A DNA stretch of 64,000 nucleotides, from NCBI GenBank assembly GCA_026003195.1, contig BPGU01000002.1, positions 620,001 to 684,000 on the forward strand, given 5' to 3'. Positions within the stretch are counted from its first letter, which is position 1. Every line of letters starts with the position of its first letter. Made by a program: the position numbers and the translations under genes. This stretch comes from Armatimonadota bacterium (GTDB lineage Bacteria > Armatimonadota > HRBIN16). The notes beneath the pieces are model-generated. The model had not been told where the DNA came from. It did not search any database and was given only the letters and a program-made list of their open reading frames with translations. Shown here one piece after another: positions 1-64,000 of the stretch.

Positions 1-1382
1 AAGCCGCTATGGGGGCGAGGGCGGCTCAGATAGCCGGGGTTCAGGTAGCCTGCGCCCGTGTCGCCGGCGATGAAATAGTCCAGAGATGAGGCGTTGCGCC
101 TCACGAAATGCATTCCCACCGGAAACCGATGCGCCAGATTGGGATTAAACGCCCAAGCCAGAGGCACCTTGCCTCGCGCCGGGTCATTCCACAGGCGCGG
201 AATCATGCGATAAAACCAGGCACTGGAGTCGTAGTCGCCCACATAAAACGCGACGAAGCTGTAAGGAGCCACCATGCCGTTGAAGAGCACGTAGCCATCG
301 CGCTGCAGGTCTTCCAGAGTAGGATGCCGCTGAGCATAGCGCTTTTCCAGCGGATAGTGCATGAAAAAGGAGGCGTTCGCCATCGCACCGATGGCGGGAG
401 CATCAGCATCCAGATAGGCGTTGAAGCACGAAGCAATCTCCACGAACCGCCATTCCGACTCTACCGCCCCGTGGGGCTCACCCACTGCGTCGGTATACTT
501 GAAATCCCACGGCACGAATCCGCCGATATGGGTCATGCCACCACCGGTGAGCTCGTAAGACGCCATGAGTATCGCCTTCAGCGTGCGGTTATCCGCGCCC
601 AGCGGCTGATCTGGGTCATCCACCGGCTTCACGTCCTCCCAGGGCGACAGGTCAAAGAAAAAGCCTTTGCGAGCGATAAAATAGTCGTGGTTGCACAGCA
701 TAGTGCGCTCCAGAGGCAGTCGCACTCTGCCCGTGAGCCAGTAAGCGTCGCTGTAATAGCCGAGCACCCCCGGCGAGCACTTGCCCCTGCGCAGATAGGC
801 GCCCACCGCCCACATCAAAGCATCACACTTGGCACTGCCGGTGCTGGGCAACGCCAGAGGTCCCAAACTGCCTTTACCGGTGAACAGCGGACTGCCATCT
901 GTCTTTAGCAGCGCAAGACGCACAGGTAACGCGCCCCTGCCCTGCGTCAGGCGAGTGTAGAGGGAATCGGCATCGGGATCATAGCGTACCGGCAACAGGT
1001 TATCCACTCCGGCGGCGGTTGAGGCGACCAGCGCGGTAGCAGGTACGCGCTCATCCCAGACAACCACTCCGTTGAACGATCGGCGGAACCGCTGCACCAG
1101 CTCCAGCACGTTGGCGACCTTTTCTACCTTCGCATGTTCCAGCCATTCGCCCGCCTGGCGCAGGTGTTCCAGCCAGTAGAGGTCGGTTGCACCTCGCCCA
1201 TCGTCTCCCACAAAAAGCACATAGAGCCGCGGTTGACGGCGATTGACGATGCCCTGCAGAGCGGTCACCAGATACAGTTCATCCCAAGCTTGCCGCCGCC
1301 GGCGTGCATCGGAGAGGTCTATGCGATGCAGGTGAGTCAGGTCGTACAGGACAATGTCTCCTGCAAACCCTGCGCGGGTCAT
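1..1382 (-). CDS. GxGYxYP domain-containing protein, C-terminus off the window
   Basis: Partial gene: 460 codons are visible from the ATG at 1380-1382 and the frame is still open at base 1. The N-terminus has the family's pattern of a strand-helix unit with LQGIVNR and RLYVLFV, and near the left edge is FIAGDTGAGYLNPGYL, a match to the GxGYxYP signature (G-A-G-Y-L-N-P). The family is a putative carbohydrate-active enzyme of bacteria with rich polysaccharide metabolism; no substrate can be given from sequence. The ATG overlaps the rpoN stop (ATGA), so the two genes are translationally coupled. No signal peptide is evident at this start, which is odd for the family. Confidence 0.75.
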   Translation of the reverse strand, partial: MTRAGFAGDIVLYDLTHLHRIDLSDARRRRQAWDELYLVTALQGIVNRRQPRLYVLFVGDDGRGATDLYWLEHLRQAGEWLEHAKVEKVANVLELVQRFRRSFNGVVVWDERVPATALVASTAAGVDNLLPVRYDPDADSLYTRLTQGRGALPVRLALLKTDGSPLFTGKGSLGPLALPSTGSAKCDALMWAVGAYLRRGKCSPGVLGYYSDAYWLTGRVRLPLERTMLCNHDYFIARKGFFFDLSPWEDVKPVDDPDQPLGADNRTLKAILMASYELTGGGMTHIGGFVPWDFKYTDAVGEPHGAVESEWRFVEIASCFNAYLDADAPAIGAMANASFFMHYPLEKRYAQRHPTLEDLQRDGYVLFNGMVAPYSFVAFYVGDYDSSAWFYRMIPRLWNDPARGKVPLAWAFNPNLAHRFPVGMHFVRRNASSLDYFIAGDTGAGYLNPGYLSRPRPHSG

Positions 1383-2746
1383 TGCAGTTTTTTTCTCCTC
1401 TTGGAGGACGGAATATGCAGCCGGATACGGTGCTTGGCGACGGTTCTGCGGGATGTCTTGATCCCCCAGCGCTGGTACAGGATATCGGCAACCTGCTCGT
1501 CGCTATAAGGGTTTTCAGGGTCTTCAGAGTGTATCACTTCCTGGATGGCTTGCTGGAGGCTCAGGGCAGGCGTGAAAAAGTCGGAGAAGGGTATCAAATC
1601 GCCATTTGGAAGCTGTACCCATTTGTTAGATATCGCCCGGCTGACGGTGGACTCGTGCACTCCCAGCTGATCAGCTATCTCTGTGCGCGTCAGCGGTTTC
1701 AGGAAGGTATACGAGCCGGTTTCGAGAAAACCCATCTGCCGCTGGATGATGGCTCGCGTGACACGCGTAAGGGTGCGATAACGTATCTCCAGCATATGAA
1801 GAAACCTCTCGGCACGCTCGACGCAATCTCGTATCTGCCTGATATTTTCCTCTGAGAATTCGGCAGGGTTCTTCTTCATTTTCTCATATTGTTCGCGCCA
1901 TCGCGGACTCACAATCAAAATGCCCGAGGGACGGACGATCTCCACTTCAAAGCCCTCCGGACTGCGTCGAATAATCACATCGGGCTGGATAGTATCCTGG
2001 TAAGAAGAAGACATTTCCCACGGCGTGCGGAATTGATAAGCCGGATAAGGATGCAGCGCTCCCTTGATATACTGGACTGCCTCTTCCACCTCTTCGATGC
2101 GAGCCTTCAGTTCGCGGGCGATTCGGCGGATGGGAGGCTTGAGCAGCCGATGGAAGTAATTCTCCACAATCTTCTCTGCCAGTGGGTTTCCCTGTCCCTG
2201 CTCGCGCAGATAGCGCAGTTGCAGAAGCATACACTCCTGCATAGACCGCGCCCCAATGCCCGGCGGGTCCAGAGACTGTACCACGCGCAGGACCTCTTCG
2301 ATCTCCTGCGCAGAAGCCCCCGTCTCCAGCGATGCACGGTCTATGCTGAAGCCAAGAAGCAATCCGTGTTCGTCGAGGTTATCCACAATGTATTCAGCGA
2401 TGGCATACTGGTGCTCGGGCAGCTGAGCATGCAGTTCGCGGCTGAGGTACTCGCGCAAGGTCATGCCCCCATCAGGAGTGTTGCTGAGGGGGTCCGTATC
2501 GAGGTCGAGCGCATCGTCGTCGATGTCGTAAACGCGCTCGAAATGCTTCCCCCTCAGAGGCTGGCGATAATCCGATTCCTCCGAGACGGTCTCTATCCGC
2601 TCGAGCGCGGGATTCTCTTCCAGCTCTTCCTCGATAGCGCTTTCCAGCTCCAGAGTATTGCACTGCAATAGATGGGCTGCCTGAATAACCCGCTGGTCGA
2701 CTCTGAGTTCGATAGACTGCTCTAACCTTGGTGCTAACACAACCAT
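1379..2746 (-). CDS. rpoN: RNA polymerase sigma-54 factor RpoN
   Basis: Sigma-54 subunit that directs RNA polymerase to -24/-12 promoters and needs an enhancer-binding ATPase for open-complex formation. The 455-residue product is of usual length. It shows the Gln/Leu-rich region I (about residues 1-50), an acidic linker, the core-binding domain (about 95-290), a helix-turn-helix (LTRTEIADQLGVHESTVSRA, about 350-370) and the RpoN box near the C-terminus as RRTVAKHR (consensus RRTVAKYR). It is the first gene of a two-gene unit with the downstream GxGYxYP gene. No sigma-54 activator gene is in the window, but a consensus target promoter is (18910-18925). Confidence 0.97.
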   Translation of the reverse strand: MVVLAPRLEQSIELRVDQRVIQAAHLLQCNTLELESAIEEELEENPALERIETVSEESDYRQPLRGKHFERVYDIDDDALDLDTDPLSNTPDGGMTLREYLSRELHAQLPEHQYAIAEYIVDNLDEHGLLLGFSIDRASLETGASAQEIEEVLRVVQSLDPPGIGARSMQECMLLQLRYLREQGQGNPLAEKIVENYFHRLLKPPIRRIARELKARIEEVEEAVQYIKGALHPYPAYQFRTPWEMSSSYQDTIQPDVIIRRSPEGFEVEIVRPSGILIVSPRWREQYEKMKKNPAEFSEENIRQIRDCVERAERFLHMLEIRYRTLTRVTRAIIQRQMGFLETGSYTFLKPLTRTEIADQLGVHESTVSRAISNKWVQLPNGDLIPFSDFFTPALSLQQAIQEVIHSEDPENPYSDEQVADILYQRWGIKTSRRTVAKHRIRLHIPSSKRRKKLQ

Positions 2747-2838
2747 CGCCTGCCTTTCGCCTCATGTTCTTCCGACCCCTTCTGCCATCCCGAGCGGCGC
2801 CTCTGGACAACAGTCCACAGAGAGCAAGAGACGACATT

Positions 2839-2867
2839 ATCATATACCTTTCGAACGGCGAAGTCAA
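2839..2867 (-). promoter_or_regulatory. sigma-70 promoter of rpoN
   Basis: On the minus strand TTGACT (2862-2867), a 17-nt spacer and TATGAT (2839-2844). The leader to the rpoN ATG is about 85 nt and can form a small hairpin at 2801-2822. Confidence 0.7.
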
Positions 2868-2907
2868 CCCTCCCTACCAATACTTTCCATGTTTGCGGGG
2901 TGATTTC

Positions 2908-4092
2908 TCATCCCGTATGGCTGACGTGCGCTCCGTAACGGCGTGCCAGCGTGCGCAGCCAAGGAGGCGTTACCAGAGTAGTGACCATCACCAGTATCAG
3001 CACGGCAGTATACACGGTGATGTCGAAGACCTTCTGCTGCAGCCCGATGGTAGCGAAGATGAGACCGACTTCCCCACGCGGCACCATACCTACACCTACC
3101 AGCCACGGGCGCATCCGGGTGCGCCATACAGCCAGCCCTGAAGCGAGTTTGCCTGCTATCGCCACCACAATCAGCAGGACTGCCAGTCCAACGATAGACA
3201 ACCCAGCAGGGGTCGTGACGTCTATCGCCCGCAGGTTCATCTGTGCCCCCATCATCACGAAGAAGATGGGCACCAGCATGTCGGCTATCGCGCTGGCGCG
3301 CTCGGTGATGCGGATACGATGCTCGGTGCGGGCAAGCACCAGCCCAGCAGAGAACGCACCGACAATGGGAGCAAGCCCCACCAGCTGTGCCAGAGCTGCC
3401 AGCAAGAAACAGAATACCAGCGCGGCGGTTACCAGCGCAGCGCGTGCCCGCATCTGCTCCGCCATCCTCAGCAGAAAGTGTGAGGCTTTTAAACCGGCGG
3501 TTAGTGCGCCAGCCAGAAACACCAGCGCCAGAGCAAGCACTTTACCGACCTGCCACGCAGACATGTTTTCGCCCTGCGCCAGACCGCTGAAAACCGCCAG
3601 GATGAGCAGACCTATCACGTCATCAGCTACCGCCGCTCCCAGCACGATTTGCGACTCGCCCCAGCGCAGAATGTTCAGGTCCTTCATCACCCGCGCGGTA
3701 ATGCCCACGCTGGTCGCTGTTAGCGTCGCTCCAATAAAGGCGGCGGTCATGGCAGGTTGTCCTAAGAGCATGCTCACGCCGAAGCCCAGTACCGCGGGTG
3801 TGATGACGCCGATAATTGCCACCCACAACGAGCGCCAGCCTACACGGAACAACTCGGTAATGTCCGACTCCAGACCGATTTCGAAAAGCAGCAGCACCGC
3901 GCCCAACTCTGCCAGCACGTGGAGGATTTCATTATGAGGGTCTACGAGACGCAGCAGGCTATCACCCAGAATCAAACCCGCCAGCAACTCGCCCAGTACA
4001 GCAGGCTGCGATGCACGTTCGCTGAACTCGGAAAGCAGCTTCGCTGCAGCCAGCACCACCACCAGTGCCAGCAAGATGTGGGCAAACTCCAT
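2908..4092 (-). CDS. cation:proton antiporter, CPA2/NapA-like
   Basis: Inner-membrane monovalent cation/H+ exchanger. The 394-residue protein is almost entirely transmembrane (about 12 segments) and has the CPA2 patterns GELLAGLILGDSLLR near the N-terminus and AAVADDVIGLLIL mid-protein. The paired Asp-Asp is the ion-binding motif of electrogenic NapA/NhaA-type members. No C-terminal RCK/TrkA domain is present, so it is shorter than Kef/TrkA-regulated members. It lies 9 nt after the GT4 gene as the last gene of the polysaccharide cluster, probably only co-transcribed with it. The transported ion (Na+ or K+) cannot be decided. Confidence 0.9.
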   Translation of the reverse strand: MEFAHILLALVVVLAAAKLLSEFSERASQPAVLGELLAGLILGDSLLRLVDPHNEILHVLAELGAVLLLFEIGLESDITELFRVGWRSLWVAIIGVITPAVLGFGVSMLLGQPAMTAAFIGATLTATSVGITARVMKDLNILRWGESQIVLGAAVADDVIGLLILAVFSGLAQGENMSAWQVGKVLALALVFLAGALTAGLKASHFLLRMAEQMRARAALVTAALVFCFLLAALAQLVGLAPIVGAFSAGLVLARTEHRIRITERASAIADMLVPIFFVMMGAQMNLRAIDVTTPAGLSIVGLAVLLIVVAIAGKLASGLAVWRTRMRPWLVGVGMVPRGEVGLIFATIGLQQKVFDITVYTAVLILVMVTTLVTPPWLRTLARRYGAHVSHTG

Positions 4093-4101
4093 ACCGCCTC
4101 C

Positions 4102-5298
4102 TTACTTGCCTTCACACAGTAGCCCAGTATACAACTCAACCAGCACCTTGCGACTGTGCTCCCACGCGAGATGCTCTCGCACGCGCTGTAGACCGTATTC
4201 TCCCATGCGCTGACGACGTTCAGGGTCATCGAGCAGCTCGATAATACGCTGTGCGAACTCGCGTTCGTCGTTCGGGGTAGCATATACCGCCGCCTCGCCC
4301 GCCGAGTAGCGCGACTCCTTCAGGTCGAAGCTCACCACGGGCAAACCCATCGCCATATATTCTACTACCTTGTTCATGGTGGACACATCGTTCAGAGGGT
4401 TCTTGGGATCGGGCGCGAGCGCGATATCGGCGGTAGAAAGCACCACCTGCAGTTGCTCGTCGGGAATACGCCCGGTGAAGTGCACCCACCCGTCCAGCCC
4501 CTTTTCGTGAGCCATCGCTTCGAGGTCGGGGCGCACATCCCCATCGCCCACCATCACAAACTGGATATCTTCCCTGCCGAAGGTGCGCACCACATGCTCT
4601 ACCGCGCGAATCAGATAATCCACGCCGTCCTGAGGACCCATCACACCCAGGTACACTGCCAGATACCGCTTGCCTCGTTTCAGCGATTCGTCGGGCATAA
4701 CGCGATGGAAGCGATTCAGGTCAGGACCGCTGCGCACCACCACCACACGCTCCGGGGGCACACCGCCTCGCTGGATGGCAACCTGTCGGTAAGACTCATT
4801 GGTGGCAATCACCCTGTCGGCGGTGCGGAACTGCTGTCTCTCCAGCCAGAGCAACACCCGATGGATCCAGCCTCGCTTGCCGAAGCGTGATTCATAGAGC
4901 TCGGGATTGAGGTCATGGTGGTCAAACACGTACTTCTTGCCGAACAGCTTGTAAAACCGACCCAACAGCCAGTAGGTATCGGGCGGGTTGCAGGCATGTA
5001 TGACATCAAAGCCCTCACGTCGCCACACCACCAGGCTCAACCAGAAGGTCATCACCCAGCAATAGGTGAACTCCCAGAGGAAACTGATTACCCCGCGTGT
5101 GGGGGGATACATTTTGTACCTGTACACACTCACGCCGTCGATAACCGCATGGGGGGCGTCACCCGGCTTGCGTGGAGAAATCACCGACACTCCAAAGCCT
5201 GCCTGTACCAGAGAGGTGGCTTCCATCCACACCCTTCGGTCGAAGGGAACAGGCAGGTTCTCCACCACGATCAATATGCGTTTACCAGTACAGCCCAA
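4102..5298 (-). CDS. glycosyltransferase family 4 (GT-B)
   Basis: Cytoplasmic glycosyltransferase expected to add a sugar from a nucleotide donor to a lipid-linked glycan. The 398-residue product has an N-terminal acceptor domain (ILIVVENLPVPFDRRVWMEA) and a C-terminal donor domain with YLGVMGPQDGVDYL, MVGDGD and the GT4 EX7E region around ADIALAPDPKNPLNDVSTMNK. The TTG start at 5298 overlaps the end of the upstream dehydrogenase gene by 17 nt, implying coupled translation; a slightly later start cannot be excluded. Context (AlgD-like dehydrogenase, heparinase-type lyase) suggests assembly of a uronate-containing exopolysaccharide. Confidence 0.9.
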   Translation of the reverse strand: MGCTGKRILIVVENLPVPFDRRVWMEATSLVQAGFGVSVISPRKPGDAPHAVIDGVSVYRYKMYPPTRGVISFLWEFTYCWVMTFWLSLVVWRREGFDVIHACNPPDTYWLLGRFYKLFGKKYVFDHHDLNPELYESRFGKRGWIHRVLLWLERQQFRTADRVIATNESYRQVAIQRGGVPPERVVVVRSGPDLNRFHRVMPDESLKRGKRYLAVYLGVMGPQDGVDYLIRAVEHVVRTFGREDIQFVMVGDGDVRPDLEAMAHEKGLDGWVHFTGRIPDEQLQVVLSTADIALAPDPKNPLNDVSTMNKVVEYMAMGLPVVSFDLKESRYSAGEAAVYATPNDEREFAQRIIELLDDPERRQRMGEYGLQRVREHLAWEHSRKVLVELYTGLLCEGK

Positions 5299-6595
5299 TG
5301 TACCGCCCCCTTATCGCCTCTGGAGAGATGCACCTCGCCAGGTCAATCACCGTCTGATGATCGCGGAGTCGATAGGCGAGTTGCGTCACGCGCTCCTCCC
5401 GGTTCGCCAGCACCACCACTTCGCTCTCATCGATTAACTGCTCCAGGCTATCGCACATCAGCGCATGGATATGCGGAATTTCGCGTTCAATGTACGCTTT
5501 GTTGCTACCGTAAATCGTCGCCAGCGAGACATTCGGATCGTAGATGCGTAGAGAGTAGCCCTTGCCGATGAGATGCTCGCACAGCGTCACCACAGGGCTT
5601 TCGCGCAGGTCATCGGTGCCCGCCTTGAACGCCAGTCCCACCACACCCACACGCTTCTTGCCCAGCTGTACAATGAGGTCCACCGTACGTTCAATCTGCA
5701 GGCGGTTGCTCACCAGTATCGATTCCAGAGTGGGAAGGGTCAGGTCGTGCTGATGCGCTCGATACACCAGCGCACGCAGGTCCTTGGGCAGGCAGGAACC
5801 GCCAAACGCGAATCCGGGCGTCAGGTACGCCGGCGAGATGTTCAACTTGGTATCCATCGTCAACAGGCGCATGACTACGTGGCTATCCACACCCTCCTGT
5901 TTGCACCACGCGCCGATTTCGTTCGCGAAGGTGATCTTGAGCGCGTGAAAGGCATTGTTTGCGTACTTGACCATCTCGGCGGTGCGCAGGTCGGTCTTCA
6001 CACATTCGGCGGGAATGCCGGTGTACAGCTCCGCCACACGGTCGGCGGCTTGCTGGCTCTGCGAGCCGATAACGGTCAGCGGCGGATGGTAGAAGTCCTG
6101 GATGGCAGTGCCTTCGCGCAGAAACTCCGGGTTCATGCATACCTGAAACCCCTCTCCATGCCGCTTGCCGGAAGCGTTTTCCAGCGTGGGGATAACCAGC
6201 CCTTCGCACGTGCCCGGAAGAACGGTACTGCGTACGACCACGATGTACGGCTCCTCACGCTCGGCAAGCGCAACACCAATCTGGCGGCACACACGCTCTA
6301 CGAACTCCAGATTCAGGCTTCCGTTGCGCCGACTGGGTGTGCCCACACAGATCAGGGCGATGTCGCTTTGCGTCACCGCCTCATCCGCACAGGTAGTGGC
6401 TATCAGCCTGCCTGCCTCACGCGCACGGCGGATATACTCTTCTAGGTCACGCTCCACAATAGGGGAACGTCCATCCAGAATACACTGCACCTTGTAGGAA
6501 TCCGTATCCACCCCGATCACACGATGCCCCTCCGTCGCGAAGCAGGCGGCAGTGACCGCCCCCACATAACCCAAACCGAAAATGGCTATCCGCAT
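5282..6595 (-). CDS. nucleotide-sugar 6-dehydrogenase, GDP-mannose dehydrogenase (AlgD)-like
   Basis: NAD-dependent four-electron oxidation of a nucleotide hexose to the uronate. The 437-residue protein has the Rossmann motif IFGLGYVGAVTAACFA at residues 4-19, the conserved CVGTPSRRNG, the catalytic-Cys motif GGSCLPKD (about 265-272) and a C-terminal substrate domain with GLAFKAGTDDLRESPVV. The details GLGYVGAV, TFANEIG and the terminal aromatic Trp resemble AlgD-type GDP-mannose dehydrogenases more than UDP-glucose dehydrogenases; the donor remains inferred. The stop of the heparinase gene (6596-6598) abuts its ATG directly, so the pair is co-translated. Confidence 0.88.
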   Translation of the reverse strand: MRIAIFGLGYVGAVTAACFATEGHRVIGVDTDSYKVQCILDGRSPIVERDLEEYIRRAREAGRLIATTCADEAVTQSDIALICVGTPSRRNGSLNLEFVERVCRQIGVALAEREEPYIVVVRSTVLPGTCEGLVIPTLENASGKRHGEGFQVCMNPEFLREGTAIQDFYHPPLTVIGSQSQQAADRVAELYTGIPAECVKTDLRTAEMVKYANNAFHALKITFANEIGAWCKQEGVDSHVVMRLLTMDTKLNISPAYLTPGFAFGGSCLPKDLRALVYRAHQHDLTLPTLESILVSNRLQIERTVDLIVQLGKKRVGVVGLAFKAGTDDLRESPVVTLCEHLIGKGYSLRIYDPNVSLATIYGSNKAYIEREIPHIHALMCDSLEQLIDESEVVVLANREERVTQLAYRLRDHQTVIDLARCISPEAIRGRYIGLYW

Positions 6596-8776
6596 CTAAT
6601 CCATCACCTCATAACGCGCCAGAGGATGTCCTGACGTCCACGTCGCTGCGATGTATTGCGCTCTTACCGTTGTGCCCGGCAACTGCCACGAGCGAGGTAT
6701 CCTGGCGAATCCGACCAGCCACACTTGCCCCAGATGCTCTATCTGCAGTTCCCATTCGTCTATCTCATCCCTCCACAGGTGCACCTGTATGGGGGATTTC
6801 CCCCTGTGGAGGATGGTGGCGAGCCGACCGCCTGGGCTCTCGCGCCGCAGAAACAGGTGCGGAGCAGGCTCCCTTTTGCCAAAAGCGGAGGACACCCAGC
6901 CTCCCTCACCGGCTTCCGCACCGCATACCTGCCGAAACTGCATCGGCGACACTGGCTGCAGCCATAATAGAACATCTGCACAGTATATCTGCATTCTATC
7001 ACCCTCTGCCTGCAGGGCGCAAGCCTGTGAAAATAGCCAGCATTGTTCAATGCAGCGCCCTTCGCTCTGTTCCACCTCGTCCACTGCCACCCAGATGTCG
7101 GGGCGAAGCCAGTAGAACCAGCGGATATGCTCCCCACATCCGATGCGCCGATAGCCATCGTGCGAGGCACACAGCATGTCCGCCAGCGAAGAAGTATGCC
7201 AGCGATGTCTCTTTACCTTCGCCCGCGCTCCCCACAGGAATGCCCCCAGCATCTCGCTCTGGTCTTTACTGTCTACACAAACGGTATTGTGATAGCGGGT
7301 GCTACGGAAGGCATTACGCCATACAGGTTCGTCGTGGTAGCAGTAGGTCCCAGCGTCAACCAGCATAGGCTGACCGTCTACACTCAGTGTCAGGGAGAGG
7401 GCGTCTGCGTGTGCATGAGCAGCAATAGACCCCCATCCCAGCTGTCCGCAGTCTATCACTGCCACCCGCTTGCCCTCCTCATCGCGCAGGACGGCATATC
7501 CCCCCTCAGCAAACAGGCGGCTGGAGACGGCAGGCTTTTCGCCCTGCAATCCCCGAATGGGTTGCGCGCTCAAGAAGGCGGCTTTCAGATTGACGGGCAA
7601 AGTGCCTTCAAAGAGCGTGCGTGCGGTATTCACAATCGCCGCCTCCATGCTGGTTTCCTGCAAGCCGAAGGGCAGCACCTCTGCATCATCGCTATCGCCG
7701 ATGTGGGGAACGTGCCCTGCGCAGTCGGTTATCGCCTGCAGGAACTCTGCCGAAGCCAGCATCCGCTGAGTATACTCCTCGGGGAAAGCCACGCCGACTT
7801 GCCTGGCGATGCTTTCGGCGTGCAACGCCATCTCCATCACGAAGACCTGATAGTGAACCGCTTGCTCGACGGTCACACCGTCCGGCGTTATCTGGCGCGG
7901 GATTTCGCGTGAGAGGATGCGATAGGCTGTATGCATCCAGCCGCGAGCGCGGCGGGCGGTAGGGAACAGGCAGGCAAACGTCCACATTCCCGCCGCTTCT
8001 CCAATCAGGTGATTGTTCGCCGAGGAACCCAGCGAGAGATTCATCGAAATCTCCGCTACCTGTTGCCACAAACTGCCCAGAATGCGCTGCAGCGATTGCT
8101 CGTCCCAAAGGTCACAGCCTGCGACCAGCCACAGGCTCCAGCACCAGGTGTGGATTCGGAGGGCACATTCCAGCATACTCGTCCAGTTCACGCCGAAGCG
8201 CGGTGGGTTGTGCGCTATCCAGTCCAGCCAGTCTGTGCGTAAACGCTCGGCGAAACGGCGATCCCGGGTAAGCAACCACGCCTGCGCCAGCTTCAGGAAG
8301 TAGCCATGTCGGTTCAGTTCCCAGCAATAGCGCACCCCTCCGGCAATATCCCCCCGGCGATAGTCGATGCGCTCTGCACGCAAAGCCTGCCACTCCCCCC
8401 CTTGCACATAGTTGCGAAACCAGCGAGGGGGCACATCGGTCTGCACTTCAAAGCCCAGCAGACGCATCCTCCCCTGCAGGATCGCTTCCGCTTCCGCCAG
8501 AATAGACGCCGCCTGCTCAGGATGCTCCCTGTAAAGGTATTCCCGCCAGGTATCGTGGGGATGGCGCGAACAGGGAAACCGCTGGAGAAACCGTTCATAA
8601 ACCGTATGGGCGTCCTCACGCCAGGCATACTGAAAGCACTCGACGGGGTCATCAGGATAGGGATGCCAGACACCGGCAGATATCGCCCTGTCACGCGCCG
8701 TTCGCCACACGCGAACCGCAATCTCGCCCGGCGACATCGCCATCAACCGGCGTAGCTTCCACTTCCACCCGCTCAT
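6596..8776 (-). CDS. heparinase II/III family protein (polysaccharide lyase-like)
   Basis: The 726-residue protein has the two-part architecture of heparinase II/III and alginate-lyase-like enzymes: a helical toroid N-terminal domain (about 1-390) and the C-terminal beta-sandwich heparinase II/III-like domain, with the hallmark HAHADALSLTLSVDG followed by VDAGTYCY and RYHNTV. These enzymes cleave uronate-containing polysaccharides by beta-elimination; homologues also occur within capsule and exopolysaccharide biosynthesis loci, where they trim the product. No signal peptide is evident (it begins MSGWKWKLRRL), which argues for a biosynthetic rather than nutritional role. First gene of the leftward cluster with the AlgD-like dehydrogenase, GT4 and antiporter. 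Confidence 0.87.
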   Translation of the reverse strand: MSGWKWKLRRLMAMSPGEIAVRVWRTARDRAISAGVWHPYPDDPVECFQYAWREDAHTVYERFLQRFPCSRHPHDTWREYLYREHPEQAASILAEAEAILQGRMRLLGFEVQTDVPPRWFRNYVQGGEWQALRAERIDYRRGDIAGGVRYCWELNRHGYFLKLAQAWLLTRDRRFAERLRTDWLDWIAHNPPRFGVNWTSMLECALRIHTWCWSLWLVAGCDLWDEQSLQRILGSLWQQVAEISMNLSLGSSANNHLIGEAAGMWTFACLFPTARRARGWMHTAYRILSREIPRQITPDGVTVEQAVHYQVFVMEMALHAESIARQVGVAFPEEYTQRMLASAEFLQAITDCAGHVPHIGDSDDAEVLPFGLQETSMEAAIVNTARTLFEGTLPVNLKAAFLSAQPIRGLQGEKPAVSSRLFAEGGYAVLRDEEGKRVAVIDCGQLGWGSIAAHAHADALSLTLSVDGQPMLVDAGTYCYHDEPVWRNAFRSTRYHNTVCVDSKDQSEMLGAFLWGARAKVKRHRWHTSSLADMLCASHDGYRRIGCGEHIRWFYWLRPDIWVAVDEVEQSEGRCIEQCWLFSQACALQAEGDRMQIYCADVLLWLQPVSPMQFRQVCGAEAGEGGWVSSAFGKREPAPHLFLRRESPGGRLATILHRGKSPIQVHLWRDEIDEWELQIEHLGQVWLVGFARIPRSWQLPGTTVRAQYIAATWTSGHPLARYEVMD

Positions 8777-8894
8777 GCGTCTACCCTCCGTGCGTTTATT
8801 AGCCAGCAGACCGGTAGTAATCCTGCGAGGGTGAGAACCCGCTGGATGTGGTGCGACCGTTCTTCGAGGAGTGGTTGCTCTACCAGCGAAGCCA

Positions 8895-8924
8895 TTGACA
8901 GAGGGTCACAGGAGAGGGTATAGT
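8895..8924 (+). promoter_or_regulatory. sigma-70 promoter of the pilin-like gene
   Basis: TTGACA at 8895-8900, an 18-nt spacer, and TATAGT at 8919-8924. The ribosome-binding site AAGGAGG (8956-8962) follows 4 nt before the ATG at 8967. Confidence 0.75.
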
Positions 8925-8966
8925 GTATGTGCTATCTTTTCAAAAAACATGCTACAAGGAGGCGAC

Positions 8967-9683
8967 ATGAAACGTGCATTTACGCTGATTGAGCTGCTGG
9001 TGGTTATCGCGATTATCGCGATACTGGCAGCGATCCTGTTCCCTGTTTTTTCGCAGGCGCGCGAGAAAGCACGTTCGGTTTCCTGCCTGTCCAACTGCAG
9101 GCAGATGGGCATCGCTATTGCGATGTATGTGCAAGACTGGGATGAAGGCTTTCCGCTCACCGAACCGCATGAATACGGCGGTGGACATGATCCAGTAGGA
9201 CCCGGCTGGCTGAAAAGCTGTCAGCCCTATGTCAAGACCCAGTTGTTAAACCGCTGCCCCTCTGACAGCAGTCCTCTCTGGAACGATGACGACCCCACCT
9301 CGCGGGTGGCTTCCTATGGACTGAACGCTTATCTGACTCCAGACCACCCACCGTACTACGGCATCCGACTGGGCGGAGTGAATAACCCGGCACAATGTGT
9401 CGTGGTCGCGGAGCTGGCAGACCAGGTACCAGACGACCACTTCGTCGCTGCTGCCTGGGGCAACCCGACGAAAGTGCCCGAGTTCGGACCGGGTTCCGAA
9501 GAGCACGAAGTGGAATGGGACGACGCAGCCTGGGAACCACGCAGCGTCGCCATCCGTCGTCACCAGGGTGGCGCAAACTATGTGTTTGTGGATGGTCACG
9601 CCAAGTGGCATCGGTTTGAGCAGACGTGGCAGCAAACACCCGGACAACCGCCCACGATAGACTGGTACGACCCTCAACGGTAA
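8967..9683 (+). CDS. type IV pilin-like protein with H-X9-DG domain
   Basis: Secreted/inner-membrane pseudopilin-type protein. The 238-residue product starts [20 protein letters not shown], a class III prepilin leader cut before the Phe of FTLIE, followed by one hydrophobic helix and [12 protein letters not shown]. Near the C-terminus [14 protein letters not shown] fits the H-X9-DG motif found in large paralogous families of Planctomycetes, Verrucomicrobia and Armatimonadota. A longer frame opens upstream, but the strong RBS and the prepilin leader fix the start at 8967. It would be processed by a PilD-type peptidase (not in the window); export by the pil system encoded at 28-35 kb is possible but unproven. 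Confidence 0.93.
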
Positions 9684-9704
9684 GCACATCGTTTCTCTTC
9701 CGCG

Positions 9705-9728
9705 AGCCCTGGAGACACTCCCAGGGCT
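9705..9728 (+). terminator. hairpin after the pilin-like gene
   Basis: An 8-bp stem AGCCCTGG/CCAGGGCT with an 8-nt loop lies 21 nt after the stop codon. There is no clear U tract, so termination by it is uncertain. Confidence 0.45.
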
Positions 9729-9805
9729 ACGGGTTCTTCCCAAATCGGGTACAATAACGCTAACGTGAGCCGCGCTCGCGCGGGAAAGAAGGAGAATCGT
9801 TCAAC

Positions 9806-12061
9806 ATGCAACCTAATCGCCTCATCCACGAAAAGAGCCCCTACCTCTTGCAACATGCGCATAACCCCGTGGACTGGTATCCGTGGGGCGAGGAGGCGTT
9901 CGAGCGGGCGGCGAGTGAGGATAAGCCCATTTTCCTCTCGGTAGGCTACTCGTCCTGCCACTGGTGTCATGTGATGGAGCAGGAGAGTTTTGAGGACCCA
10001 CGCATCGCCGACCTGCTCAACCGCAACTTCGTGTGTATCAAGGTAGATCGCGAAGAGCGTCCCGACATCGACGACATCTACATGACGGCGGTGCAGCTGC
10101 TGGCGGGGCGTGGCGGGTGGCCGATGTCTGTGTTCCTCACCCCAGAGGGCGAACCGTTTTTTGCAGGCACCTATTACCCCCCTGAAGTCTTCGCGCAGAT
10201 TGCCCGTCAGCTTGCCGATGCCTATCAGAACCGGCGCGACGAGGTGCTGCAATCCGCCCGAGAAATCGCCGGAGTGATCCAACAGGTCGCCTCCGCACGC
10301 TACGAACAGATGGAAGGCGAGCCAGATGCGCGTATCGTGAGCACCTACCTGCAACAGATGCGCCAGCACTTCGATTCCCTCCACGGTGGTTTTGGCACTG
10401 CCCCTAAATTCCCCCCCAACACCGCCTTTCCAGTGCTGTTCTGGCTGGCGGAGAACCTGGACAGTGAAGACGCCCTGCAGATGGCGGTGCGCACGCTACA
10501 CGCCATGGCGCTGGGTGGAATTCGCGACCACGTCGGCGGGGGCTTCCATCGCTACTCCACCGACGCCGAGTGGCTGTTGCCCCACTTCGAGAAGATGTTG
10601 ACCGATAACGCGCAGCTGGGCTGGGCTTACACCGAAGCGTACAGTCTCACCGGCAACGCCCGGTATCAGGAGGTCGCTCAGGAGATTTACGACTGGGTAC
10701 TGCGCGAGATGCGCGTGGAAGAGGGTGCGTTTGCCAGCGCCATCGACGCCGACAGCGAAGGCGAGGAAGGAAAATACTACACCTGGACACTGGGCGAAAT
10801 CCGTCAGGTGCTTCCTCCTGCTCTGGCGGACCTTTTCTGCAACGTGTATAGCATCCGCCCCGACGGCAACTATCGCGAGGAAGCCACCGGAAGGCTCACG
10901 GGCAGGAATATTCCGCACCTGCGTGCTCCACAGGAAGAAATCGCTGCCGAACTGGGTATGACGCCCGGTGAACTTCAAGAGAAGATGAAAGCTGCCCGCG
11001 AGATGCTGTTACAGGCGCGCCTGCAACGTGTGCCCCCTCTGCGTGACGACAAGGTGCTGGCGGGATGGAACGGACTGATGATAGAAAGCCTGGCGTACGC
11101 CGGACTGGTGCTGGAAAAGGAGGAGTACGTGCGGGCAGCAGAAGAGGCTGCACGGTTCATCCTGCAGGAGATGAGAGATGGTGAAGGGCGACTGCTGCGT
11201 CGCTACCGCGACGGCGAAGCGGCGATACCTGCGTATCTGGAAGATTACGCCTTGCTGGGCGCCGGGCTGCTGGAGCTGTTCGAAGCCACCGAAGACGAAA
11301 ACTGGTTGGTAGAAACAAAAAGGCTGGCAAATCGCGCCATTGCCGACTTCTGGGAGGAGGAGCAGCAGGCGTTTCTGAACACCGCCGACTACCACGAAAA
11401 GCTTATCGCTCGCGTGAAGGAGGTGCATGATCGTTCCACGCCCTGCGGCAATGGTGCCATGGTACGCCTGCTGGCAAGGCTATACGCTGTCACCGGCGAG
11501 GAGAACTACGGCTACTTTGCTTACCGGACGCTGCGATCGCTGTGGTCGCCCATTCAGAAGTACCCGCAGGGCTCGGATAGCCTGGTACATGCGCTGTTGC
11601 TCCTGGTGGGTGATGAACTGCAGGAGGTGCCCGCCGCCGAAGAGGCTCACCCCACGATGCCCTCCACCGGGATCCCGGTGCAGGTGGAGATGCATGTGAT
11701 GGAGGGAGGCGTGATGATTCGATTCCTCATAGAGCGCGGATGGCATATCCACGGCGCGGAGGGTGTTCCCGAGGATCTGGTGCCCACCCGCATCGAGATG
11801 TCCAGCACCCTGCCGCTGATATTCGGCGAGCCGATGTTCCCACCAGCGGATACCCTGCAGACCGGCGCAACAGAGCCACCGATACCGGTCTATCGCAGCG
11901 AGCTGCGCGTCGTGGTTCCGGTGATCGGTATCGGCGAGGTCACTCAGGAAACCGGTGAGATTCGTGCCCGAGTCACCTGCCAGCCCTGCACCGATACCGA
12001 GTGCGCATTGCCCCAAACCGTAGAGCTGGTGGAGCAGGTACGCCTGCAGTTGCGCAGTTGA
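9806..12061 (+). CDS. YyaL/DUF255 thioredoxin-domain protein with C-terminal DsbD-N-like domain
   Basis: The first ~640 residues match the YyaL/SPATA20 family: an N-terminal DUF255 thioredoxin fold (residues 1-170) with the CxxC pair in [17 protein letters not shown], then an (alpha/alpha)6 barrel resembling N-acyl-glucosamine epimerases. The family's biochemical role is not established; a redox or sugar-linked role is usually assumed. The 751-residue length exceeds the usual ~680. The extra ~115 residues (from about [14 protein letters not shown]) contain GWHIHGAE and [12 protein letters not shown], matching the DsbD N-terminal fold (GWHIN..., YQ.C....C..P). No signal peptide is seen, so the whole protein should be cytoplasmic, an odd site for a DsbD-like domain. 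TACAAT at 9750-9755 may be its -10. Confidence 0.9.
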
Positions 12062-12087
12062 CATCGCCTCCCCAAATATGGGATACT
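12058..12087 (+). promoter_or_regulatory. sigma-70 promoter overlapping the YyaL stop codon
   Basis: TTGACA (12058-12063), an 18-nt spacer, and GATACT (12082-12087). It would start a transcript near 12094 that covers the small element at 12095-12256. Confidence 0.5.
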
Positions 12088-12111
12088 GCATCCGAAAGGA
12101 GGTGGTGCCCT

Positions 12112-12144
12112 ATGGCAGATCAACGAGGTGATTCTGAGGGCTAG
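12112..12144 (+). CDS. possible 10-codon ORF with strong ribosome-binding site
   Basis: ATG at 12112 follows AAAGGAGGTG (12095-12104) at ideal spacing and encodes MADQRGDSEG then TAG. Such a strong Shine-Dalgarno sequence before so short a frame suggests either a leader or micro-peptide or a decoy. The start codon is part of an inverted repeat (ATGGCAGA 12112-12119 with TCTGCCAT 12160-12167). No homologue is known to me and function is unknown. Confidence 0.3.
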   Translation: MADQRGDSEG

Positions 12145-12187
12145 GCTGTTTTAGCCCGGTCTGCCATGAACGGTGTGGCGAACCGTT
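12112..12187 (+). other. nested RNA hairpins over the mini-ORF
   Basis: Outer stem ATGGCAGA (12112-12119)/TCTGCCAT (12160-12167) encloses GGGCTA (12138-12143)/TAGCCC (12152-12157). A separate stem AACGGT/ACCGTT follows at 12169-12187 with a short T run behind it. Confidence 0.45.
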
Positions 12188-12236
12188 TTAGCAGGGGGGT
12201 TATGAACAGCCGCCCTGGCTCGCCAGCCGACCTTCC

Positions 12237-12256
12237 AGCGGGGCGTGAGCCCCGCT
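12237..12256 (+). terminator. GC-rich terminator hairpin between convergent genes
   Basis: AGCGGGGC/GCCCCGCT, an 8-bp stem closed by a GTGA tetraloop, followed by TTATCCATTTT. It sits between the rightward YyaL/mini-ORF transcript and the end of the leftward GH13 gene. Confidence 0.55.
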
Positions 12257-12319
12257 TTATCCATTTTGGCACTTACCCCCTCGCTCTCCAGCGTCAACCG
12301 AATGCCCAGCAGAGGGTTG

Positions 12320-15300
12320 CTACTTCTTCCAGCTCAGCCAGACATCCCCAGAGTACTCCTCCCCTCCACGCACAGACAGCGACTTGCCATCCAGCAAAGC
12401 CAGGAACAACACTGCCTGACCGTTACCAGAATCAATCAGGAATGTATTCTGCAAGCCGCGTGTGCGCTGTACCCTCAGAACGCCCTGTTCCGTTTCCACG
12501 CTCAGAGGGTCTGCGCTATCCCCCTGCCTTTCGCCAAGGCGCACGCCGGTGCGCTCACCGGCACGCCCGCCTTCGAAACCACGTCGCCAGCCCCTGACCC
12601 CCCGTAACGACAGGCGCAGGGCAAGAAACGCGCTCACCTCGCCTTTCTCGTGGAGCGGAGTGACACCGATGGTGATTCTCAGCGTCTGATCCCCCTCCAG
12701 CCGATAGCGCAGACCGTAGCGCGTGCCCGGCGAAGCCACGGGGCAGGATTGCACCCCGTTCCATGCTCGATGGCGCAGCCATCCTGTGAAACGAACCTGT
12801 CCATCGCGTTCTACGCTCAGGCGCGGGTTGGTTTCGCCGTCTGCGGAGGCGTAGCCACCTTCCACCAGCCCCCAGTCGGTGTAGAAATCCACATCCTGCA
12901 AGGACAGACAGACTCCTTCCCCGGCAAACCATGCTATGGGCAACCCACCATGCCGACGCGCCAGGCTCACGGTGACCTGTTTGTCACGCAAATGGACAAA
13001 TAAGGGCGTTACTTCTACACCATGATGCTGTAATCCACCGGAGGTTGCTCGCCCAATGTGGTACGCTTCGCGCGGCTTCACCACCAGGTCCACCTGCTTG
13101 CCGTCCAGATGCTCGTCCATGATCCGCACTTGCATCGCCTTTGTGGCATCAATATGCAAGCGCAGACCCTCTCCATCCGCCCAGCGCACGCCCATGCTCG
13201 CCCTGCCTTCTCCATCCAGCAAGCCCTCCTCCAGCGGATGCCACGCCCGCTTTAGCACAGGCAGTGCATCCACCCGCGACTCGCCCGGTTTTACCCGCAC
13301 GTGGTAATCGTCAAAAGCATCTTCCAGCATCCCCTCTGGCGTCTCCACAAACCATCGCTCTGCCCCTGAAGCGCGTACCGTGCCATCTGGTAGAATCTGC
13401 CAGCGTGCAGCAGTGCGAGAGGATGCCCCCATCCCTGCCGCGCGTTTCGGAGCGGTTCTCCAGTCGCGGGGTTTGCACAGAAGTACCACGGGGCGATAAG
13501 GGGGTATCTCCGCCTCTGCCGAATCGCCAGAAGCGCGCACCGGCTCGCCGCTGAACGCATCCACACGTATGGGGAAGCGCCGTGACAGTGCCTTCGTCCA
13601 CGAAAGCCGACAGCGTACTGTCTCACCCGACAGGTTCACCGCCACTATCGCTGCACCATCACTCGCATGGCGCAGGAAGGTGAACACCTGCGGATGAGAA
13701 CACTGCACAGAAAGATACTCTGCCTCCCCTTCCGCCAGGCACTTTTCTTGCCTGCGCAGGTGAAGCCATTGGGACAGCTCCTTCGAGAAGCCGATTTGCT
13801 GCTCCTGATAGATGAGAGGAACACCCTCCATCAGACAGCATATCGCCATCAGTGCCTGTGAGATCCCCACCCCGAAGTACTGCGCAGCGGGCACGGTGTC
13901 GTGGTTCTCTATGAACCGCACTAATCCGTTCAGGGCGCGACGTGGATAACAACAACGCTCCCATTCCAGCCACTCCTGTGCCTCTCGGATCCACTGTGCG
14001 AGATCGGGTTGCAGGGTGAGGTCGCGCAGAACCATGTACCACGGATAGTCAAACAGCATATCAGCGTGGCGAAACGCCAGCGGTTTGCCCGCCTCCGGCA
14101 GGATGAAACCGTCGCGCGTCACTACCCGGAAGGCATCGCGCACCACCTGGTTCAGCTGCAGACCGCCATACGCTACCGAGGCGTTTGCCCGAAGCGGGTT
14201 GCGCCAGTTGGGTGCCTGTCCCCAGCCCATGACATCCAGGCGTGCGCCGTCGAAGCCGAAATCCCTCGCCCAGCGTGTTACCACCTCGCGGATGCGCTCC
14301 TGCCATACCGGGTGTGATACATCTGCAGCCAGCACCGTACCGCCCCACACCTTCACACGATGCCCCTCTTCATCCACACACCATACCTCTTCTGGCAGTT
14401 TCTGCACCTCTTCGCTCTCGGGATGCACACCATACACCACCAGGTCTATCGCTACCTTCATCCCGTGCCGATGTGCCTGGTGTACAAACTCCTGGAGTTC
14501 CTCGCGCGTGCCGTTCTCCGGGGCGACGCGGTTGAAAGCGGGCAGGGTGTACACCCACGGCGGCGGGTAACTCACAGGCAGTAGCCACAACATCGTGATA
14601 CCCAGCTCGCGCAGTTTGGGCAGCAGCGCGGTCAGACGAGAGAAACGATGACCCCTATCTCCCGCCCACCAGCTCTCCAGTCTGCCCCACGGGTGTAGCT
14701 CGTACAGCGAACCGCCCTTCAGGTGCGCAGGCACATCGTGCGGCGGACCATTCTCCAGTGTTTCGGAAAAGCGGGATAACGCCTCGCGCAGGTGTCCCTC
14801 GTCGCCGGAGACTACTTCTATCACCTGCGTGCCGACGGTTACTTCTGCACCTCTCTGCAGTTTAAGGAGTGTCTCAAAGCCATGCCGGAGAACCGCACCC
14901 TTCTCCTTCTCCTCCACTCCCACCCGCGCCTGGTCCATGCGGAAGATATACCCCACGACGACGGATACCTTTCGCGAGGGGGAATGTAACAGCGCAATGC
15001 CATACTCCCCGCGTGTCCAGCCGCTCTCCTGGTGCACACGTCCCGCCCTCAAGTTGCCAAACCGATGGCGCGTGATGGGAAAGTCGCCAGGGATCAAGGT
15101 AAAGTCCTCAACGCGGTGGGAGAGGCGCAACACCGGGGTGCGTAAGGTCACCCCCGCTATCTTTATCGGTTCGTTGCCGCTCCAGCGTAGAGTGACATCC
15201 CGCAGGATTCGCCAGCCATCGATGCGGAACGTCTGCCGCATCCACCAGTCTCCTGCCTGTCGGGTAACCTCTGTAGTGTTCCCCCGATGCTCTATCGAAA

Positions 15301-15448
15301 CGAGATGCCATTCTCTGTAGGCTGGGAAAACACGAGCAGAAGCGTTGGCGTATACATCCTCTGCGGGAGCCACGGCAATCTGATGTTCCCCCACCGATAG
15401 CCCATCCCAGACGCCGGTTTGTGGGTCGAAGTGAAGCGTTATGTTCAC
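12320..15448 (-). CDS. GH13-superfamily alpha-amylase-type protein with large N- and C-terminal beta domains
   Basis: Predicted alpha-glucan-active enzyme of 1042 residues. Residues ~1-260 are beta-rich and unassigned; the catalytic barrel begins near YELHPWGRLESWW. Four GH13 regions are visible: AIDLVVYGVHPE, GFDGARLDVMGW (nucleophile Asp near 405), ILPEAGK (acid/base Glu near 451) and FIENHDT (transition-state Asp near 515). The last ~400 residues are further beta domains. The GTG at 15448 (GGAG 6 nt upstream) is preferred over a longer frame to 15523, because the longer frame would translate through a perfect 13-bp inverted repeat. No signal peptide is seen. Exact specificity is unknown. 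Confidence 0.85.
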   Translation of the reverse strand: MNITLHFDPQTGVWDGLSVGEHQIAVAPAEDVYANASARVFPAYREWHLVSIEHRGNTTEVTRQAGDWWMRQTFRIDGWRILRDVTLRWSGNEPIKIAGVTLRTPVLRLSHRVEDFTLIPGDFPITRHRFGNLRAGRVHQESGWTRGEYGIALLHSPSRKVSVVVGYIFRMDQARVGVEEKEKGAVLRHGFETLLKLQRGAEVTVGTQVIEVVSGDEGHLREALSRFSETLENGPPHDVPAHLKGGSLYELHPWGRLESWWAGDRGHRFSRLTALLPKLRELGITMLWLLPVSYPPPWVYTLPAFNRVAPENGTREELQEFVHQAHRHGMKVAIDLVVYGVHPESEEVQKLPEEVWCVDEEGHRVKVWGGTVLAADVSHPVWQERIREVVTRWARDFGFDGARLDVMGWGQAPNWRNPLRANASVAYGGLQLNQVVRDAFRVVTRDGFILPEAGKPLAFRHADMLFDYPWYMVLRDLTLQPDLAQWIREAQEWLEWERCCYPRRALNGLVRFIENHDTVPAAQYFGVGISQALMAICCLMEGVPLIYQEQQIGFSKELSQWLHLRRQEKCLAEGEAEYLSVQCSHPQVFTFLRHASDGAAIVAVNLSGETVRCRLSWTKALSRRFPIRVDAFSGEPVRASGDSAEAEIPPYRPVVLLCKPRDWRTAPKRAAGMGASSRTAARWQILPDGTVRASGAERWFVETPEGMLEDAFDDYHVRVKPGESRVDALPVLKRAWHPLEEGLLDGEGRASMGVRWADGEGLRLHIDATKAMQVRIMDEHLDGKQVDLVVKPREAYHIGRATSGGLQHHGVEVTPLFVHLRDKQVTVSLARRHGGLPIAWFAGEGVCLSLQDVDFYTDWGLVEGGYASADGETNPRLSVERDGQVRFTGWLRHRAWNGVQSCPVASPGTRYGLRYRLEGDQTLRITIGVTPLHEKGEVSAFLALRLSLRGVRGWRRGFEGGRAGERTGVRLGERQGDSADPLSVETEQGVLRVQRTRGLQNTFLIDSGNGQAVLFLALLDGKSLSVRGGEEYSGDVWLSWKK

Positions 15449-15470
15449 CGCTTTCTCCAGTAGACGCGCG

Positions 15471-15499
15471 CATCGGGGCAGGAGGTTCCTGCCCCGATG
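15471..15499. repeat. perfect 13-bp inverted repeat
   Basis: CATCGGGGCAGGA (15471-15483) and its exact complement (15487-15499) around a 3-nt loop, 23 nt upstream of the GTG start of the GH13 gene. It shares GGTTCCTGCC with the right end of the repeat at 15562-15743. Confidence 0.7.
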
Positions 15500-15561
15500 G
15501 AGGGATTCGCCAACCGACCCCACAACGCCTACTACTGTGTCAAAGGTGAATCTTCGCTTTG

Positions 15562-15743
15562 CACCTCTGGAGGGCGAACCTCCCGGTGAGCCGAAACACG
15601 TAGCCCCACCCTGCCTCCCCGCAAGCGGGGAGGAGGTAGCCCCTCTCTGGCTCTCCCCGCACGCGGGGAGAGAAAGTGTCCCCCTGCCTGCGGGGGGACT
15701 ACAGGGGGGCTGAAGGCTCGGCAGGAACCTCGCCCTCCAGAAG
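15562..15743. repeat. intergenic palindromic element with imperfect terminal inverted repeats
   Basis: The left end (15565-15593, beginning CTCTGGAGGGCGA) is matched in inverse orientation by the right end (15715-15743, ending CGCCCTCCAGAAG). Between them are stacked palindromes: CCTCCCCGC-AA-GCGGGGAGG and CTCTCCCCGC-AC-GCGGGGAGAG. It encodes nothing and fills most of the 314-bp gap upstream of the GH13 gene. A related core recurs at 36934-36962, so this looks like a non-autonomous dispersed element. Confidence 0.6.
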
Positions 15744-15762
15744 ATGGAGCCTGGACAGAGTA

Positions 15763-17094
15763 CTACTTGCGCACCCGCCGGAAAATGGGGATCAACGGAA
15801 TCCAGCCGCAGCTAAACAGGAATAACGTAGCAGGCTCTGGTATCGCCCACGCTGGCGCCAGTACCCAACCGTCGCCCCCATTGTCCCAGCCTGGCCACTG
15901 GGCAGGATCGGGAGCGTACAGCTGATCGGCTGTATACACGACAAAACCGCTCCCCCATGCGGAGCCATCTGGCCAGCCTTTGTCATTGATCTTATCGCTC
16001 CCATCCCGGCTATACCGTACCCAATCATCCCACTCGACCTTTTTCGGAGGAACCGGATAGTCATAGCCGAAAGGATAGTCCACACCACTGACCAGCCAGG
16101 TAGAGGGATCGCCGGGGTTTTTTGAAAACCACTCCATCCAGTCTCCGATAATTTCGACATCCCACCCTGCTTTGGGTAGCTGGATGTTTTTGTAATGCGA
16201 TTTATCCGGGTCAGGCACTCGGTGTCGGACCTTCCAGATCCCGTACTTTGCATCTCCTTCGTTACGGTACAACGAGGTTGTAACCTCATATTCGTAGCGC
16301 CCATCCCTATACCGGCTCTTCAGCACGTCCGTACTCACCCCATGGTCGTTCAGGTAGAGAAACAAGAGGCGGGTAGGGTCTAAGCTCGCGTCGAGAGCGC
16401 CAAACAGGTTTGCTCGCGTAGCAGCCCCTGTTACTCTAATACCGTCAGCAAATATCCGCTTACCGTCACCAAAGTAAGCCTCGATAGACGACGTCGGCCA
16501 TTGCCCAAATGGACGGGTCCTCAAGGCGTCCCGGGCTACAGTGATATCCTGCCAGAAATCGTCTTGAGTAGGGTCATCCGCGGCAAAGAGCAACGCACGG
16601 TCTCCAGTAAGCCAGTGAAGTGTTAAGTCACCAAGTCCCCCTTCTCGCTCCTGCGGTGACTGCCACTTTGAGACAGCGGCTTTCGCGGTTTCGAAAGATT
16701 GATGAAGATTCTGTGTCTTACTTTCGTTCATGAACCTCTGCCCGAACACCCCGAACGAATACTCATCCCAGTCGCAGGCGGTGGCGACGTACACATTAGC
16801 AAGCGCCGACAGTTCATTGACGAAGCCACCACTACGGCAGAAGTCCAGCACGGCAGCAACGAAACCACGGCGGTTAGGATTGTTAGCAATTCTGTCGGCA
16901 ATCTCATAATCCCAGACAAGCCCCTTGCGGTTGTAGTCCTGAGTAATCATCGCGGCGGGTGTCTTATCGTAGGGTGTGACCACAGCCCATGCCGAGTTGA
17001 TGAACAAACAGAGGTAGCCCACAGCGAAAGTAAGGCACAAGACCACCAACAAGACAAACCTGCGCAGGGCAAACATCCGTCTAGCGGTTCTCAT
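15763..17094 (-). CDS. PEP-CTERM sorting domain protein, otherwise unknown
   Basis: Exported protein of about 443 residues. Starting at the ATG at 17094 gives a basic N-terminus and a long hydrophobic signal segment (FVLLVVLCLTFAVGYLCLF) ending in AWA. The C-terminus is a PEP-CTERM signal: IPEPATLF, a hydrophobic helix, then the basic tail RRVRK, which is recognised by an exosortase (not in the window). The body is rich in Trp, Asp and Tyr with no recognised domain. The upstream AAAGGAGG lies 11 nt before the ATG, slightly long; a frame extension to 17145 adds 17 unlikely residues. Confidence 0.82.
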   Translation of the reverse strand: MRTARRMFALRRFVLLVVLCLTFAVGYLCLFINSAWAVVTPYDKTPAAMITQDYNRKGLVWDYEIADRIANNPNRRGFVAAVLDFCRSGGFVNELSALANVYVATACDWDEYSFGVFGQRFMNESKTQNLHQSFETAKAAVSKWQSPQEREGGLGDLTLHWLTGDRALLFAADDPTQDDFWQDITVARDALRTRPFGQWPTSSIEAYFGDGKRIFADGIRVTGAATRANLFGALDASLDPTRLLFLYLNDHGVSTDVLKSRYRDGRYEYEVTTSLYRNEGDAKYGIWKVRHRVPDPDKSHYKNIQLPKAGWDVEIIGDWMEWFSKNPGDPSTWLVSGVDYPFGYDYPVPPKKVEWDDWVRYSRDGSDKINDKGWPDGSAWGSGFVVYTADQLYAPDPAQWPGWDNGGDGWVLAPAWAIPEPATLFLFSCGWIPLIPIFRRVRK

Positions 17095-17202
17095 AGCGAT
17101 AATGACCTCCTTTACTTGACAATGCAGATGTTCCTGGATGGGCATGTTGAGGTGAGCTCATCCACTATCTCAGTTGCACTATCTCTCCCTATTTTCAACC
17201 CC

Positions 17203-17676
17203 CTACCCCATCATCTCTCGCAATTTTCGCAACGCGGCGCGCTTGCGCTTGCTGATAGCCTGCACCGACACCCCCTGCTGCCGAGCGAGTTCGGTCTCGC
17301 TGTACCTTTCCCAGTAGAGCTGGTGAAGCAGCTGCCTGTCGCTTTCGGACAGGCTGGCGAGGGCAGTGTGCAGGTCGGTAGGACGGGGTAGACAGCATTC
17401 GGTAGCCTCCAGGGTGATGGGGCAATGCAGGGCGTAACGCCACTCCTGGCGATAACGCTGCAAACAGGCGTTCAACGAGTGCTGATAGACGAACTGGAAA
17501 AACGCGCAGGTGCTGTCAGGGGTGTGCTCACAGCATGCTTTCCAACCGGCAGCTTCCGCTTCCGCTGCCATCTCCTCCATCCAGTCGCGGCGTGACCAGT
17601 TCGGTGGCGTTTTCCAGGTGGCAACCCGGCGCAGACAACGGCTTACCGCCATCTCCCATTCCTGCCTCGGTAGCAC
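17203..17676 (-). CDS. small sigma-70 family (ECF-like) sigma factor
   Basis: The 157-residue protein ends in a clear sigma region 4: ALASLSESDRQLLHQLYWERYSETELARQQGVSVQAISKRKR..., a helix-turn-helix for -35 recognition. The N-terminal half contains a degenerate, Trp- and Cys-rich region 2 (FFQFVYQHSLNACLQRY). GTG at 17676 has GGAGGTG 7 nt upstream; the TTG at 17682 is the alternative. No anti-sigma gene is adjacent. It lies between two PEP-CTERM genes on the same strand, so control of exported-protein genes is a reasonable but untested idea. Confidence 0.8.
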   Translation of the reverse strand: MLPRQEWEMAVSRCLRRVATWKTPPNWSRRDWMEEMAAEAEAAGWKACCEHTPDSTCAFFQFVYQHSLNACLQRYRQEWRYALHCPITLEATECCLPRPTDLHTALASLSESDRQLLHQLYWERYSETELARQQGVSVQAISKRKRAALRKLREMMG

Positions 17677-17917
17677 TCTCAACCACCTCCCGGTGCATCC
17701 ATGAAAAACACCCGAAAAGCCGATGGGGAAATGCCTGCTGCAGGATGTGCTTCTGGTACCAGGGAGCCAGTGACGCGGAACCTTCTCTGTTTGCTCTTCC
17801 CTCTCGCGGGCTTTCCACTTCTATATAACGCAAGATTCGTGCCATACAGAGGCTAAGGGAGCAAAATGTAAGAAAAGTAATAAAAATTGTATTTAGTCTC
17901 TCAAAATATACCAGAGA

Positions 17918-17944
17918 CAAAAACGCCCGCTTTTGGGGCGGGCG
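17918..17944 (-). terminator. Rho-independent terminator of the PEP-CTERM gene at 17968
   Basis: On the minus strand CGCCCGC (complement of 17938-17944), a 7-nt loop, GCGGGCG, then a T run (complement of 17919-17923), beginning 24 nt after the stop codon. The rest of the 17683-17967 gap holds no recognised gene. Confidence 0.8.
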
Positions 17945-17967
17945 CGCGAAACAGGGAACGAGTGCTT

Positions 17968-18786
17968 TTACATCCGCCTCCGCAGGCGAATGCCCAGCGG
18001 TATCAGACCGGTTGCGAAGAGTAGCAGTGAGGCTGGTTCGGGGATCGTACCATGCTGGTGCTCGTAGATGAAGTCTCCATAGTAGTTACCATCGTCATCG
18101 TAGACCTGTCCCTGAAACAGCAGGAACTCGTCTGGCTTTACCTCCAGCTCGGTAAAAACGTCGAAGAAGCTCTGGGCACCCAGGTTAAAGTCACCGACGC
18201 TATTGCCTAACCCCCCCGACTGGAAGCGCAAATCTGGAAGTGCGGTCTCTGTAGTCATCAACGACCAGGAGAAGTTCTTGATAACCATCGGATCTTCCAT
18301 GTCGTTGAGCATACGCAGTGTAGCGCGTGAGCTACCACCTGGCGGTGCTCCCCAAGGGGTTACCTCGAAGCCGGGTAAGCGTACAAAGCCACCTAAAGGG
18401 GGTATTTTCTTGCCGTTTGCGTCTGTCCAAAATGCCTGCTGGATGACGATTTTGTTCTTCTCCTTCTGCCACAGCTCCAGCCCGATGTGCGTCTTGGTGC
18501 AGTGAGGCACCTCTCCATTCGACCAGTGATACTTTTTCACAAGGGGATTGAACTGACTACTGCTGTGTTCGAAGCTTCCAAAATCCCCTTTCACACTGGA
18601 AATGAAGTTCAGGTTAGAGTCAGAGTACACATCCATGTGGAAATCGTGGGCAGTCTGCCCTGTAGCATTATGGATGTCCCAGTTACCCTTTACTTTGACG
18701 CCCCCTACCTGGGCAAGCACGGTAGTGACGAAAAAGCAAAGTGCCAGCATCATAGCCAGCCGAATAACACCACATCTCGGTGTCAT
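17968..18786 (-). CDS. PEP-CTERM sorting domain protein
   Basis: Exported protein of 272 residues. It has a signal peptide at residues 1-26 (LAMMLALCFFVTTVLAQ) and the C-terminal sorting signal IPEPASLLLFATGLIPLGI followed by RLRRRM. The mature part (WDIHNATGQTAHDFHMDV...) resembles the small beta-sandwich PEP-CTERM proteins with repeated polar strands; function unknown. It has its own terminator at 17918-17944, so it is a single-gene unit upstream of the sigma-factor gene. Its start region is separated by about 125 bp from a sigma-54 promoter that fires in the opposite direction. Confidence 0.85.
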   Translation of the reverse strand: MTPRCGVIRLAMMLALCFFVTTVLAQVGGVKVKGNWDIHNATGQTAHDFHMDVYSDSNLNFISSVKGDFGSFEHSSSQFNPLVKKYHWSNGEVPHCTKTHIGLELWQKEKNKIVIQQAFWTDANGKKIPPLGGFVRLPGFEVTPWGAPPGGSSRATLRMLNDMEDPMVIKNFSWSLMTTETALPDLRFQSGGLGNSVGDFNLGAQSFFDVFTELEVKPDEFLLFQGQVYDDDGNYYGDFIYEHQHGTIPEPASLLLFATGLIPLGIRLRRRM

Positions 18787-18877
18787 CGCGATATTCTCCT
18801 TCCCCAGTAATAGCTAACACATGTATAACACTGCTGCGAGCCACCGGTTTTTCAACCCTGCAGAAACCCGGCTCTGT

Positions 18878-18893
18878 AAAAACACCTGTTTTT
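18878..18893. promoter_or_regulatory. AT-rich inverted repeat upstream of the sigma-54 promoter
   Basis: AAAAACA-CC-TGTTTTT, 7-bp arms, ending 17 bp before the -24 element. The loop is too small for an RNA hairpin, so a protein-binding DNA operator is the likelier reading. Confidence 0.4.
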
Positions 18894-18909
18894 TGCTGTA
18901 CCTCGCCAA

Positions 18910-18925
18910 TGGCACGAATCTTGCA
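18910..18925 (+). promoter_or_regulatory. sigma-54 (-24/-12) promoter, full consensus match
   Basis: TGGCACG (18910-18916), AATC, TTGCA (18921-18925). GG and GC are separated by exactly 10 nt as sigma-54 requires. The predicted transcription start is near 18936, and no ORF lies between it and the terminator at 19047. Confidence 0.7.
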
Positions 18926-18935
18926 CTATACCATA

Positions 18936-19072
18936 GTGCGCAGGAGTGCGTGACGAAACATCTGGACACTGAAAACAGGCCCCGGTTTGTCCGGTGAGGA
19001 ATAGCAGATTTCCGTTCAGACACTCACTCCTTCATTCCTGCGTTTTGCCCCGCGAAGTCGGGGCGTTTTTTT
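18936..19072 (+). ncRNA. candidate sigma-54-dependent structured small RNA
   Basis: The ~137-nt interval from the predicted sigma-54 start to a strong terminator contains no plausible ORF. The two ends pair: CGCAGGA (18939-18945) with TCCTGCG (19036-19042), or alternatively AGGAGTG (18942-18948) with CACTCCT (19025-19031). Inside, a long imperfect stem can run GAGTG/CACTC, TGA/TCA, AAA/TTT, TCTG/CAGA, capped by small hairpins such as CCGG-TTTGT-CCGG. It is not recognisably tmRNA, RNase P or SRP RNA. The rod-like form recalls 6S RNA, but it is shorter and the promoter type is unusual for that. Expression is untested. Confidence 0.5.
19047..19072 (+). terminator. Rho-independent terminator
   Basis: GCCCCG (19047-19052), 6-nt loop, CGGGGC (19059-19064), G, then seven Ts (19066-19072). 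It ends the candidate RNA driven from 18910-18925. Confidence 0.85.
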
Positions 19073-19103
19073 CGTCTGGCTGGATTTTGCCACCAAAGTG
19101 TTG

Positions 19104-19136
19104 TATAATGCAGGTGAAAAACCCGTACGTTACGGG
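19104..19136 (+). promoter_or_regulatory. -10 element and leader hairpin of the 66-residue gene
   Basis: TATAAT at 19104-19109 without a good -35. The expected transcript begins with a CCCGTA/TACGGG hairpin (19122-19136) about 90 nt ahead of the start codon. Confidence 0.45.
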
Positions 19137-19228
19137 AACGTGATCGCATTTTTCGGGAACATTGACAGCGGATGGAGCGTCTGAAAAAACGGAGGTCGGC
19201 GCAGCGACTGCGGGAAAGGAGGTGTCGC

Positions 19229-19429
19229 ATGGAAGCAGAGCGCCGTGTATCGCTGTTGTTCCCGCGAAGCTGGCAACTGGTCTCGGTGTATGTTCCGGCG
19301 AGCATGGTAGATGACGTCAAGGAACGTAACATGCAATACTGGTTATCTTTATATGAGCGCGACGCGGAACAGGCTCTCCAAATTGGAGAGCAATTGGGAC
19401 TGGTAGCTCCTCAGAAAGCAGCTTCTTGA
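19229..19429 (+). CDS. small hypothetical protein, 66 residues
   Basis: Not recognised. The ATG at 19229 has a near-perfect AAAGGAGGTG 5-6 nt upstream, chosen over a longer Arg-rich frame from 19172. The product is soluble and charged, with a hydrophobic patch (WQLVSVYVPASMV) and a helical second half (YWLSLYERDAEQALQIGEQLG) resembling a short alpha-hairpin. It has its own -10 box and ends 21 nt before a strong bidirectional terminator, so it is a monocistronic gene, transcribed in the same direction as the candidate sigma-54 RNA just upstream. Confidence 0.7.
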   Translation: MEAERRVSLLFPRSWQLVSVYVPASMVDDVKERNMQYWLSLYERDAEQALQIGEQLGLVAPQKAAS

Positions 19430-19446
19430 GAGGGGAACAACAGCAT

Positions 19447-19485
19447 GGAAAAGCCCCAAGCCAACGCTTGGGGCTTTTTTCTTTT
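19447..19485. terminator. bidirectional Rho-independent terminator
   Basis: AAGCCCCAAGC/GCTTGGGGCTT, 11 bp, CAAC loop, with a T-rich run on the right and As on the left, placed between convergent genes (end of 19229-19429 and end of the leftward operon at 19523). Confidence 0.9.
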
Positions 19486-19522
19486 TCGTCCGCTTTACCT
19501 AAGCGGAAGGACGCTTGGAACC

Positions 19523-20020
19523 TCAACCAGGGCGAAACACCGGTGCGGGGTCACTATCCTCCACTATCTTTGCCACCGGCACCCCCAGGCGTTCCGCAAT
19601 CATCTGCGAAACCCTGTTCAGCTCCTCTCGATTCCACCCTGCTGTTTGCCAGAGAATCTTATCACCCGAATCCAGCAGGTACAGGGTAGGCACCGAAAGC
19701 AGGTCGTAGGCTACCGTCGCCCGGAGCCCTTCATCCAGCACCTGCGGAAATGTGACGTTGCCGTACGTGCGCGCATAGCGGACAGTGGCTTCGGCATCGT
19801 TCTGAGACACGCCCCAAATCTGGAACCCCTTGTCCGCATACGCTTGTTGAAACTTCTCGAGGTAAGGGTGGGTAAACTGGCACACCGGGCACTCTACCTT
19901 GTAGAACACCAGCAACAACAACCCCTGATGGCGAGCCTCTGCGGTAGAGTACTGTTTGCCATCCACTCCCTGAAAAGTGAAGTCCACCAGAGCATCTCCG
20001 GCTACCCGTGTAGCCATCAC
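19523..20020 (-). CDS. TlpA/AhpC-type redoxin protein
   Basis: Thioredoxin-fold protein of 165 residues. The active site is YKVECPVCQFTHPYLEKF (CxxC at about 43-46), followed by the peroxiredoxin/TlpA features GVSQND, FPQVLDEG and the cis-Pro loop LSVPTLYLLD. There is no signal peptide, so it should act in the cytoplasm as a thiol oxidoreductase or bacterioferritin comigratory-type peroxidase. GTG (20020) and ATG (20017) starts both fit the AAGGAGG upstream. Last gene of the long leftward operon, 21 nt after the vanX-like gene, and closed by the terminator at 19447-19485. Confidence 0.85.
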   Translation of the reverse strand: MMATRVAGDALVDFTFQGVDGKQYSTAEARHQGLLLLVFYKVECPVCQFTHPYLEKFQQAYADKGFQIWGVSQNDAEATVRYARTYGNVTFPQVLDEGLRATVAYDLLSVPTLYLLDSGDKILWQTAGWNREELNRVSQMIAERLGVPVAKIVEDSDPAPVFRPG

Positions 20021-20041
20021 GCATACCTCCTTCCACGCAGA

Positions 20042-20713
20042 TTATTTCCGCAAACGCTTCTGCCACTCAAGTGGCAACTCGATAAGCCCATAGATGCAAT
20101 AGGGTGCCCCGACACGAACTGCCCAGGCTGCGTCACCATACGAGTAGTGCCAGAACTCATCGCGACAGTTGCTGAACCCCGCTCCCAGCATCGCTTCCAC
20201 CAGAATCATGCGGTTGCGATGTGCCTCGGGGGTGAGTCCCTCGATCCATGTCGGCGCCGCTTGCCACCCGGTGTAAGGCGAGGTTACGTCCAGCGGTTTG
20301 CCACTGGCAGACAGCAGTTGCACGTCCACCGCCCCACCGGTACAGTGCCCCGGCGGTGCCTTCTGGTCCACCGGCGCAAAGAAACGGTTGGTCATGCGCC
20401 GCAGGGTGGCATAGCTCCACTCCGGATGTTTCTCGCGCAGCTGATGGAAGTACCCCTCATAGTGTTCACGCTGCATCTCCAGCGTACGGTAGGCGGTCGT
20501 GACCCGCAGCTGATAACCGGCGGGCAGCAGTTCCTGAGCATGGTTCAACATCTCGGCGACCGTCGCGCGCAGGAATGGGATACACTTTCGTGCCACACGC
20601 ACCTTCGGACAGGCTTTGCGAATGTCCACCAGCGGCTCACCACATTCCCGTAGAGGCACTCTGTTCAGAGCCGCTATGGGTTCGGGACTGCCTTTCTTGC
20701 GCCAATCGCTCAT
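20042..20713 (-). CDS. D-alanyl-D-alanine dipeptidase (peptidase M15D, VanX/DdpX-like)
   Basis: Zinc dipeptidase that splits D-Ala-D-Ala. The 223-residue protein carries the M15 ligand motif GHCTGGAVD (HxxGxAxD) and the catalytic EFWHYSYGD (ExWH), plus the substrate Arg region VTTAYRTLEMQ. The ATG at 20713 overlaps the dapF stop (ATGA); the longer frame to 20971 is a shadow through dapF. No signal peptide is present. Next to dapF and in the same operon as aroKB and ribDE, a role in peptidoglycan dipeptide recycling is likelier than vancomycin resistance, since no vanHA genes are nearby. Confidence 0.88.
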   Translation of the reverse strand: MSDWRKKGSPEPIAALNRVPLRECGEPLVDIRKACPKVRVARKCIPFLRATVAEMLNHAQELLPAGYQLRVTTAYRTLEMQREHYEGYFHQLREKHPEWSYATLRRMTNRFFAPVDQKAPPGHCTGGAVDVQLLSASGKPLDVTSPYTGWQAAPTWIEGLTPEAHRNRMILVEAMLGAGFSNCRDEFWHYSYGDAAWAVRVGAPYCIYGLIELPLEWQKRLRK

Positions 20714-21552
20714 GCATCTACCTCGTTGCAGGGATAGCGACCTTCGTACACCAGCTCCGCAGCACCGGTCAGAATCACCGGCGAGCCGGGGCGCCACTGT
20801 ACATGTAATACACCACCCGGCGAGTACACCTCCACCGAATCGCCCGCCATCCCGTGCAGTTGTGCTGCCACCGCCGCCGCGCAGGCGCCCGTTCCACAGG
20901 CTAAAGTTTCCCCCACTCCCCGCTCCCAGATGCGCATGCGCAGCCGGGAAGGGCTCTCTACCACCGCCCACAGCACGCTGGTGCGTTGAGGAAACGATGG
21001 GTGATTCTCAATGGCAGGGCTATCACGCAGAAACCGCTCATCGGCAGGCAGGCTATCCACGAACACCACACTATGCGTAGAGCCGGTGGAAAGAGAGGTG
21101 ACAGAGACAACACCTCCCGGCGTCTCTACCGGCAGGTTCATCACAGGAGCGACTTCTGCCAGCACAGGCACCTGCTCGGGCTCCAAGTGGGGCTCTCCCA
21201 GCTCTACGCGCACCCTGCCATCGGACAACAGCTCCACTGGCTTGTCTCCATCAATGCTCTCCACCACAAAACGGGTTCGGTTTACCAGCCCATGCAGAAC
21301 CGCCCACTTTGCCACACATCGCAAGCCGTTTCCGCACATATCCTCGCTGCCATCGGGGTTGAACATGCGCATCCGCACCGCATGGCGTTCACCCCGCCCC
21401 ACGACCAGCAGACCATCCGCACCAATGGCAAACCGTCTGACACAGAGCTGCCTCGCCAGTTCGGGCAGGGAAAACGAGCGAACTGCCTCCTCCGCTACGA
21501 CCACAAAGTCATTGCCCACACCCTGCATTTTGGAGAAGGGAAGAACCACCAT
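20710..21552 (-). CDS. dapF: diaminopimelate epimerase
   Basis: Converts LL- to meso-diaminopimelate for lysine and peptidoglycan synthesis. The 280-residue protein has both catalytic cysteines in their signatures: NPDGSEDMCGNGLRC (near residue 75) and ETLACGTGACAAAVAA (near 220), and FSKMQGVGNDF at the N-terminus. The start at 21552 is set by GGAG 4 nt upstream, with the RBS lying in the end of ribE; a TTG at 21564 is less likely. PLP-independent, cytoplasmic. It implies meso-DAP peptidoglycan; asd and dapA of the same pathway are at 49-51 kb. Confidence 0.96.
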   Translation of the reverse strand: MVVLPFSKMQGVGNDFVVVAEEAVRSFSLPELARQLCVRRFAIGADGLLVVGRGERHAVRMRMFNPDGSEDMCGNGLRCVAKWAVLHGLVNRTRFVVESIDGDKPVELLSDGRVRVELGEPHLEPEQVPVLAEVAPVMNLPVETPGGVVSVTSLSTGSTHSVVFVDSLPADERFLRDSPAIENHPSFPQRTSVLWAVVESPSRLRMRIWERGVGETLACGTGACAAAVAAQLHGMAGDSVEVYSPGGVLHVQWRPGSPVILTGAAELVYEGRYPCNEVDA

Positions 21553-21553
21553 T

Positions 21554-22198
21554 TTACTCCACAAATCCCGCCCGCCTTAACAGAGCCATATCTACCCCGC
21601 CGCTCTCCCGCCGAAACTGCAGCAGCTTCTCGATATACTTTGCCAGCATGTCAAACTCCACATTCACCGCATCTCCCGGCCGGCGCAGCCCCAGAGTGGT
21701 CACCATGCGGGTGTGCGGAATCAGCCAGACGCTGAAATCGCTTGTGCCCACGTCCACCACCGTCAAGCTGACGCCATCCACCGCCACCGAGCCTTTGGAC
21801 ACCAGATAGCGCACCCACTCCTCGCCGACGCGAATGACCATCACCACCGCGTTACCCTCTGGAACGAGCCGCTGCACGATACCGGTGGTATCCACATGCC
21901 CTTGCACAAAGTGCCCCCCCATAGCATCGCCCATGCGCAACGCATCTTCCAGATTCACCCTGTCCCCCGGCTTCAGCGTACCCAGATTACTGCGTCTCAA
22001 CGTCTCCGGAACCGCATCAAACCATAACCGCTCGCCTTCCTTGCGAGTGACGGTCAGGCATACCCCGTTGATTGCCACGCTATCACCGACCTGCACGCGA
22101 GGAGCGATCTCGGAAGCCCGTATTGTCAGGCGCGCACCGTCCGCACTCGCTTCTATACGTTCTACCTGGCCCAGTTCCTTCACGATGCCGGTGAACAT
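21554..22198 (-). CDS. ribE: riboflavin synthase alpha chain
   Basis: Dismutates two 6,7-dimethyl-8-ribityllumazines to riboflavin. The 214-residue product has two lumazine-binding repeats: MFTGIVKELGQVE with GDSVAINGVCLTV (residues 1-97), and MGGHFVQGHVDTTGIV with GSVAVDGVSLTVV (98-195). The start MFTGIV is invariant in the family, so 22198 is chosen over 22216. The gene overlaps ribD by 19 nt and abuts dapF. The other riboflavin genes (ribBA, ribH) are not in the window, and no FMN riboswitch is evident because the pair is internal to the operon. Confidence 0.95.
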   Translation of the reverse strand: MFTGIVKELGQVERIEASADGARLTIRASEIAPRVQVGDSVAINGVCLTVTRKEGERLWFDAVPETLRRSNLGTLKPGDRVNLEDALRMGDAMGGHFVQGHVDTTGIVQRLVPEGNAVVMVIRVGEEWVRYLVSKGSVAVDGVSLTVVDVGTSDFSVWLIPHTRMVTTLGLRRPGDAVNVEFDMLAKYIEKLLQFRRESGGVDMALLRRAGFVE

Positions 22199-23310
22199 TC
22201 CTCGTTGTCCTCCCAAACCGGATACGCCTGCACCATCCTGTCTCGTCCGACCCTTCTCCAGTATACCCTATCCAGCCTCAGACATCCCTCTACACACGCA
22301 TAGCCCTCCCCCTCCACGGCAGTGGGAGCAGCTTGTCCCCCGATGATGCAGGGCGCGTAGAAAAACACGACCTTGTCCACCAGCCTCTTCGCCAGCAAAC
22401 TGGCAATCAACGTCCCACCGCCCTCGCAGAACACGCCGGTGACGCCCCGATGCGCCAGCAACTTCATCAGCGCACCCAGGTCCACCCGTCCGCCTTCGTC
22501 GGGCAGAACCTCCACCTGCACCCCCCGTTCTCGCAAACGTGCCACTTTCTCCGGCGAGGCGGATTCGGTGGTGGCGATGAGCGTTGGGGAATCCTCTACA
22601 CGCAACACCTGTGCCTCTTCAGGACAGCGCAGGCGACTGTCCACCACCACACGCCAGCGATGCAGAGGTTCTCTCAGGCGGGGCAGGCGCACTGTCAACA
22701 GCGGGTCATCCTGCAACACCGTTCCGATGCCCACCAGCACGGCGTCATGCTGTGCGCGAAGACGATGTGCCAGCCGACGGGCAGGCTCGTCGGTAATCCA
22801 CTTGCTGTCGCCTGTATGTGTGGCGATTTTGCCGTCCAGAGACATCGCCGCCTTGACCGTCACAAAGGGCATTCCCGTGGTGTGATACTTGACGAATATC
22901 TCGTTCAGCTGTCGCGCCTGCTCTTCCAGCACGCCTACCTGCACCTCGATACCTGCCTCGCGCAGTTTTTGGAACCCCCTGCCTGCCACCTGCGGATTGG
23001 GGTCCTGCATGGCAGCATACACACACCGCACCCCAGCCTCAATCAGCGCATCGGCGCACGGCGGAGTACGTCCCCAGTGGCTGCACGGTTCCAGCGTGAC
23101 GTACAGGGTAGCGCCGCGGGCATTTTCACCGGCGCGACGCAGCGCTTCTACCTCCGCATGGGGCATCCCCGCCCGCCGATGATATCCTTCCCCGACCACG
23201 CGCCCCTCTTTGACGAGCACTGCTCCCACCATCGGATTCGGAGCAGTGAACCCTCGCCGTGCCAGTGCCAACGCGCGGCGCATGAATATCTCTTCAAGGG
23301 GAACTCTCAT
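22180..23310 (-). CDS. ribD: bifunctional riboflavin deaminase/reductase RibD
   Basis: Catalyses the second and third steps of riboflavin synthesis. The N-terminal deaminase (1-145) has the zinc motif PHAEVEAL and the PCSHWGRTPPC pair of cysteines; the C-terminal reductase (150-376) has MSLDGKIATHTGDSKWIT and the NADPH-binding FCEGGGTLIASLL. 376 residues is normal for the fused protein. It overlaps the upstream membrane-protein gene by 17 nt and ribE by 19 nt, so translation along this stretch is tightly coupled. Confidence 0.96.
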   Translation of the reverse strand: MRVPLEEIFMRRALALARRGFTAPNPMVGAVLVKEGRVVGEGYHRRAGMPHAEVEALRRAGENARGATLYVTLEPCSHWGRTPPCADALIEAGVRCVYAAMQDPNPQVAGRGFQKLREAGIEVQVGVLEEQARQLNEIFVKYHTTGMPFVTVKAAMSLDGKIATHTGDSKWITDEPARRLAHRLRAQHDAVLVGIGTVLQDDPLLTVRLPRLREPLHRWRVVVDSRLRCPEEAQVLRVEDSPTLIATTESASPEKVARLRERGVQVEVLPDEGGRVDLGALMKLLAHRGVTGVFCEGGGTLIASLLAKRLVDKVVFFYAPCIIGGQAAPTAVEGEGYACVEGCLRLDRVYWRRVGRDRMVQAYPVWEDNEECSPAS

Positions 23311-23692
23311 CGCGCTCGCCGTGAGAAGATGGTTCGGAAGGTGCGGGCGGTGTCCGTATCAGTTCGTCCACCATCTGCCTGCGCTCACGCAGATAGCGCT
23401 GTAACGTCTCGCGTGCATCCATCAAAGCCACCAGCACCAGCGCCGTAATCAGAACGAACACCCCGATAGAGAACTGCGCGAGGCGCAACAAGCGTGCACC
23501 ACCGCTTGCCTCACTTGCCGGGAGCAGGATGGACTCTTTGAACTGCAACACCAGAGCCAACGACAGTAACAGCACACAGCCGATCAGCCGCAGGGCGAAC
23601 TGCCGACGCGAGCTGAAACCCTTTCGCACTGCCAACGCCTCGCGCCAGAGAAAAGCCACCGAAAGAATCAGCACCGCTATCGTCAACCACAC
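23294..23692 (-). CDS. small membrane protein of unknown function
   Basis: 132 residues with three hydrophobic segments (about 1-18, 32-50, 68-90) and a charged, cytoplasmic C-terminal helix (MDARETLQRYLRERRQMVDELI). No recognised family. It sits 6 nt after rpe and overlaps ribD by 17 nt, so it is a genuine part of the operon. The hydrophobic pattern and its co-translation with neighbours are all that can be said. Confidence 0.75.
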   Translation of the reverse strand: MWLTIAVLILSVAFLWREALAVRKGFSSRRQFALRLIGCVLLLSLALVLQFKESILLPASEASGGARLLRLAQFSIGVFVLITALVLVALMDARETLQRYLRERRQMVDELIRTPPAPSEPSSHGERDESSP

Positions 23693-23698
23693 GCCACC

Positions 23699-24388
23699 TC
23701 ACACCCTTTCCTCTGCCTCCCACACCGCTCGGCGCAGTTCTTCCACGCCCGCTCGCACTCCCTCAGGATGTCCGAACACCGAGGACCCCGCCACCAGTAC
23801 CCGCGCCCCTGCTCGCACCACCATTGGTGTGGTCACACCGTTGATACCACCGTCCACCTCCAGCCAGGCGTCACTGCCCGCTTCATCCAGCATTGCACGG
23901 GCACGAGCGATTTTGCGCAACATCTCGGGGATAAATCGCTGACCGCCAAAACCGGGGTTCACCGTCATCACCAGCAGCAGGTCGATGTCGGGAATAACGT
24001 ACTCGATAACGCTCAGAGGGGTAGCAGGATTGAGGGCAACGCCCGCACGCACCCCACACTCCCGAATCTGTGCCAGCACCCGTTGTAAGTGCACGCACGC
24101 CTCCGCGTGGACGGTGATAATGTCTGCTCCTGCCTGTGCAAACTCTTCGATGTAACGCTCTGGCTGAACAATCATCAGGTGTACGTCGAAAAGGGCATCG
24201 GAGTGATGGCGCAATGCCCGTACCGTCTGTGCACCAAAAGTGATGTTTGGAACAAACACACCGTCCATCACATCAAAATGCAGCAGTTCCGCGCCGGCAT
24301 CACGCGCGGTGCGCGCCGCCTCAGCAAAGTTCGCAAAATCCGCAGACAGTAAGGAAGGAGCTATCAGCACGCGAGGCGCGTTGTTCAT
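23699..24388 (-). CDS. rpe: ribulose-phosphate 3-epimerase
   Basis: Interconverts ribulose-5-phosphate and xylulose-5-phosphate in the pentose phosphate pathway. The 229-residue TIM barrel has the family's landmarks IAPSLLSADFANF, LHFDVMDGVFVPNITFG (metal-binding His/Asp), VHLMI, MTVNPGFGGQRFI and EVDGGIN. The ATG overlaps the stop of the kinase gene (ATGA). Co-transcription with a PASTA kinase and aroB recalls the common prkC-rpe neighbourhood of Gram-positive genomes. Confidence 0.96.
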   Translation of the reverse strand: MNNAPRVLIAPSLLSADFANFAEAARTARDAGAELLHFDVMDGVFVPNITFGAQTVRALRHHSDALFDVHLMIVQPERYIEEFAQAGADIITVHAEACVHLQRVLAQIRECGVRAGVALNPATPLSVIEYVIPDIDLLLVMTVNPGFGGQRFIPEMLRKIARARAMLDEAGSDAWLEVDGGINGVTTPMVVRAGARVLVAGSSVFGHPEGVRAGVEELRRAVWEAEERV

Positions 24389-26067
24389 GGGCGCACCTCT
24401 TCGTGCACTAGCTGGTTGTTGTAATAGATGCGGAAGACAATGTTCCGCCCACGTGCGCGAACGGGAACGATGAGCTGTTCTCCACCGTAGTGGGGCTCAT
24501 CCAGAACAGTGTACACCCCCAGAGCATCCTGCACCTCCAGGCGCACCTGCACCACCTCGTCAGGGGCACCTTTCACCGGGATCACCAGCTCAAAGCCGCG
24601 CTCCGCTCCCTCTTCGGGCAAGGTCGGCAGGACAGCACCTTTGCTGACCACCAGGTCCACCGGGGCGTCCCTGTTCACTCTTTGCTGAGGAGCGGGAGAT
24701 TGAGAGAGTACCGTGCCGGCGGGGGCTGTAGGGTGCGTTTTTTCCTCCACCTTTCCAACCTGCAAGCCCGCCTCCACGAGTCTCCTGCGCGCATCCGCTT
24801 CACTGAATCCCTGAACGTTGGGAACCTCTACGGTACGAGAGCCTTTGCTCACCCATACCTGTATGGCTCCACCCGCTTTGACACTGCTTCCCGGCTCCGG
24901 TTGCATCAGATAAATCGTTCCCTGCGGAAACTGCTCGTTGTATTCTTCCTGTCGCACGACCAGGTTGAGCCCCGTCTCCTGCGCTAACCGCCGCGCCTCT
25001 ACCAGAGGCTTGCCGCGCAAGTCAGGAACAGGCACCTCCTTGGTCGGACGAGTTATCCAGAACCCCACTGCCGCCAGTGCGATAATGATCAGCCCAGCCA
25101 GAACCGCCAGCACTCGCGCCAGATACTTCAGGATGCGCAGTTCGGTGTCTTCCGACTCAGCAGGGCGCGTCTCACGGACATGGGTGGCGGTGGTCGCACT
25201 CTCCGGCGCACGTTCCAGTGGCGACCAGGACAAAGGCTTGCCGAAACGCAATGCATCATGTACTGCCCGCAGGTCGTGAAGCATCGAACTCATATCAGGG
25301 TATCGCTGCTCCGGTAGCTTCTGCATCGCTTTGAGCACAATACCCTCCACCGCCCGAGGAACACCCGGATTCACCGCGCGCGGGCTGGGAGGAGGGTCCT
25401 TGGCATGACGCAACGCGACTGCCACCGGGGTATCGGCGGGGAACGGCACACCGCCGGTGAGCATCTCGAACAAAATCACCCCCAGCGCATACACATCTGC
25501 AGAGGGCGTAATGTGCCATCCTTCCGAAACTTCTGGCGGCAGATAGGGCGCTGCACGAGTCAGCCAGGCCGTCTGAGCCATCATCGAAGCCTGAAACGCG
25601 GGCAACAGCCCAAAATCAGTAATCTTGATCAGCCCCTCTTGGGACACAATGATGTTGTGTGGGCGCAGGTCGCCGTGCGCTATCCCTGCGCGATGTGCAC
25701 TTTCCAGTCCTTCCGCCACCGCCAGGGCGATGTCCACAGCAACCGACAGCGTGAACGGAGCCACCCGGCGAATGCGCTCTTTCAGGTGAATGCCCCGCAC
25801 GAACTCGGTCACCAGCACCAGTTGACCCTCGTGCTCGGCAACCTGCAGGATACGAGCGATGCGCGGATGGTTGAGAGGTGACGTGACGGTCAGGCACTGT
25901 TTCAGCGCGTTCACAAGGGCTGCATCGTCGGCAAAGGCAGGCAACAGCAACTTGACGGTGACCAGCGCATTCGTTTCGTGGTCTCTGGCGCGATAGGCAG
26001 CGAAGAGGCTCCCCTCCCCCAGCTTCTCGAGCAGCTCATATCGCCCAGCCAGTACCCGACTAATCAC
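24385..26067 (-). CDS. Ser/Thr protein kinase with two PASTA domains (PknB/PrkC-like)
   Basis: Membrane receptor kinase expected to sense peptidoglycan or muropeptides. Cytoplasmic kinase domain (about 1-265): Gly loop LGEGSLFAAY, ATP Lys in VTVKLLL, catalytic loop HGDLRPHN, DFG. The usual HRD Arg is Gly, but the catalytic Asp is kept. One transmembrane helix (VLAVLAGLIIIALAAVGFWI) precedes two PASTA repeats (PVPDLRGKPLVEAR..., EVPNVQGFSEADAR...) and a beta-rich end. GTG at 26067 (AAAAGG upstream) overlaps the preceding gene by 8 nt; GTG at 26091 is the alternative. Two PASTA units is fewer than in typical PrkC (three to four). Confidence 0.92.
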   Translation of the reverse strand: MISRVLAGRYELLEKLGEGSLFAAYRARDHETNALVTVKLLLPAFADDAALVNALKQCLTVTSPLNHPRIARILQVAEHEGQLVLVTEFVRGIHLKERIRRVAPFTLSVAVDIALAVAEGLESAHRAGIAHGDLRPHNIIVSQEGLIKITDFGLLPAFQASMMAQTAWLTRAAPYLPPEVSEGWHITPSADVYALGVILFEMLTGGVPFPADTPVAVALRHAKDPPPSPRAVNPGVPRAVEGIVLKAMQKLPEQRYPDMSSMLHDLRAVHDALRFGKPLSWSPLERAPESATTATHVRETRPAESEDTELRILKYLARVLAVLAGLIIIALAAVGFWITRPTKEVPVPDLRGKPLVEARRLAQETGLNLVVRQEEYNEQFPQGTIYLMQPEPGSSVKAGGAIQVWVSKGSRTVEVPNVQGFSEADARRRLVEAGLQVGKVEEKTHPTAPAGTVLSQSPAPQQRVNRDAPVDLVVSKGAVLPTLPEEGAERGFELVIPVKGAPDEVVQVRLEVQDALGVYTVLDEPHYGGEQLIVPVRARGRNIVFRIYYNNQLVHEEVRP

Positions 26068-26281
26068 GCCTTTTTGCCCCCTGCACCACACGTTCAGAAG
26101 AGGTGAAGCGGCGTACCAGCCACACCACCCCAGCCATCAAACACAGCGCGTATATCTTCTCCAAAACCGACACGCTGACCTCTGGCAGCCCATAGGGAAG
26201 CCCCAGAAAAACCACCAACACCGCGATCACCCACAAGGCTCCCACCAGGTCCTGCAGCATTTCCCCACCGCTGACTCTCAT
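26060..26281 (-). CDS. small membrane protein, 73 residues
   Basis: Unknown. It has two hydrophobic segments (LVGALWVIAVLVVFLGLPYGL and IYALCLMAGVVWLV) with a basic C-terminus (RRFTSSERVVQGAKRRD). The ATG at 26281 overlaps the aroB stop as TGATG with GAGGGG 8 nt upstream. Its end overlaps the PASTA-kinase start by 8 nt, so it is translated together with that kinase and may be its membrane partner, though this is only context. Confidence 0.7.
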   Translation of the reverse strand: MRVSGGEMLQDLVGALWVIAVLVVFLGLPYGLPEVSVSVLEKIYALCLMAGVVWLVRRFTSSERVVQGAKRRD

Positions 26282-27405
26282 CACACAGTCCCCTCGCCGA
26301 ACCTTTCACGGTGCACACTCAGCGCGTGAAGCACCTCTTTCTCTTTCACCACAACCGGCAAACGTGCCTGCCCAATACGCTCAATCAGCACGAAACGCAC
26401 CTGCCCATCGCGCGCTTTCTTGTCGCGCGCCATGACATCCAGCAGAGATTCAAACTGCACACCACGCGGGAGGGCAACGGGCAAGCCCAGAGCACGCAAG
26501 GCGCGCGCTATCTCCTCCGCTGTTCCGGCAGGCGTCACTCCCAGCACCTCTCCCACCAGCGCAGCAGAGACCATACCGATGGATACCGCTTCGCCATGCA
26601 ACAGGCGACTATAGCCTGCCACAGCCTCCAGAGCGTGCCCCACCGTGTGTCCGAAGTTCAGGATAGCGCGGATGCCTTGCTCGGTCTCGTCTTCCGAGAC
26701 AATGTTCGATTTTATCTCGCAACAGCGGTAGATAATCTCGGCAAGGCGTACGCTGTGTCCCTGCCGCAGGGAAGCCGCTTCGGCGTTCACCCTCTGCCAT
26801 AACGCCTCGTCTGCGATTATACCATACTTCAGTACCTCTGCTAAGCCCGCCCGAAATTGGCGACGAGGGAGCGTTTTCAAGGTGTCGGTATCTATCCACA
26901 CGAGTGAAGGCTGGTGAAACGCCCCCACCAGGTTTTTGCCCTCGGGAAGATTCACCCCTGTCTTCCCACCCACACTGGAGTCCACCTGCGCCAGCAAGGT
27001 GGTGGGAATCTGCACCATGCGTACACCGCGCAGATAGCAGGCAGAGACAAAACCCGCCAGGTCACCGATGACACCCCCTCCCAGCGCGACCACGACGCAA
27101 CGTCTGTCCAGAGCCAGCTGCGCCATCTGCCGAAGCAAGCGACCGGCGACCGCCCATCGCTTCGTGCGCTCACCGGCAGGAACTGTCAGCAGATGCGTGG
27201 GAACCCCTTCCTGCTCCAGAGCCACCCTCAGAGGTTCACCATACCACTGCGCCAGGTGGGGGTGGGTGATGAGAACCACCTGTGAAGGTTGCAAAGCACG
27301 CAAGTGCGCTGATGCGTCCCGTAGCACCCCAGAACCGATGAGGATGGGGTAGCTACGTTCGCCCAGTCGGACGTGAAGTGTCAGCAAAGAGTTGGCGGTT
27401 TCCAT
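26281..27405 (-). CDS. aroB: 3-dehydroquinate synthase
   Basis: Second step of the shikimate pathway, converting DAHP to 3-dehydroquinate with NAD and a divalent metal. The 374-residue protein has VVALGGGVIGDLAGFVSACY, the IPTTLLAQVDSSVGGKTGVN motif, KYGIIAD, the metal-ligand Glu in the IKSNIVSEDETEQGIR region and NFGHTVGHALE. It overlaps aroK by 25 nt, the classic aroK-aroB pair that follows pilQ in many Gram-negative genomes. Confidence 0.97.
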   Translation of the reverse strand: METANSLLTLHVRLGERSYPILIGSGVLRDASAHLRALQPSQVVLITHPHLAQWYGEPLRVALEQEGVPTHLLTVPAGERTKRWAVAGRLLRQMAQLALDRRCVVVALGGGVIGDLAGFVSACYLRGVRMVQIPTTLLAQVDSSVGGKTGVNLPEGKNLVGAFHQPSLVWIDTDTLKTLPRRQFRAGLAEVLKYGIIADEALWQRVNAEAASLRQGHSVRLAEIIYRCCEIKSNIVSEDETEQGIRAILNFGHTVGHALEAVAGYSRLLHGEAVSIGMVSAALVGEVLGVTPAGTAEEIARALRALGLPVALPRGVQFESLLDVMARDKKARDGQVRFVLIERIGQARLPVVVKEKEVLHALSVHRERFGEGTV

Positions 27406-27923
27406 TCTCTCACCAGCTCCTCAATACATTCTACCGCCTCTTCGGGTGAAAGCGTAGAGGTATCCACACGCACATCGGCACATGCGTAGGCGGTTTCACG
27501 TTCAGACATCAATCGGCGTATCTCCGCCAGGGGGTCGGGGGCAGAAGCCAGTTTCGGGCGCGTCGTGACTGGCTGAACGCGCTGCAGGATGACTTCCGGT
27601 TGTGCCGTCAACAAGACGATGACGGCATGTCGGCGTAGGGAGCGCACGTTTTCGGGGCGCGTGGGCACTCCTCCCCCGGTAGCAATCACCAGATGGTGCA
27701 GGTTTTCCAGACTATGCAGCACTTCCGTCTCCTGCTGGCGGAAATATTCCTCTCCAAAGTGTTCGAATATCTGTGCGACGCTGCAACCCACCCTCTGTTC
27801 CACCAGCGAGTCGGTGTCTACGAACTTCCACCCCCACCGCTGCGCCAGCATCTGCCCCAGCAAGCTCTTGCCGGTGCCCATGAAACCGATGAGTGCAACG
27901 TTTGGAAGTGACCGGTGCTGCAT
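27381..27923 (-). CDS. aroK: shikimate kinase
   Basis: ATP-dependent 3-phosphorylation of shikimate. From the ATG at 27923 the protein is 180 residues, a normal length, with the P-loop GFMGTGKSLLG, the shikimate-binding DTDSLVE, and IATGGGVPTRPENV. The frame extends further to 27977 but would run through a perfect palindrome (27937-27960), so the shorter start is preferred. Its ribosome-binding site is weak; the palindrome just upstream may modulate translation. Confidence 0.92.
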   Translation of the reverse strand: MQHRSLPNVALIGFMGTGKSLLGQMLAQRWGWKFVDTDSLVEQRVGCSVAQIFEHFGEEYFRQQETEVLHSLENLHHLVIATGGGVPTRPENVRSLRRHAVIVLLTAQPEVILQRVQPVTTRPKLASAPDPLAEIRRLMSERETAYACADVRVDTSTLSPEEAVECIEELVREWKPPTLC

Positions 27924-27936
27924 GAGCGTACGAGAA

Positions 27937-27960
27937 GCGCGGGGGTGCATACCCCCGCGC
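27937..27960. repeat. perfect 10-bp palindrome between pilQ and aroK
   Basis: GCGCGGGGGT (27937-27946), GCAT loop, ACCCCCGCGC (27951-27960). As RNA it would form a very stable hairpin 13 nt upstream of the aroK ATG, with no T run, so attenuation or mRNA-segment processing is more likely than termination. Confidence 0.6.
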
Positions 27961-27988
27961 CGATCCGTAACGAGCAATGGTCGGAACC

Positions 27989-29686
27989 TTAAGGCGTCAC
28001 GCCTATCGTCGGTGCTCCTGTATCCTCGAGAATCCGAGGCGTCAGGAAAATCAACAGCTCGGTATCATCCTGCGACAGGTTGGTGGAGCGGAAGAGATGC
28101 CCGATCCACGGCAGGTCGCCCAGGATGGGAAACTTCGCCACCGAGCTGTCTTCGCTGCGTCGGATGAAACCGCCCAGCACCACTGTCTGACCACTCGGCA
28201 CACGCCGTGTGGTGAAAATGGACTGGCTGTTGACTATCGGATAGGAGCTGCCGTCCGGTGAACGCACCGAACCGGTAATATCCGAAAGCTGCAGCGGGAT
28301 GAACATGGTAATGGTTCCGTCGCCGTTGATTCGCGGAGTGACCGTCATGCCGGACACTACCGACACGTAGTTCACCTGGCTCCCCTGAATCACCTGCCCT
28401 TGCCCCGGTGTGGTGAACGTGGTGGTTACAAAAGGCACTTCCGTTTGCACAAAGATGGATCCGGGCGTGTTGTTCAGAGTGGTCACCAGCGGCGCCTGAA
28501 TCACCCGCCCTCGTGCATTGGACAGGGCGGTGCGCAACTCTGTGACCAGGTTGCCCGTGCTATAGCGGATGAAGATGTTGCCGCCTGTCGCAAAGGTACC
28601 GGGCACGTTCCCCGCCTGCGTGTTCAGCTGCTGTACCAGCCAGTCGATGCCGAATTGTTTCACCTCGCTGACCTTCACGGTCACGAACTCCGCCTTGATT
28701 TCCACCTGCTTGGGAGCCACATCCAGCAAGCGGATAAAGCGACGGATATTCTCGATATCCTCATCCGTGCCCACGACGATCAGCGAGTTGTCCACATCTA
28801 CGGCGATGATACGAGCCTGGTCACTCAGCTGCACCAGCTGTCCACCCGCTGCGCCAAATCCTCCTGCACCGGGTTGACCAAGTCCACCGACACCTCCGAA
28901 GCCACCAGCTCCCGGCTGACCGACGCCTCCCAGGCCACCTCGGAAGCCGCCGACTTGTCCACCCACGCCATAACCCATGCCGCCACCGATGGCTCCACGC
29001 TGGTCAAATCCGGTATTGGGGGTAGGCGTGTGTCCTGCGGTATTCGCGTCGTTGGTGTTCGCCGGTGCTGTGGGTACCGGTTGAGGTGTCGGCAGAATCG
29101 GCTGAGGCTGTATCAGCGGACGCATGCCCGAGCGCGTTGCATCCATCAAATGCTGCAAGAGAGCTCCGCTGTTTTGAGCTGCCCAGTCCAAGCCGACAAT
29201 CTCCGGGTCTGTGCGCAACTGCCTCAGAAACTCACTGGGGTTGATGTACTGCAGTTTCATCTTTTCCGTGCGCACTCGTACCGGTGCAGGCGCGGGCGCA
29301 GGTTCCTGTGGTTGCACCGCCGTAGCAGGCTCGGTGTCGTTGCCCTGCGGCCCCACGATAAACACTCCATCTTCCGTACGACGCACTCGTGCACCTGCTG
29401 AACGTGCCAGGTACTCCAGTGCTTTATCCAGTGGCATGTCTATCAGGTTCACGTTGACACGCGGATAGGGCTTCTCGCTCGGCTCCAGCACGATGCTGGC
29501 GCCGCTGCGCTGCATCAACATGTTCACTGCATCACGAAACTCCGCGTCAACCAGTGTCAGGCTCACCAGCGGCATATTCCCCTGAGCACGCGGGGCGCTC
29601 GCCGCTGGAAGCGAACCCCATACACCCCACACAGCACATGCCACGATCAAAGGCAATGCGACGTTCCGCCATTTACGGAGTGTCAT
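27989..29686 (-). CDS. pilQ: type IV pilus secretin PilQ-like
   Basis: Outer-membrane secretin through which the pilus exits. The 565-residue protein has a signal peptide (to about residue 30, ...ASAPRAQG), an STN/N-domain (about 40-105, VSLTLVDAEFRDAVNMLM), a long Gly/Gln-rich linker with VGGLGQPGAGGFG repeats (about 200-280), an N1-type domain (RIIAVDVDNSLIVVGTDEDIENI) and the secretin beta domain ending DDTELLIFLTPRILED. It is shorter than proteobacterial PilQ (~700) and lacks AMIN domains. RBS AAAGGAGG precedes the ATG. Part of pilM-N-O-P-STN-pilQ. Confidence 0.92.
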   Translation of the reverse strand: MTLRKWRNVALPLIVACAVWGVWGSLPAASAPRAQGNMPLVSLTLVDAEFRDAVNMLMQRSGASIVLEPSEKPYPRVNVNLIDMPLDKALEYLARSAGARVRRTEDGVFIVGPQGNDTEPATAVQPQEPAPAPAPVRVRTEKMKLQYINPSEFLRQLRTDPEIVGLDWAAQNSGALLQHLMDATRSGMRPLIQPQPILPTPQPVPTAPANTNDANTAGHTPTPNTGFDQRGAIGGGMGYGVGGQVGGFRGGLGGVGQPGAGGFGGVGGLGQPGAGGFGAAGGQLVQLSDQARIIAVDVDNSLIVVGTDEDIENIRRFIRLLDVAPKQVEIKAEFVTVKVSEVKQFGIDWLVQQLNTQAGNVPGTFATGGNIFIRYSTGNLVTELRTALSNARGRVIQAPLVTTLNNTPGSIFVQTEVPFVTTTFTTPGQGQVIQGSQVNYVSVVSGMTVTPRINGDGTITMFIPLQLSDITGSVRSPDGSSYPIVNSQSIFTTRRVPSGQTVVLGGFIRRSEDSSVAKFPILGDLPWIGHLFRSTNLSQDDTELLIFLTPRILEDTGAPTIGVTP

Positions 29687-29764
29687 GAACCTCTGTCCTC
29701 CTTTTACTCGTTACAGATCGTTGAGTTGTCCAGCTCATCCGGCGCGGAGCCGCGGAACAGACGC

Positions 29765-30574
29765 TTAGAAACCGCCACGTCCGCCCCAGCCACCACCGCC
29801 GAAGCCGCCGCGGTTGAAGCCACCGCCGCCCCAGCCACCGCCGAAGCCGCCGCGGTTGAAGCCACCGCCGCCCCAGCCACCGCCGAAGCCGCCGCGGTTG
29901 AAGCCACCGCCACCAAAACCGCCGCCGAAGCCACCATAGCCTCCGCCAAAGCCACCGTAGCCGCCACCGAAGCCACCATAGCCTCCGCCAAAGCCACCGT
30001 AGCCACCGCCGAAGCCACCATAGCCTCCGCCAAAGCCACCGTAGCCACCGCCGAAGCCACCATAGCCTCCGTAGCCGCCACCGCCACTATAGGTCCAGCC
30101 GGTCTGGTTCAACGCTACGGCACCTCCGCCCAGTATCTGGGCAATCGCCAGCGAGTCCAGGTGCTGCAGCGTAATCTTTTCCGTGCGCACCTGAGGCTGG
30201 GAAGGCTCCTCGATCTGTTGCAGTTCCTGTGCGCCCATTTCGTACGTTTCCACCTTGGGCGAAATGATGTACACGCCACCGTCCACACGGTAGGTGAGCG
30301 GAGGGTTTGCGGCGCGAAGCACGGTACGCAATGCTGTCTCAAAAGAGACATCCTTCAGCGACACCGTGATATAGCCCTGAACCACCGACTCGTCCAGCGT
30401 GTAGTTATAGCCAGTAGCCCGGAAGAGCAGTTTGAGAGCGTCGGCGATACTGGCGCTCTCCAGATTGAGCGTGATTTTCGGTCCGCCGCCCGAAGCCGGT
30501 TCCTGCGCCACTGCAGACGCAGTCACGCCAACGAGCACCAAAAAGCACGCTGCGATTCGCAAAGCTCGATGCAT
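29765..30574 (-). CDS. exported STN-domain protein with Gly-rich repeat tail
   Basis: Signal peptide MHRALRIAACFLVLVGVTASAVAQ, then one secretin N-terminal (STN) domain (residues ~30-105, ITLNLESASIADALKLLF...) and a ~120-residue tail made of two 14-residue repeats: GGYGGFGGGYGGFG-type and GGGFNRGGFGGGWG-type. No secretin barrel follows. GGAGGAGG sets the ATG at 30574. Between pilP and pilQ, it may be an accessory N-domain ring for the secretin, or the detached periplasmic half of PilQ. The repeat tail has glycine content found in adhesive or phase-separating proteins; its role is unknown. Confidence 0.82.
   Translation of the reverse strand: MHRALRIAACFLVLVGVTASAVAQEPASGGGPKITLNLESASIADALKLLFRATGYNYTLDESVVQGYITVSLKDVSFETALRTVLRAANPPLTYRVDGGVYIISPKVETYEMGAQELQQIEEPSQPQVRTEKITLQHLDSLAIAQILGGGAVALNQTGWTYSGGGGYGGYGGFGGGYGGFGGGYGGFGGGYGGFGGGYGGFGGGYGGFGGGYGGFGGGFGGGGFNRGGFGGGWGGGGFNRGGFGGGWGGGGFNRGGFGGGGWGGRGGF
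29780..30075. repeat. coding 42-bp tandem repeats in the STN gene
   Basis: About seven 42-bp units of two related types, one nearest the gene's 3' end (29780-29925) and one before it (29926-30075). Units of the same type are nearly identical, indicating recent slippage or recombination. Confidence 0.8.
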
Positions 30575-30673
30575 GAAGATAAACCTCCTCCAATTGTTTC
30601 GCTTACTATCCCGGAACTCCTTCTCCCCTATCACTTTCCGAAAAAAGTGGACGAGCAGAAGGATTGACTTTGG

Positions 30674-31480
30674 TTAGTATTCTTCCAAAAGTCCTGCACC
30701 GCCAGGAGCACCACCTCCTGGCACACCCGGTACGCCACCCGGCACACTGGGCATGCCGCCCACTCCGGGGAAGGCACGTTGCACCGGTGTAATGGGAGCA
30801 CCCAGTTTGACCGTGATTTCCTGAGGCTTCTTGCCCAGCGTAGAGAGCACGACCTGGTTGGGTTCAATCCGCGCCACGCGCATCCCGTCCAGGGTATCGC
30901 CGGGCTTGACCACGCGGGGCAGATCTCCTTGCGTCTCGATAATCGCTGCCACGCTCTGTCCCCACATGATGCCAGCTACACGGCGGTAGGGCTGTGGGGG
31001 CAGAACATCTTCCTCTTCCTCACCCTGCGGCTTATACGTGGGTGCAGGTTGCAGGCGTACGGGAGGCACCACCGACAGTATCGGAGGCTTGCTCAAGTCT
31101 GCTTCCCACGGCAGAGGCTTGAACGGGTCTACGCGATACTTCGAGGGTGGCTTGCCATCCTTAGGTGCTTCTGCAACCTGTTGTGGAGCGCCTCTGGTAC
31201 CGTAGCCCGCCCCACCAGCCATCGGGCCAGCCATGGGTCCCATCGGTCCCATCGGACCGGCGGTAGGTCCTGCGCTTGCAGTCGGCTCATCTTCTGGAAG
31301 TCCCCCAGTAGGAGTACCACCCGTTGGTGCGGTTGCAGTTGCTCCCGAAGAAGGCGTGGTACCCTGTTGCCCTCCGCCCCCCATGAACATGAAGAGCGCT
31401 ATGGCGACAATCAGGATAACCGCTACCGCACCCCCGATCACTATCGGTTTGTTTTTCGGGTCATTGAGCCACTGTTGCAT
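30674..31480 (-). CDS. pilP: pilus assembly protein PilP-like
   Basis: Periplasmic coupler between the PilNO dimer and the secretin. It has one N-terminal membrane helix (PIVIGGAVAVILIVAIALFMF) instead of a lipoprotein signal, a long Pro/Gly/Met-rich segment (GPMGPMGPMAGPMAGG), then a small beta domain (YRRVAGIMWGQSVAAIIE...VKPGDTLDGMRVARIEPNQVVL) with the PilP/GspC homology-region fold. The C-terminal tail is GGVPGVPGGGAPGGAGLLEEY. 268 residues. Fourth gene of the pil operon, 17 nt after pilO. Confidence 0.82.
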   Translation of the reverse strand: MQQWLNDPKNKPIVIGGAVAVILIVAIALFMFMGGGGQQGTTPSSGATATAPTGGTPTGGLPEDEPTASAGPTAGPMGPMGPMAGPMAGGAGYGTRGAPQQVAEAPKDGKPPSKYRVDPFKPLPWEADLSKPPILSVVPPVRLQPAPTYKPQGEEEEDVLPPQPYRRVAGIMWGQSVAAIIETQGDLPRVVKPGDTLDGMRVARIEPNQVVLSTLGKKPQEITVKLGAPITPVQRAFPGVGGMPSVPGGVPGVPGGGAPGGAGLLEEY

Positions 31481-31497
31481 CGTCCCTCAAGCCTCCT

Positions 31498-32382
31498 TTA
31501 GTAGTCTTCCACTCCGGGAGCTCCCGCTCCACCACCCAGAGCCGGTCCCGTCACGCCAGCACCGGCACCACCCACAGGCGGGCGAGACATCCCGGGCGGC
31601 GCTCCGGGCATCGTCGGTGCACCCATGGTGGGAGCACCCATCATCGGACCACCCATCATCGGTCTGGGCATACCGGGCGCGGTCATTCCGCCTCCGAATC
31701 CCATACCACCCATTCCCGCCATACCGCCCATTCCGGGCGCACCGCCTGCGGAAGGCAGGGTCGCACCGGGCTGGTCGTTCTTCGCGCGAGGCAGAATGAA
31801 CAGCGTAGCTGTATACTGCCCGATGAGCTGAGGACTGACGCCACTCAGTTGTAAACCATCTACCAGCACCAGGCGAGGGGCGTTGTTCCACCTCTCCACG
31901 TGGCGCAGGATGCTCTCGAAATCTCCCTGCACCTGAAACGTTCCCAAAGGAACAATCCATATCGGCCAGGGAAGCTGGTTCGGGTCTGTGGTCGGGATGC
32001 CTATGGCGAAACCTCCCAGGAAGATGACGTCCTGCGACTTGGACACGAAATCCTGAAGAACCTTTGCAGTTCTTTCCGGCTCCTTCCAGTAAGCCAACGC
32101 AGCCTTCAACCGATCGGTCATGTCGATATCGGGCATTTTGGAACGCTCATACCGTGCCCACTTCAGTCGTGCCTCTTCCACCTCTTTCTTGGCATCTTCC
32201 AGTTGCCTCTTTGCCGCAGGAAGCTGCGCCGCTCGCTGACTGGCTGCCTCTATCTGCGTGTCCAGATTCTTGATCTCAGCCTGCGTAGGGCGAATCAGCA
32301 CGAAGAAGATACCCGACGCGATCACCACCGACACCACGATGCCGATGACCACCACATTTTGCAAAGTGAGCTTCGAAAGCAT
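31498..32382 (-). CDS. pilO: pilus assembly protein PilO-like
   Basis: Inner-membrane alignment-subcomplex protein. The 294-residue product has a single N-terminal transmembrane helix (NVVVIGIVVSVVIASGIFFVLI), a coiled coil (about residues 30-75, EIKNLDTQIEAASQRAAQLPAAKRQLEDAK) and a periplasmic ferredoxin-like domain (VPLGTFQVQGDFESILRHVERW). It ends in a ~75-residue tail of PGM/GAPTM repeats finishing VEDY. It lies 15 nt after pilN. Confidence 0.86.
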   Translation of the reverse strand: MLSKLTLQNVVVIGIVVSVVIASGIFFVLIRPTQAEIKNLDTQIEAASQRAAQLPAAKRQLEDAKKEVEEARLKWARYERSKMPDIDMTDRLKAALAYWKEPERTAKVLQDFVSKSQDVIFLGGFAIGIPTTDPNQLPWPIWIVPLGTFQVQGDFESILRHVERWNNAPRLVLVDGLQLSGVSPQLIGQYTATLFILPRAKNDQPGATLPSAGGAPGMGGMAGMGGMGFGGGMTAPGMPRPMMGGPMMGAPTMGAPTMPGAPPGMSRPPVGGAGAGVTGPALGGGAGAPGVEDY

Positions 32383-32397
32383 TCCGTGCCCCTCCTT

Positions 32398-33420
32398 CTA
32401 TTCCGCCATTGCACCCCGTCCGCCGCGGGGACCTCCCATGCCACCACCAGCACTGGGCGGAGCCCCCATGGGACCTGCCATGCCCGGTGCACCCATCGTC
32501 GGCGCACCCATCATCGGTGGTCTGGAGCCTCCCATCGGACCTGCCATGCCCGGTGCACCCATCGTCGGCGCACCCATCATCGGTGGTCTGGAGCCTCCCA
32601 TCGGACCTGCCATGCCCGGCGCTCCCATCATCGGAGATCCGGGTAATCCCATGCCGCCAGCACCGCCCATCCCTGTCATGCCGGTGCCACCTAGAGAGGA
32701 AACCAGCTGCTGTACCAGCTGCTGCACCTGATTGATCAACGGCTCACGCAGGGTTGCCACCACGGTAAAGACGATACCCTGTTGTGCTTGCTGACCCATG
32801 CTGCTGCCTGCCGCGCCGGGCAAACCGCTTGGCATTCCGGGCACTCCAGCTGGAGCACCATACATGCCTGCGTAGGGCGACGACGTCGGCGCACCATAGC
32901 CTCCGCCGAAACCGGCTGCACCACCGGCGGTCGTGCCACCCGCAGCGCTCCACGAGACGCTCACACCGGTAAACAACGGACACTGCAGCATCACCTGCAG
33001 ATAGCGCGCCATCTCATCCAGATCGCGGGTCACCGCCTGTGCTTGCAGGGTCATGCCCTGCGCCACACCCATACTTCCATATCGCACGCTGTCGATCGTC
33101 CAGCGACGCACATCACGATACAGCTTGGGATACTGCTTGTTGGCGCGGAATATCTCGTCCGCCAGCTGCGCGCGGGTGAGCAGCGGAGCCACCAACGCTT
33201 TGGTATTCTGCGCCTCTCTTTCGGTCTGCTCCACCTGTCGGACGATAGCCTCTTGCTGCTGAAGCTCCTCTGATTTTTGCGACTTGAGGTTCACGAGGCT
33301 CAGCTGCCAGGCAATCAGCCCCCCCGCTAAGGCGAGCCACACCACCACAAACACCGCAAACCACACTCGCTTTTTGCGTGGCTCGTAGATGTTGGGTGGC
33401 AACAGGTTCAATTTCAGCAT
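32398..33420 (-). CDS. pilN: pilus assembly protein PilN-like
   Basis: Partner of PilO. Start at 33420 is fixed by GGAGGG 8 nt upstream and by the PilN signature LKLNLLPPNIYEPRKKR, which binds PilM in the cytoplasm. One transmembrane helix follows (VWFAVFVVVWLALAGGLIAW), then a coiled coil and a periplasmic domain. The C-terminal ~75 residues are tandem GAPTMGAPGMAGPMGGSRPP repeats encoded by near-identical 60-bp DNA units. The longer frame to 33633 overlaps pilM and is a shadow. 340 residues. Confidence 0.88.
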   Translation of the reverse strand: MLKLNLLPPNIYEPRKKRVWFAVFVVVWLALAGGLIAWQLSLVNLKSQKSEELQQQEAIVRQVEQTEREAQNTKALVAPLLTRAQLADEIFRANKQYPKLYRDVRRWTIDSVRYGSMGVAQGMTLQAQAVTRDLDEMARYLQVMLQCPLFTGVSVSWSAAGGTTAGGAAGFGGGYGAPTSSPYAGMYGAPAGVPGMPSGLPGAAGSSMGQQAQQGIVFTVVATLREPLINQVQQLVQQLVSSLGGTGMTGMGGAGGMGLPGSPMMGAPGMAGPMGGSRPPMMGAPTMGAPGMAGPMGGSRPPMMGAPTMGAPGMAGPMGAPPSAGGGMGGPRGGRGAMAE

Positions 33421-33440
33421 GGTTCGCTCCCTCCGGATGC

Positions 33441-34781
33441 CTAGTCCATCATATCCCGGATTGCCAAGCCAATGGCCACCGGCATCAGTGGTGCCACTTC
33501 CTGCAGATAGGGCATACTGTAGCGACGTACCAACGCCTCCTGATGGGTCAGCGGGTCCGCAACACTGACCGGTATGCCCAGTTCCTGCGCTAAGAACTTG
33601 TCCAGGTTCTTCATCCGGGCTGTGCCGCCACACAGCACGATCTCATCTATTCGGGCGCCCTGCACCCGTCCCCGATAGAACTCCAGCGAACGACGCACTT
33701 CGGCGAGGAAGTCCCCCAGAACAGGCGCAATCGCATCGAACACTTCGATACGCAGGGGGTCTGTTTCCTCCGGTTCCACAGGAGCGGGCGGCGCAGGGGC
33801 TGCGGGTTGCTCCTCTGCCGGTTCCTGTGCACTCGGCAGCTCCTCTTCCACGTCGAAACTCGGCTCTCCGTAGCCCGAAGAGAAGTCTACCATACCCGCA
33901 GAAGGCGGCTGTGAGAAGTCAATCATGCCGGTAGGTGCACCCAGCCCGGCTCCATAGGCAGGAGCCGCTCCAGACGGTCCAAGCCGTTCCAAAAGTACCG
34001 CCGCATATTCTCGCTTCAGTTTCTCCGCGTGGGCAAAGCGCTCACGGGGGTCGGTACCCTCCACTCGGTACGCCAGAGAATCCATGATCGCCTGAGTAAA
34101 GTGGTTCCCCGCAATCGGAATGGTGCGAGGCAGACGCAACACACTGCCCGCAAAAACGCCCATGTCGGTGGCTGTTGCCCCTATGTTCAGGAGCACTATC
34201 GTTTTATCCCGATACTTCTCGGGCTGCAGGCCGATCACCGTGCGAGCGGTTGCTAGCACCTGCACATCGATAGCCACAGGGTCCAGCTGCGCGGCAAATA
34301 ACGCCTTCACGACAGCATCCACCACGTCCTGCTGGGCAGCCGCCAGCAACACCTCCATGTTGGGGTCGTTGGGGTCGGCATCGGGGCGTTCTATCACCGC
34401 ATAGTCCGTCACTACATCGCCCTGTGCGGCAAAGGGAATGTGCCTCTCCACTTCCCATGCCATGGACTTATCCAGCTCAGCGGGGCTCATTTTGGGCATT
34501 TCAATCACGCGCACCACCAGTCCGCTTTGCCCCGGCACCGAGGTCACCACCTGCTTGGTGGAAATGCCTGCCTGTGAAAGCAGTTGCCGAATGGCTTGAC
34601 CAAGAGCCTGAGGGTCCTGGATATAGCCGCTTTCGTCAATCACACCCTCCGGTGTAGGAGCAACGCCCACAGCGTTCATCTGCACGCCTTCCTTCGTCGG
34701 GCGTACCTCTGCCACCTTCATCAGGGTGGTGCCTACATCCAACCCCACGATGGGTCCTGTCACTTTTCGGGCACGTGCCAT
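33441..34781 (-). CDS. pilM: pilus assembly ATPase-like protein PilM
   Basis: Actin/FtsA-like cytoplasmic scaffold of the pilus machine. The 446-residue protein shows GLDVGTTLMKVAEV (phosphate 1), PKMSPAELDKSMAWEVERHIPF, LLNIGATATDMGVF (phosphate 2) and VLCGGTARMKNLDKFLAQELGIPV (adenosine motif). An insertion of about 80 residues rich in Pro, Ala and Glu (about 270-345) lengthens it beyond the usual ~350. First gene of the pil operon; RBS is a GGAGGAGGAG run. Confidence 0.93.
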   Translation of the reverse strand: MARARKVTGPIVGLDVGTTLMKVAEVRPTKEGVQMNAVGVAPTPEGVIDESGYIQDPQALGQAIRQLLSQAGISTKQVVTSVPGQSGLVVRVIEMPKMSPAELDKSMAWEVERHIPFAAQGDVVTDYAVIERPDADPNDPNMEVLLAAAQQDVVDAVVKALFAAQLDPVAIDVQVLATARTVIGLQPEKYRDKTIVLLNIGATATDMGVFAGSVLRLPRTIPIAGNHFTQAIMDSLAYRVEGTDPRERFAHAEKLKREYAAVLLERLGPSGAAPAYGAGLGAPTGMIDFSQPPSAGMVDFSSGYGEPSFDVEEELPSAQEPAEEQPAAPAPPAPVEPEETDPLRIEVFDAIAPVLGDFLAEVRRSLEFYRGRVQGARIDEIVLCGGTARMKNLDKFLAQELGIPVSVADPLTHQEALVRRYSMPYLQEVAPLMPVAIGLAIRDMMD

Positions 34782-34811
34782 TCCTTAATCTCCTCCTCCC
34801 CTGTGCACCCT

Positions 34812-34840
34812 ATTGTAGCAGGTCGCCAGGGGGCTGTCAA
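34812..34840 (-). promoter_or_regulatory. strong sigma-70 promoter of the pil-aro-rib-dap operon
   Basis: Minus-strand TTGACA (34835-34840), 17-nt spacer, TACAAT (34812-34817), placed 31 nt before the pilM ATG. Genes from pilM to the redoxin (19.5 kb) are closely spaced on this strand. Confidence 0.85.
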
Positions 34841-35030
34841 CGATTTCCCTCCCCGTATAAATGCGACGGAGTGCTTATTTATTCCTTTTCGCGACGCGTA
34901 CATTTTCCTCCTGCCTGTGCGTCTTTTAGACGCGCACACCGCTCTTTTCGTTACTGGCTACACTTGCTCTTCTCCTGCTTTTTCTTCGGCAATACTATAC
35001 CATCATCTTCTTCTTACGCTTCTGCGGGTG

Positions 35031-35852
35031 CTAAAGTGCCATCTCCCACCCGTCGTACGCGACCTCTATCCCATGCGGTCGGCAGAAGGCTTCCAGGTCC
35101 TCCTGAAACGGCTTGCCATTGTGCGAAAAATGAGTCACCGCCCAGCGTGTTCCGCTGTGTGCTGTGCCCATTGCCAGCAACCGATCTTTCAGCTGAAGCA
35201 CCTCGCTCAACCCCAGGTGCGTATCGTAGGGTGCGTCCACAAACGCCTTAGTGCATTCCGCAATGACTGCGTCCAGACGCACTCCTGCCAGATAGCGCCA
35301 CGTGGCATCGCGATACCAGCCTGTATCGCACATATACAGCACAGTTTTCTCACCATCAGAGACGATGTAGTTGAAGCATTGCTCGTCCTCGCGGTGGTGA
35401 GCCAATACAGGTATCACCGTGTAACGGTCTATCTCGTACGGCGTAAAGGGCTGAAGCACCCGCACATCCAGTGCCTGGCGCAACTCGTCGGACATATCCC
35501 CCAGCACACGCGCCAGTCCCTCGCTCCCGTAAATCGTCAGTGGTAAATCGCGATAGGCAAACACCGGCAACAAGTAGGTCAGCTCGTGAAGCGCGAGATG
35601 GTCCTCATGGGTATGCGTGATGAGAAGATGCTGCAATCGGGACAGGTCCAGACCGTAAGTCAGCACATGGTGCAGTGTATCGGGTGGCAAGTCAATCTTC
35701 AAGGTGTTATCTATGAATACCGAGCTGCGCGTACGCAGGTCTTTACCACCTCGCTCACGCGCCGTGCGACACACTTCACATCCACAAAACAACCCAGGCA
35801 CACCTTCTGCTGCCGCTGTACCGAGAAAAAGCACTTTCAACGTATCCCTCAC
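35031..35852 (-). CDS. MBL-fold hydrolase, PhnP/PqqB-like
   Basis: Metallo-beta-lactamase-fold phosphodiesterase candidate. The dinuclear metal site is LLITHTHEDHLALHEL (HxHxDH), with further ligands VLAHHREDE, CDTGW and THFSHNG. An N-terminal GTAAAEG and a CGCEVCRTARERGGKD segment match the structural zinc site of PhnP, which hydrolyses cyclic ribose phosphates; no other phn genes are near. The frame extends upstream to 36152, but the family's N-terminus (KVLFLGTAAAEG) places the start at the GTG at 35852 or the TTG at 35840. Divergent from the lipid kinase. Confidence 0.82.
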   Translation of the reverse strand: MRDTLKVLFLGTAAAEGVPGLFCGCEVCRTARERGGKDLRTRSSVFIDNTLKIDLPPDTLHHVLTYGLDLSRLQHLLITHTHEDHLALHELTYLLPVFAYRDLPLTIYGSEGLARVLGDMSDELRQALDVRVLQPFTPYEIDRYTVIPVLAHHREDEQCFNYIVSDGEKTVLYMCDTGWYRDATWRYLAGVRLDAVIAECTKAFVDAPYDTHLGLSEVLQLKDRLLAMGTAHSGTRWAVTHFSHNGKPFQEDLEAFCRPHGIEVAYDGWEMAL

Positions 35853-35999
35853 CGCCTCCTTGCCTGAATACGGCGTACAACTCTTTCCACAGCTTACCCC
35901 AAAACAGCACACAATGTCTCGCCTGCAACCTTTCGCCGCCGCATCGCCTGTTCCCTTCTCGCAGAAGGAGGAAGTATCCTGTGGGGCGTAAGCAACAGT

Positions 36000-36899
36000 A
36001 TGACACCTCCAGAGATAGTGATTATACTGAACCCCACCGCGGGGCGGTACCGTGCCGCGCGCCATCAGCAAACTCTGGAAAGCCTTCTGCAACAGGCAAG
36101 CAGGCACACAGGAATGACATGGCGCATCGTGGAGACCGCTCATGCCGGGCAAGCCACCGAACTGGCAAGACAGGCAGCGGAGGAAGGGGTACCCATCGTG
36201 GTAGCCGCAGGTGGCGATGGCACCTGCAGCGAGGTGGTCAACGGTATCATCGGCACGCCCGCACGGTTGGGTATCTTACCGCTGGGTACCGGAAATGACT
36301 TTGCCCGTTGCGCTGGCATCGGCGAGAATCTGCAGATAGCGGTGGAAAACCTCTTCACGGGCAAACCACACCGTGTAGACCTCGGCTGGGTGAACGGCAG
36401 ATACTTTATCAACATCGCGGGATGCGGTTTGGATGCCGCTGTGGCACAACGGGTGAACAGGGGTTTCCGTTTTCTGAGCGGTACTGCCGCATACATCGCA
36501 GCAGTTGCCCAGACTATCCTCACCTTTCAACCTCCACACATGCATATTACGACGGATAGCGAAGACCTGCACGTGCGTGCTTTGTTGTGCACGGTAGCGA
36601 ATAGCCCGTCATACGGCGGTGGAATGCGAATCGCGCCTTATGCCCAGATAGACGACGGCTGGCTGGACGTGTGCATCGCTCGGGCAGTCAGCAAATGGGA
36701 GTTCGCACGAGTCTTCCCACGAGTTTTTAGCGGCACCCACATCTCCCACCCCAGCTTTCTCATGCAAAAGTCCCGGCAGATATGGGTGGAGAGCGACCCA
36801 CCAGCGCCCGTACTGGTAGACGGTGACGTGATGGGAACCACCCCTGCGGAGTTTCGCATCTCTCCCGGAGCGATAGAGGTGATCCTGCCGGCGAAGTAG
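36000..36899 (+). CDS. diacylglycerol kinase-family lipid kinase (YegS/BmrU-like)
   Basis: ATP-dependent lipid kinase of 299 residues. The catalytic domain has IILNPTAG (P-loop-like), the signature VVAAGGDGTCSEVVNGI and LPLGTGNDFARC; the C-terminal beta-sandwich contains SPSYGGGMRIAPYAQIDDGWLDV and VLVDGD. The exact lipid (diacylglycerol, sphingosine, phosphatidylglycerol) cannot be told. The ATG at 36000 lacks a good RBS; a strong AAGGAGG at about 35966 fits an out-of-frame GTG instead, so the true start or leader arrangement is unclear. Confidence 0.88.
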   Translation: MTPPEIVIILNPTAGRYRAARHQQTLESLLQQASRHTGMTWRIVETAHAGQATELARQAAEEGVPIVVAAGGDGTCSEVVNGIIGTPARLGILPLGTGNDFARCAGIGENLQIAVENLFTGKPHRVDLGWVNGRYFINIAGCGLDAAVAQRVNRGFRFLSGTAAYIAAVAQTILTFQPPHMHITTDSEDLHVRALLCTVANSPSYGGGMRIAPYAQIDDGWLDVCIARAVSKWEFARVFPRVFSGTHISHPSFLMQKSRQIWVESDPPAPVLVDGDVMGTTPAEFRISPGAIEVILPAK

Positions 36900-36922
36900 T
36901 GGTAGTCTGTCAAGAGTAATTC

Positions 36923-37075
36923 TTGCTTTCACCCTCCGGAGGGCGAGGCTCCCACCGAGCCGTTGGTGTACCCTCCACCTCACCCCCTGGTCCCCTTCCC
37001 TGAGAGGGAAGGGGGAACCGCAATCCCCCTCTCCTCGTAGGAGAGGGGACGGGGGTGAGGTTGCTCTGGCGCCGG
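36923..37075. repeat. intergenic palindromic element, second copy of the shared core
   Basis: A 29-bp core at 36934-36962 (CTCCGGAGGGCGAGG...GAGCCG) matches the left end of the 15.6-kb element at 23 of 29 positions. Behind it are nested palindromes: CCTCACCCCC...GGGGGTGAGG outermost, with CCCCTTCCC/GGGAAGGGG and CCCCTCTCC/GGAGAGGGG inside. It fills most of the 36900-37170 gap; no gene is seen there. Confidence 0.6.
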
Positions 37076-37170
37076 AGATGGCTTCGCCGCTCGCAAGGAC
37101 ACCCAGATGGTGGGGAGCGCGACCGTTTGCAAGAGCGATGATTGACAGACTCGTTGGGATAGGACCTCCC

Positions 37171-37199
37171 TTGCATTTTTCTATTGACTGTAGTAAAAT
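37171..37199 (+). promoter_or_regulatory. sigma-70 promoter of the metal-efflux operon
   Basis: TTGCAT (37171-37176), 17-nt spacer, TAAAAT (37194-37199), about 97 nt upstream of the first gene. The spacer lies wholly within copy 1 of the 24-bp direct repeat. Confidence 0.5.
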
Positions 37200-37261
37200 C
37201 TATGCAAAGCAGGAACTCCTAGTGGACGCTGTGACGTATTTTTCTATAGGCTGTAGTAAAA
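37175..37261 (+). promoter_or_regulatory. 24-bp direct repeat, probable operator pair
   Basis: Copy 1 at 37175-37198 and copy 2 at 37238-37261 agree at 21 of 24 positions (ATTTTTCTAT...CTGTAGTAAAA), 63 bp apart (six helical turns). Copy 1 overlaps the promoter, so binding of a repressor to both would block or loop the promoter. TGTAGTA resembles a BlaI/CopY half-site, but no full dyad is present. Confidence 0.5.
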
Positions 37262-37295
37262 ACAAGCTGTCCAAAGAATGAAGGAGGTTCTACCC

Positions 37296-37724
37296 ATGCG
37301 AATGTTCGGTATCGCTTTGCTGGTCGCGCTGTTTGCGGTGGCAGCGGTAGCCGCTCCGAAGAAGCCACAGGCAAACAGCGGTCTGACCTGTCCTGTCTCC
37401 AACGAGGTCATCAAGGACCTCAAGAAGGCACCCAGCGTGCAGTACGAAGGGCGCACCCTCTACTTCTGTTGCAAGAAGTGCGTTGGGGAGTTCAACAGTA
37501 ACCCTGCCAAGTATGCGGCGAAGCAGGAGGTGCGTTGCCCGGCGGGCGGCGAGGTGGTGAAAGACCCTGCCAAAGCGCCGACCTCCACCTACCAGGGCAA
37601 AGTGTACTACTTCTGCTGCTCGAAGTGCAAGGCGACGTTCGACAAGCAACCGGCTAAGTTTGCGAAGCAGCAAAAGGACGCCTCGCCTTCCTCTCAGCCG
37701 GAGCACAGCAACCATATGCACTAG
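37296..37724 (+). CDS. periplasmic protein with two TRASH/YHS-type metal-binding domains
   Basis: Exported small metal-binding protein, 142 residues. A signal peptide (MRMFGIALLVALFAVAAVAA) is followed by two tandem cysteine units: CPVSNEVIKD...YFCCKKC (about 30-70) and CPAGGEVVKD...YYFCCSKC (about 78-117), typical of heavy-metal-binding TRASH/YHS domains, and a His-rich end (HSNHMH). AAGGAGG 8 nt before fixes the ATG at 37296. First gene of an operon with an RND adaptor and pump, so it likely buffers or delivers copper or silver. Confidence 0.85.
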   Translation: MRMFGIALLVALFAVAAVAAPKKPQANSGLTCPVSNEVIKDLKKAPSVQYEGRTLYFCCKKCVGEFNSNPAKYAAKQEVRCPAGGEVVKDPAKAPTSTYQGKVYYFCCSKCKATFDKQPAKFAKQQKDASPSSQPEHSNHMH

Positions 37725-37736
37725 AGGGGAATAGTG

Positions 37737-39641
37737 ATGAGGACGCTCGCGCGGTTTGTGCAAGCGCACTGGGGCACTTTGCTGTTTATCGCCCTGCTGT
37801 TCGTCGGCACCAGCTACGTGGTACGCACGAAACGTCCGCCTGGCTCCATGACGGTTATCGAGGCGCAAGCGATGGACATGAGCCAGACGGGCACGCCGAT
37901 TGGCTCCGTGCCTGTAGCGACGGAGAAGGTGCGTGCGCAGATGTTCACGCCCACCGTCACTTACACTGGCTCGGTGGTCGCGTACAACGATACCGACATC
38001 GTGGCGCGCGTAGAGGGCTGGGTGCTGGAGATGCTGGTGTATCCGGGCGACAGGGTGCAGCAAGGACAGCGGCTGGCAAGGCTGGACTCGCGCGAGCGTT
38101 CCGCGCGGCTGCAAGAAGCGGGAGCAGGAGCTACCGCTGCCCGCTACGAGCGCGAAGCCATGTTGCGGGAAGCCGAACAGATGCACGCCGAGCTGGAAGA
38201 GACGCAACGCAAACGCGATTCGGCGCGGGCAATGGTGGAAAAGGCGCGGCGCGAGCTGGAGTCCGCCCAGCGGGAACTAGAGATGGCTCGCGCCGAGCGC
38301 GAGGAGATGCTGGCGGAGATACAGGCGGCAGAGGCGAACAACGCCTACTGGCAGGCGGAGGACTCTCGCGCTGAGAACTTGCTGAAGGCGGGAGCCATTT
38401 CCAAAGAGGAGCGACAGCGCACACAAGCGGAAGCGGCAAAGGCGCGTGCGGAGCTCAATCAGGCGCAGGTGCGGCTGAACAAGGCGGAGGCGCGGGTCAA
38501 GCAAGCGCAGGCGATGCTTGGCGCAGCAGAGGCGCAGTTAACGCAGGCGGAGCACGAGGCGCAAGCCATGCAGGCAGGCGTCCAGAGGGCAACCGCCGCA
38601 CTACAGGCGGTACAGGCGAAGCTCGCTCGCGCATCCGCCATGCAGGCACAAGCCGAAGCCGCACGACGTGCGGAAGCCATCGTTACCAGCTACACGCAGA
38701 TAACCGCCCCTGTATCGGGTGTGATTACTGAGCGGCTGGTCAGCCCGGGCACGCTGGTGATGCCTGGTACGGTGCTTTTGAAGTTGCGCACGATAGACCG
38801 CGTACGTCTGCAGGCAAACGTTGCCGAGAGCGACGCGCTCGGCATTCGCGAGGGCAACCCTGTCACGGTCACCATTCCCGCCGACCCGGGCTTTCGGCTG
38901 GACGCCAGGGTGACCTCTGTCTTCTACGCTGCGAACCCGCAGAGCCGCACGGTTACCATCGAAGCAGTAGTACCCAACCACACCGGTAAACTGCTGCCGG
39001 GGCAGTATGTGGTGATGCAAATCGCAAAGGGTAAACCCCAAAAGCTTATCTCTGTGCCCCTGTCCGCCATCCAGCGCGACGTGGATGGCAAACCCTTCGT
39101 GTGGGTTGTACAGCAAAATCAAGCGCAAGGCAAGGTCACCTATACCTGTGTCATGCACCCTGAGGTTCAATCCGACCATCCCGGCAAATGCCCGAAGTGC
39201 GGCATGGACCTGGTGCCCGAAAAACGTGGCGGGAAGTATACTGCGCACAGGGTAAATGTGATGCTGGGTGAAAGCAACGGGCGGCGCGTGGCGGTGCTCT
39301 CGGGATTGCGCGAAGGCGATGAGGTCATCACGCAGGGCAATGAGTACCTGAAGGAAGGCGACCCGGTCACGCCGGTAGAGTGGGGTATTGCGGGACCGCA
39401 GAGGTTGCCGGAACCCTCTGGGGAGATGCCCGCGATGCCCGGCATGCAACACGATGGGCATACCCCGTCGTCGCCGTCTGGAAATCAGCCCCCACAGCAC
39501 TCAGATACCATGACCGGCAAGCCGACCGATAAGGCAGTGTACACCTGCTCGATGCACCCGGAGGTGCGTTCTGATAAGCCCGGAGACTGCCCGAAGTGCG
39601 GGATGAAGTTGGAGAAGGTTGAAGGGGGACATCAGCACTGA
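37737..39641 (+). CDS. RND efflux periplasmic adaptor, CusB-like, with two heavy-metal-binding domains
   Basis: Membrane-fusion protein of 634 residues, well above the usual ~400. After an N-terminal membrane helix (LLFIALLFVGTSYVV) come a split lipoyl domain, an unusually long alpha-hairpin coiled coil (about 130-310, Ala/Glu/Arg-rich), beta-barrel (VRLQANVAESDALG) and membrane-proximal domains. Two copies of the HMBD motif YTC.MHPEV.SD.PG.CPKCGM are present: one near residue 470 and one at the C-terminus, which ends in GGHQH. Its stop overlaps the pump gene's ATG. GTG at 37734 is the alternative start. Confidence 0.92.
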   Translation: MRTLARFVQAHWGTLLFIALLFVGTSYVVRTKRPPGSMTVIEAQAMDMSQTGTPIGSVPVATEKVRAQMFTPTVTYTGSVVAYNDTDIVARVEGWVLEMLVYPGDRVQQGQRLARLDSRERSARLQEAGAGATAARYEREAMLREAEQMHAELEETQRKRDSARAMVEKARRELESAQRELEMARAEREEMLAEIQAAEANNAYWQAEDSRAENLLKAGAISKEERQRTQAEAAKARAELNQAQVRLNKAEARVKQAQAMLGAAEAQLTQAEHEAQAMQAGVQRATAALQAVQAKLARASAMQAQAEAARRAEAIVTSYTQITAPVSGVITERLVSPGTLVMPGTVLLKLRTIDRVRLQANVAESDALGIREGNPVTVTIPADPGFRLDARVTSVFYAANPQSRTVTIEAVVPNHTGKLLPGQYVVMQIAKGKPQKLISVPLSAIQRDVDGKPFVWVVQQNQAQGKVTYTCVMHPEVQSDHPGKCPKCGMDLVPEKRGGKYTAHRVNVMLGESNGRRVAVLSGLREGDEVITQGNEYLKEGDPVTPVEWGIAGPQRLPEPSGEMPAMPGMQHDGHTPSSPSGNQPPQHSDTMTGKPTDKAVYTCSMHPEVRSDKPGDCPKCGMKLEKVEGGHQH

Positions 39642-42600
39642 TGGCAAGACAACCGGACGAGCGCACACGTCCTCGCATCCTGGGACATGTTGCCGAAGGG
39701 GCGCTTAATATCTCTCGATGGTCTATTGAGCACCCGTACGTCATTATCGCCTTCTATACCGCGATGGTGATACTGGCGGTGATTGCACTGGGTTTCTACA
39801 TGCCCCGTCGCTTCATGCCCTACGTGGAAAGCCCTATGATTGGCATCGTGTCTATGATGCCCGGCTTGAGCGCAGAGGAGATGGAGACCTACATCTCCAA
39901 GCCGATTGAGGAACGTCTCATGAATATCCCCGGTGTGCGCTACATCCGCTCCACCTCGCAGGAGGGCTTCAGCATCGTCTCGCTAGAGTTTCCTTACGGT
40001 ACGAACATGGACAAGAAGCTTGTGGAGGTGCAGGCGCTGCTCAACGTCATTCAGGCAGACCTGCCGATGACAGGGGCGAACCTGAAGCCTTCCTGGGTGC
40101 TCCAGATTGACCCGTTGAACCTGCCGGTGCTTTCGCTTTCCCTTACCGGCGACGATCGCTGGGATATGAAACGCCTGCGCGAGCTGGCGGACAACGAAAT
40201 CTCCAACCGCCTCAAAGCGGTCAGCCCGGACATCTTCACCGTGCAGGCGTTTGGCGGTTACCGCAGACAGATGCAGGTGATTGTAGACCGTCAGAAGCTG
40301 GCGGCGTACGGTTTGTCTATCCTGCATGTTCGGGACGCTCTGGATAAAAACAACATCGCCAAGCCCGCAGGCGTCTTAACCGCCGGCGACAATGAAGAGA
40401 TTGTGCGTGTGGACACGCTGGGACGCAGTGCAGAGACCATTGCCAACTATCCCATCGCCAGTGTAGACGGGCGTACCGTGTATATCAAAGATGTTGCTCG
40501 CGTGGAGGACACCTTTTACGAACCACGAAGCGGGTATCATCACTACTACCGTGTCGGCAACTCCTCGCGAGTGGATGAAGCGATCGAAATCAGCGTGTTG
40601 CAAAGCCCGGAAGCCTCCTCGCCCCGGGTGATTCACGCGGTGATGCAGGAGGTGAAACGCCTCGAGCGCGACTACCCCGGGATTAAAATCCGCGTCGCCT
40701 ACGACAATAGCGCGTTCGTCGGCGTCCTGATGCGCAATATGATAGAGGAGCTGGGCTTAGCTATCCTACTGACCGGCATCGCGGTGCTCTTCTTCCTGGG
40801 TAACTGGCGTGGCACATTGATTGCCATGACCGCTATCCCCATCTCGATGGCGATGGCACTGCTTGCGCTCATCCCGATGGGTATGACTCTCAACTCCAGC
40901 ACGCTCATCGGTCTACTGCTCTCTATCGGGCGACTGGTGGATGATGCCATTATCGATATCCATGCTGTGGAACGTCACCTGCGCATGGGCAAAGACCCCA
41001 AGACCGCCGCGATAGACGGCATTACCGAGGTGCGTTTGGCGGTTGCGGCTTCCACGCTCATGTTGGTGCTTGCACTGAGCCCTTTGCTGTTCTGCGGCGG
41101 TATCGTGCAGTTGATGTTCGTGGGGCTGGTGTGGCCGATTATCTTCGGGTTGCTAGCGTCGTTTTTCGTCTCGTTGACGCTGACCGCGCTGATGGCGGCA
41201 TACATCCTGAAGCCTCATAATGACCCCGCTGTCTTGCGCGAGAACAGTGGCTGGTTTTACCGAACCATGCTCGCGCCCTTTCAGCGTGGGTTGGACAGGA
41301 TGGAAGCGGGCTATGCAAACCTGATTCGCTGGATGCTGAAAAACCGCTTTGCAAACCTGGCGCGAATCTTTTCCACCATCATCATCGGCTTTGGTTTCTA
41401 CTACTTCATCGGCTCGGAGATGATGCCGCTGGCGGACGTGGGGCAGGCGTACCTCACGCTGGAGATGGAACCCAACACCTCGTATGCGGCGACCGAACGC
41501 GCCGTGCGCCAGCTGGAGAAAATCATGGAGAAGTACCCAGAGATTCAGCACGCCTCCATCGAAATCGGCTTCGAGGGGGGGCCAGGCTATACCTCCGGTG
41601 CGTACTTCAACGGCTACAGTATGGGATTTACCAACGGCGCGGTCGCTATGCTCACTTTCACCGATAAGGACTCTCGCAAGCGGGATATATGGACGATTAT
41701 AGACGGCATCGTGCACGAAGCCACTTCCACCATTCCGGGCATCCGCCGTTTGCAGATTAAAGAGATGGGTTCCGATGTGATGGCATCCTCCGCCGCGCCC
41801 ATCCAGCTGCTGGTGTACGGTCCCGACCTCAAAATCGTCTCGATGCTCGCCGAGCAAGTGGCGGACATCGCTCGCAAGCAGGTGCCTGATATTTACCAGG
41901 TAGCCACGTCCTGGTCCATGACCAAACCCACGTACGAGATCAAGATAGACGCCCGTCGGGCGCAGGAGCTGGGGTTGACGCCTGCCGACATCGCCGACCA
42001 GGCGTACTACGCGCTCAAAGGCGGTTTCACCACCGAGTTTCTCCGGCTGGAAAACAGGCGGCAAAGCACCGTGCTGGTTCGTTTCGATGAAAAAGACCGC
42101 CAGAGCCCCGACGACATCGGCTTACTGCCCATCACCGCGCCGGACGGCAAGCAGGTTCCACTCAAGTCGCTGGCGCAAATAGAGTATCGCGAAGCACCCA
42201 CGCTGATTGAACACGATAACTTCCGCCGCGTGGTGAGCGTCATGGGCTACTATCGCAAAGCCGATTACCGCCCTCCCTGGAAGTCTCCTGACGAACCTCA
42301 CCAGCCGAACCGCCCCTCGATGGATGTGGCGATGGATGTGATGATGCGAGCGCAGATGCAACTAAACTGGCCGCCCGGTTACGGCATCGAGATGCGCGGC
42401 GATATGACCCAAATGATGGACAGCTTCCGTCGGCTCTTGTTAGGACTGCAGCTGGCGATAGTGTTCATCTTTCTGGTGCTGGTGGCACAGTTCCGGGGTT
42501 TCCTGCAGCCGGCGCAAATGGTTTTCTCCCTGCCGCTGGAGCTTTCGGGCGTGTTTATCGCGTTGTGGCTGGCAGGGCAATCTTTCAGCACGGTATCGGT

Positions 42601-42973
42601 CATGGCGGTCATTGTACTGACCGGTATGGACATCACCACTGCCATCCTGCTGATTGACCTCATCATGCGTTACCGCGAGCAGGGCGTACCGCGTAACCGG
42701 GCGGTTATCGAGGCATGTCCTCAGCGTCTGCGTCCTATCCTGATGACCTCCATCACCACTATTATCGCGATGACGCCGGTCGCTTTCTTCCCGCGCACAG
42801 GCATCGACGCCTACCAGCCTCTGGGCACAGTGGTTATCGGTGGGCTGGTGGTGGGTACGGTACTGAGCCTGCTGGACATTCCCATCATGCATACCATTGT
42901 AGATGACATCGTGCGCTGGTGGCTGGTAAAAGTACGTCGGCGCGACCCGGCAACGCTGCCGCCGGTGGAGTAG
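39641..42973 (+). CDS. RND efflux permease, heavy-metal type (CusA/CzcA-like)
   Basis: Proton-driven inner-membrane pump, 1110 residues. It has the family's two halves, each with a large periplasmic loop; the first half contains PIEERLMNIPGVRYIRSTSQEG and the transmembrane-4 segment STLIGLLLSIGRLVDDAIIDIHAVERHL, where paired Asp residues serve as proton relay. The second half ends with MTSITTIIAMTPVAFFPRTG. Substrate is inferred as Cu/Ag from the metal-binding adaptor and TRASH protein. No outer-membrane TolC/CusC gene follows, so an unlinked one must be used. Confidence 0.93.
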   Translation: MARQPDERTRPRILGHVAEGALNISRWSIEHPYVIIAFYTAMVILAVIALGFYMPRRFMPYVESPMIGIVSMMPGLSAEEMETYISKPIEERLMNIPGVRYIRSTSQEGFSIVSLEFPYGTNMDKKLVEVQALLNVIQADLPMTGANLKPSWVLQIDPLNLPVLSLSLTGDDRWDMKRLRELADNEISNRLKAVSPDIFTVQAFGGYRRQMQVIVDRQKLAAYGLSILHVRDALDKNNIAKPAGVLTAGDNEEIVRVDTLGRSAETIANYPIASVDGRTVYIKDVARVEDTFYEPRSGYHHYYRVGNSSRVDEAIEISVLQSPEASSPRVIHAVMQEVKRLERDYPGIKIRVAYDNSAFVGVLMRNMIEELGLAILLTGIAVLFFLGNWRGTLIAMTAIPISMAMALLALIPMGMTLNSSTLIGLLLSIGRLVDDAIIDIHAVERHLRMGKDPKTAAIDGITEVRLAVAASTLMLVLALSPLLFCGGIVQLMFVGLVWPIIFGLLASFFVSLTLTALMAAYILKPHNDPAVLRENSGWFYRTMLAPFQRGLDRMEAGYANLIRWMLKNRFANLARIFSTIIIGFGFYYFIGSEMMPLADVGQAYLTLEMEPNTSYAATERAVRQLEKIMEKYPEIQHASIEIGFEGGPGYTSGAYFNGYSMGFTNGAVAMLTFTDKDSRKRDIWTIIDGIVHEATSTIPGIRRLQIKEMGSDVMASSAAPIQLLVYGPDLKIVSMLAEQVADIARKQVPDIYQVATSWSMTKPTYEIKIDARRAQELGLTPADIADQAYYALKGGFTTEFLRLENRRQSTVLVRFDEKDRQSPDDIGLLPITAPDGKQVPLKSLAQIEYREAPTLIEHDNFRRVVSVMGYYRKADYRPPWKSPDEPHQPNRPSMDVAMDVMMRAQMQLNWPPGYGIEMRGDMTQMMDSFRRLLLGLQLAIVFIFLVLVAQFRGFLQPAQMVFSLPLELSGVFIALWLAGQSFSTVSVMAVIVLTGMDITTAILLIDLIMRYREQGVPRNRAVIEACPQRLRPILMTSITTIIAMTPVAFFPRTGIDAYQPLGTVVIGGLVVGTVLSLLDIPIMHTIVDDIVRWWLVKVRRRDPATLPPVE

Positions 42974-42988
42974 CGTCTTGGATGCGTA

Positions 42989-44026
42989 CTATGTCGGCGA
43001 TTCTGCTCGCTGGACGCTTTCCCAAACAGCACGTATCTGCTCCACCAACTCGCCGTTCCGAGGGTGATCACACTGCGGAAAGAGCACCGACCTGTTCTCC
43101 AGAAGGTGCTCGAGGTGCTGTCCGAAGATGGAATTTTTGCGATGGTACATTACCAACGCCAGTAGCTGCAGGGCAAAAGAGCTCTCGTGCCCTTCTAGGA
43201 TCTGGCTCACGCTCTGAAGCCTTTTCTGGATTTTGGGGTGCTGTTGTAGCACCGAACGAGCCCGCTCTACCCCCTCTTCCGTAACAGTGAACAGCACCTG
43301 ACGTCTGTAACCGTATTTTCGCTCCAGATAGACAGAAGGGATACGCCTCACTAACATCTCTATCGCCCGAGCATGGAGCCTGCCTGCCTTGACCGCAAAG
43401 CCACTGCGCTGTTTTCTCAGCGAAAAGACACCTACGCTGGATAACAGATACGCGATGTGCTGGATATCGTGTTGCGTCGTTTCAGGTTCTACTCGGTTGT
43501 ACCGGTGTATCGCTAGCAAGAGTGCGGCATGAGAAGGCTTGAGGCTTACCGGTTTGGTGAAAGACACTCGCTCCGGCGGATTGGGCTCATAGACTTCCAC
43601 CAGTACCTCCGGTAAGCTGGCGAACGCCTTTTCAATGAGGGGACGAACTTCATTCCAGTCCAATCCACCGTGCCCGCATCCCAATGCCGGTAGAGCAATA
43701 GACATGATGTTGAGCTCACGCACACGCCGCACCAGGTCCTCCAAACCGGCCTCAATGTCTTCTAGACGCGACCTTTCCCGCCAGTGTCGCTTTGTGGGGA
43801 AGTTGATGATATAGCGAGGTTGGAGATATTCTGTCCGAAACACCAGTACCTTACCGGGCACGACTTCTCCTTGCTCACAAGCCTCACGGTAAAAACGATA
43901 GTTCTCAGGAAACCGCTTCTTGAAGTGCAGAGCAACGCCCTTTCCCATCACCCCCACAGTGTTCACCGTGTTGACGAGAGCTTCCGCTTGCGAGTGCAGA
44001 ATATCGCCCCGCACAAACTGTATCAC
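42989..44026 (-). CDS. DarG-like macrodomain protein (orphan)
   Basis: The N-terminal macrodomain (1-155) has [31 protein letters not shown] and [14 protein letters not shown], matching DarG-type DNA ADP-ribosyl glycohydrolases, which reverse ADP-ribosylation of thymidine by DarT. The C-terminal half (about 165-345) resembles the DarG winged-helix/antitoxin region ([14 protein letters not shown]...[12 protein letters not shown]). 345 residues is the normal DarG length. No DarT gene is adjacent: upstream is lon (30 nt), and downstream is the convergent RND gene. It may be a retained antitoxin or guard against DarT-bearing elements. Confidence 0.85.
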
Positions 44027-44056
44027 CCGATTTTCTCTTCAAATCACCATATCACT

Positions 44057-46519
44057 CTATGTCGCCGCGGCGGCAGCTTGCTTCTCCTCTGCTTTCCTGC
44101 GGGCGCGACGCCTCGCCGTGCCGGTGGATACCACCAGTGCCTCCTTCAGCACCTCGTCGATAGTGTCCACGAACACGAAGCGCATCTGCTCGCGCACCTG
44201 CTGCGGCACGTCCTCGATCAGGTCCTTCTTGTTGCGCGAGGGCAGTATCACCGTTTCGATGCCTGCGCGATGCGCCGCCAGCACCTTCTCCTTGATACCA
44301 CCTACCGGCAGCACGCGCCCGGAAAGGGTAATCTCGCCCGTCATCGCCAGACGAGGCTGGACGCACCTGCCGGTGAGCAGAGACGCCAGCGCGGTCGCCA
44401 TGGTGATTCCTGCGGAAGGTCCGTCTTTGGGGATGGCGCCCGCAGGCACGTGGATATGCACGTCGTGCTTCTCGAAGAAGTTCGGGTCTATACCCAGCTC
44501 CTTCGCGTGACTGCGGATGTAGCTGAGGGCAGTTTGCGCCGACTCGCGCATCACATCGCCCAGCTGTCCGGTCAACTGCAGCCCCTTGCTACCGGGCATG
44601 AGCGTGGCTTCCACAAACACGATGTCGCCGCCGACAGGCGTCCACACCAGCCCAACCGCTACACCCGGCTGTGAGGTGCGCTCAGAAATCTCTTCGAACT
44701 CGAAGCGCGGTGCACCGAGGAACTCTTCCACTTTCGCCGCGTCGACTACCACCTTCTCGGTCTCCCCCTCGGCGAAGCGGCGTGCTACCTTGCGACACAC
44801 GGAGGCGATTTCACGCTCCAGATTCCGCACGCCCGCCTCGCGCGTGTAGCCGCGAATGATGGCACGGATGCCCTCCTCCGTCCACTCGATATGCTCCTGC
44901 TCGTTCAAGCCATGCTCCTGCATCTGGCGAGGGATAAGGTGGCGCCTGGCGATTTCCACCTTCTCATCCTCGGTATAGCCGGGGATTTCAATCACCTCCA
45001 TGCGGTCGCGCAGAGGCGGCAGGATAGTATCCAGCACGTTGGCGGTAGTGATGAACAACACCTTCGAAAGGTCAAAAGGCACATCCAGATAGTGGTCGCG
45101 GAACTGGCTGTTCTGTTCGGGGTCCAGCGCTTCCAGCAGGGCGGCGGACGGGTCGCCGCGAAAGTCCGCCCCCACCTTGTCTATCTCGTCCAGCATGAAG
45201 ACGGGGTTGTTGGAGCCGGCGCGCCGGATGCCCTGAATAATCTGTCCGGGCAGTGCGCCGATATAGGTGCGTCGGTGACCGCGAATCTCCGCCTCGTCGC
45301 GGATGCCTCCCAACGAGATACGCACGAACTTCCTGCCCAGCGCGCGGGCGATGGATCGCCCCAGGCTGGTCTTACCCACGCCGGGCGGTCCCACCAGACA
45401 CAGGATGGGCTGACGCATGGTGCCTTCGGTCTTGAACTTGCGCACGGCGAGGTACTCCAGAATGCGCTCCTTCACCTTTTCCAGCCCGTAGTGGTCTTCA
45501 TCCAGCACCTGACGCACCTGCGAGATGTCCAGATTGTCTTCGGTGGAGATGCTCCAGGGCAGCGCGACCATCGTTTCAATGTAAGTACGCGCCACAGTGT
45601 ACTCTGGTGAGGCGGAGGGGATACGCGATAGTCTATCCAGCTCGCGCAGTGCTTCTTTTTCCGCTTCGGGAGGCATTTTGGCTTCGGCGATTTTCTGGCG
45701 CAGCTCCTCGATTTGCGCCATGTTTTCATCCATTTCGCCCAGCTCGCGCTGAATGGCTTTGAGCTGTTCGCGCAGGTAGTACTCGCGCTGTGTCTTGCTA
45801 AGCTCGGAATGCACCTCCGACTGCAGCTTGCTGCCCAGCTCCAGCACCTCCACCTCTCGTGCCAGCATCTGCAGCAGCAAGCGCATTCGCTCCTTCAGGT
45901 CGAAGGTCTCCAGAACCTTCTGCTTGTCGGCGATAGAGAGAGGCAGATGCGCCGCCACCAGGTCGGTCAATACGTGCGGCTCGGTAACGTTGAGCGCGAT
46001 GCCCTCCAGCTCGTCGGGCAGGTTAGGCGAGAGCTGCACCACCTTCTGGAAAGAGGCGGCGATGTTTCGACGCAGCGCTTCAATCTCCAGACTATCCTCT
46101 TCACTAATCTGGGTAGGCTCCGGCACCACGCGCACCCGCACGCGCAGATAGGGCTGGGTTTGTACCGCCTCCAGTATCTCGATGCGGCTGATGCCCTGCG
46201 CGATCAGGCGGATGCCGTCGGGCATTTTGCCCATCATGCGGATCACCACCGCCGTGCCCACACGATAGACATCGTCCATCGTGGGCGATTCCACGGTGGG
46301 GTCCTTCATCGCCACCACCCCGATGATGCGATTGCCCCCTACCACCGAGTCGTCGATGAGCTTGATGGAGCTCTCCCTGCCGACGGCGATAGGCACAATC
46401 AGCACCGGAAACACCACTGTATCCCGAAGAGGCAGCAGGTTCAGCACCTCCGGGATTTCCATCCTCAGGTCCCTTTCGTTGTCGCTGCTCATCTTGACCG
46501 GGGTCTCTTCGTCTACCAT
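44057..46519 (-). CDS. lon: ATP-dependent protease Lon
   Basis: Cytoplasmic AAA+ serine protease that degrades misfolded and regulatory proteins. The 820-residue protein has the LON N-terminal domain ([23 protein letters not shown], about 27-225), a coiled-coil linker, the ATPase with [11 protein letters not shown] and FMLDEIDKV, and the C-terminal protease with the catalytic Ser in [15 protein letters not shown] and the Lys in [12 protein letters not shown]. Start at 46519 has GGAGG 4 nt upstream. It follows hsp20 by 23 nt, pairing small heat-shock protein and protease. Confidence 0.98.
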
Positions 46520-46542
46520 GTCGCCTCCCTCACTTTCATCCG

Positions 46543-47022
46543 CTATTCGCTTTCTCGCCCGCCTTCGGTGATAGGAATACGCCGGGTAGCTGGCGTCTCT
46601 TCCTGCACGCGCTTGGGAAGCCGCACCGTCAACACACCGTTACGATAGGTTGCCGTAATATTGTCACGTTCAATAGGTATGTCAGGAGGAAGTGTGACGT
46701 GGCGTTCAAACGGACCGTAATAGATTTCCAGTTGATAACACCGTACGCGCGCACGACGCTCCTCCTCGTCCTCCGCCCGTATGCCGGAAATCACCAGCGT
46801 CCTGTCGTCCCCGGACAAGGAGACGTTGATCCGGTCGGGTTGTACACCGGCGATCTCCGCCTTCACCACCAGCTCTTCTTCCGTTTCGCACACGTCGACG
46901 GGGGGTTGCCAGAACCGCTCGGCGGCACCCAGCGGACCAAACACGCTGAGTAAAGCCTCGTCGGATAGCCTTTGCATTTCCATCTCCATTTGTCGCAAAA
47001 TATCGCGATAGTTGCGCAACAC
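46543..47022 (-). CDS. Hsp20/alpha-crystallin small heat-shock protein
   Basis: ATP-independent holdase of 159 residues. The alpha-crystallin domain (about 45-135) includes [32 protein letters not shown] and the GVLTVRLPK motif, and the C-terminal extension holds the I-x-I anchor (RRIPIT). It lies 3 nt from the upstream TPR gene and 23 nt before lon, so it is co-transcribed with both. No CIRCE element is visible at its start, because the gene is internal to the operon. Confidence 0.95.
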
Positions 47023-47025
47023 CGC

Positions 47026-47625
47026 CTACCCTCCCTTACCGCCGTTCTGTTTGGTGTTTTTGAGATGTCGTCGAACCCGCTCCAGACCGCGTTGTATGTT
47101 CGCGTCATTGGCGTTCTTCTGAAGCAAACTGCTCCAGTGCTTTTCAGCTTCCTGCCACTTGCCCTGCCTTTCCAGACAGAAACCTATCATGCGCTGCACG
47201 TGCCAGTCGCCGGGCTGGATGCTGTCCGCCCGCCTGAGCCATTCCAGCGCGGGGTCCCACTTCCGGTTGACGAAGTAGGTCTCCGCAATCCGGTAACAGT
47301 AGCGTGCTTCGTTTTGCGGGTCCTCCCGGATGGCACGCTGGTATTCGGCGATGGCAGAATCCATGCCTCGATGCTGCTCATACATTGCCGCCAGCCCCTC
47401 ACGCGCTTCCACAAAGTGCGGATCCAGCTTCACCGCGTTCTGCATATGACGCATGGCGGCTTCAAAGTCGCCTTCATGATGCGCCCGTTCACTCAAGGCG
47501 AACTCCTCGTTGGCGCGCGCCTGTGCGCTGCGCAATACCCCTGTCGCGCGCAGTCCTAGCACGCTGGCAATCACGATGATGCCCAGCATCGCCAGTACCA
47601 GAGCACGCTTCATGACAGAATCCAT
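47026..47625 (-). CDS. membrane-anchored TPR protein
   Basis: 199 residues: an N-terminal membrane anchor or signal segment (VLAMLGIIVIASVLGLRATGV) followed by about four tetratricopeptide repeats (AHHEGDFEAAMRHMQNAVKLDP, AMYEQHRGMDSAIAEYQRAIREDP, and two more). Probably a periplasmic or membrane-surface protein-interaction scaffold. The ATG at 47625 has GGAGG 6 nt upstream. It lies between rnj and hsp20; function otherwise unknown. Confidence 0.85.
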   Translation of the reverse strand: MDSVMKRALVLAMLGIIVIASVLGLRATGVLRSAQARANEEFALSERAHHEGDFEAAMRHMQNAVKLDPHFVEAREGLAAMYEQHRGMDSAIAEYQRAIREDPQNEARYCYRIAETYFVNRKWDPALEWLRRADSIQPGDWHVQRMIGFCLERQGKWQEAEKHWSSLLQKNANDANIQRGLERVRRHLKNTKQNGGKGG

Positions 47626-47658
47626 CCTAAGCCTCCTGAACCGACTGGAGGCGCGTGG

Positions 47659-49341
47659 CTAAATCTCCATCACCACCGGAATCACCACCGGGCGACGCTT
47701 CATCCTCTGTTTCACTGCCCGCGTCACTATGCTGCGCACATCCGCCCGCACCGCGTCCCAGTCCGTCACTTCCGAAATATCTAGATCCTGCAGCTCCTGA
47801 AGCACCTGCTGACGCAGATGCTCGACGAACTGCGGCTCCTCCTCCTCGCTCACCGCCATCCCACGCAGGGTCACATCGGGGCCAGCCAGTATCTCGCCGG
47901 TCTCCTTGTCGATGCTCACAACCACCAGTACCAGTCCATCCTGTGCCAGGTGTCTGCGGTCGCGCAGCACCACGTCGCTGATGCCACTGTTGCCCCCGCT
48001 ATCCACCAGCACCCTGCCGACAGGAACCTTTTCACCAAACCTCGCGCCGGTCGGGTGCAGGTAAAGGGTATCCCCCAAATCCATCAGGAAGATGTTCTCC
48101 GCGGGGATGTTCATCTCCCGCGCCATCCGTGCATATTGTACCGCCATTCGGGGCTCGCCGTGCATGGGGATCACGTATTGGGGACGCACCAGTGCGAGCA
48201 TCATCTTCAGCTCTTCCTGATAAGCATGTCCCGAGACGTGCACCGGCTGCATCGGTGGATAGATGACATGCGCTCCCTTGCGGATGAGGCGGTTCACCGT
48301 ACGCCACACCAGGCTCTCGTTGCCCGGGATGGGCGTGGCAGAGAGGATCACCGTGTCACCGGGCTCGATCTGCACCGCCTTGTACTCGTCGCGGGAGATG
48401 CGTGTAAGGGCGGAAAGGGGTTCCCCCTGTGCGCCGGTGGCGAGGATAACCAGCTCGCGACTCTCGTATTGCCCAATCTGGTCGGTTCGGATGAGCGTAT
48501 CGGGCGGCAGCCACACGTAGCCCATCTCGATAGCGATTTCCAGATTCTGCTGCATACTGCGTCCCAGCACCGCCACCTTCTTGCCGTAGCGTGCCGCGGT
48601 ATCCAGCACCTGCTGCATCCGGTGGATGTTGGAGGCGAACATGGTAACGAGGATACGCCCCGGCGCCTCGCGGAAGATACGGTCGTACGCTGCGCCCACC
48701 ACGCGCTCCGAAGGGGTAACTCCGGGCTTCTCGGCGTTGGTGCTGTCCGATACCAGCGCCAGCACGCCCTCTTCGCCCAGCTGCCCGAAACGCGCCGCAT
48801 CGAAACGCCATTCGTCTATCGGCGTGTGGTCTATCTTGAAATCGCTGACGAACACCACCCGCCCGACCGGCGTTTCGATATTGAGCGCAACCGTTTCGGG
48901 GATGCTGTGCGTGACGCGCACCGGTTCCACAAAGAAAGGGCCGATGGGAATGCGGTCGCCGGGCGCGTACTCGCGCAGATCGAGCTGTGAAAGCGGCAAC
49001 CGCTCGCTCAGTTTGGCGCGCACCAGCCCCATCGTCAGGCGTGTGCCCCACACCGGCACGTTGATTTCGGACAGCACGTAGGGTAGTGCGCCCACGTGGT
49101 CTTCGTGCCCATGCGTCAGCACGATGCCTCGCACGCGGTCGGCGTTCTCGCGCAGGTAGGTGATGTCGGGTATCACGATGTCCACGCCATACACGTCGTC
49201 AAACGGGAACGCCAGACCGCAATCCACTACCAGTATCTCCCCACCGAACTGCACCACGGTGAGGTTCTTGCCGATTTCGCCCGTTCCGCCCAGCGGAATC
49301 AGCGCGATGCTCTCTTCGTAGGGAAAAGTGTCTTCGCTCAC
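47659..49341 (-). CDS. rnj: ribonuclease J
   Basis: Metallo-beta-lactamase/beta-CASP endo- and 5'-exoribonuclease for mRNA decay and rRNA maturation. 560 residues, usual length. Metal motif LTHGHEDHVGALPY, beta-CASP motifs FVSDFKIDHTPID, SDSTNAEKPG and HVSGHAYQEEL, and the C-terminal domain ending RRPVVIPVVMEI. The GTG start overlaps the dapA stop by 4 nt. Neighbouring dapA-rnj linkage is common in bacteria. No RNase E gene is in the window. Confidence 0.97.
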   Translation of the reverse strand: MSEDTFPYEESIALIPLGGTGEIGKNLTVVQFGGEILVVDCGLAFPFDDVYGVDIVIPDITYLRENADRVRGIVLTHGHEDHVGALPYVLSEINVPVWGTRLTMGLVRAKLSERLPLSQLDLREYAPGDRIPIGPFFVEPVRVTHSIPETVALNIETPVGRVVFVSDFKIDHTPIDEWRFDAARFGQLGEEGVLALVSDSTNAEKPGVTPSERVVGAAYDRIFREAPGRILVTMFASNIHRMQQVLDTAARYGKKVAVLGRSMQQNLEIAIEMGYVWLPPDTLIRTDQIGQYESRELVILATGAQGEPLSALTRISRDEYKAVQIEPGDTVILSATPIPGNESLVWRTVNRLIRKGAHVIYPPMQPVHVSGHAYQEELKMMLALVRPQYVIPMHGEPRMAVQYARMAREMNIPAENIFLMDLGDTLYLHPTGARFGEKVPVGRVLVDSGGNSGISDVVLRDRRHLAQDGLVLVVVSIDKETGEILAGPDVTLRGMAVSEEEEPQFVEHLRQQVLQELQDLDISEVTDWDAVRADVRSIVTRAVKQRMKRRPVVIPVVMEI

Positions 49342-50225
49342 TGCAGTAACCCGTAGTCTCTCAATGCTTTTCGGACGATCTCTTTCTCCTTCTCATTCGC
49401 TTCTACCAGCGGTAGACGTACGCCTCCCACGTTCGCCCCCAGCATATTCAGAGCCGCTTTCACGGGCACGGGATTCGTGGTGCAGAACAGCGCCTTGAAC
49501 AGCGGAAGCATCCGGTGATGCAGACTCTTCGCCTCCTGCACCCGACCGGCGAAGAAGGCTTCGCACATGCGCCGGATGTCGCGCCCGACCACATGCGACG
49601 CCACGCTGACCACGCCCACTCCACCGACCGCCAGTAGGGGAAGCGTGAGCGAGTCGTCGCCGCTGTACACCACAAAGCCTTCCGGTGCATTCGCGCAAAT
49701 CTCGGACATCTGGTTGAGGTTGCCGCTGGCTTCCTTCACTGCCACGATGTTGTGCACTTCCGCCAGACGCAGCAGGGTGGCAGGTTCCACATTGACCCCG
49801 GTGCGCCCGGGGATGTTGTAAATCATCACAGGCAGGTCTACCGCGTGCGCGATGGTTTTGAAGTGCTGATACAGTCCCTCCTGGGAGGGGCGGTTGTAGT
49901 ACGGCGCAACCAGCAGCAGACCGTCCACCCCCGCGCGCTCCGCCTCCTGGCTCAGGCGTACCGACTCGGCGGTATCGTAGGTACTGGTGCCTGCCAACAC
50001 CGCTGCGCGGTTGCCCACTGCCTCCTTCACCTTGCGAAACAGGGTCACTTTCTCTTCGTGCGTCAGGGTGGGCGATTCGCCGGTGGTTCCGCTCACCACC
50101 AGCCCGGTAGAGCCCGTCTGCACCAGCAGCTCCGCCAGCGCCTGTGCTGCGTCGTAGTTCACTTCTAAGTCTTCGTTGAAGGGGGTGACCATCGCGGTCA
50201 CCACCGGTCCCCAGTTCACCTGCAT
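49338..50225 (-). CDS. dapA: 4-hydroxy-tetrahydrodipicolinate synthase
   Basis: Condenses aspartate semialdehyde with pyruvate in lysine and DAP synthesis. The 295-residue TIM barrel has VSGTTGESPTLTHEEK, the catalytic Tyr in YNIPGRTGVN, the Schiff-base Lys in IVAVKEASGN, and YSGDDSLTLPLL. It follows asd by 10 nt, so the first two DAP steps after aspartyl phosphate are made together; dapF lies 28 kb away in the other operon. Confidence 0.97.
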   Translation of the reverse strand: MQVNWGPVVTAMVTPFNEDLEVNYDAAQALAELLVQTGSTGLVVSGTTGESPTLTHEEKVTLFRKVKEAVGNRAAVLAGTSTYDTAESVRLSQEAERAGVDGLLLVAPYYNRPSQEGLYQHFKTIAHAVDLPVMIYNIPGRTGVNVEPATLLRLAEVHNIVAVKEASGNLNQMSEICANAPEGFVVYSGDDSLTLPLLAVGGVGVVSVASHVVGRDIRRMCEAFFAGRVQEAKSLHHRMLPLFKALFCTTNPVPVKAALNMLGANVGGVRLPLVEANEKEKEIVRKALRDYGLLQ

Positions 50226-50235
50226 CGCTTCCTCC

Positions 50236-51255
50236 TTAGAACCAGCCTCGGGCGATCATCCCTTCGGCGATCTGCACGGCGTTGAGAGCTGCGCCTTTGA
50301 GCAGCTGGTCACCGCTCACGAACAGGTCCAACGCCAGCGGGTTGGAGACATCCTCCCGGATGCGCCCCACCAGCACCTCTTCACACTCGCTTGCCTCAAT
50401 GGGCATGGGGAAGTGGTTGCGCTCGCGGTCGTCCACCAGCTTCACGCCGGGGAACGCGCCCAGAGCCTCTCGTGCCTCCTGCACACTGGGGCGATGCTGC
50501 GCGAACTCGATATTGATGCTTTCCGAGTGCGCCCGCAGCACCGGCACGCGCACGCAGGTGGCGGTAATCGCCAGGTCCGGCTCGTGCAGGATCTTACGGC
50601 TCTCGTGGATCATCTTCCACTCCTCTTCGTTGTATCCCCATTCGTTGATGGCGGAGTTGTGACTGAAGAGGTTGAAGGCTATCTGGTGAGGCAGCACGCG
50701 CGGCGTGACCTCTTTACCCTCCAGCACCGCCGCCGTCTGGTCTATCAGCTCCTGCATCGCCTGCGCGCCTGCACCGCTGGCGGACTGGTAGGTGCTCACC
50801 ACAATGCGCCGAACCCTGCTCAGCCGATGCAGAGGTGCTACCGCCATCAGCAGGATGATGGTGGAGCAGTTGGGGTTGGCGATAATGCCCTGGTGCTCGC
50901 GGGCGTCATCGAGGTTAATCTCCGGCACCACCAGCGGCACCTGCGGGTCCATCCGAAACGCGGAGGAGTTATCGATCACCACCGCACCTGCGCGTACCGC
51001 CGCCGGTGCGAACTGCCTGCTGCGCGACGCCCCCGCCGAGAAAAAGGCAATCTGCACGCCGTCAAACGAGTCTTCGGTGAGGCGTTGTACCGTGAAGGTT
51101 TCGCCCGCGAAGGTCATCTTTTTGCCTTCGGAACGCTCGCTGGCTAACAGTCTCAACGAGGCAATAGGGAAACGGTGTTTTTCGAGCACGCGCAAGAACT
51201 CCGTGCCCACCGCGCCGGTCGCCCCGGCAATAGCCACATGGTATCCTGAACTCAT
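50236..51255 (-). CDS. asd: aspartate-semialdehyde dehydrogenase
   Basis: NADPH-dependent reduction of aspartyl phosphate. The 339-residue protein has the Rossmann motif IAGATGAVGTEFLRVLE, the catalytic Cys in IIANPNCSTIILL, the Gln in YQSASGAGAQAMQEL, and the substrate Arg/His region TCVRVPVLRAHSESI. First gene of the leftward operon asd-dapA-rnj-TPR-hsp20-lon. Confidence 0.97.
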   Translation of the reverse strand: MSSGYHVAIAGATGAVGTEFLRVLEKHRFPIASLRLLASERSEGKKMTFAGETFTVQRLTEDSFDGVQIAFFSAGASRSRQFAPAAVRAGAVVIDNSSAFRMDPQVPLVVPEINLDDAREHQGIIANPNCSTIILLMAVAPLHRLSRVRRIVVSTYQSASGAGAQAMQELIDQTAAVLEGKEVTPRVLPHQIAFNLFSHNSAINEWGYNEEEWKMIHESRKILHEPDLAITATCVRVPVLRAHSESINIEFAQHRPSVQEAREALGAFPGVKLVDDRERNHFPMPIEASECEEVLVGRIREDVSNPLALDLFVSGDQLLKGAALNAVQIAEGMIARGWF

Positions 51256-51288
51256 GCTTCTCCTTCCTCTCCGTGTGTGGACAGTAAT

Positions 51289-51318
51289 AGTTTATCCCTT
51301 TTGGGGAAGGAAGGTCAA
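51289..51318 (-). promoter_or_regulatory. sigma-70 promoter of the asd operon
   Basis: Minus-strand TTGACC (51313-51318), 18-nt spacer, TAAACT (51289-51294), 34 nt before the asd ATG. Confidence 0.55.
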
Positions 51319-51527
51319 CCTGGCAGGTGACAGCGGTTGCGACGAGCCAGCCTGGAGACGTTATCAGGCGTTTGCGCATCCCGCGCATTGTGTGCATCTG
51401 TTGTCCCCACTGGTACTACGGGCATAAGCCCAAAAGCAACGAGAAAAGCGAGCATTTGTCTTCTCAGCAGTTTGGAACACCAGACACCTGCGGTATGTTG
51501 CGGTTTGTTTCATTTTCTTTCGGCTTG

Positions 51528-51787
51528 TCAATCTTTTCAGGGGATGAATGCTCAGGTCTGGGGAGTTTGAAAGTGTTGCGCGAATGCGCCTCCAAGAGGC
51601 AGGAGTTGTAGTTTTTTCACCGACCACTTCGCCGTTGCCAGAATGCATCCTCCTTCTCGCTTCCCTCTCAATGCCTCTGCTACCTCAGTATCTCTAAAAA
51701 CTGACGGGCTCGCTCCGAAACACTGGGGACATTCATCTCCACTGCCTGCTCCCACGCCCTGCGAGCCTCAGCATAGCGATTCAGGAG
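51528..51787. repeat. duplicated remnants of a TPR gene
   Basis: 51528-51546 is an exact 19-bp repeat of 53110-53128, with weaker similarity beyond it. 51608-51787, which covers the 3' end of the intact TPR gene and its downstream flank, recurs nearly identically at 52705-52886. The rest of the 424-bp gap 51256-51679 holds no recognisable gene. Confidence 0.75.
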
Positions 51788-52684
51788 GTATAGCGCATTG
51801 CCCTTGTTGAACATCGCCCTCGCCACCTGCTCCCTTATCCCAGGTTCTGGGGCACCCCCAAACCGACGAACCACTTCCTCATAGACGGCAATCTCTTCCT
51901 GATAAAGCCCACGTTTCGAAAGCGCAGCGCTCTTGTTGACCATCGCACTCGCCACAGCCTCCCTTATCCCAGGTTCTGGGGCACCCCCAAATTGACGAAC
52001 CACTTCCTCACAAACGGCAATCGCTTCCTGATGAAGCCCCATTATTCCAAGCATAGCGCCCTTGCTGACCATCGCCTTCGCCACAGCCTCCCTTATCCCA
52101 GGTTCTGGGGCACCTCCAAACCGACGAACCACTTCCTCACAAACGGCAATCGCTTCCTGATGAAGCCCCATTATTCCAAGCACAGCGCCCTTGCTGACCA
52201 TCGCCCTCGCCACAGCCTCCCTTATCCCAGGTTCTGGGGCACCCCCAAACCGACGAACCACTTCCTCAAAAACGGCAATCGCTTCCTGATGAAGCCCAAG
52301 TTCCGCAAGCGCAAAGCCCTTGTTGAACATCGCCCTCGCCACAGCCTCCCTTATCCCAGGTTCTGGGGCACCTCCAAACCGACGAACCACTTCCTCACAA
52401 ACGGCAATCGCTTCCTGATAAAGCCCACGTTCCCCAAGCGCAGCGCTCTTGTTGAGCATCGCACCCGCCACAGCCTCCCTTATCACAGCTTCTGGGGCAC
52501 CCCCAAATTGACGAACCACTTCCTCATAGACGGCAATCGCTTCCTGATGGCGCTCACGTTCCCCAAGCGCAGCGCCCTTGTTGACCATCGCACCCGCCGC
52601 CTGCTCCCTTCCAAACCAAACTACCCATCGCCTCTTTATTGCCTGCATCAACCTTTTCACCCAACTGCCTTCTTTCAAGAACAT
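51680..52684 (-). CDS. TPR protein with six near-identical 43-residue repeats
   Basis: 334 residues consisting almost wholly of TPR units of the form KGA.LGE.GLHQEAIAVCEEVVRRFGGAPEPGIREAVA, repeated every 129 bp with few changes, capped by ALYLLNRYAEARRAWEQAVEMN. No signal peptide or membrane segment. These arrays are common protein-interaction modules in Armatimonadota and cyanobacteria; a specific role is unknown. The AAGGAGG is 13 nt from this ATG and closer to an out-of-frame ATG, so the start is uncertain. The array likely varies by slippage. Confidence 0.8.
   Translation of the reverse strand: MFLKEGSWVKRLMQAIKRRWVVWFGREQAAGAMVNKGAALGERERHQEAIAVYEEVVRQFGGAPEAVIREAVAGAMLNKSAALGERGLYQEAIAVCEEVVRRFGGAPEPGIREAVARAMFNKGFALAELGLHQEAIAVFEEVVRRFGGAPEPGIREAVARAMVSKGAVLGIMGLHQEAIAVCEEVVRRFGGAPEPGIREAVAKAMVSKGAMLGIMGLHQEAIAVCEEVVRQFGGAPEPGIREAVASAMVNKSAALSKRGLYQEEIAVYEEVVRRFGGAPEPGIREQVARAMFNKGNALYLLNRYAEARRAWEQAVEMNVPSVSERARQFLEILR
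51830..52600. repeat. 129-bp tandem repeats (coding)
   Basis: The same landmark (...cttatcc) ends at 51840, 51969, 52098, 52227, 52356 and 52485, giving an exact 129-bp period for six units within the TPR gene. Confidence 0.9.
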
Positions 52685-52766
52685 TTTTCCTCATCGTCCT
52701 CCTTGTAGTTTTTTTTCAGTTACCACTTCGCCGTTGCCAGAATGCATCCTCCTTCTCGCTTCCCTC

Positions 52767-53183
52767 TCAATGCCCCTGCTGCCTCAGCATCTCTAAAAAC
52801 GGACGGGCTCGCTCCGAAACACTGGGGACATTCATCTCCACTGCCTGCTCCCACGCCCTGCGAGCCTCAGCATAGCGATTCAGGAAATGTAGCAAAACGC
52901 CCTTGTTGACCATCGCCTTCGCTACCTGCTTCCTTTCCTCATCGCCAGCCAAAGGGTGTCCACCTGCACGGAAGCCGCCCGATGGCAACCCGATACACAG
53001 GGCACAGCCGCGCATGATGCCTTCACCCGACCGCTGGCAAGACGGTCTTCCGATCCTGAAGGCGATAGGCGCTTTGGGCTGGCACTTTCTGACGAGGCTC
53101 AAAAGCAACTCAATCTTTTCAGGGGATGGGGGCTCAGTTCTGGAGGAGTTTGGGCAAAGGTATTGCTGGCGAGCGCGTCCCAA
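52767..53183 (-). pseudogene. remnant of a second TPR gene
   Basis: The last ~55 codons (VAKAMVNKGVLLHFLNRYAEARRAWEQAVEMN...) duplicate the C-terminal cap of the neighbouring TPR gene, followed by the same flank. Upstream of that the frame is Cys/Pro/Arg-rich and non-TPR. One TPR cap without the array suggests deletion of the repeats after gene duplication. Confidence 0.6.
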
Positions 53184-53198
53184 AGAGGCGGGAGGTGG

Positions 53199-53714
53199 TC
53201 AGCCTGTTCGTCGGGATGGATACGGCACAGTTGTCGGAACCGAGTAAGGTGTTGTGTGCAGTACCATGGTCATCCTGCAACCTCTGTATCGTTCCACACC
53301 TTTCGCCAAACCAACGCCAAAATCGCCAAGTTTGCGCACAACATAGACAGCACCCCTCCCTTTCCCTTGCATGACGAAGATACCCATCTCCACCAGAGCC
53401 TTCAGGTCTAATCGGGCGCCCTCATCGGAAAGCCCGGTAAGCTGCCGGTAATTGCGATTGGTGATGCTCCCGCGTTCCTTCACATAGAGCACCGCTTGAA
53501 TCTGCCGTTCACTCAATCCCAACATCCGCAGCCGTTCGGGAGTGTAGGGGTCTTTGCTGAAGACCACACGCACGCCCCCCTGCCAGTTCTGAAACTCCGG
53601 CTGCGGCAAGCCCTGCTCCTGGCACAGCCGCACCATGCGCGTCGTGCCCGTGCCCCAGCGCTCGATGATGCCGGCAAAGTAGAAGGCTTGTGCGATAAGC
53701 GGGTTACGAAGCAC
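53199..53714 (-). pseudogene. truncated ATP-binding/AlbA_2 (RecG-like) transcription regulator, C-terminal part
   Basis: Starts abruptly at RNPLIAQAFYFAGIIERWG followed by GTGTTRMV, the motif that sits near residue 350 in ATP-binding proteins with an AlbA_2 N-terminus, then carries a winged helix (LSERQIQAVLYVKERGSITNRNYRQLTGLSDEGARLDLKALV). The N-terminal two thirds are missing: the frame is cut where hypE ends (53730). The last ~45 residues look like read-through into flanking DNA. Probably non-functional. Confidence 0.7.
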
Positions 53715-53729
53715 CGAAGTGTCGCATCC

Positions 53730-54791
53730 CTAACATATCCTGGGTAACTGTTCGCCGCTGAGCATGTCTACCACGCGCGAGGTGCCAATCACGCTGCGCA
53801 ACACCACCGTGCCCTCCGGCGAATCGGTCACCTCGCCGACTACCTGCGCGCCTGCGCACACCTCAAACCGCCGCAGCACTTCCACCGCCTGCTCCGCCTG
53901 CGATGCGGGCACAAACGCCACAAACCGTCCTTCGTTGGCGACGTACAGCGGGTCAAAGCCCAGGATCTCGCACGCGCCGCGCACATCCTCACGCACCGGG
54001 ATATGAGACTCTTCCAGCCAGATGCCCACTCCCGCCGCCTCGGCGATCTCCACACATGCGCTCGCCAGACCGCCCCGCGTGAGGTCGCGCAGGCAGTGCA
54101 CCTCGATGCCTGCCTCTATCAACGACAGCACCGGCTCTGCCAGAGGGGCGCAGTCGCTTTCAATCGCGCTCTCAAACTCCAGCCCCTCGCGCACCGCCAT
54201 CACCGCGATACCGTGCCTGCCGATGTCTCCACTGAGAATCACCGCATCGCCCACCTGCACCGACTGCGGTGCAATCCGCAGGTCGTGTTCTATCACCCCC
54301 ACGCCAGAGGTGTTCAGGAACACGCCGTCGCCCTTACCCCGATCCACCACCTTCGTATCGCCGGTGACAATCTGCACGCCCGTCGCCTGCGCCGCCTCGT
54401 GGAGGGAGAGCACCACCCGCCACAGCGTCTCCATCGGCAAACCCTCCTCTAAAATCATGCCGAGGCTAAGATACAGCGGACGCGCACCGCTCATCGCCAG
54501 GTCGTTCACCGTGCCGTACACCGCCAGCTTACCGATGTCGCCCCCCGGGAAGAAGAGTGGACGCACCACGTACGAGTCGGTGGTGAAAGCAAGGCGTGGG
54601 GTGGGCAGCTCCAGTCGTGCGCTGTCGTGGCGTGTGCGCAGTGCGCCGCTGCCAAAGGTCGCCACGAACATCTTCTCGATCAGCTGGTGCATCAACCTGC
54701 CCCCGCCCCCGTGCGCCATCACCACAGACGGATACTGCTGGATAGGGATGGGACAGGTCAGCAGGAAACCGGATGTGGACGAAGTAGACAT
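53730..54791 (-). CDS. hypE: hydrogenase maturation protein HypE
   Basis: Dehydrates carbamoylated cysteine to thiocyanate for the CN ligands of the [NiFe] active site. 353 residues with [14 protein letters not shown] near the N-terminus, the AIRS-type motifs [13 protein letters not shown] and [13 protein letters not shown], and the required C-terminal Cys in PRIC. AGGAGG precedes the ATG. It is separated from hypD and hypC by the opposite-strand cyclase gene, so its transcription must be independent. Confidence 0.95.
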
Positions 54792-54915
54792 CGCTTCTTA
54801 CCTCCTGACAGGTCGGTTCACCCCGTAAGGGTGCCTGCTTTCGCCCCATGGCTACTGAGTCACCTGCATTACTCCCCTAAGAGAGTATACCTCCGTATCC
54901 GATAATCCCTGGTGT

Positions 54916-56649
54916 ATGAAACCTCTGATAGATGTCATGGCTATCACTATCGGCGCGGTGCTGATGCTCTGGGCGATTGCCCGGGCGTGGAGTATGCGCT
55001 ACTCGGTGCAGCAGGCGGGATACTGCAACCTGTTGCGGACACTGCTGGCACTGATGATTTTCTTCTTCGCAGGCTACCTGTTCAGCATCTGGGCTCTCTG
55101 GGCAAAACATACAGACTGGTTGCACTCCATCGTGGCTTTCGTGTTCCTGTTCGGCAGCGTTTTTGTGCTGCTCACGGTCTGGTTGGCGCAGAACACTACG
55201 GGCAAACTCCGGGAGTACAGCCAGCATCTGGAACAGCTCGTGGAGGAACGCACACAACACCTGCAGATCGCTCTACGCGAACAGGACCTGGCACGTCGCT
55301 ACTTTGCACAGCTGTTCCAGGGAATGCCCGTTGCTTGCTTTACCTATGATGAGCAGGGGGTTATTCGTGATTGGAACACGGAAGCCGAGCGGGTATACGG
55401 CTTCACGGCAGAAGAAGCGGTAGGGAAGACCATCTATGAGCTGTTCTGCCGTCCCGAGAATGTGGAAGCAACACGGCGAGTCATTCAAAGGGTGTTCGCT
55501 GGCGAGTCGTTGCGCGGTATAGAGTGGCAAGACCGGACTAAAAACGGTGAAATGCGCTGGATGCTGACCAGCACTTTCCCCTTTTCGGATGCGGAGGGCA
55601 ACGTGCTCGGTGCCATCAGCGCGAACATCGATATCACCGAGCGAAAGCGGCAGCAGGAGATTATCGAGGCGCAGCGCGATGAGCTGGAGGCGCAAAATGA
55701 GAGCCTGCGCCAGATGACCGCACGACTGGCAGAAGCGAACGCACAGATGGAACGCATGGCGGCGACTGACGGGCTCACCGGCTTGCCCAACCACCGGGTG
55801 TTCCGCGAACGTTTATGGCGCGAGTTTCTGTGGTCGCTGGAACGCGACAGGGCGATGTCGCTGATGCTAATGGACGTAGACCACTTCAAGAGCTTCAACG
55901 ACACTTTCGGGCATCAGGCTGGCGATGAGGTGTTGCGCCAGGTAGCGAGCGTGTTAGAGCAACACTGCGGCGACAGAGCATTCCCGGCACGCTATGGCGG
56001 CGAGGAGTTTGTGGCTATCCTACCCGAGATGGACAGAGACACCGCTATCCTATTTGCAGAGCAGCTGCGCGAGGCGATAGCCGCCGCCCCGTGCTGTTAT
56101 CGCCAGATTACCGCCAGCATCGGCGTTGCCACCGTCGACCTGCATACGTTGAACCCAGATAGCCTGATAGAGGAGGCGGACCAGGCGCTGTACGCCTCGA
56201 AGCGTCGGGGACGGAACCGCGTGTCGCATGCAGCGGACGAAAGTATCTCTATCACCGAGATCCCACCCGAAGAATGGGAAGAACGGGTACAGAGGGCGAT
56301 TCGGGAAGGCGGAGGCTACGCCGCGCAACAGGTCATCAGCCAGTTGATTTACGACCATCTGCAGGCGATGCGCCGGGCACGCTGTGCGGTGGAGACTGCC
56401 GACCCCAGCCGATGCTTGAGCGAGGGGAAATGCCGATTCGCCTCGTGGCAGGAGTACGCCTCTCGGTACCCAGCTTTTTCCTCCCCCCGCTTACATATAG
56501 TGGTCGAGCAACACGAGCGGTTTCATCAGCTGATGAACACCCTGCGTCGGCAACCTGCCGAAGAGGTGTTTCGGGAATTACAGCAATGCGGCAGGCAGCT
56601 GGTGGATAATCTTCACGAAGTGCTGGCGGTCATCCCCTGCGCGGCATAG
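54916..56649 (+). CDS. diguanylate cyclase: membrane-PAS-GGEEF-CZB-like
   Basis: Makes cyclic di-GMP. Order along 577 residues: three transmembrane helices (about 1-90), short coiled coil, PAS domain (about 125-240, [13 protein letters not shown]), coiled coil, GGDEF domain (about 290-450) with active RYGGEEF. The inhibitory RxxD site is replaced (GDRA at that place), so product inhibition is probably absent. The last ~120 residues contain DH...[13 protein letters not shown]...VVEQHERFH, fitting the His3-Cys chemoreceptor zinc-binding (CZB) pattern. In E. coli DgcZ this domain is N-terminal. Convergent with hypD; the 3' ends overlap by 20 bp. No clear RBS. Confidence 0.9.
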
Positions 56650-57733
56650 CCTCTCGGCGGTACTTGAAATAGGCTGCGCACGCGCCTTCGGAGGAGACCA
56701 TCGTAGCGCCCAGAGGATGTTCGGGCGTACAACGCGTGCCGAAGGCGGGACATTCGTAAGGCTTTTTGACCCCCTGCAAAATCAACCCGCTGATGCACTC
56801 GCTCGCTTCCGCCACACTGCCCGTGCGGAGCGGGAAACGCCTTTCGGCATCGAACTCCCAGTACGGCTCGCGCAAGCCTAGCCCACTCTGCGGTATCTCA
56901 CCGATGCCACGCCACTTGCGCGGAACTATTTCAAACACCTCGCGAATCAGCTCCTGCGCCGGGCGATTGCCCTCACGACGCACCGAGCGGGCATACTGGT
57001 TCTCCACCTCTGCACGCCCCTCTTCCAGCTGTTTCACACACAGGTAGATGCCCTGCAAGATGTCTACCGGCTCAAATCCGGTGACCACGATGGGCACGTG
57101 GTACTTCTTCGCAATCGGCTCATACTCGGTATAGCCCATCACCGTGCACACATGTCCCGCCGCCAGAAAGCCCTGCACACGATTTCGCGGTGAGCTCAGA
57201 ATCGCTTCTATCGCGGGGGGAACCAGCACATGCGAGACGAGGATGGAGAAGTTTTTCACGCCCTTCTGCTTCGCCTGATACACCGCCATCGCGTTGGCGG
57301 GGGCAGTGGTCTCGAAGCCCACTGCGAAGAACACCACCTGTCGGTCGGGGTTCTTGATTGCTAGCTGCAGCGCGTCCAGCGGAGAGTACACGATACGCAC
57401 ATCGCCTCCCGCCGCCCTGGCGGAGAGTAAATCCCCTTTCGTGCCGGGAACGCGCAACATATCGCCAAAGGAACAGAAGATAACCTCCGGTCGCGACGCC
57501 AGCTCCACCGCCTTGTCTATCAGCTCCACCGGAGTCACGCACACGGGGCAGCCGGGACCGTGCAGCAGGGTAATCTGTGGGGGCAGCAGCTCATCGATGC
57601 CGAATTTCATGATGGCGTGCGTCTGCCCCCCGCAGATTTCCATAATGGTCCACTCGCGCGTCACCGTCTTGCGGATGGCTTCGGCGAAGCGCTGAGCAGC
57701 CTCGGCGTCGCGATACTCTTCGATAAACCTCAT
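56630..57733 (-). CDS. hypD: hydrogenase maturation protein HypD
   Basis: Iron-sulfur scaffold on which Fe(CN)2CO is built with HypC. 367 residues, usual size. It shows [13 protein letters not shown], the [10 protein letters not shown] cysteines, [23 protein letters not shown] and the C-terminal [4Fe-4S] cysteine cluster [18 protein letters not shown]...[10 protein letters not shown]. Its ATG overlaps the hypC stop (ATGA). Confidence 0.97.
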
Positions 57734-57984
57734 GCGGGTTGCTCCTGCAGCTCGCCCAGTTCCTCCATCTGGCGCAGGTATTCGAACACCTCCTGCGCCT
57801 CCTTCTCGTCCACAATACTGATGGCAAAGCCCACATGCACTATCACATAGTCGCCCACCTTCGCCTCGGGCACGTAGGCGAGATTCACATCTTTCACAAT
57901 GCCGCCAAAGCTGACCTTGCCCGTGCGGCTCAGCGGGTCGTCCCCCTCAATGCTCAATATCTGCCCCGGTATCGCCAGGCACAT
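57730..57984 (-). CDS. hypC: hydrogenase maturation chaperone HypC
   Basis: Small chaperone of [NiFe]-hydrogenase assembly. The start is set by the invariant MCLAIPGQI, whose Cys2 binds iron; the longer frame to 58050 is rejected. 84 residues, with [36 protein letters not shown] typical of the OB-fold. Four-nt overlap with hypD. HypA, B, F and hydrogenase subunits are not in the window. Confidence 0.95.
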
Positions 57985-58097
57985 TCGTCGGTCCTCCAGA
58001 GTGGTTTCGTACATAGTATACCTCAAGGGGGCGGAGCGGCTTGCTACCAAAGGAGGGAAGTGCGCAAAAGGTTGTCGGAGAGGAAGACAGCGCTACT

Positions 58098-60113
58098 CTA
58101 TCGCAGAAAACGGCTGGGCGTGCCGGAGCAACTGATCCACAACCTTTCGCGGGCGCGCGTGCAGGCAACGTAGAGCAGCTGCCTTTCCTGATGGATGAAG
58201 GCTTCGCGCTCCTGGGGGTCCTCCAGCTGTTGCAATTCTGGCTGGCAGGGGAACCAGAAGTCGTCCACACCGACAACCGCTACAGCCTTGAACTCCAGAC
58301 CTTTCGCGCGGTGCGTCGTCCCTACGGCAATGCAGTCAGCACGAGAGCCAACGCCTTCGCTCAGATGGAAACAGGTCAGTCCCCGTTTCTCCAATTCGGG
58401 CACAAACTCATCGAGCACCGTTTTGGCGCGGGCGAATATTGCTACGTCGGCGGGACGATAGCCCTGTTGCAAAAGCGACCATATCCATTCCGACAGTGCT
58501 TCCGCCTCTGCTTGACGGCAAGGGAAGGAACGCTGCACGGGTTTTTCACCACGCAATACCGCAAGCGGACGCAGATAGCTTGCCTCTTCGCTTTCGTCGG
58601 CATCAATCACTTCCGGCAACAGCTTCTCGGCATGGCTTTGTATCTGCGCTGTCGTTCGGTAGTTCACATACAGGCGGGTACTGCGTCCCTGTGTGGCAAT
58701 ACCGAGACGAGACCACGGGGTCATCACACGATAGATACGCTGTCCCGCGTCTCCACACAGGAAAAGGTCGTCTTCCCCTTCTGCGCACAAGGCACGCACC
58801 AGCGTGAGCTCGGCGGGCCCGAAATCCTGCGCCTCATCCACGATCACACACCGAAAGGGAGGGTTCTCGCGCACCCTCTCCGCCACGCGATAGCAGAGGG
58901 TGCTCCAGGTGACAGCACCCTGGTCATCCAGCCATTGCCACATCTGCTCGAACACGCTCCATATCTGCCTGCGCCTATCCTGGGAGAGTGCCACTTTGCG
59001 ACCCAGCCGCTCGGCTTGCAGGTACGCCTCCAGAGTTCGGATGTTCCACGGCTCAATGACCAGATGCCACTCCAAACGCAGAAATGCCAGCGAAACAGGC
59101 ACTTTTGTTTGCTCGTAGAGCTGCGCCAAACACTGCTCCTGCTCACTGGTATCCGCGATGCGCCATTGTCCGAGATGACTTCGTGCCCACTGTGCCGCAT
59201 ACTGGTGCAGATGCTGTACGCGCACACTGTTGGGAATATCGCCCACCAGCAGTCTCAGTTGATAGCGCAAACGCTCAGCAAGACTTTTGCTGAACGTCGT
59301 GAGAAAGATGCGCTGATCGGGGTAGCGCCGCATCATCTCGCGGGTTCGATGCAAAGCGACCACCGTTTTGCCTGTACCTGCCGCTCCGGTGACTTTGGCT
59401 GCACCGCTGTACTTTCGCTCTACCGCAAGACGCTGCTGCGGATGCAGATAGACCAGCCATTTCTCCCAGGGCATATCCAGCGCCCTTTTCAGCTCCTCGT
59501 AGCTGCCGGGCGTCCAGAATCGTCTGCGGGTGTCTGGATGCTGCATCGGGTCCGCAACGTTTACTTTGATGGGTTCTGGCACGATCTCGCCCCGAAAGAG
59601 CTTCTCAATGCGTTCCCACACCTCGTCGGGGAACTCGTCAATGAGCTCAATCAGGTCTTCCTCGCTGGCATACCGCAAGGCTTCTACCCACTCCTCCGGC
59701 ACCCCAAGTCGGCGAAGGTAACCTGCATCATAGCGACTGAGAGGGGCATCCACCTCTTGCCTTTTGATAACCTTTTGTATCTCTTCTTTCAGTAACACCA
59801 CACGTAAAACACTGCCTTCTACTCTCTCAAAACGGCGTCTCTCTGCCCATCGGTAGGCGTCGTCGTGGTGTCCCACGTGGCAGAGAACGTAGTAGCTATC
59901 CTGGTGACTGAAGATGATGCGGATTTCATCGTTGACGCGCAGCGACCACCAGTTACTGTACACAGCGTTGTCTAGCCGGTGTACTGAAAAGCCAGGGGCA
60001 GTGGGGTTTTGGGTAAAGTCGAAGCAAGTTTGCTTGACGGCTGCCTGTTCATCGGGAGACAGCCTGTGCAGCGCACGCTGAAAGGTATCGGCAATAACCA
60101 CCTGTGCGAACAC
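58098..60113 (-). CDS. RelE-like domain fused to UvrD/Rep-like SF1 helicase
   Basis: About 671 residues. The first ~85 fit a RelE/ParE-type fold (LHRLSPDEQAAVKQTCFDF, HRLDN, WWSLRVNDEIRIIF, LCHVGHHDDAYRWA). Next come a ~130-residue linker, then an SF1 ATPase: Walker A VTGAAGTGKTVVALH, Walker B CVIVDEAQDFG, DAGQRIYR, NYRTT, a middle region, GTTHRAKGLEFKAV and LLYVACTRARERLWI. All helicase motifs look intact. GTG at 60113 (GGAAGG 4 nt before) is preferred to GTG at 60125. No antitoxin gene is adjacent. The fusion could act in repair or in defence; neither is demonstrated. Confidence 0.85.
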   Translation of the reverse strand: MFAQVVIADTFQRALHRLSPDEQAAVKQTCFDFTQNPTAPGFSVHRLDNAVYSNWWSLRVNDEIRIIFSHQDSYYVLCHVGHHDDAYRWAERRRFERVEGSVLRVVLLKEEIQKVIKRQEVDAPLSRYDAGYLRRLGVPEEWVEALRYASEEDLIELIDEFPDEVWERIEKLFRGEIVPEPIKVNVADPMQHPDTRRRFWTPGSYEELKRALDMPWEKWLVYLHPQQRLAVERKYSGAAKVTGAAGTGKTVVALHRTREMMRRYPDQRIFLTTFSKSLAERLRYQLRLLVGDIPNSVRVQHLHQYAAQWARSHLGQWRIADTSEQEQCLAQLYEQTKVPVSLAFLRLEWHLVIEPWNIRTLEAYLQAERLGRKVALSQDRRRQIWSVFEQMWQWLDDQGAVTWSTLCYRVAERVRENPPFRCVIVDEAQDFGPAELTLVRALCAEGEDDLFLCGDAGQRIYRVMTPWSRLGIATQGRSTRLYVNYRTTAQIQSHAEKLLPEVIDADESEEASYLRPLAVLRGEKPVQRSFPCRQAEAEALSEWIWSLLQQGYRPADVAIFARAKTVLDEFVPELEKRGLTCFHLSEGVGSRADCIAVGTTHRAKGLEFKAVAVVGVDDFWFPCQPELQQLEDPQEREAFIHQERQLLYVACTRARERLWISCSGTPSRFLR

Positions 60114-60212
60114 GGGACCTTCCACTCCATGACCAGATTGGGATACCCTGTGACGACCATATTCTGCTGAAAGTCTCTCATTACAGACACTTTATACCAC
60201 AATACGTTGCTG

Positions 60213-60221
60213 TGATACAAT
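60213..60221 (+). promoter_or_regulatory. extended -10 promoter
   Basis: TGATACAAT (60213-60221) fits TGn-TACAAT, with no clear -35. It lies about 60 nt upstream of the start of the next rightward gene and between divergent genes. Confidence 0.45.
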
Positions 60222-60283
60222 CCCGAGCGAGCAATCCCTGTCAGGCAGGACTTTTCGTCATCACCTCGAATGCTTGGTATACC

Positions 60284-61408
60284 ATGGTGAAGCCACTCAC
60301 TTCCAGTATCACTTACCTGGAGCAAACCGCCCTGAAACTGCTGCAGGGGTGTCAGGTGAAGGCGCACGACGGCACGGTGCTCTATACGCCTGACGGAAGA
60401 GGCAACTACGCCGCCCTGTGGACGCGCGACTTCGCCTACATGGTGGAATACACCGCCGACCTGATGCCCGCCGAGCATATCGAAGCCTGCATTCGGTATC
60501 TTATCAAAGGACAGCGGGAAGACGGTGTGGTTCCCGACCGTGTGCGCCCTGACGGCGTGCCTGTGTACGTCGCCGGACCCGAAAGCAACCCGCTCGGCGA
60601 GCCGAATCTGGACAACCCGATGTTCCTCGTCTTTGCCAGCGATACCTGCCTGAGGCGCGTCTCCCCCAACCGACGCAAAAGCCTCTTCGCCGAATGGTCG
60701 CCTGCGCTGGATAAGGGTATGGACTGGGTTCCCCGCAACGCGCAGGGGCTGGTGTTCAACAACCCCGAAAAACCTCACTCTCCCTACGGCTTCACCGACT
60801 GCATCGGCAAGACGGGCGAACTGCTGATGGAATCGCTGCTCTACTGGCGAGCGTGTCGGCAGATGGCAAACCTGCACCGGCAGTACGGCGACAGAAGGCG
60901 GTCACCACAGTACCTCGCCCGCGCCCGGCAGGTGGAGCAGAACCTCGGCAGGTTGTGGGATGAGAAGGCAGGTGCATTCCTCGCCGCCAGCGTAGACTGC
61001 AGGCAGGTAGACATCTGGGGCAACGCCTATGCCCTCGCCATCGGTTTTCCACTGGGCAAGCGCAAGAGTGCGGTTCAACAGACTCTGGTGCGCCGATACG
61101 AAGACTATATGTGGAAGGGGCAGGTGCGCCACCTCTTTCAGGGCGAATACTGGCAAAGACTGCTTACCCCCGTGCCGCGCGACCGCTACCAGAACGGCGC
61201 ATACTGGGCGACCGCATCGGGCTGGGTGATGCAGGCGATTCACCCCGTGAACCCGCAACTGGCACAGCGCACCTTTGAGGAGCTAATAGCGGACTTCCAG
61301 CAAAACGGCGTGTACGAGTGCGTACACCCCGATTACCGCCAGCTGGAGAGCTACGTGGTGAGCGCGTGCAACCCGCTGGGCGCGGCGCGCAAGCTGTGGG
61401 CAGGATAA
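60284..61408 (+). CDS. six-hairpin glycoside hydrolase-like protein
   Basis: 374 residues from the ATG at 60284. The sequence has an (alpha/alpha)6 pattern like glycogen-debranching and GH63/GH15-type enzymes: GNYAALWTRDFAYMVEY (aromatic sugar-binding site with Arg-Asp), GQREDGVVPDRVRPDG, YGFTDCIGKTGELLMESLLYWRA and YQNGAYWATASGWVMQAI. A Glu/Asp pair in these loops is likely catalytic, but specificity is unknown. No signal peptide at this start and no RBS; a longer frame starts at 60104 but lies upstream of the predicted promoter. Confidence 0.75.
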   Translation: MVKPLTSSITYLEQTALKLLQGCQVKAHDGTVLYTPDGRGNYAALWTRDFAYMVEYTADLMPAEHIEACIRYLIKGQREDGVVPDRVRPDGVPVYVAGPESNPLGEPNLDNPMFLVFASDTCLRRVSPNRRKSLFAEWSPALDKGMDWVPRNAQGLVFNNPEKPHSPYGFTDCIGKTGELLMESLLYWRACRQMANLHRQYGDRRRSPQYLARARQVEQNLGRLWDEKAGAFLAASVDCRQVDIWGNAYALAIGFPLGKRKSAVQQTLVRRYEDYMWKGQVRHLFQGEYWQRLLTPVPRDRYQNGAYWATASGWVMQAIHPVNPQLAQRTFEELIADFQQNGVYECVHPDYRQLESYVVSACNPLGAARKLWAG

Positions 61409-61520
61409 GTGGATACAACAAGGTGAAACTTTCCCGGCAAATGAGGTGTCTAAAAGAATCGCTGGCACCCGCCACAGTTCACCCAGAGTGCGAGGAGGAA
61501 AGGTATTATCGAACCGCCTG

Positions 61521-61594
61521 CAATGTGCTCTTTACCGTTGTGACAGGGGGATTATTGCGTACTTACGTACCCCCTTCGCAACGAGAGCACATTG
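61521..61594 (+). promoter_or_regulatory. long leader hairpin upstream of 61616
   Basis: Perfect 11-bp base CAATGTGCTCT (61521-61531)/AGAGCACATTG (61584-61594), then CGTTG/CAACG, AGGGGG (61545-61550)/CCCCCT (61570-61575), and TGCGT/ACGTA around an ACTT loop: about 27 pairs in 74 nt. It ends 5 nt before the AGGAGG ribosome-binding site. The rest of the 61409-61615 gap shows nothing else clear. Confidence 0.6.
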
Positions 61595-61615
61595 ACAACA
61601 GGAGGATGAACACTC

Positions 61616-62386
61616 GTGAGTGAACTGGGCTTTACCATTTTCGCACCCGGCTACCTCTCCACCCAGCAGATGTTCCACGTGGTGCAGTACGCCCGCAACC
61701 TGGCGGAAGCGCTTGGCTTCGAGCAGGTGCAACCTGTGGTCGAAATGGAGTACGAGCAGATCGAACGGCTGTTGTTCCGGTTGCAAGAGCACCGCCTGAT
61801 GCACCCAGTCTTTTGCCGATTGCTCTGCCTGGAGCCGACTGTGGAATACGACCTGTGGGTGCTGCACATGCGAACGCTCAGCATACCAAAGAACCTCGGT
61901 GAAAAGTCGCAGGGAGACACCGTGTGTCTCCCGCCTCAACGTCTGGTGGGTTTCCATGCCAGTGGGGGCAGGGGATGCACGGAGTTCCGTCTGACGTTCG
62001 CCCAGTATCCCCTGGAGGTGTTCGAAGAGGACAGCCGTCTGGTGTTCGGCTGGTGGGCGGAAGACACCGTTGATTTACAGCGCGCATACGAATATGGAGA
62101 GGCACATCTGGTGCAGTGTTACCTGCGCCACATCCTGCTGTTCAAGGCGCTGAAACGACGGTTTCCGATGCTGAAGATGAAGATATCTGACCCGACGGGC
62201 TACTGGAAGACAGGTTCTCTGGACACTATGCTTCGGCGGCTACGCAAACTGCTCGCTTCTGAAGATTCGGTCGAGAGCCTGTTGCGCCAGGAGGGTTCAG
62301 CGCAAGCATTGCCCAAAGCTGGCGCTGAAGCAGTGAGAGTGGCCATCCGACGCGAGGAGTTACACCACATCACCTCGCGCAACTGA
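61616..62386 (+). CDS. hypothetical protein, 256 residues
   Basis: No family recognised. GTG at 61616 has AGGAGG (61600-61605) 10 nt upstream. The product is soluble, rich in aromatic and charged residues, with a helical N-terminal half (MFHVVQYARNLAEALGFEQV...), a beta central part (GFHASGGRGCTEFRLTFAQYPLEVFEED) and a helical C-terminus. No signal peptide or membrane helix. Preceded by the 74-nt hairpin and followed by a GC-rich hairpin, so it is probably a single-gene unit whose expression is controlled in its leader. Confidence 0.75.
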   Translation: MSELGFTIFAPGYLSTQQMFHVVQYARNLAEALGFEQVQPVVEMEYEQIERLLFRLQEHRLMHPVFCRLLCLEPTVEYDLWVLHMRTLSIPKNLGEKSQGDTVCLPPQRLVGFHASGGRGCTEFRLTFAQYPLEVFEEDSRLVFGWWAEDTVDLQRAYEYGEAHLVQCYLRHILLFKALKRRFPMLKMKISDPTGYWKTGSLDTMLRRLRKLLASEDSVESLLRQEGSAQALPKAGAEAVRVAIRREELHHITSRN

Positions 62387-62390
62387 CAAC

Positions 62391-62411
62391 GGGCGGGGCA
62401 TCCCCCCGCCC
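62391..62411 (+). terminator. GC-rich hairpin after 61616-62386
   Basis: GGGCGGGG (62391-62398)/CCCCGCCC (62404-62411) with a 5-nt loop, immediately after the stop codon; no U tract. Confidence 0.5.
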
Positions 62412-62487
62412 CCCCCCTCGGCAGGTAACCTCCCCCTCTACCTCGAAACGAAAACTGACCCAAATCTTGCTGTGAAGGAGGAAGAGA

Positions 62488-63612
62488 ATGCTTGCACCAA
62501 CACCCCCTATGGGATGGAATAGCTGGAACACGTTTGGCGCGGATATTCATGAAGAGCTCATTCGGCAGGTTGCCGACGTGTTTGTGGAAGCCGGATTGAA
62601 AGAAGCCGGTTATACCTACGTGGTCATTGATGACCTGTGGGAAGCGGACGAACGCGACGACAAAGGTCGCCTGGTGCCAGACCCGAAGAAGTTCCCCAGC
62701 GGCATGAAGGCGCTGGCAGACTACGTGCATAGCAAGGGGCTGAAGTTCGGCATCTACTCCTGCGCGGGCACGCACACCTGCGCGGGCAAACCCGCCAGCT
62801 ACGGCTACGAGGAGATAGACGCCCAGACCTTCGCCGAGTGGGGCGTGGACTACCTCAAGTACGACTTCTGCTACAAACCGGCAGGCGTCGATGGTCCCTC
62901 CCTGTACAGGCGCATGGGGCAGGCGTTGCGGGCTACCGGTCGCCCCATCGTCTTCAGCCTGTGCGAGTGGGGAAGCAACGAGCCGTGGAAGTGGGGCGCG
63001 AGTGTGGGCGGACACCTCTGGCGCACTACCGGCGACATCAACGACTCATGGGAGAGTATCGAGAAGATTGGCTTCAGCCAGAACGGGCTGGAGGCATACG
63101 CCGGTCCCGACCACTGGAACGACCCCGATATGCTCGTGGTGGGCATGTACGGCAAGGGCAACGTGGCACGGGGCGGCTGCACGGACAACGAGTACCGCGT
63201 GCATTTCGCGCTGTGGTGCCTGCTGGCTGCGCCGCTGATGATAGGCTGTGACGTGCGCAACATGAACGCCTTCACCCACCAGCTGCTTACCAACAAGGGG
63301 TTGATTGCCATCAATCAGGACCCTCTGGGCAGACAGGGCTTTCGCGTCGGACAGGAATGGGAGCACTTCGAGACGTGGATGAAACCGCTGGCGGATGGCT
63401 CGGTGGCGGTGGGGCTGTTCAACCGTCATCAGAGCTGGCGGCGCGTGATGACCGCCCCGTGGGAGTCGCTGGGTATCCATGACCGCCGTCCCTGCCGCGT
63501 GCAAAACGTGATTACCGGCGAGGACTACGGCGTGTATACCCGCTTCTTCGGTGCGCCCGTAGACCCGCACGACGTGGTGGTGGTGAAGATTACCCCGCTC
63601 CGGGATGCGTGA
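62488..63612 (+). CDS. alpha-galactosidase, glycoside hydrolase family 27
   Basis: Retaining exo-alpha-galactosidase, 374 residues. The GH27 barrel opens with PPMGWNSWNTFG, contains IDDLWE, the nucleophile in VDYLKYDFCYK and the acid/base in PDHWNDPDMLVVGM, with GYTYVV and FSLCEWGSNEPWKWG as substrate loops, and a C-terminal beta domain. AAGGAGGAAG precedes the ATG. No signal peptide, so intracellular action on imported oligosaccharides is expected. Confidence 0.95.
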   Translation: MLAPTPPMGWNSWNTFGADIHEELIRQVADVFVEAGLKEAGYTYVVIDDLWEADERDDKGRLVPDPKKFPSGMKALADYVHSKGLKFGIYSCAGTHTCAGKPASYGYEEIDAQTFAEWGVDYLKYDFCYKPAGVDGPSLYRRMGQALRATGRPIVFSLCEWGSNEPWKWGASVGGHLWRTTGDINDSWESIEKIGFSQNGLEAYAGPDHWNDPDMLVVGMYGKGNVARGGCTDNEYRVHFALWCLLAAPLMIGCDVRNMNAFTHQLLTNKGLIAINQDPLGRQGFRVGQEWEHFETWMKPLADGSVAVGLFNRHQSWRRVMTAPWESLGIHDRRPCRVQNVITGEDYGVYTRFFGAPVDPHDVVVVKITPLRDA

Positions 63613-63737
63613 GGTGATGAGGGCAGACACGGATGTCTGCCTCTGCAACGCTGATGCGTTCCGGTGCAAGCAGGGGCAACACTCTGTGGCTGACCCTAGT
63701 AAGGAAAGCGCCCAAATCACGCCGGAGGCACTACTTT

Positions 63738-63766
63738 CCCCCTCCCGAAGATTCTTCGGGAGGGGG
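63738..63766. terminator. bidirectional hairpin between convergent genes
   Basis: CCCCCTCCCGAAG/CTTCGGGAGGGGG, 13 bp with an ATT loop, between the GH27 gene and the leftward HEAT-repeat gene. U tracts are weak on both sides. Confidence 0.6.
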
Positions 63767-63776
63767 TGTTCCCGAT

Positions 63777-64000
63777 CTAGCGCAGACGTTCTCGAATGTG
63801 CTTGATGGTAAACGCGATACTTCGCTTTATCGTCTCATCCCGCTCCGTACGAAGCCGTTCTTCGAGAGCAGAGACTGTCGTTAAGTCTCCGTGGTTCTGC
63901 AAGTCTTGCAAGGCAGTTATGCGGACGCCAGCTTGAGGGCTGTTGAGAAACAAGTCTAGCAAGGCTGCGACCGCTCGTTTATCTGGAAACTTGCCGAGCG
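63777..64000 (-). CDS. HEAT-repeat protein, C-terminal part (runs off the window)
   Basis: The frame is open to base 64000; only the last 74 codons are visible. They form about two HEAT-like helical hairpins (AVAALLDLFLNSPQAGVRITALQDLQNHGDLTTVSALEERL...TIKRSIAFTIKHIRERLR). The internal TTG at 63962 is unlikely to be the true start because the repeat pattern continues upstream of it. Function unknown. Confidence 0.7.
   Translation of the reverse strand, partial: LGKFPDKRAVAALLDLFLNSPQAGVRITALQDLQNHGDLTTVSALEERLRTERDETIKRSIAFTIKHIRERLR

Follow-up and report, generated by a model that had tools for sequence, protein, structure and literature searches.

In a genus of uncultured hot-spring Armatimonadota, the 3′ part of a conserved small RNA (sRNA) that follows a predicted sigma-54 promoter is antisense to the ribosome-binding site (RBS) of an exosortase-EpsI mRNA. 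We consider it likely that this RNA is a trans-acting, probably Hfq-assisted, sigma-54-dependent sRNA occluding the exosortase Shine-Dalgarno (SD) sequence within an incoherent feed-forward loop; transcription, pairing, the use of Hfq and repression are inferred. The RNA family and the circuit are new, sigma-54-driven base-pairing sRNAs being already known as a kind. The initial annotation of this DNA had proposed the sRNA without identifying a target, and the exosortase mRNA is the new element. The locus comprises the following features, numbered within the window, that is, the whole stretch of 64,000 nucleotides that was analysed.

18878..18895, plus strand: AT-rich inverted repeat AAAAAACA-CC-TGTTTTTT, directly upstream of the -24 element; kept in 8-9 sRNA loci
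18911..18926, plus strand: predicted sigma-54 (-24/-12) promoter TGGCACGAATCTTGCA; kept in all 9 sRNA loci; 106 sites genus-wide, 0 for reversed controls
18936..19072, plus strand: small RNA, ~135-137 nt; start inferred from -12 + 12, no mapped 5′ end
18938..18948, plus strand: 5′ arm of P1 (partner 19033-19043), in the minimum free energy (MFE) fold; pairs invariant
18938..18951, plus strand: 5′ hairpin GCGCA-GGAG-UGCGU, competitor of P1; 100% of cells paired, one compensatory pair
18961..18967, plus strand: 5′ arm of P2 (partner 19014-19020), in the MFE fold; pairs invariant
19021..19040, plus strand: conserved 3′ region CACTCACTCCTTCATTCCTG; one substitution in 9 species
19024..19037, plus strand: predicted target-pairing seed UCACUCCUUCAUUC, within the conserved 3′ region; antisense to the exosortase RBS
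19033..19043, plus strand: 3′ arm of P1, in the MFE fold; pairs invariant
19046..19072, plus strand: Rho-independent terminator with 7 T; terminator-like stem 19046-19065, conserved
19172..19429, plus strand: small downstream ORF with its own conserved -10-like TGTTGTATAATG; separate unit

The initial annotation had described a full-consensus -24/-12 promoter, an adjacent AT-rich inverted repeat and a terminator with seven Ts, and all three were found again when positions 17800-20200 were read. The box reads TGGCACG-AATC-TTGCA, with GG at 18912-13 and GC at 18924-25, that is GG-N10-GC. When up to one mismatch was allowed, the box pattern matched three times in the window as compared to 1.0 expected; two boxes are perfect (18911-18926 and 17844-17830, minus strand). 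Over the whole genome, TGGYACGNNNCTTGCNNTA gave 14 matches versus 0 for the reversed control pattern, so that the box pattern is far beyond chance.

Folding of 18936-19072 yielded -49.0 kcal/mol (z -2.26, better than 98% of shuffles). Two mutually exclusive end-to-end pairings had been proposed. Both are indeed present in the sequence, 18938-18948 with 19033-19043 (P1) and alternatively 18942-18952 with 19021-19031, the first being contained in the MFE fold. No covariation of the long stems was visible in the sRNA alignment. Because their pairs are nearly invariant, covariation neither supports nor contradicts the long pairings. Compensatory changes were found only in the 5′ hairpin and in the apical hairpin, one pair in each, and both are statistically weak. 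The loop CACUCACUCCUU is predicted to be largely unpaired in the free RNA, with the seed loop 57-92% unpaired. As annotated, the interval has no ORF: the only candidate frame starts with a GTG codon at 18950, but in most relatives an indel puts it out of register, and no conserved ORF was found in the RNA. With Rfam, the sRNA had no match over the gathering score, a relaxed search gave only subthreshold matches at other positions, and no covariance-model match linked it to known families (Qrr, GlmY/GlmZ, 6S and others).

The distribution of the sRNA was studied in ten genomes of its host genus (Armatimonadota, HRbin16). A DNA search found the region in eight further genomes, with 72-85% identity. 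A covariance model built from nine sequences (R1), the kind of search that had been suggested as a check, matched in 9 of the 10 genomes with E values of 1e-25 to 1e-41. Outside the genus nothing was credited, only 22-28-bit matches, not individually inspected, being obtained among 291 genomes of the phylum. An exact search for the seed in 85,000 species genomes returned only records consistent with these Armatimonadota HRbin16-type genomes, and no match was found in the viral contigs searched.

In the oriented alignment, variable flanks surround conserved blocks: the dyad, the box, GCGCAGGAGTGCGTG, CTGGACACCG and chiefly TTTCCGTTCAGACACTCACTCCTTCATTCCTGCG, followed by the terminator. Seed and terminator are thus conserved in nine genomes while the flanks diverge. 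The alignment also contains a conserved CUGGACAC element, and the internal hairpin varies among relatives and is deleted in genome G001. The upstream neighbour of the sRNA differs between genomes, indicating that the RNA is an independent unit. The downstream small ORF, which has no Pfam or NCBIfam family, is likewise a separate unit since in G008 the sRNA lies on a contig without it. In G009 the covariance model had no match and the ORF was absent as well; because both are missing, a deletion cannot be distinguished from an assembly gap. A DNA match in G009 was rejected as an sRNA, since it represents no more than a PEP-CTERM gene promoter. Homologous regions devoid of promoter, base pairs and terminator would have refuted the initial annotation. 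None was encountered: promoter, RNA ends and terminator are all retained at the homologous loci, which supports a stand-alone sigma-54-dependent sRNA in the absence of transcript data. Overall, the predicted promoter and the conserved RNA unit are established by sequence and conservation, and transcription is inferred.

A link to PEP-CTERM proteins and PrsK/PrsR regulation had been suggested from the divergent neighbour, 18786-17968. This gene does carry a PEP-CTERM domain (TIGR02595, 19.1 bits versus a cut-off of 16). However, it is adjacent to the sRNA only in this genome, and a link through it was rejected because its position is not conserved. The link stands instead at the level of the regulon. 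Each of the ten genomes has 3-19 TGGYACGNNNCTTGCNNTA sites, 106 distinct sites altogether, with 0 matches of the reversed pattern. By a simple motif rule, at least 39 of the genes behind these sites are PEP-CTERM-like, TIGR02595 being over cut-off in the examples tested. Most classifiable genes behind the boxes code for PEP-CTERM proteins, which are exported surface proteins sorted by exosortase, and these are joined by one exosortase-EpsI operon, behind the box in eight loci (PF09721 with 209 bits and TIGR02602 above its cut-off; EpsI follows). Sigma70-region-4 proteins and, at nine sites, the sRNA are also found behind the box. A cold-shock protein gene occupies this place at nine classified sites, in most genomes of the genus (L053 in the own genome). 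Two further elements of this system lie in the window.

17830..17844, minus strand: second predicted regulon promoter, a perfect -24/-12 box
1379..2746, minus strand: rpoN (sigma-54), TIGR02395 307 bits, above cut-off; ~16 kb from the sRNA box

The box at 17830-17844 is followed on the minus strand by a gene for a sigma70 region-4 protein (17682-17203) and a PEP-CTERM-like gene (17145-15763). The former protein consists of sigma-70 region 4 only, and the latter matches a C13 peptidase weakly. In G001, G004 and G006, regulon boxes also precede similar region-4 proteins.

The genome encodes one rpoN, located where the initial annotation had placed it, and one true sigma-54 activator domain (253 bits, the other four matches reaching ~30 bits or less). 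This activator is PrsR-like, with 420 bits to TIGR02915, and its gene follows that of a PrsK-like GAF/PAS histidine kinase. The PrsR equivalog cut-off of 502.6 was not met in the own genome or in the genus, where the best score was 424. The protein (L187, contig C1:37950-39068, minus strand) is a REC-AAA+ protein ending soon after the AAA+ domain, and no C-terminal HTH or DNA-binding domain is evident. The regulon promoters have in common an AT-rich dyad that precedes the -24 element by ~30-48 nt. Most of them have a dyad similar to that of the sRNA locus, but its centre is ~12-13 nt farther from -24; because of this differing distance, equivalence of the two dyads is not shown. Overall, the locus has what is expected of a sigma-54 transcription unit, a box with fixed spacing in a genome encoding rpoN and an activator, RpoN dependence being inferred. 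The common box before PEP-CTERM genes likewise fits a PrsK/PrsR PEP-CTERM regulon. As judged from the genomes, the box defines a small PEP-CTERM/exosortase regulon in this genus.

The reverse complement of the 3′ block of the sRNA was found in the exosortase leader, ~100 nt after a -24/-12 box, as GAATGAAGGGGTGGAGTGTATG in the own genome and as GAATGAAGGAGTGAAGTGTATG and variants in the others. In the own genome the target GAAUGAAGGAGUGA (contig C2:22864-22843, minus strand) lies on the exosortase-EpsI mRNA and stretches from the SD sequence as far as the start codon. In all 8 genomes having both partners the seed is antisense to the exosortase RBS, and a contiguous helix of 13-15 bp, G-U allowed, can be drawn for all eight pairs. 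Pairing in the own genome needs two G-U pairs, the longest Watson-Crick run being 9. A 22-base pattern derived from the seed/leader comparison had its best match at the exosortase leader in each genome with the leader motif. In eight genomes the exact 12-mer ATGAAGGRGTGA from the seed was located at the exosortase RBS; it also matched the sRNA itself, on the antisense strand. Other matches are few, and those inspected are inside coding frames of unrelated genes and were rejected as sRNA targets.

Seed duplex energies were -25.9 to -34.1 kcal/mol for the exosortase leaders, as compared to -26.3 for the best of 86 other regulon leaders. Background RBS statistics, drawn from 464 kb of the own genome (1395 candidate starts, 293 genes), gave a mean of -15.4 and a minimum of -30.3 kcal/mol. 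By duplex energy the exosortase leaders thus stand apart from almost every other leader, the overlap being confined to the weak end. Because an anti-SD motif (CUCCUU) lies in the seed, part of any RBS match comes free. Therefore, the control kept the anti-SD core and shuffled the flanks; 0-11 of 1000 shuffles reached the real value. Full-length dimer folds had the same hybrid over the SD sequence in 8 of 8 cases. In most of them the 5′ end of the sRNA folded into the GGAG-loop hairpin (18938-18951), which forms in the predicted dimers once the target engages the 3′ part of the sRNA. Cofolding energies were computed for 37 °C, and the organisms come from hot springs.

Seed and target show no compensatory co-variation, since both are nearly invariant. 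Because the genomes are related, the agreement of eight genomes represents one conserved event and not eight independent ones. In G009 the exosortase leader is retained but no sRNA was detected; in G007 the sRNA is present and no exosortase was found, the assembly being 77% complete. Each genome with exosortase has two. The second (L250, contig C2:104113-104880 in the own genome) has no -24/-12 box and no complementarity to the sRNA, its likely start reaching no more than about -13 to -18 kcal/mol. It was rejected as a target and serves as an internal control. Upstream of the RBS, the exosortase 5′ leader (L087 and homologues) has a conserved hairpin, CGGGG-CGGUAGA-CCCCG or CGAGG-CGGUAGA-CCUCG, holding a nearly invariant GGUAGA element. 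The genome has an Hfq gene. The RNA has the attributes of a trans-encoded base-pairing sRNA: its own promoter and terminator, no ORF, and a conserved seed, accessible by prediction, for a distant mRNA. Overall, its complementarity to the exosortase RBS is, in the genomes compared, conserved and unique; pairing in cells is inferred.

In the mechanism that we favor, sigma-54 RNA polymerase would transcribe 18936-19072 as part of the PEP-CTERM/exosortase regulon, under the single PrsR-like activator. The segment 19024-19037 would then pair with the exosortase-EpsI mRNA from the SD sequence to the start codon and block ribosome binding, probably with Hfq. As one activator would drive the exosortase together with its repressor, an incoherent feed-forward loop would result, and exosortase synthesis would be capped or delayed relative to the PEP-CTERM substrates.

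Repression rather than activation is merely inferred, because predicted SD accessibility in the exosortase leaders is variable (0.06-0.64) and expression data are lacking. The same sRNA and the same pairing could instead activate or stabilise the exosortase mRNA, or the leader could sponge the sRNA from other targets. We regard this as unlikely. Some leaders do partly sequester the SD sequence, the leader is long and structured through the conserved hairpin and the RBS, and further targets of an anti-SD seed cannot be excluded. However, pairing from SD to start codon is the classical position for repression, no conserved inhibitory structure was found in the leader, and, among the matches inspected, the genus offers no further intergenic copy of the 12-mer core. 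A regulon RNA of unrelated function, for example binding a protein through GGA motifs, would make the exosortase complementarity a by-product of the anti-SD-like sequence. The CUCCUU within the seed, the GGAG-loop 5′ hairpin kept in 9 of 9 sequences, and the conserved CUGGACAC, which target pairing leaves unexplained, are compatible with such a role. We nevertheless find it improbable, given the flank-shuffle control, the uniqueness of the match, the ~8 matching nucleotides outside the SD conserved in both partners, and the promoter type common to sRNA and exosortase.

The two remaining possibilities dispense with a free RNA. The small ORF 19172-19429 follows the RNA in most genomes, which would be in keeping with the RNA being an attenuator or 5′ leader of this ORF. 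Against this, a strong terminator intervenes, the conserved -10-like TGTTGTATAATG follows it, and G008 has the RNA on a contig without the ORF, which makes this reading very improbable. Finally, without expression data the locus might be an untranscribed decayed promoter with chance hairpins. This is hardly credible with box, RNA and terminator intact across the genus.

RBS occlusion by the sRNA might also be part of a broader scheme, which we put forward only tentatively. The RNA would be an antisense that keeps itself inhibited, with a 5′ arm (GCGCAGGAGUGCGUG) that mimics the exosortase RBS and holds the RNA's own 3′ antisense closed; an encounter with the real RBS would then exchange the pairing partner and release the hairpin with the GGAG loop at the 5′ end. 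All sigma-54 control in the cell, with one sigma factor and one activator, would then be dedicated to protein sorting, as a regulon in which RNA feeds back on the sorting enzyme and to which a second, larger structured RNA gene under the same promoter belongs.

RBS-occluding sRNAs of the RyhB, OxyS or MicA type have an accessible C/U-rich seed antisense to the SD sequence and the start region. The predicted seed resembles theirs, but here the SD-like 5′ arm of the RNA itself also pairs with it, and target and lineage are new. Among known sigma-54-driven regulatory sRNAs are Qrr of vibrios (PMC10162802) and GlmY/GlmZ (PMC7073468). The present RNA shares with these a stand-alone gene, a -24/-12 promoter and control, here predicted, by an enhancer-binding protein, as well as, with Qrr and GlmZ, action on mRNA by pairing, here inferred. 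In contrast, it has no sequence or Rfam relation to them, belongs to another phylum, and targets an exosortase mRNA having the same promoter type as the sRNA. In Proteobacteria, a -24/-12 motif precedes many PEP-CTERM genes, together with PrsK-PrsR (Haft et al. 2006, PMC1569441), and RpoN dependence of pepA was demonstrated experimentally (PMC9850573). From the sequence evidence, this PEP-CTERM/sigma-54 association extends to Armatimonadota: the -24/-12 motif before PEP-CTERM genes, an NtrC-like activator (PrsR, here PrsR-like), a PrsK or PrsK-like kinase, an exosortase (EpsH) and EpsI are common to both. The present regulon differs by its phylum, by an activator without evident C-terminal HTH, and by the exosortase gene and RNA genes inside it. 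In addition, motif 1 of the proteobacterial regulon lies about 63 nt upstream, whereas the AT-rich dyad is here close to -24.

No small RNA tied to exosortase/PEP-CTERM sorting was found in the literature searched. If the proposal is true, this would be, within that literature, the first linked to the sorting system, with a concrete base-pairing target in a phylum having almost no RNA biology. The balance of exosortase to substrate is poorly understood; here one sigma-54 switch would govern both the enzyme and its substrates, with an inferred built-in brake. The predicted pairing is directly testable by reporters in a laboratory host.

Another RNA candidate was observed behind a sigma-54 box of the same pattern (L041; contig C1 of the own genome, ~49190 down to ~48980, minus strand). 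It is ~210 nt long, has no ORF and gave no usable Rfam match, either with gathering or with relaxed thresholds. Homologues are L075, L100, L117, L128, L142 and L081. They share the invariant core GCGCCTGGACGCGC-TTCGC-GTCGGGCTGCGA...TCGCCTAACGGTGCA and a GC-rich terminator-like end, and 14 of the 72 consensus pairs have compensatory changes.
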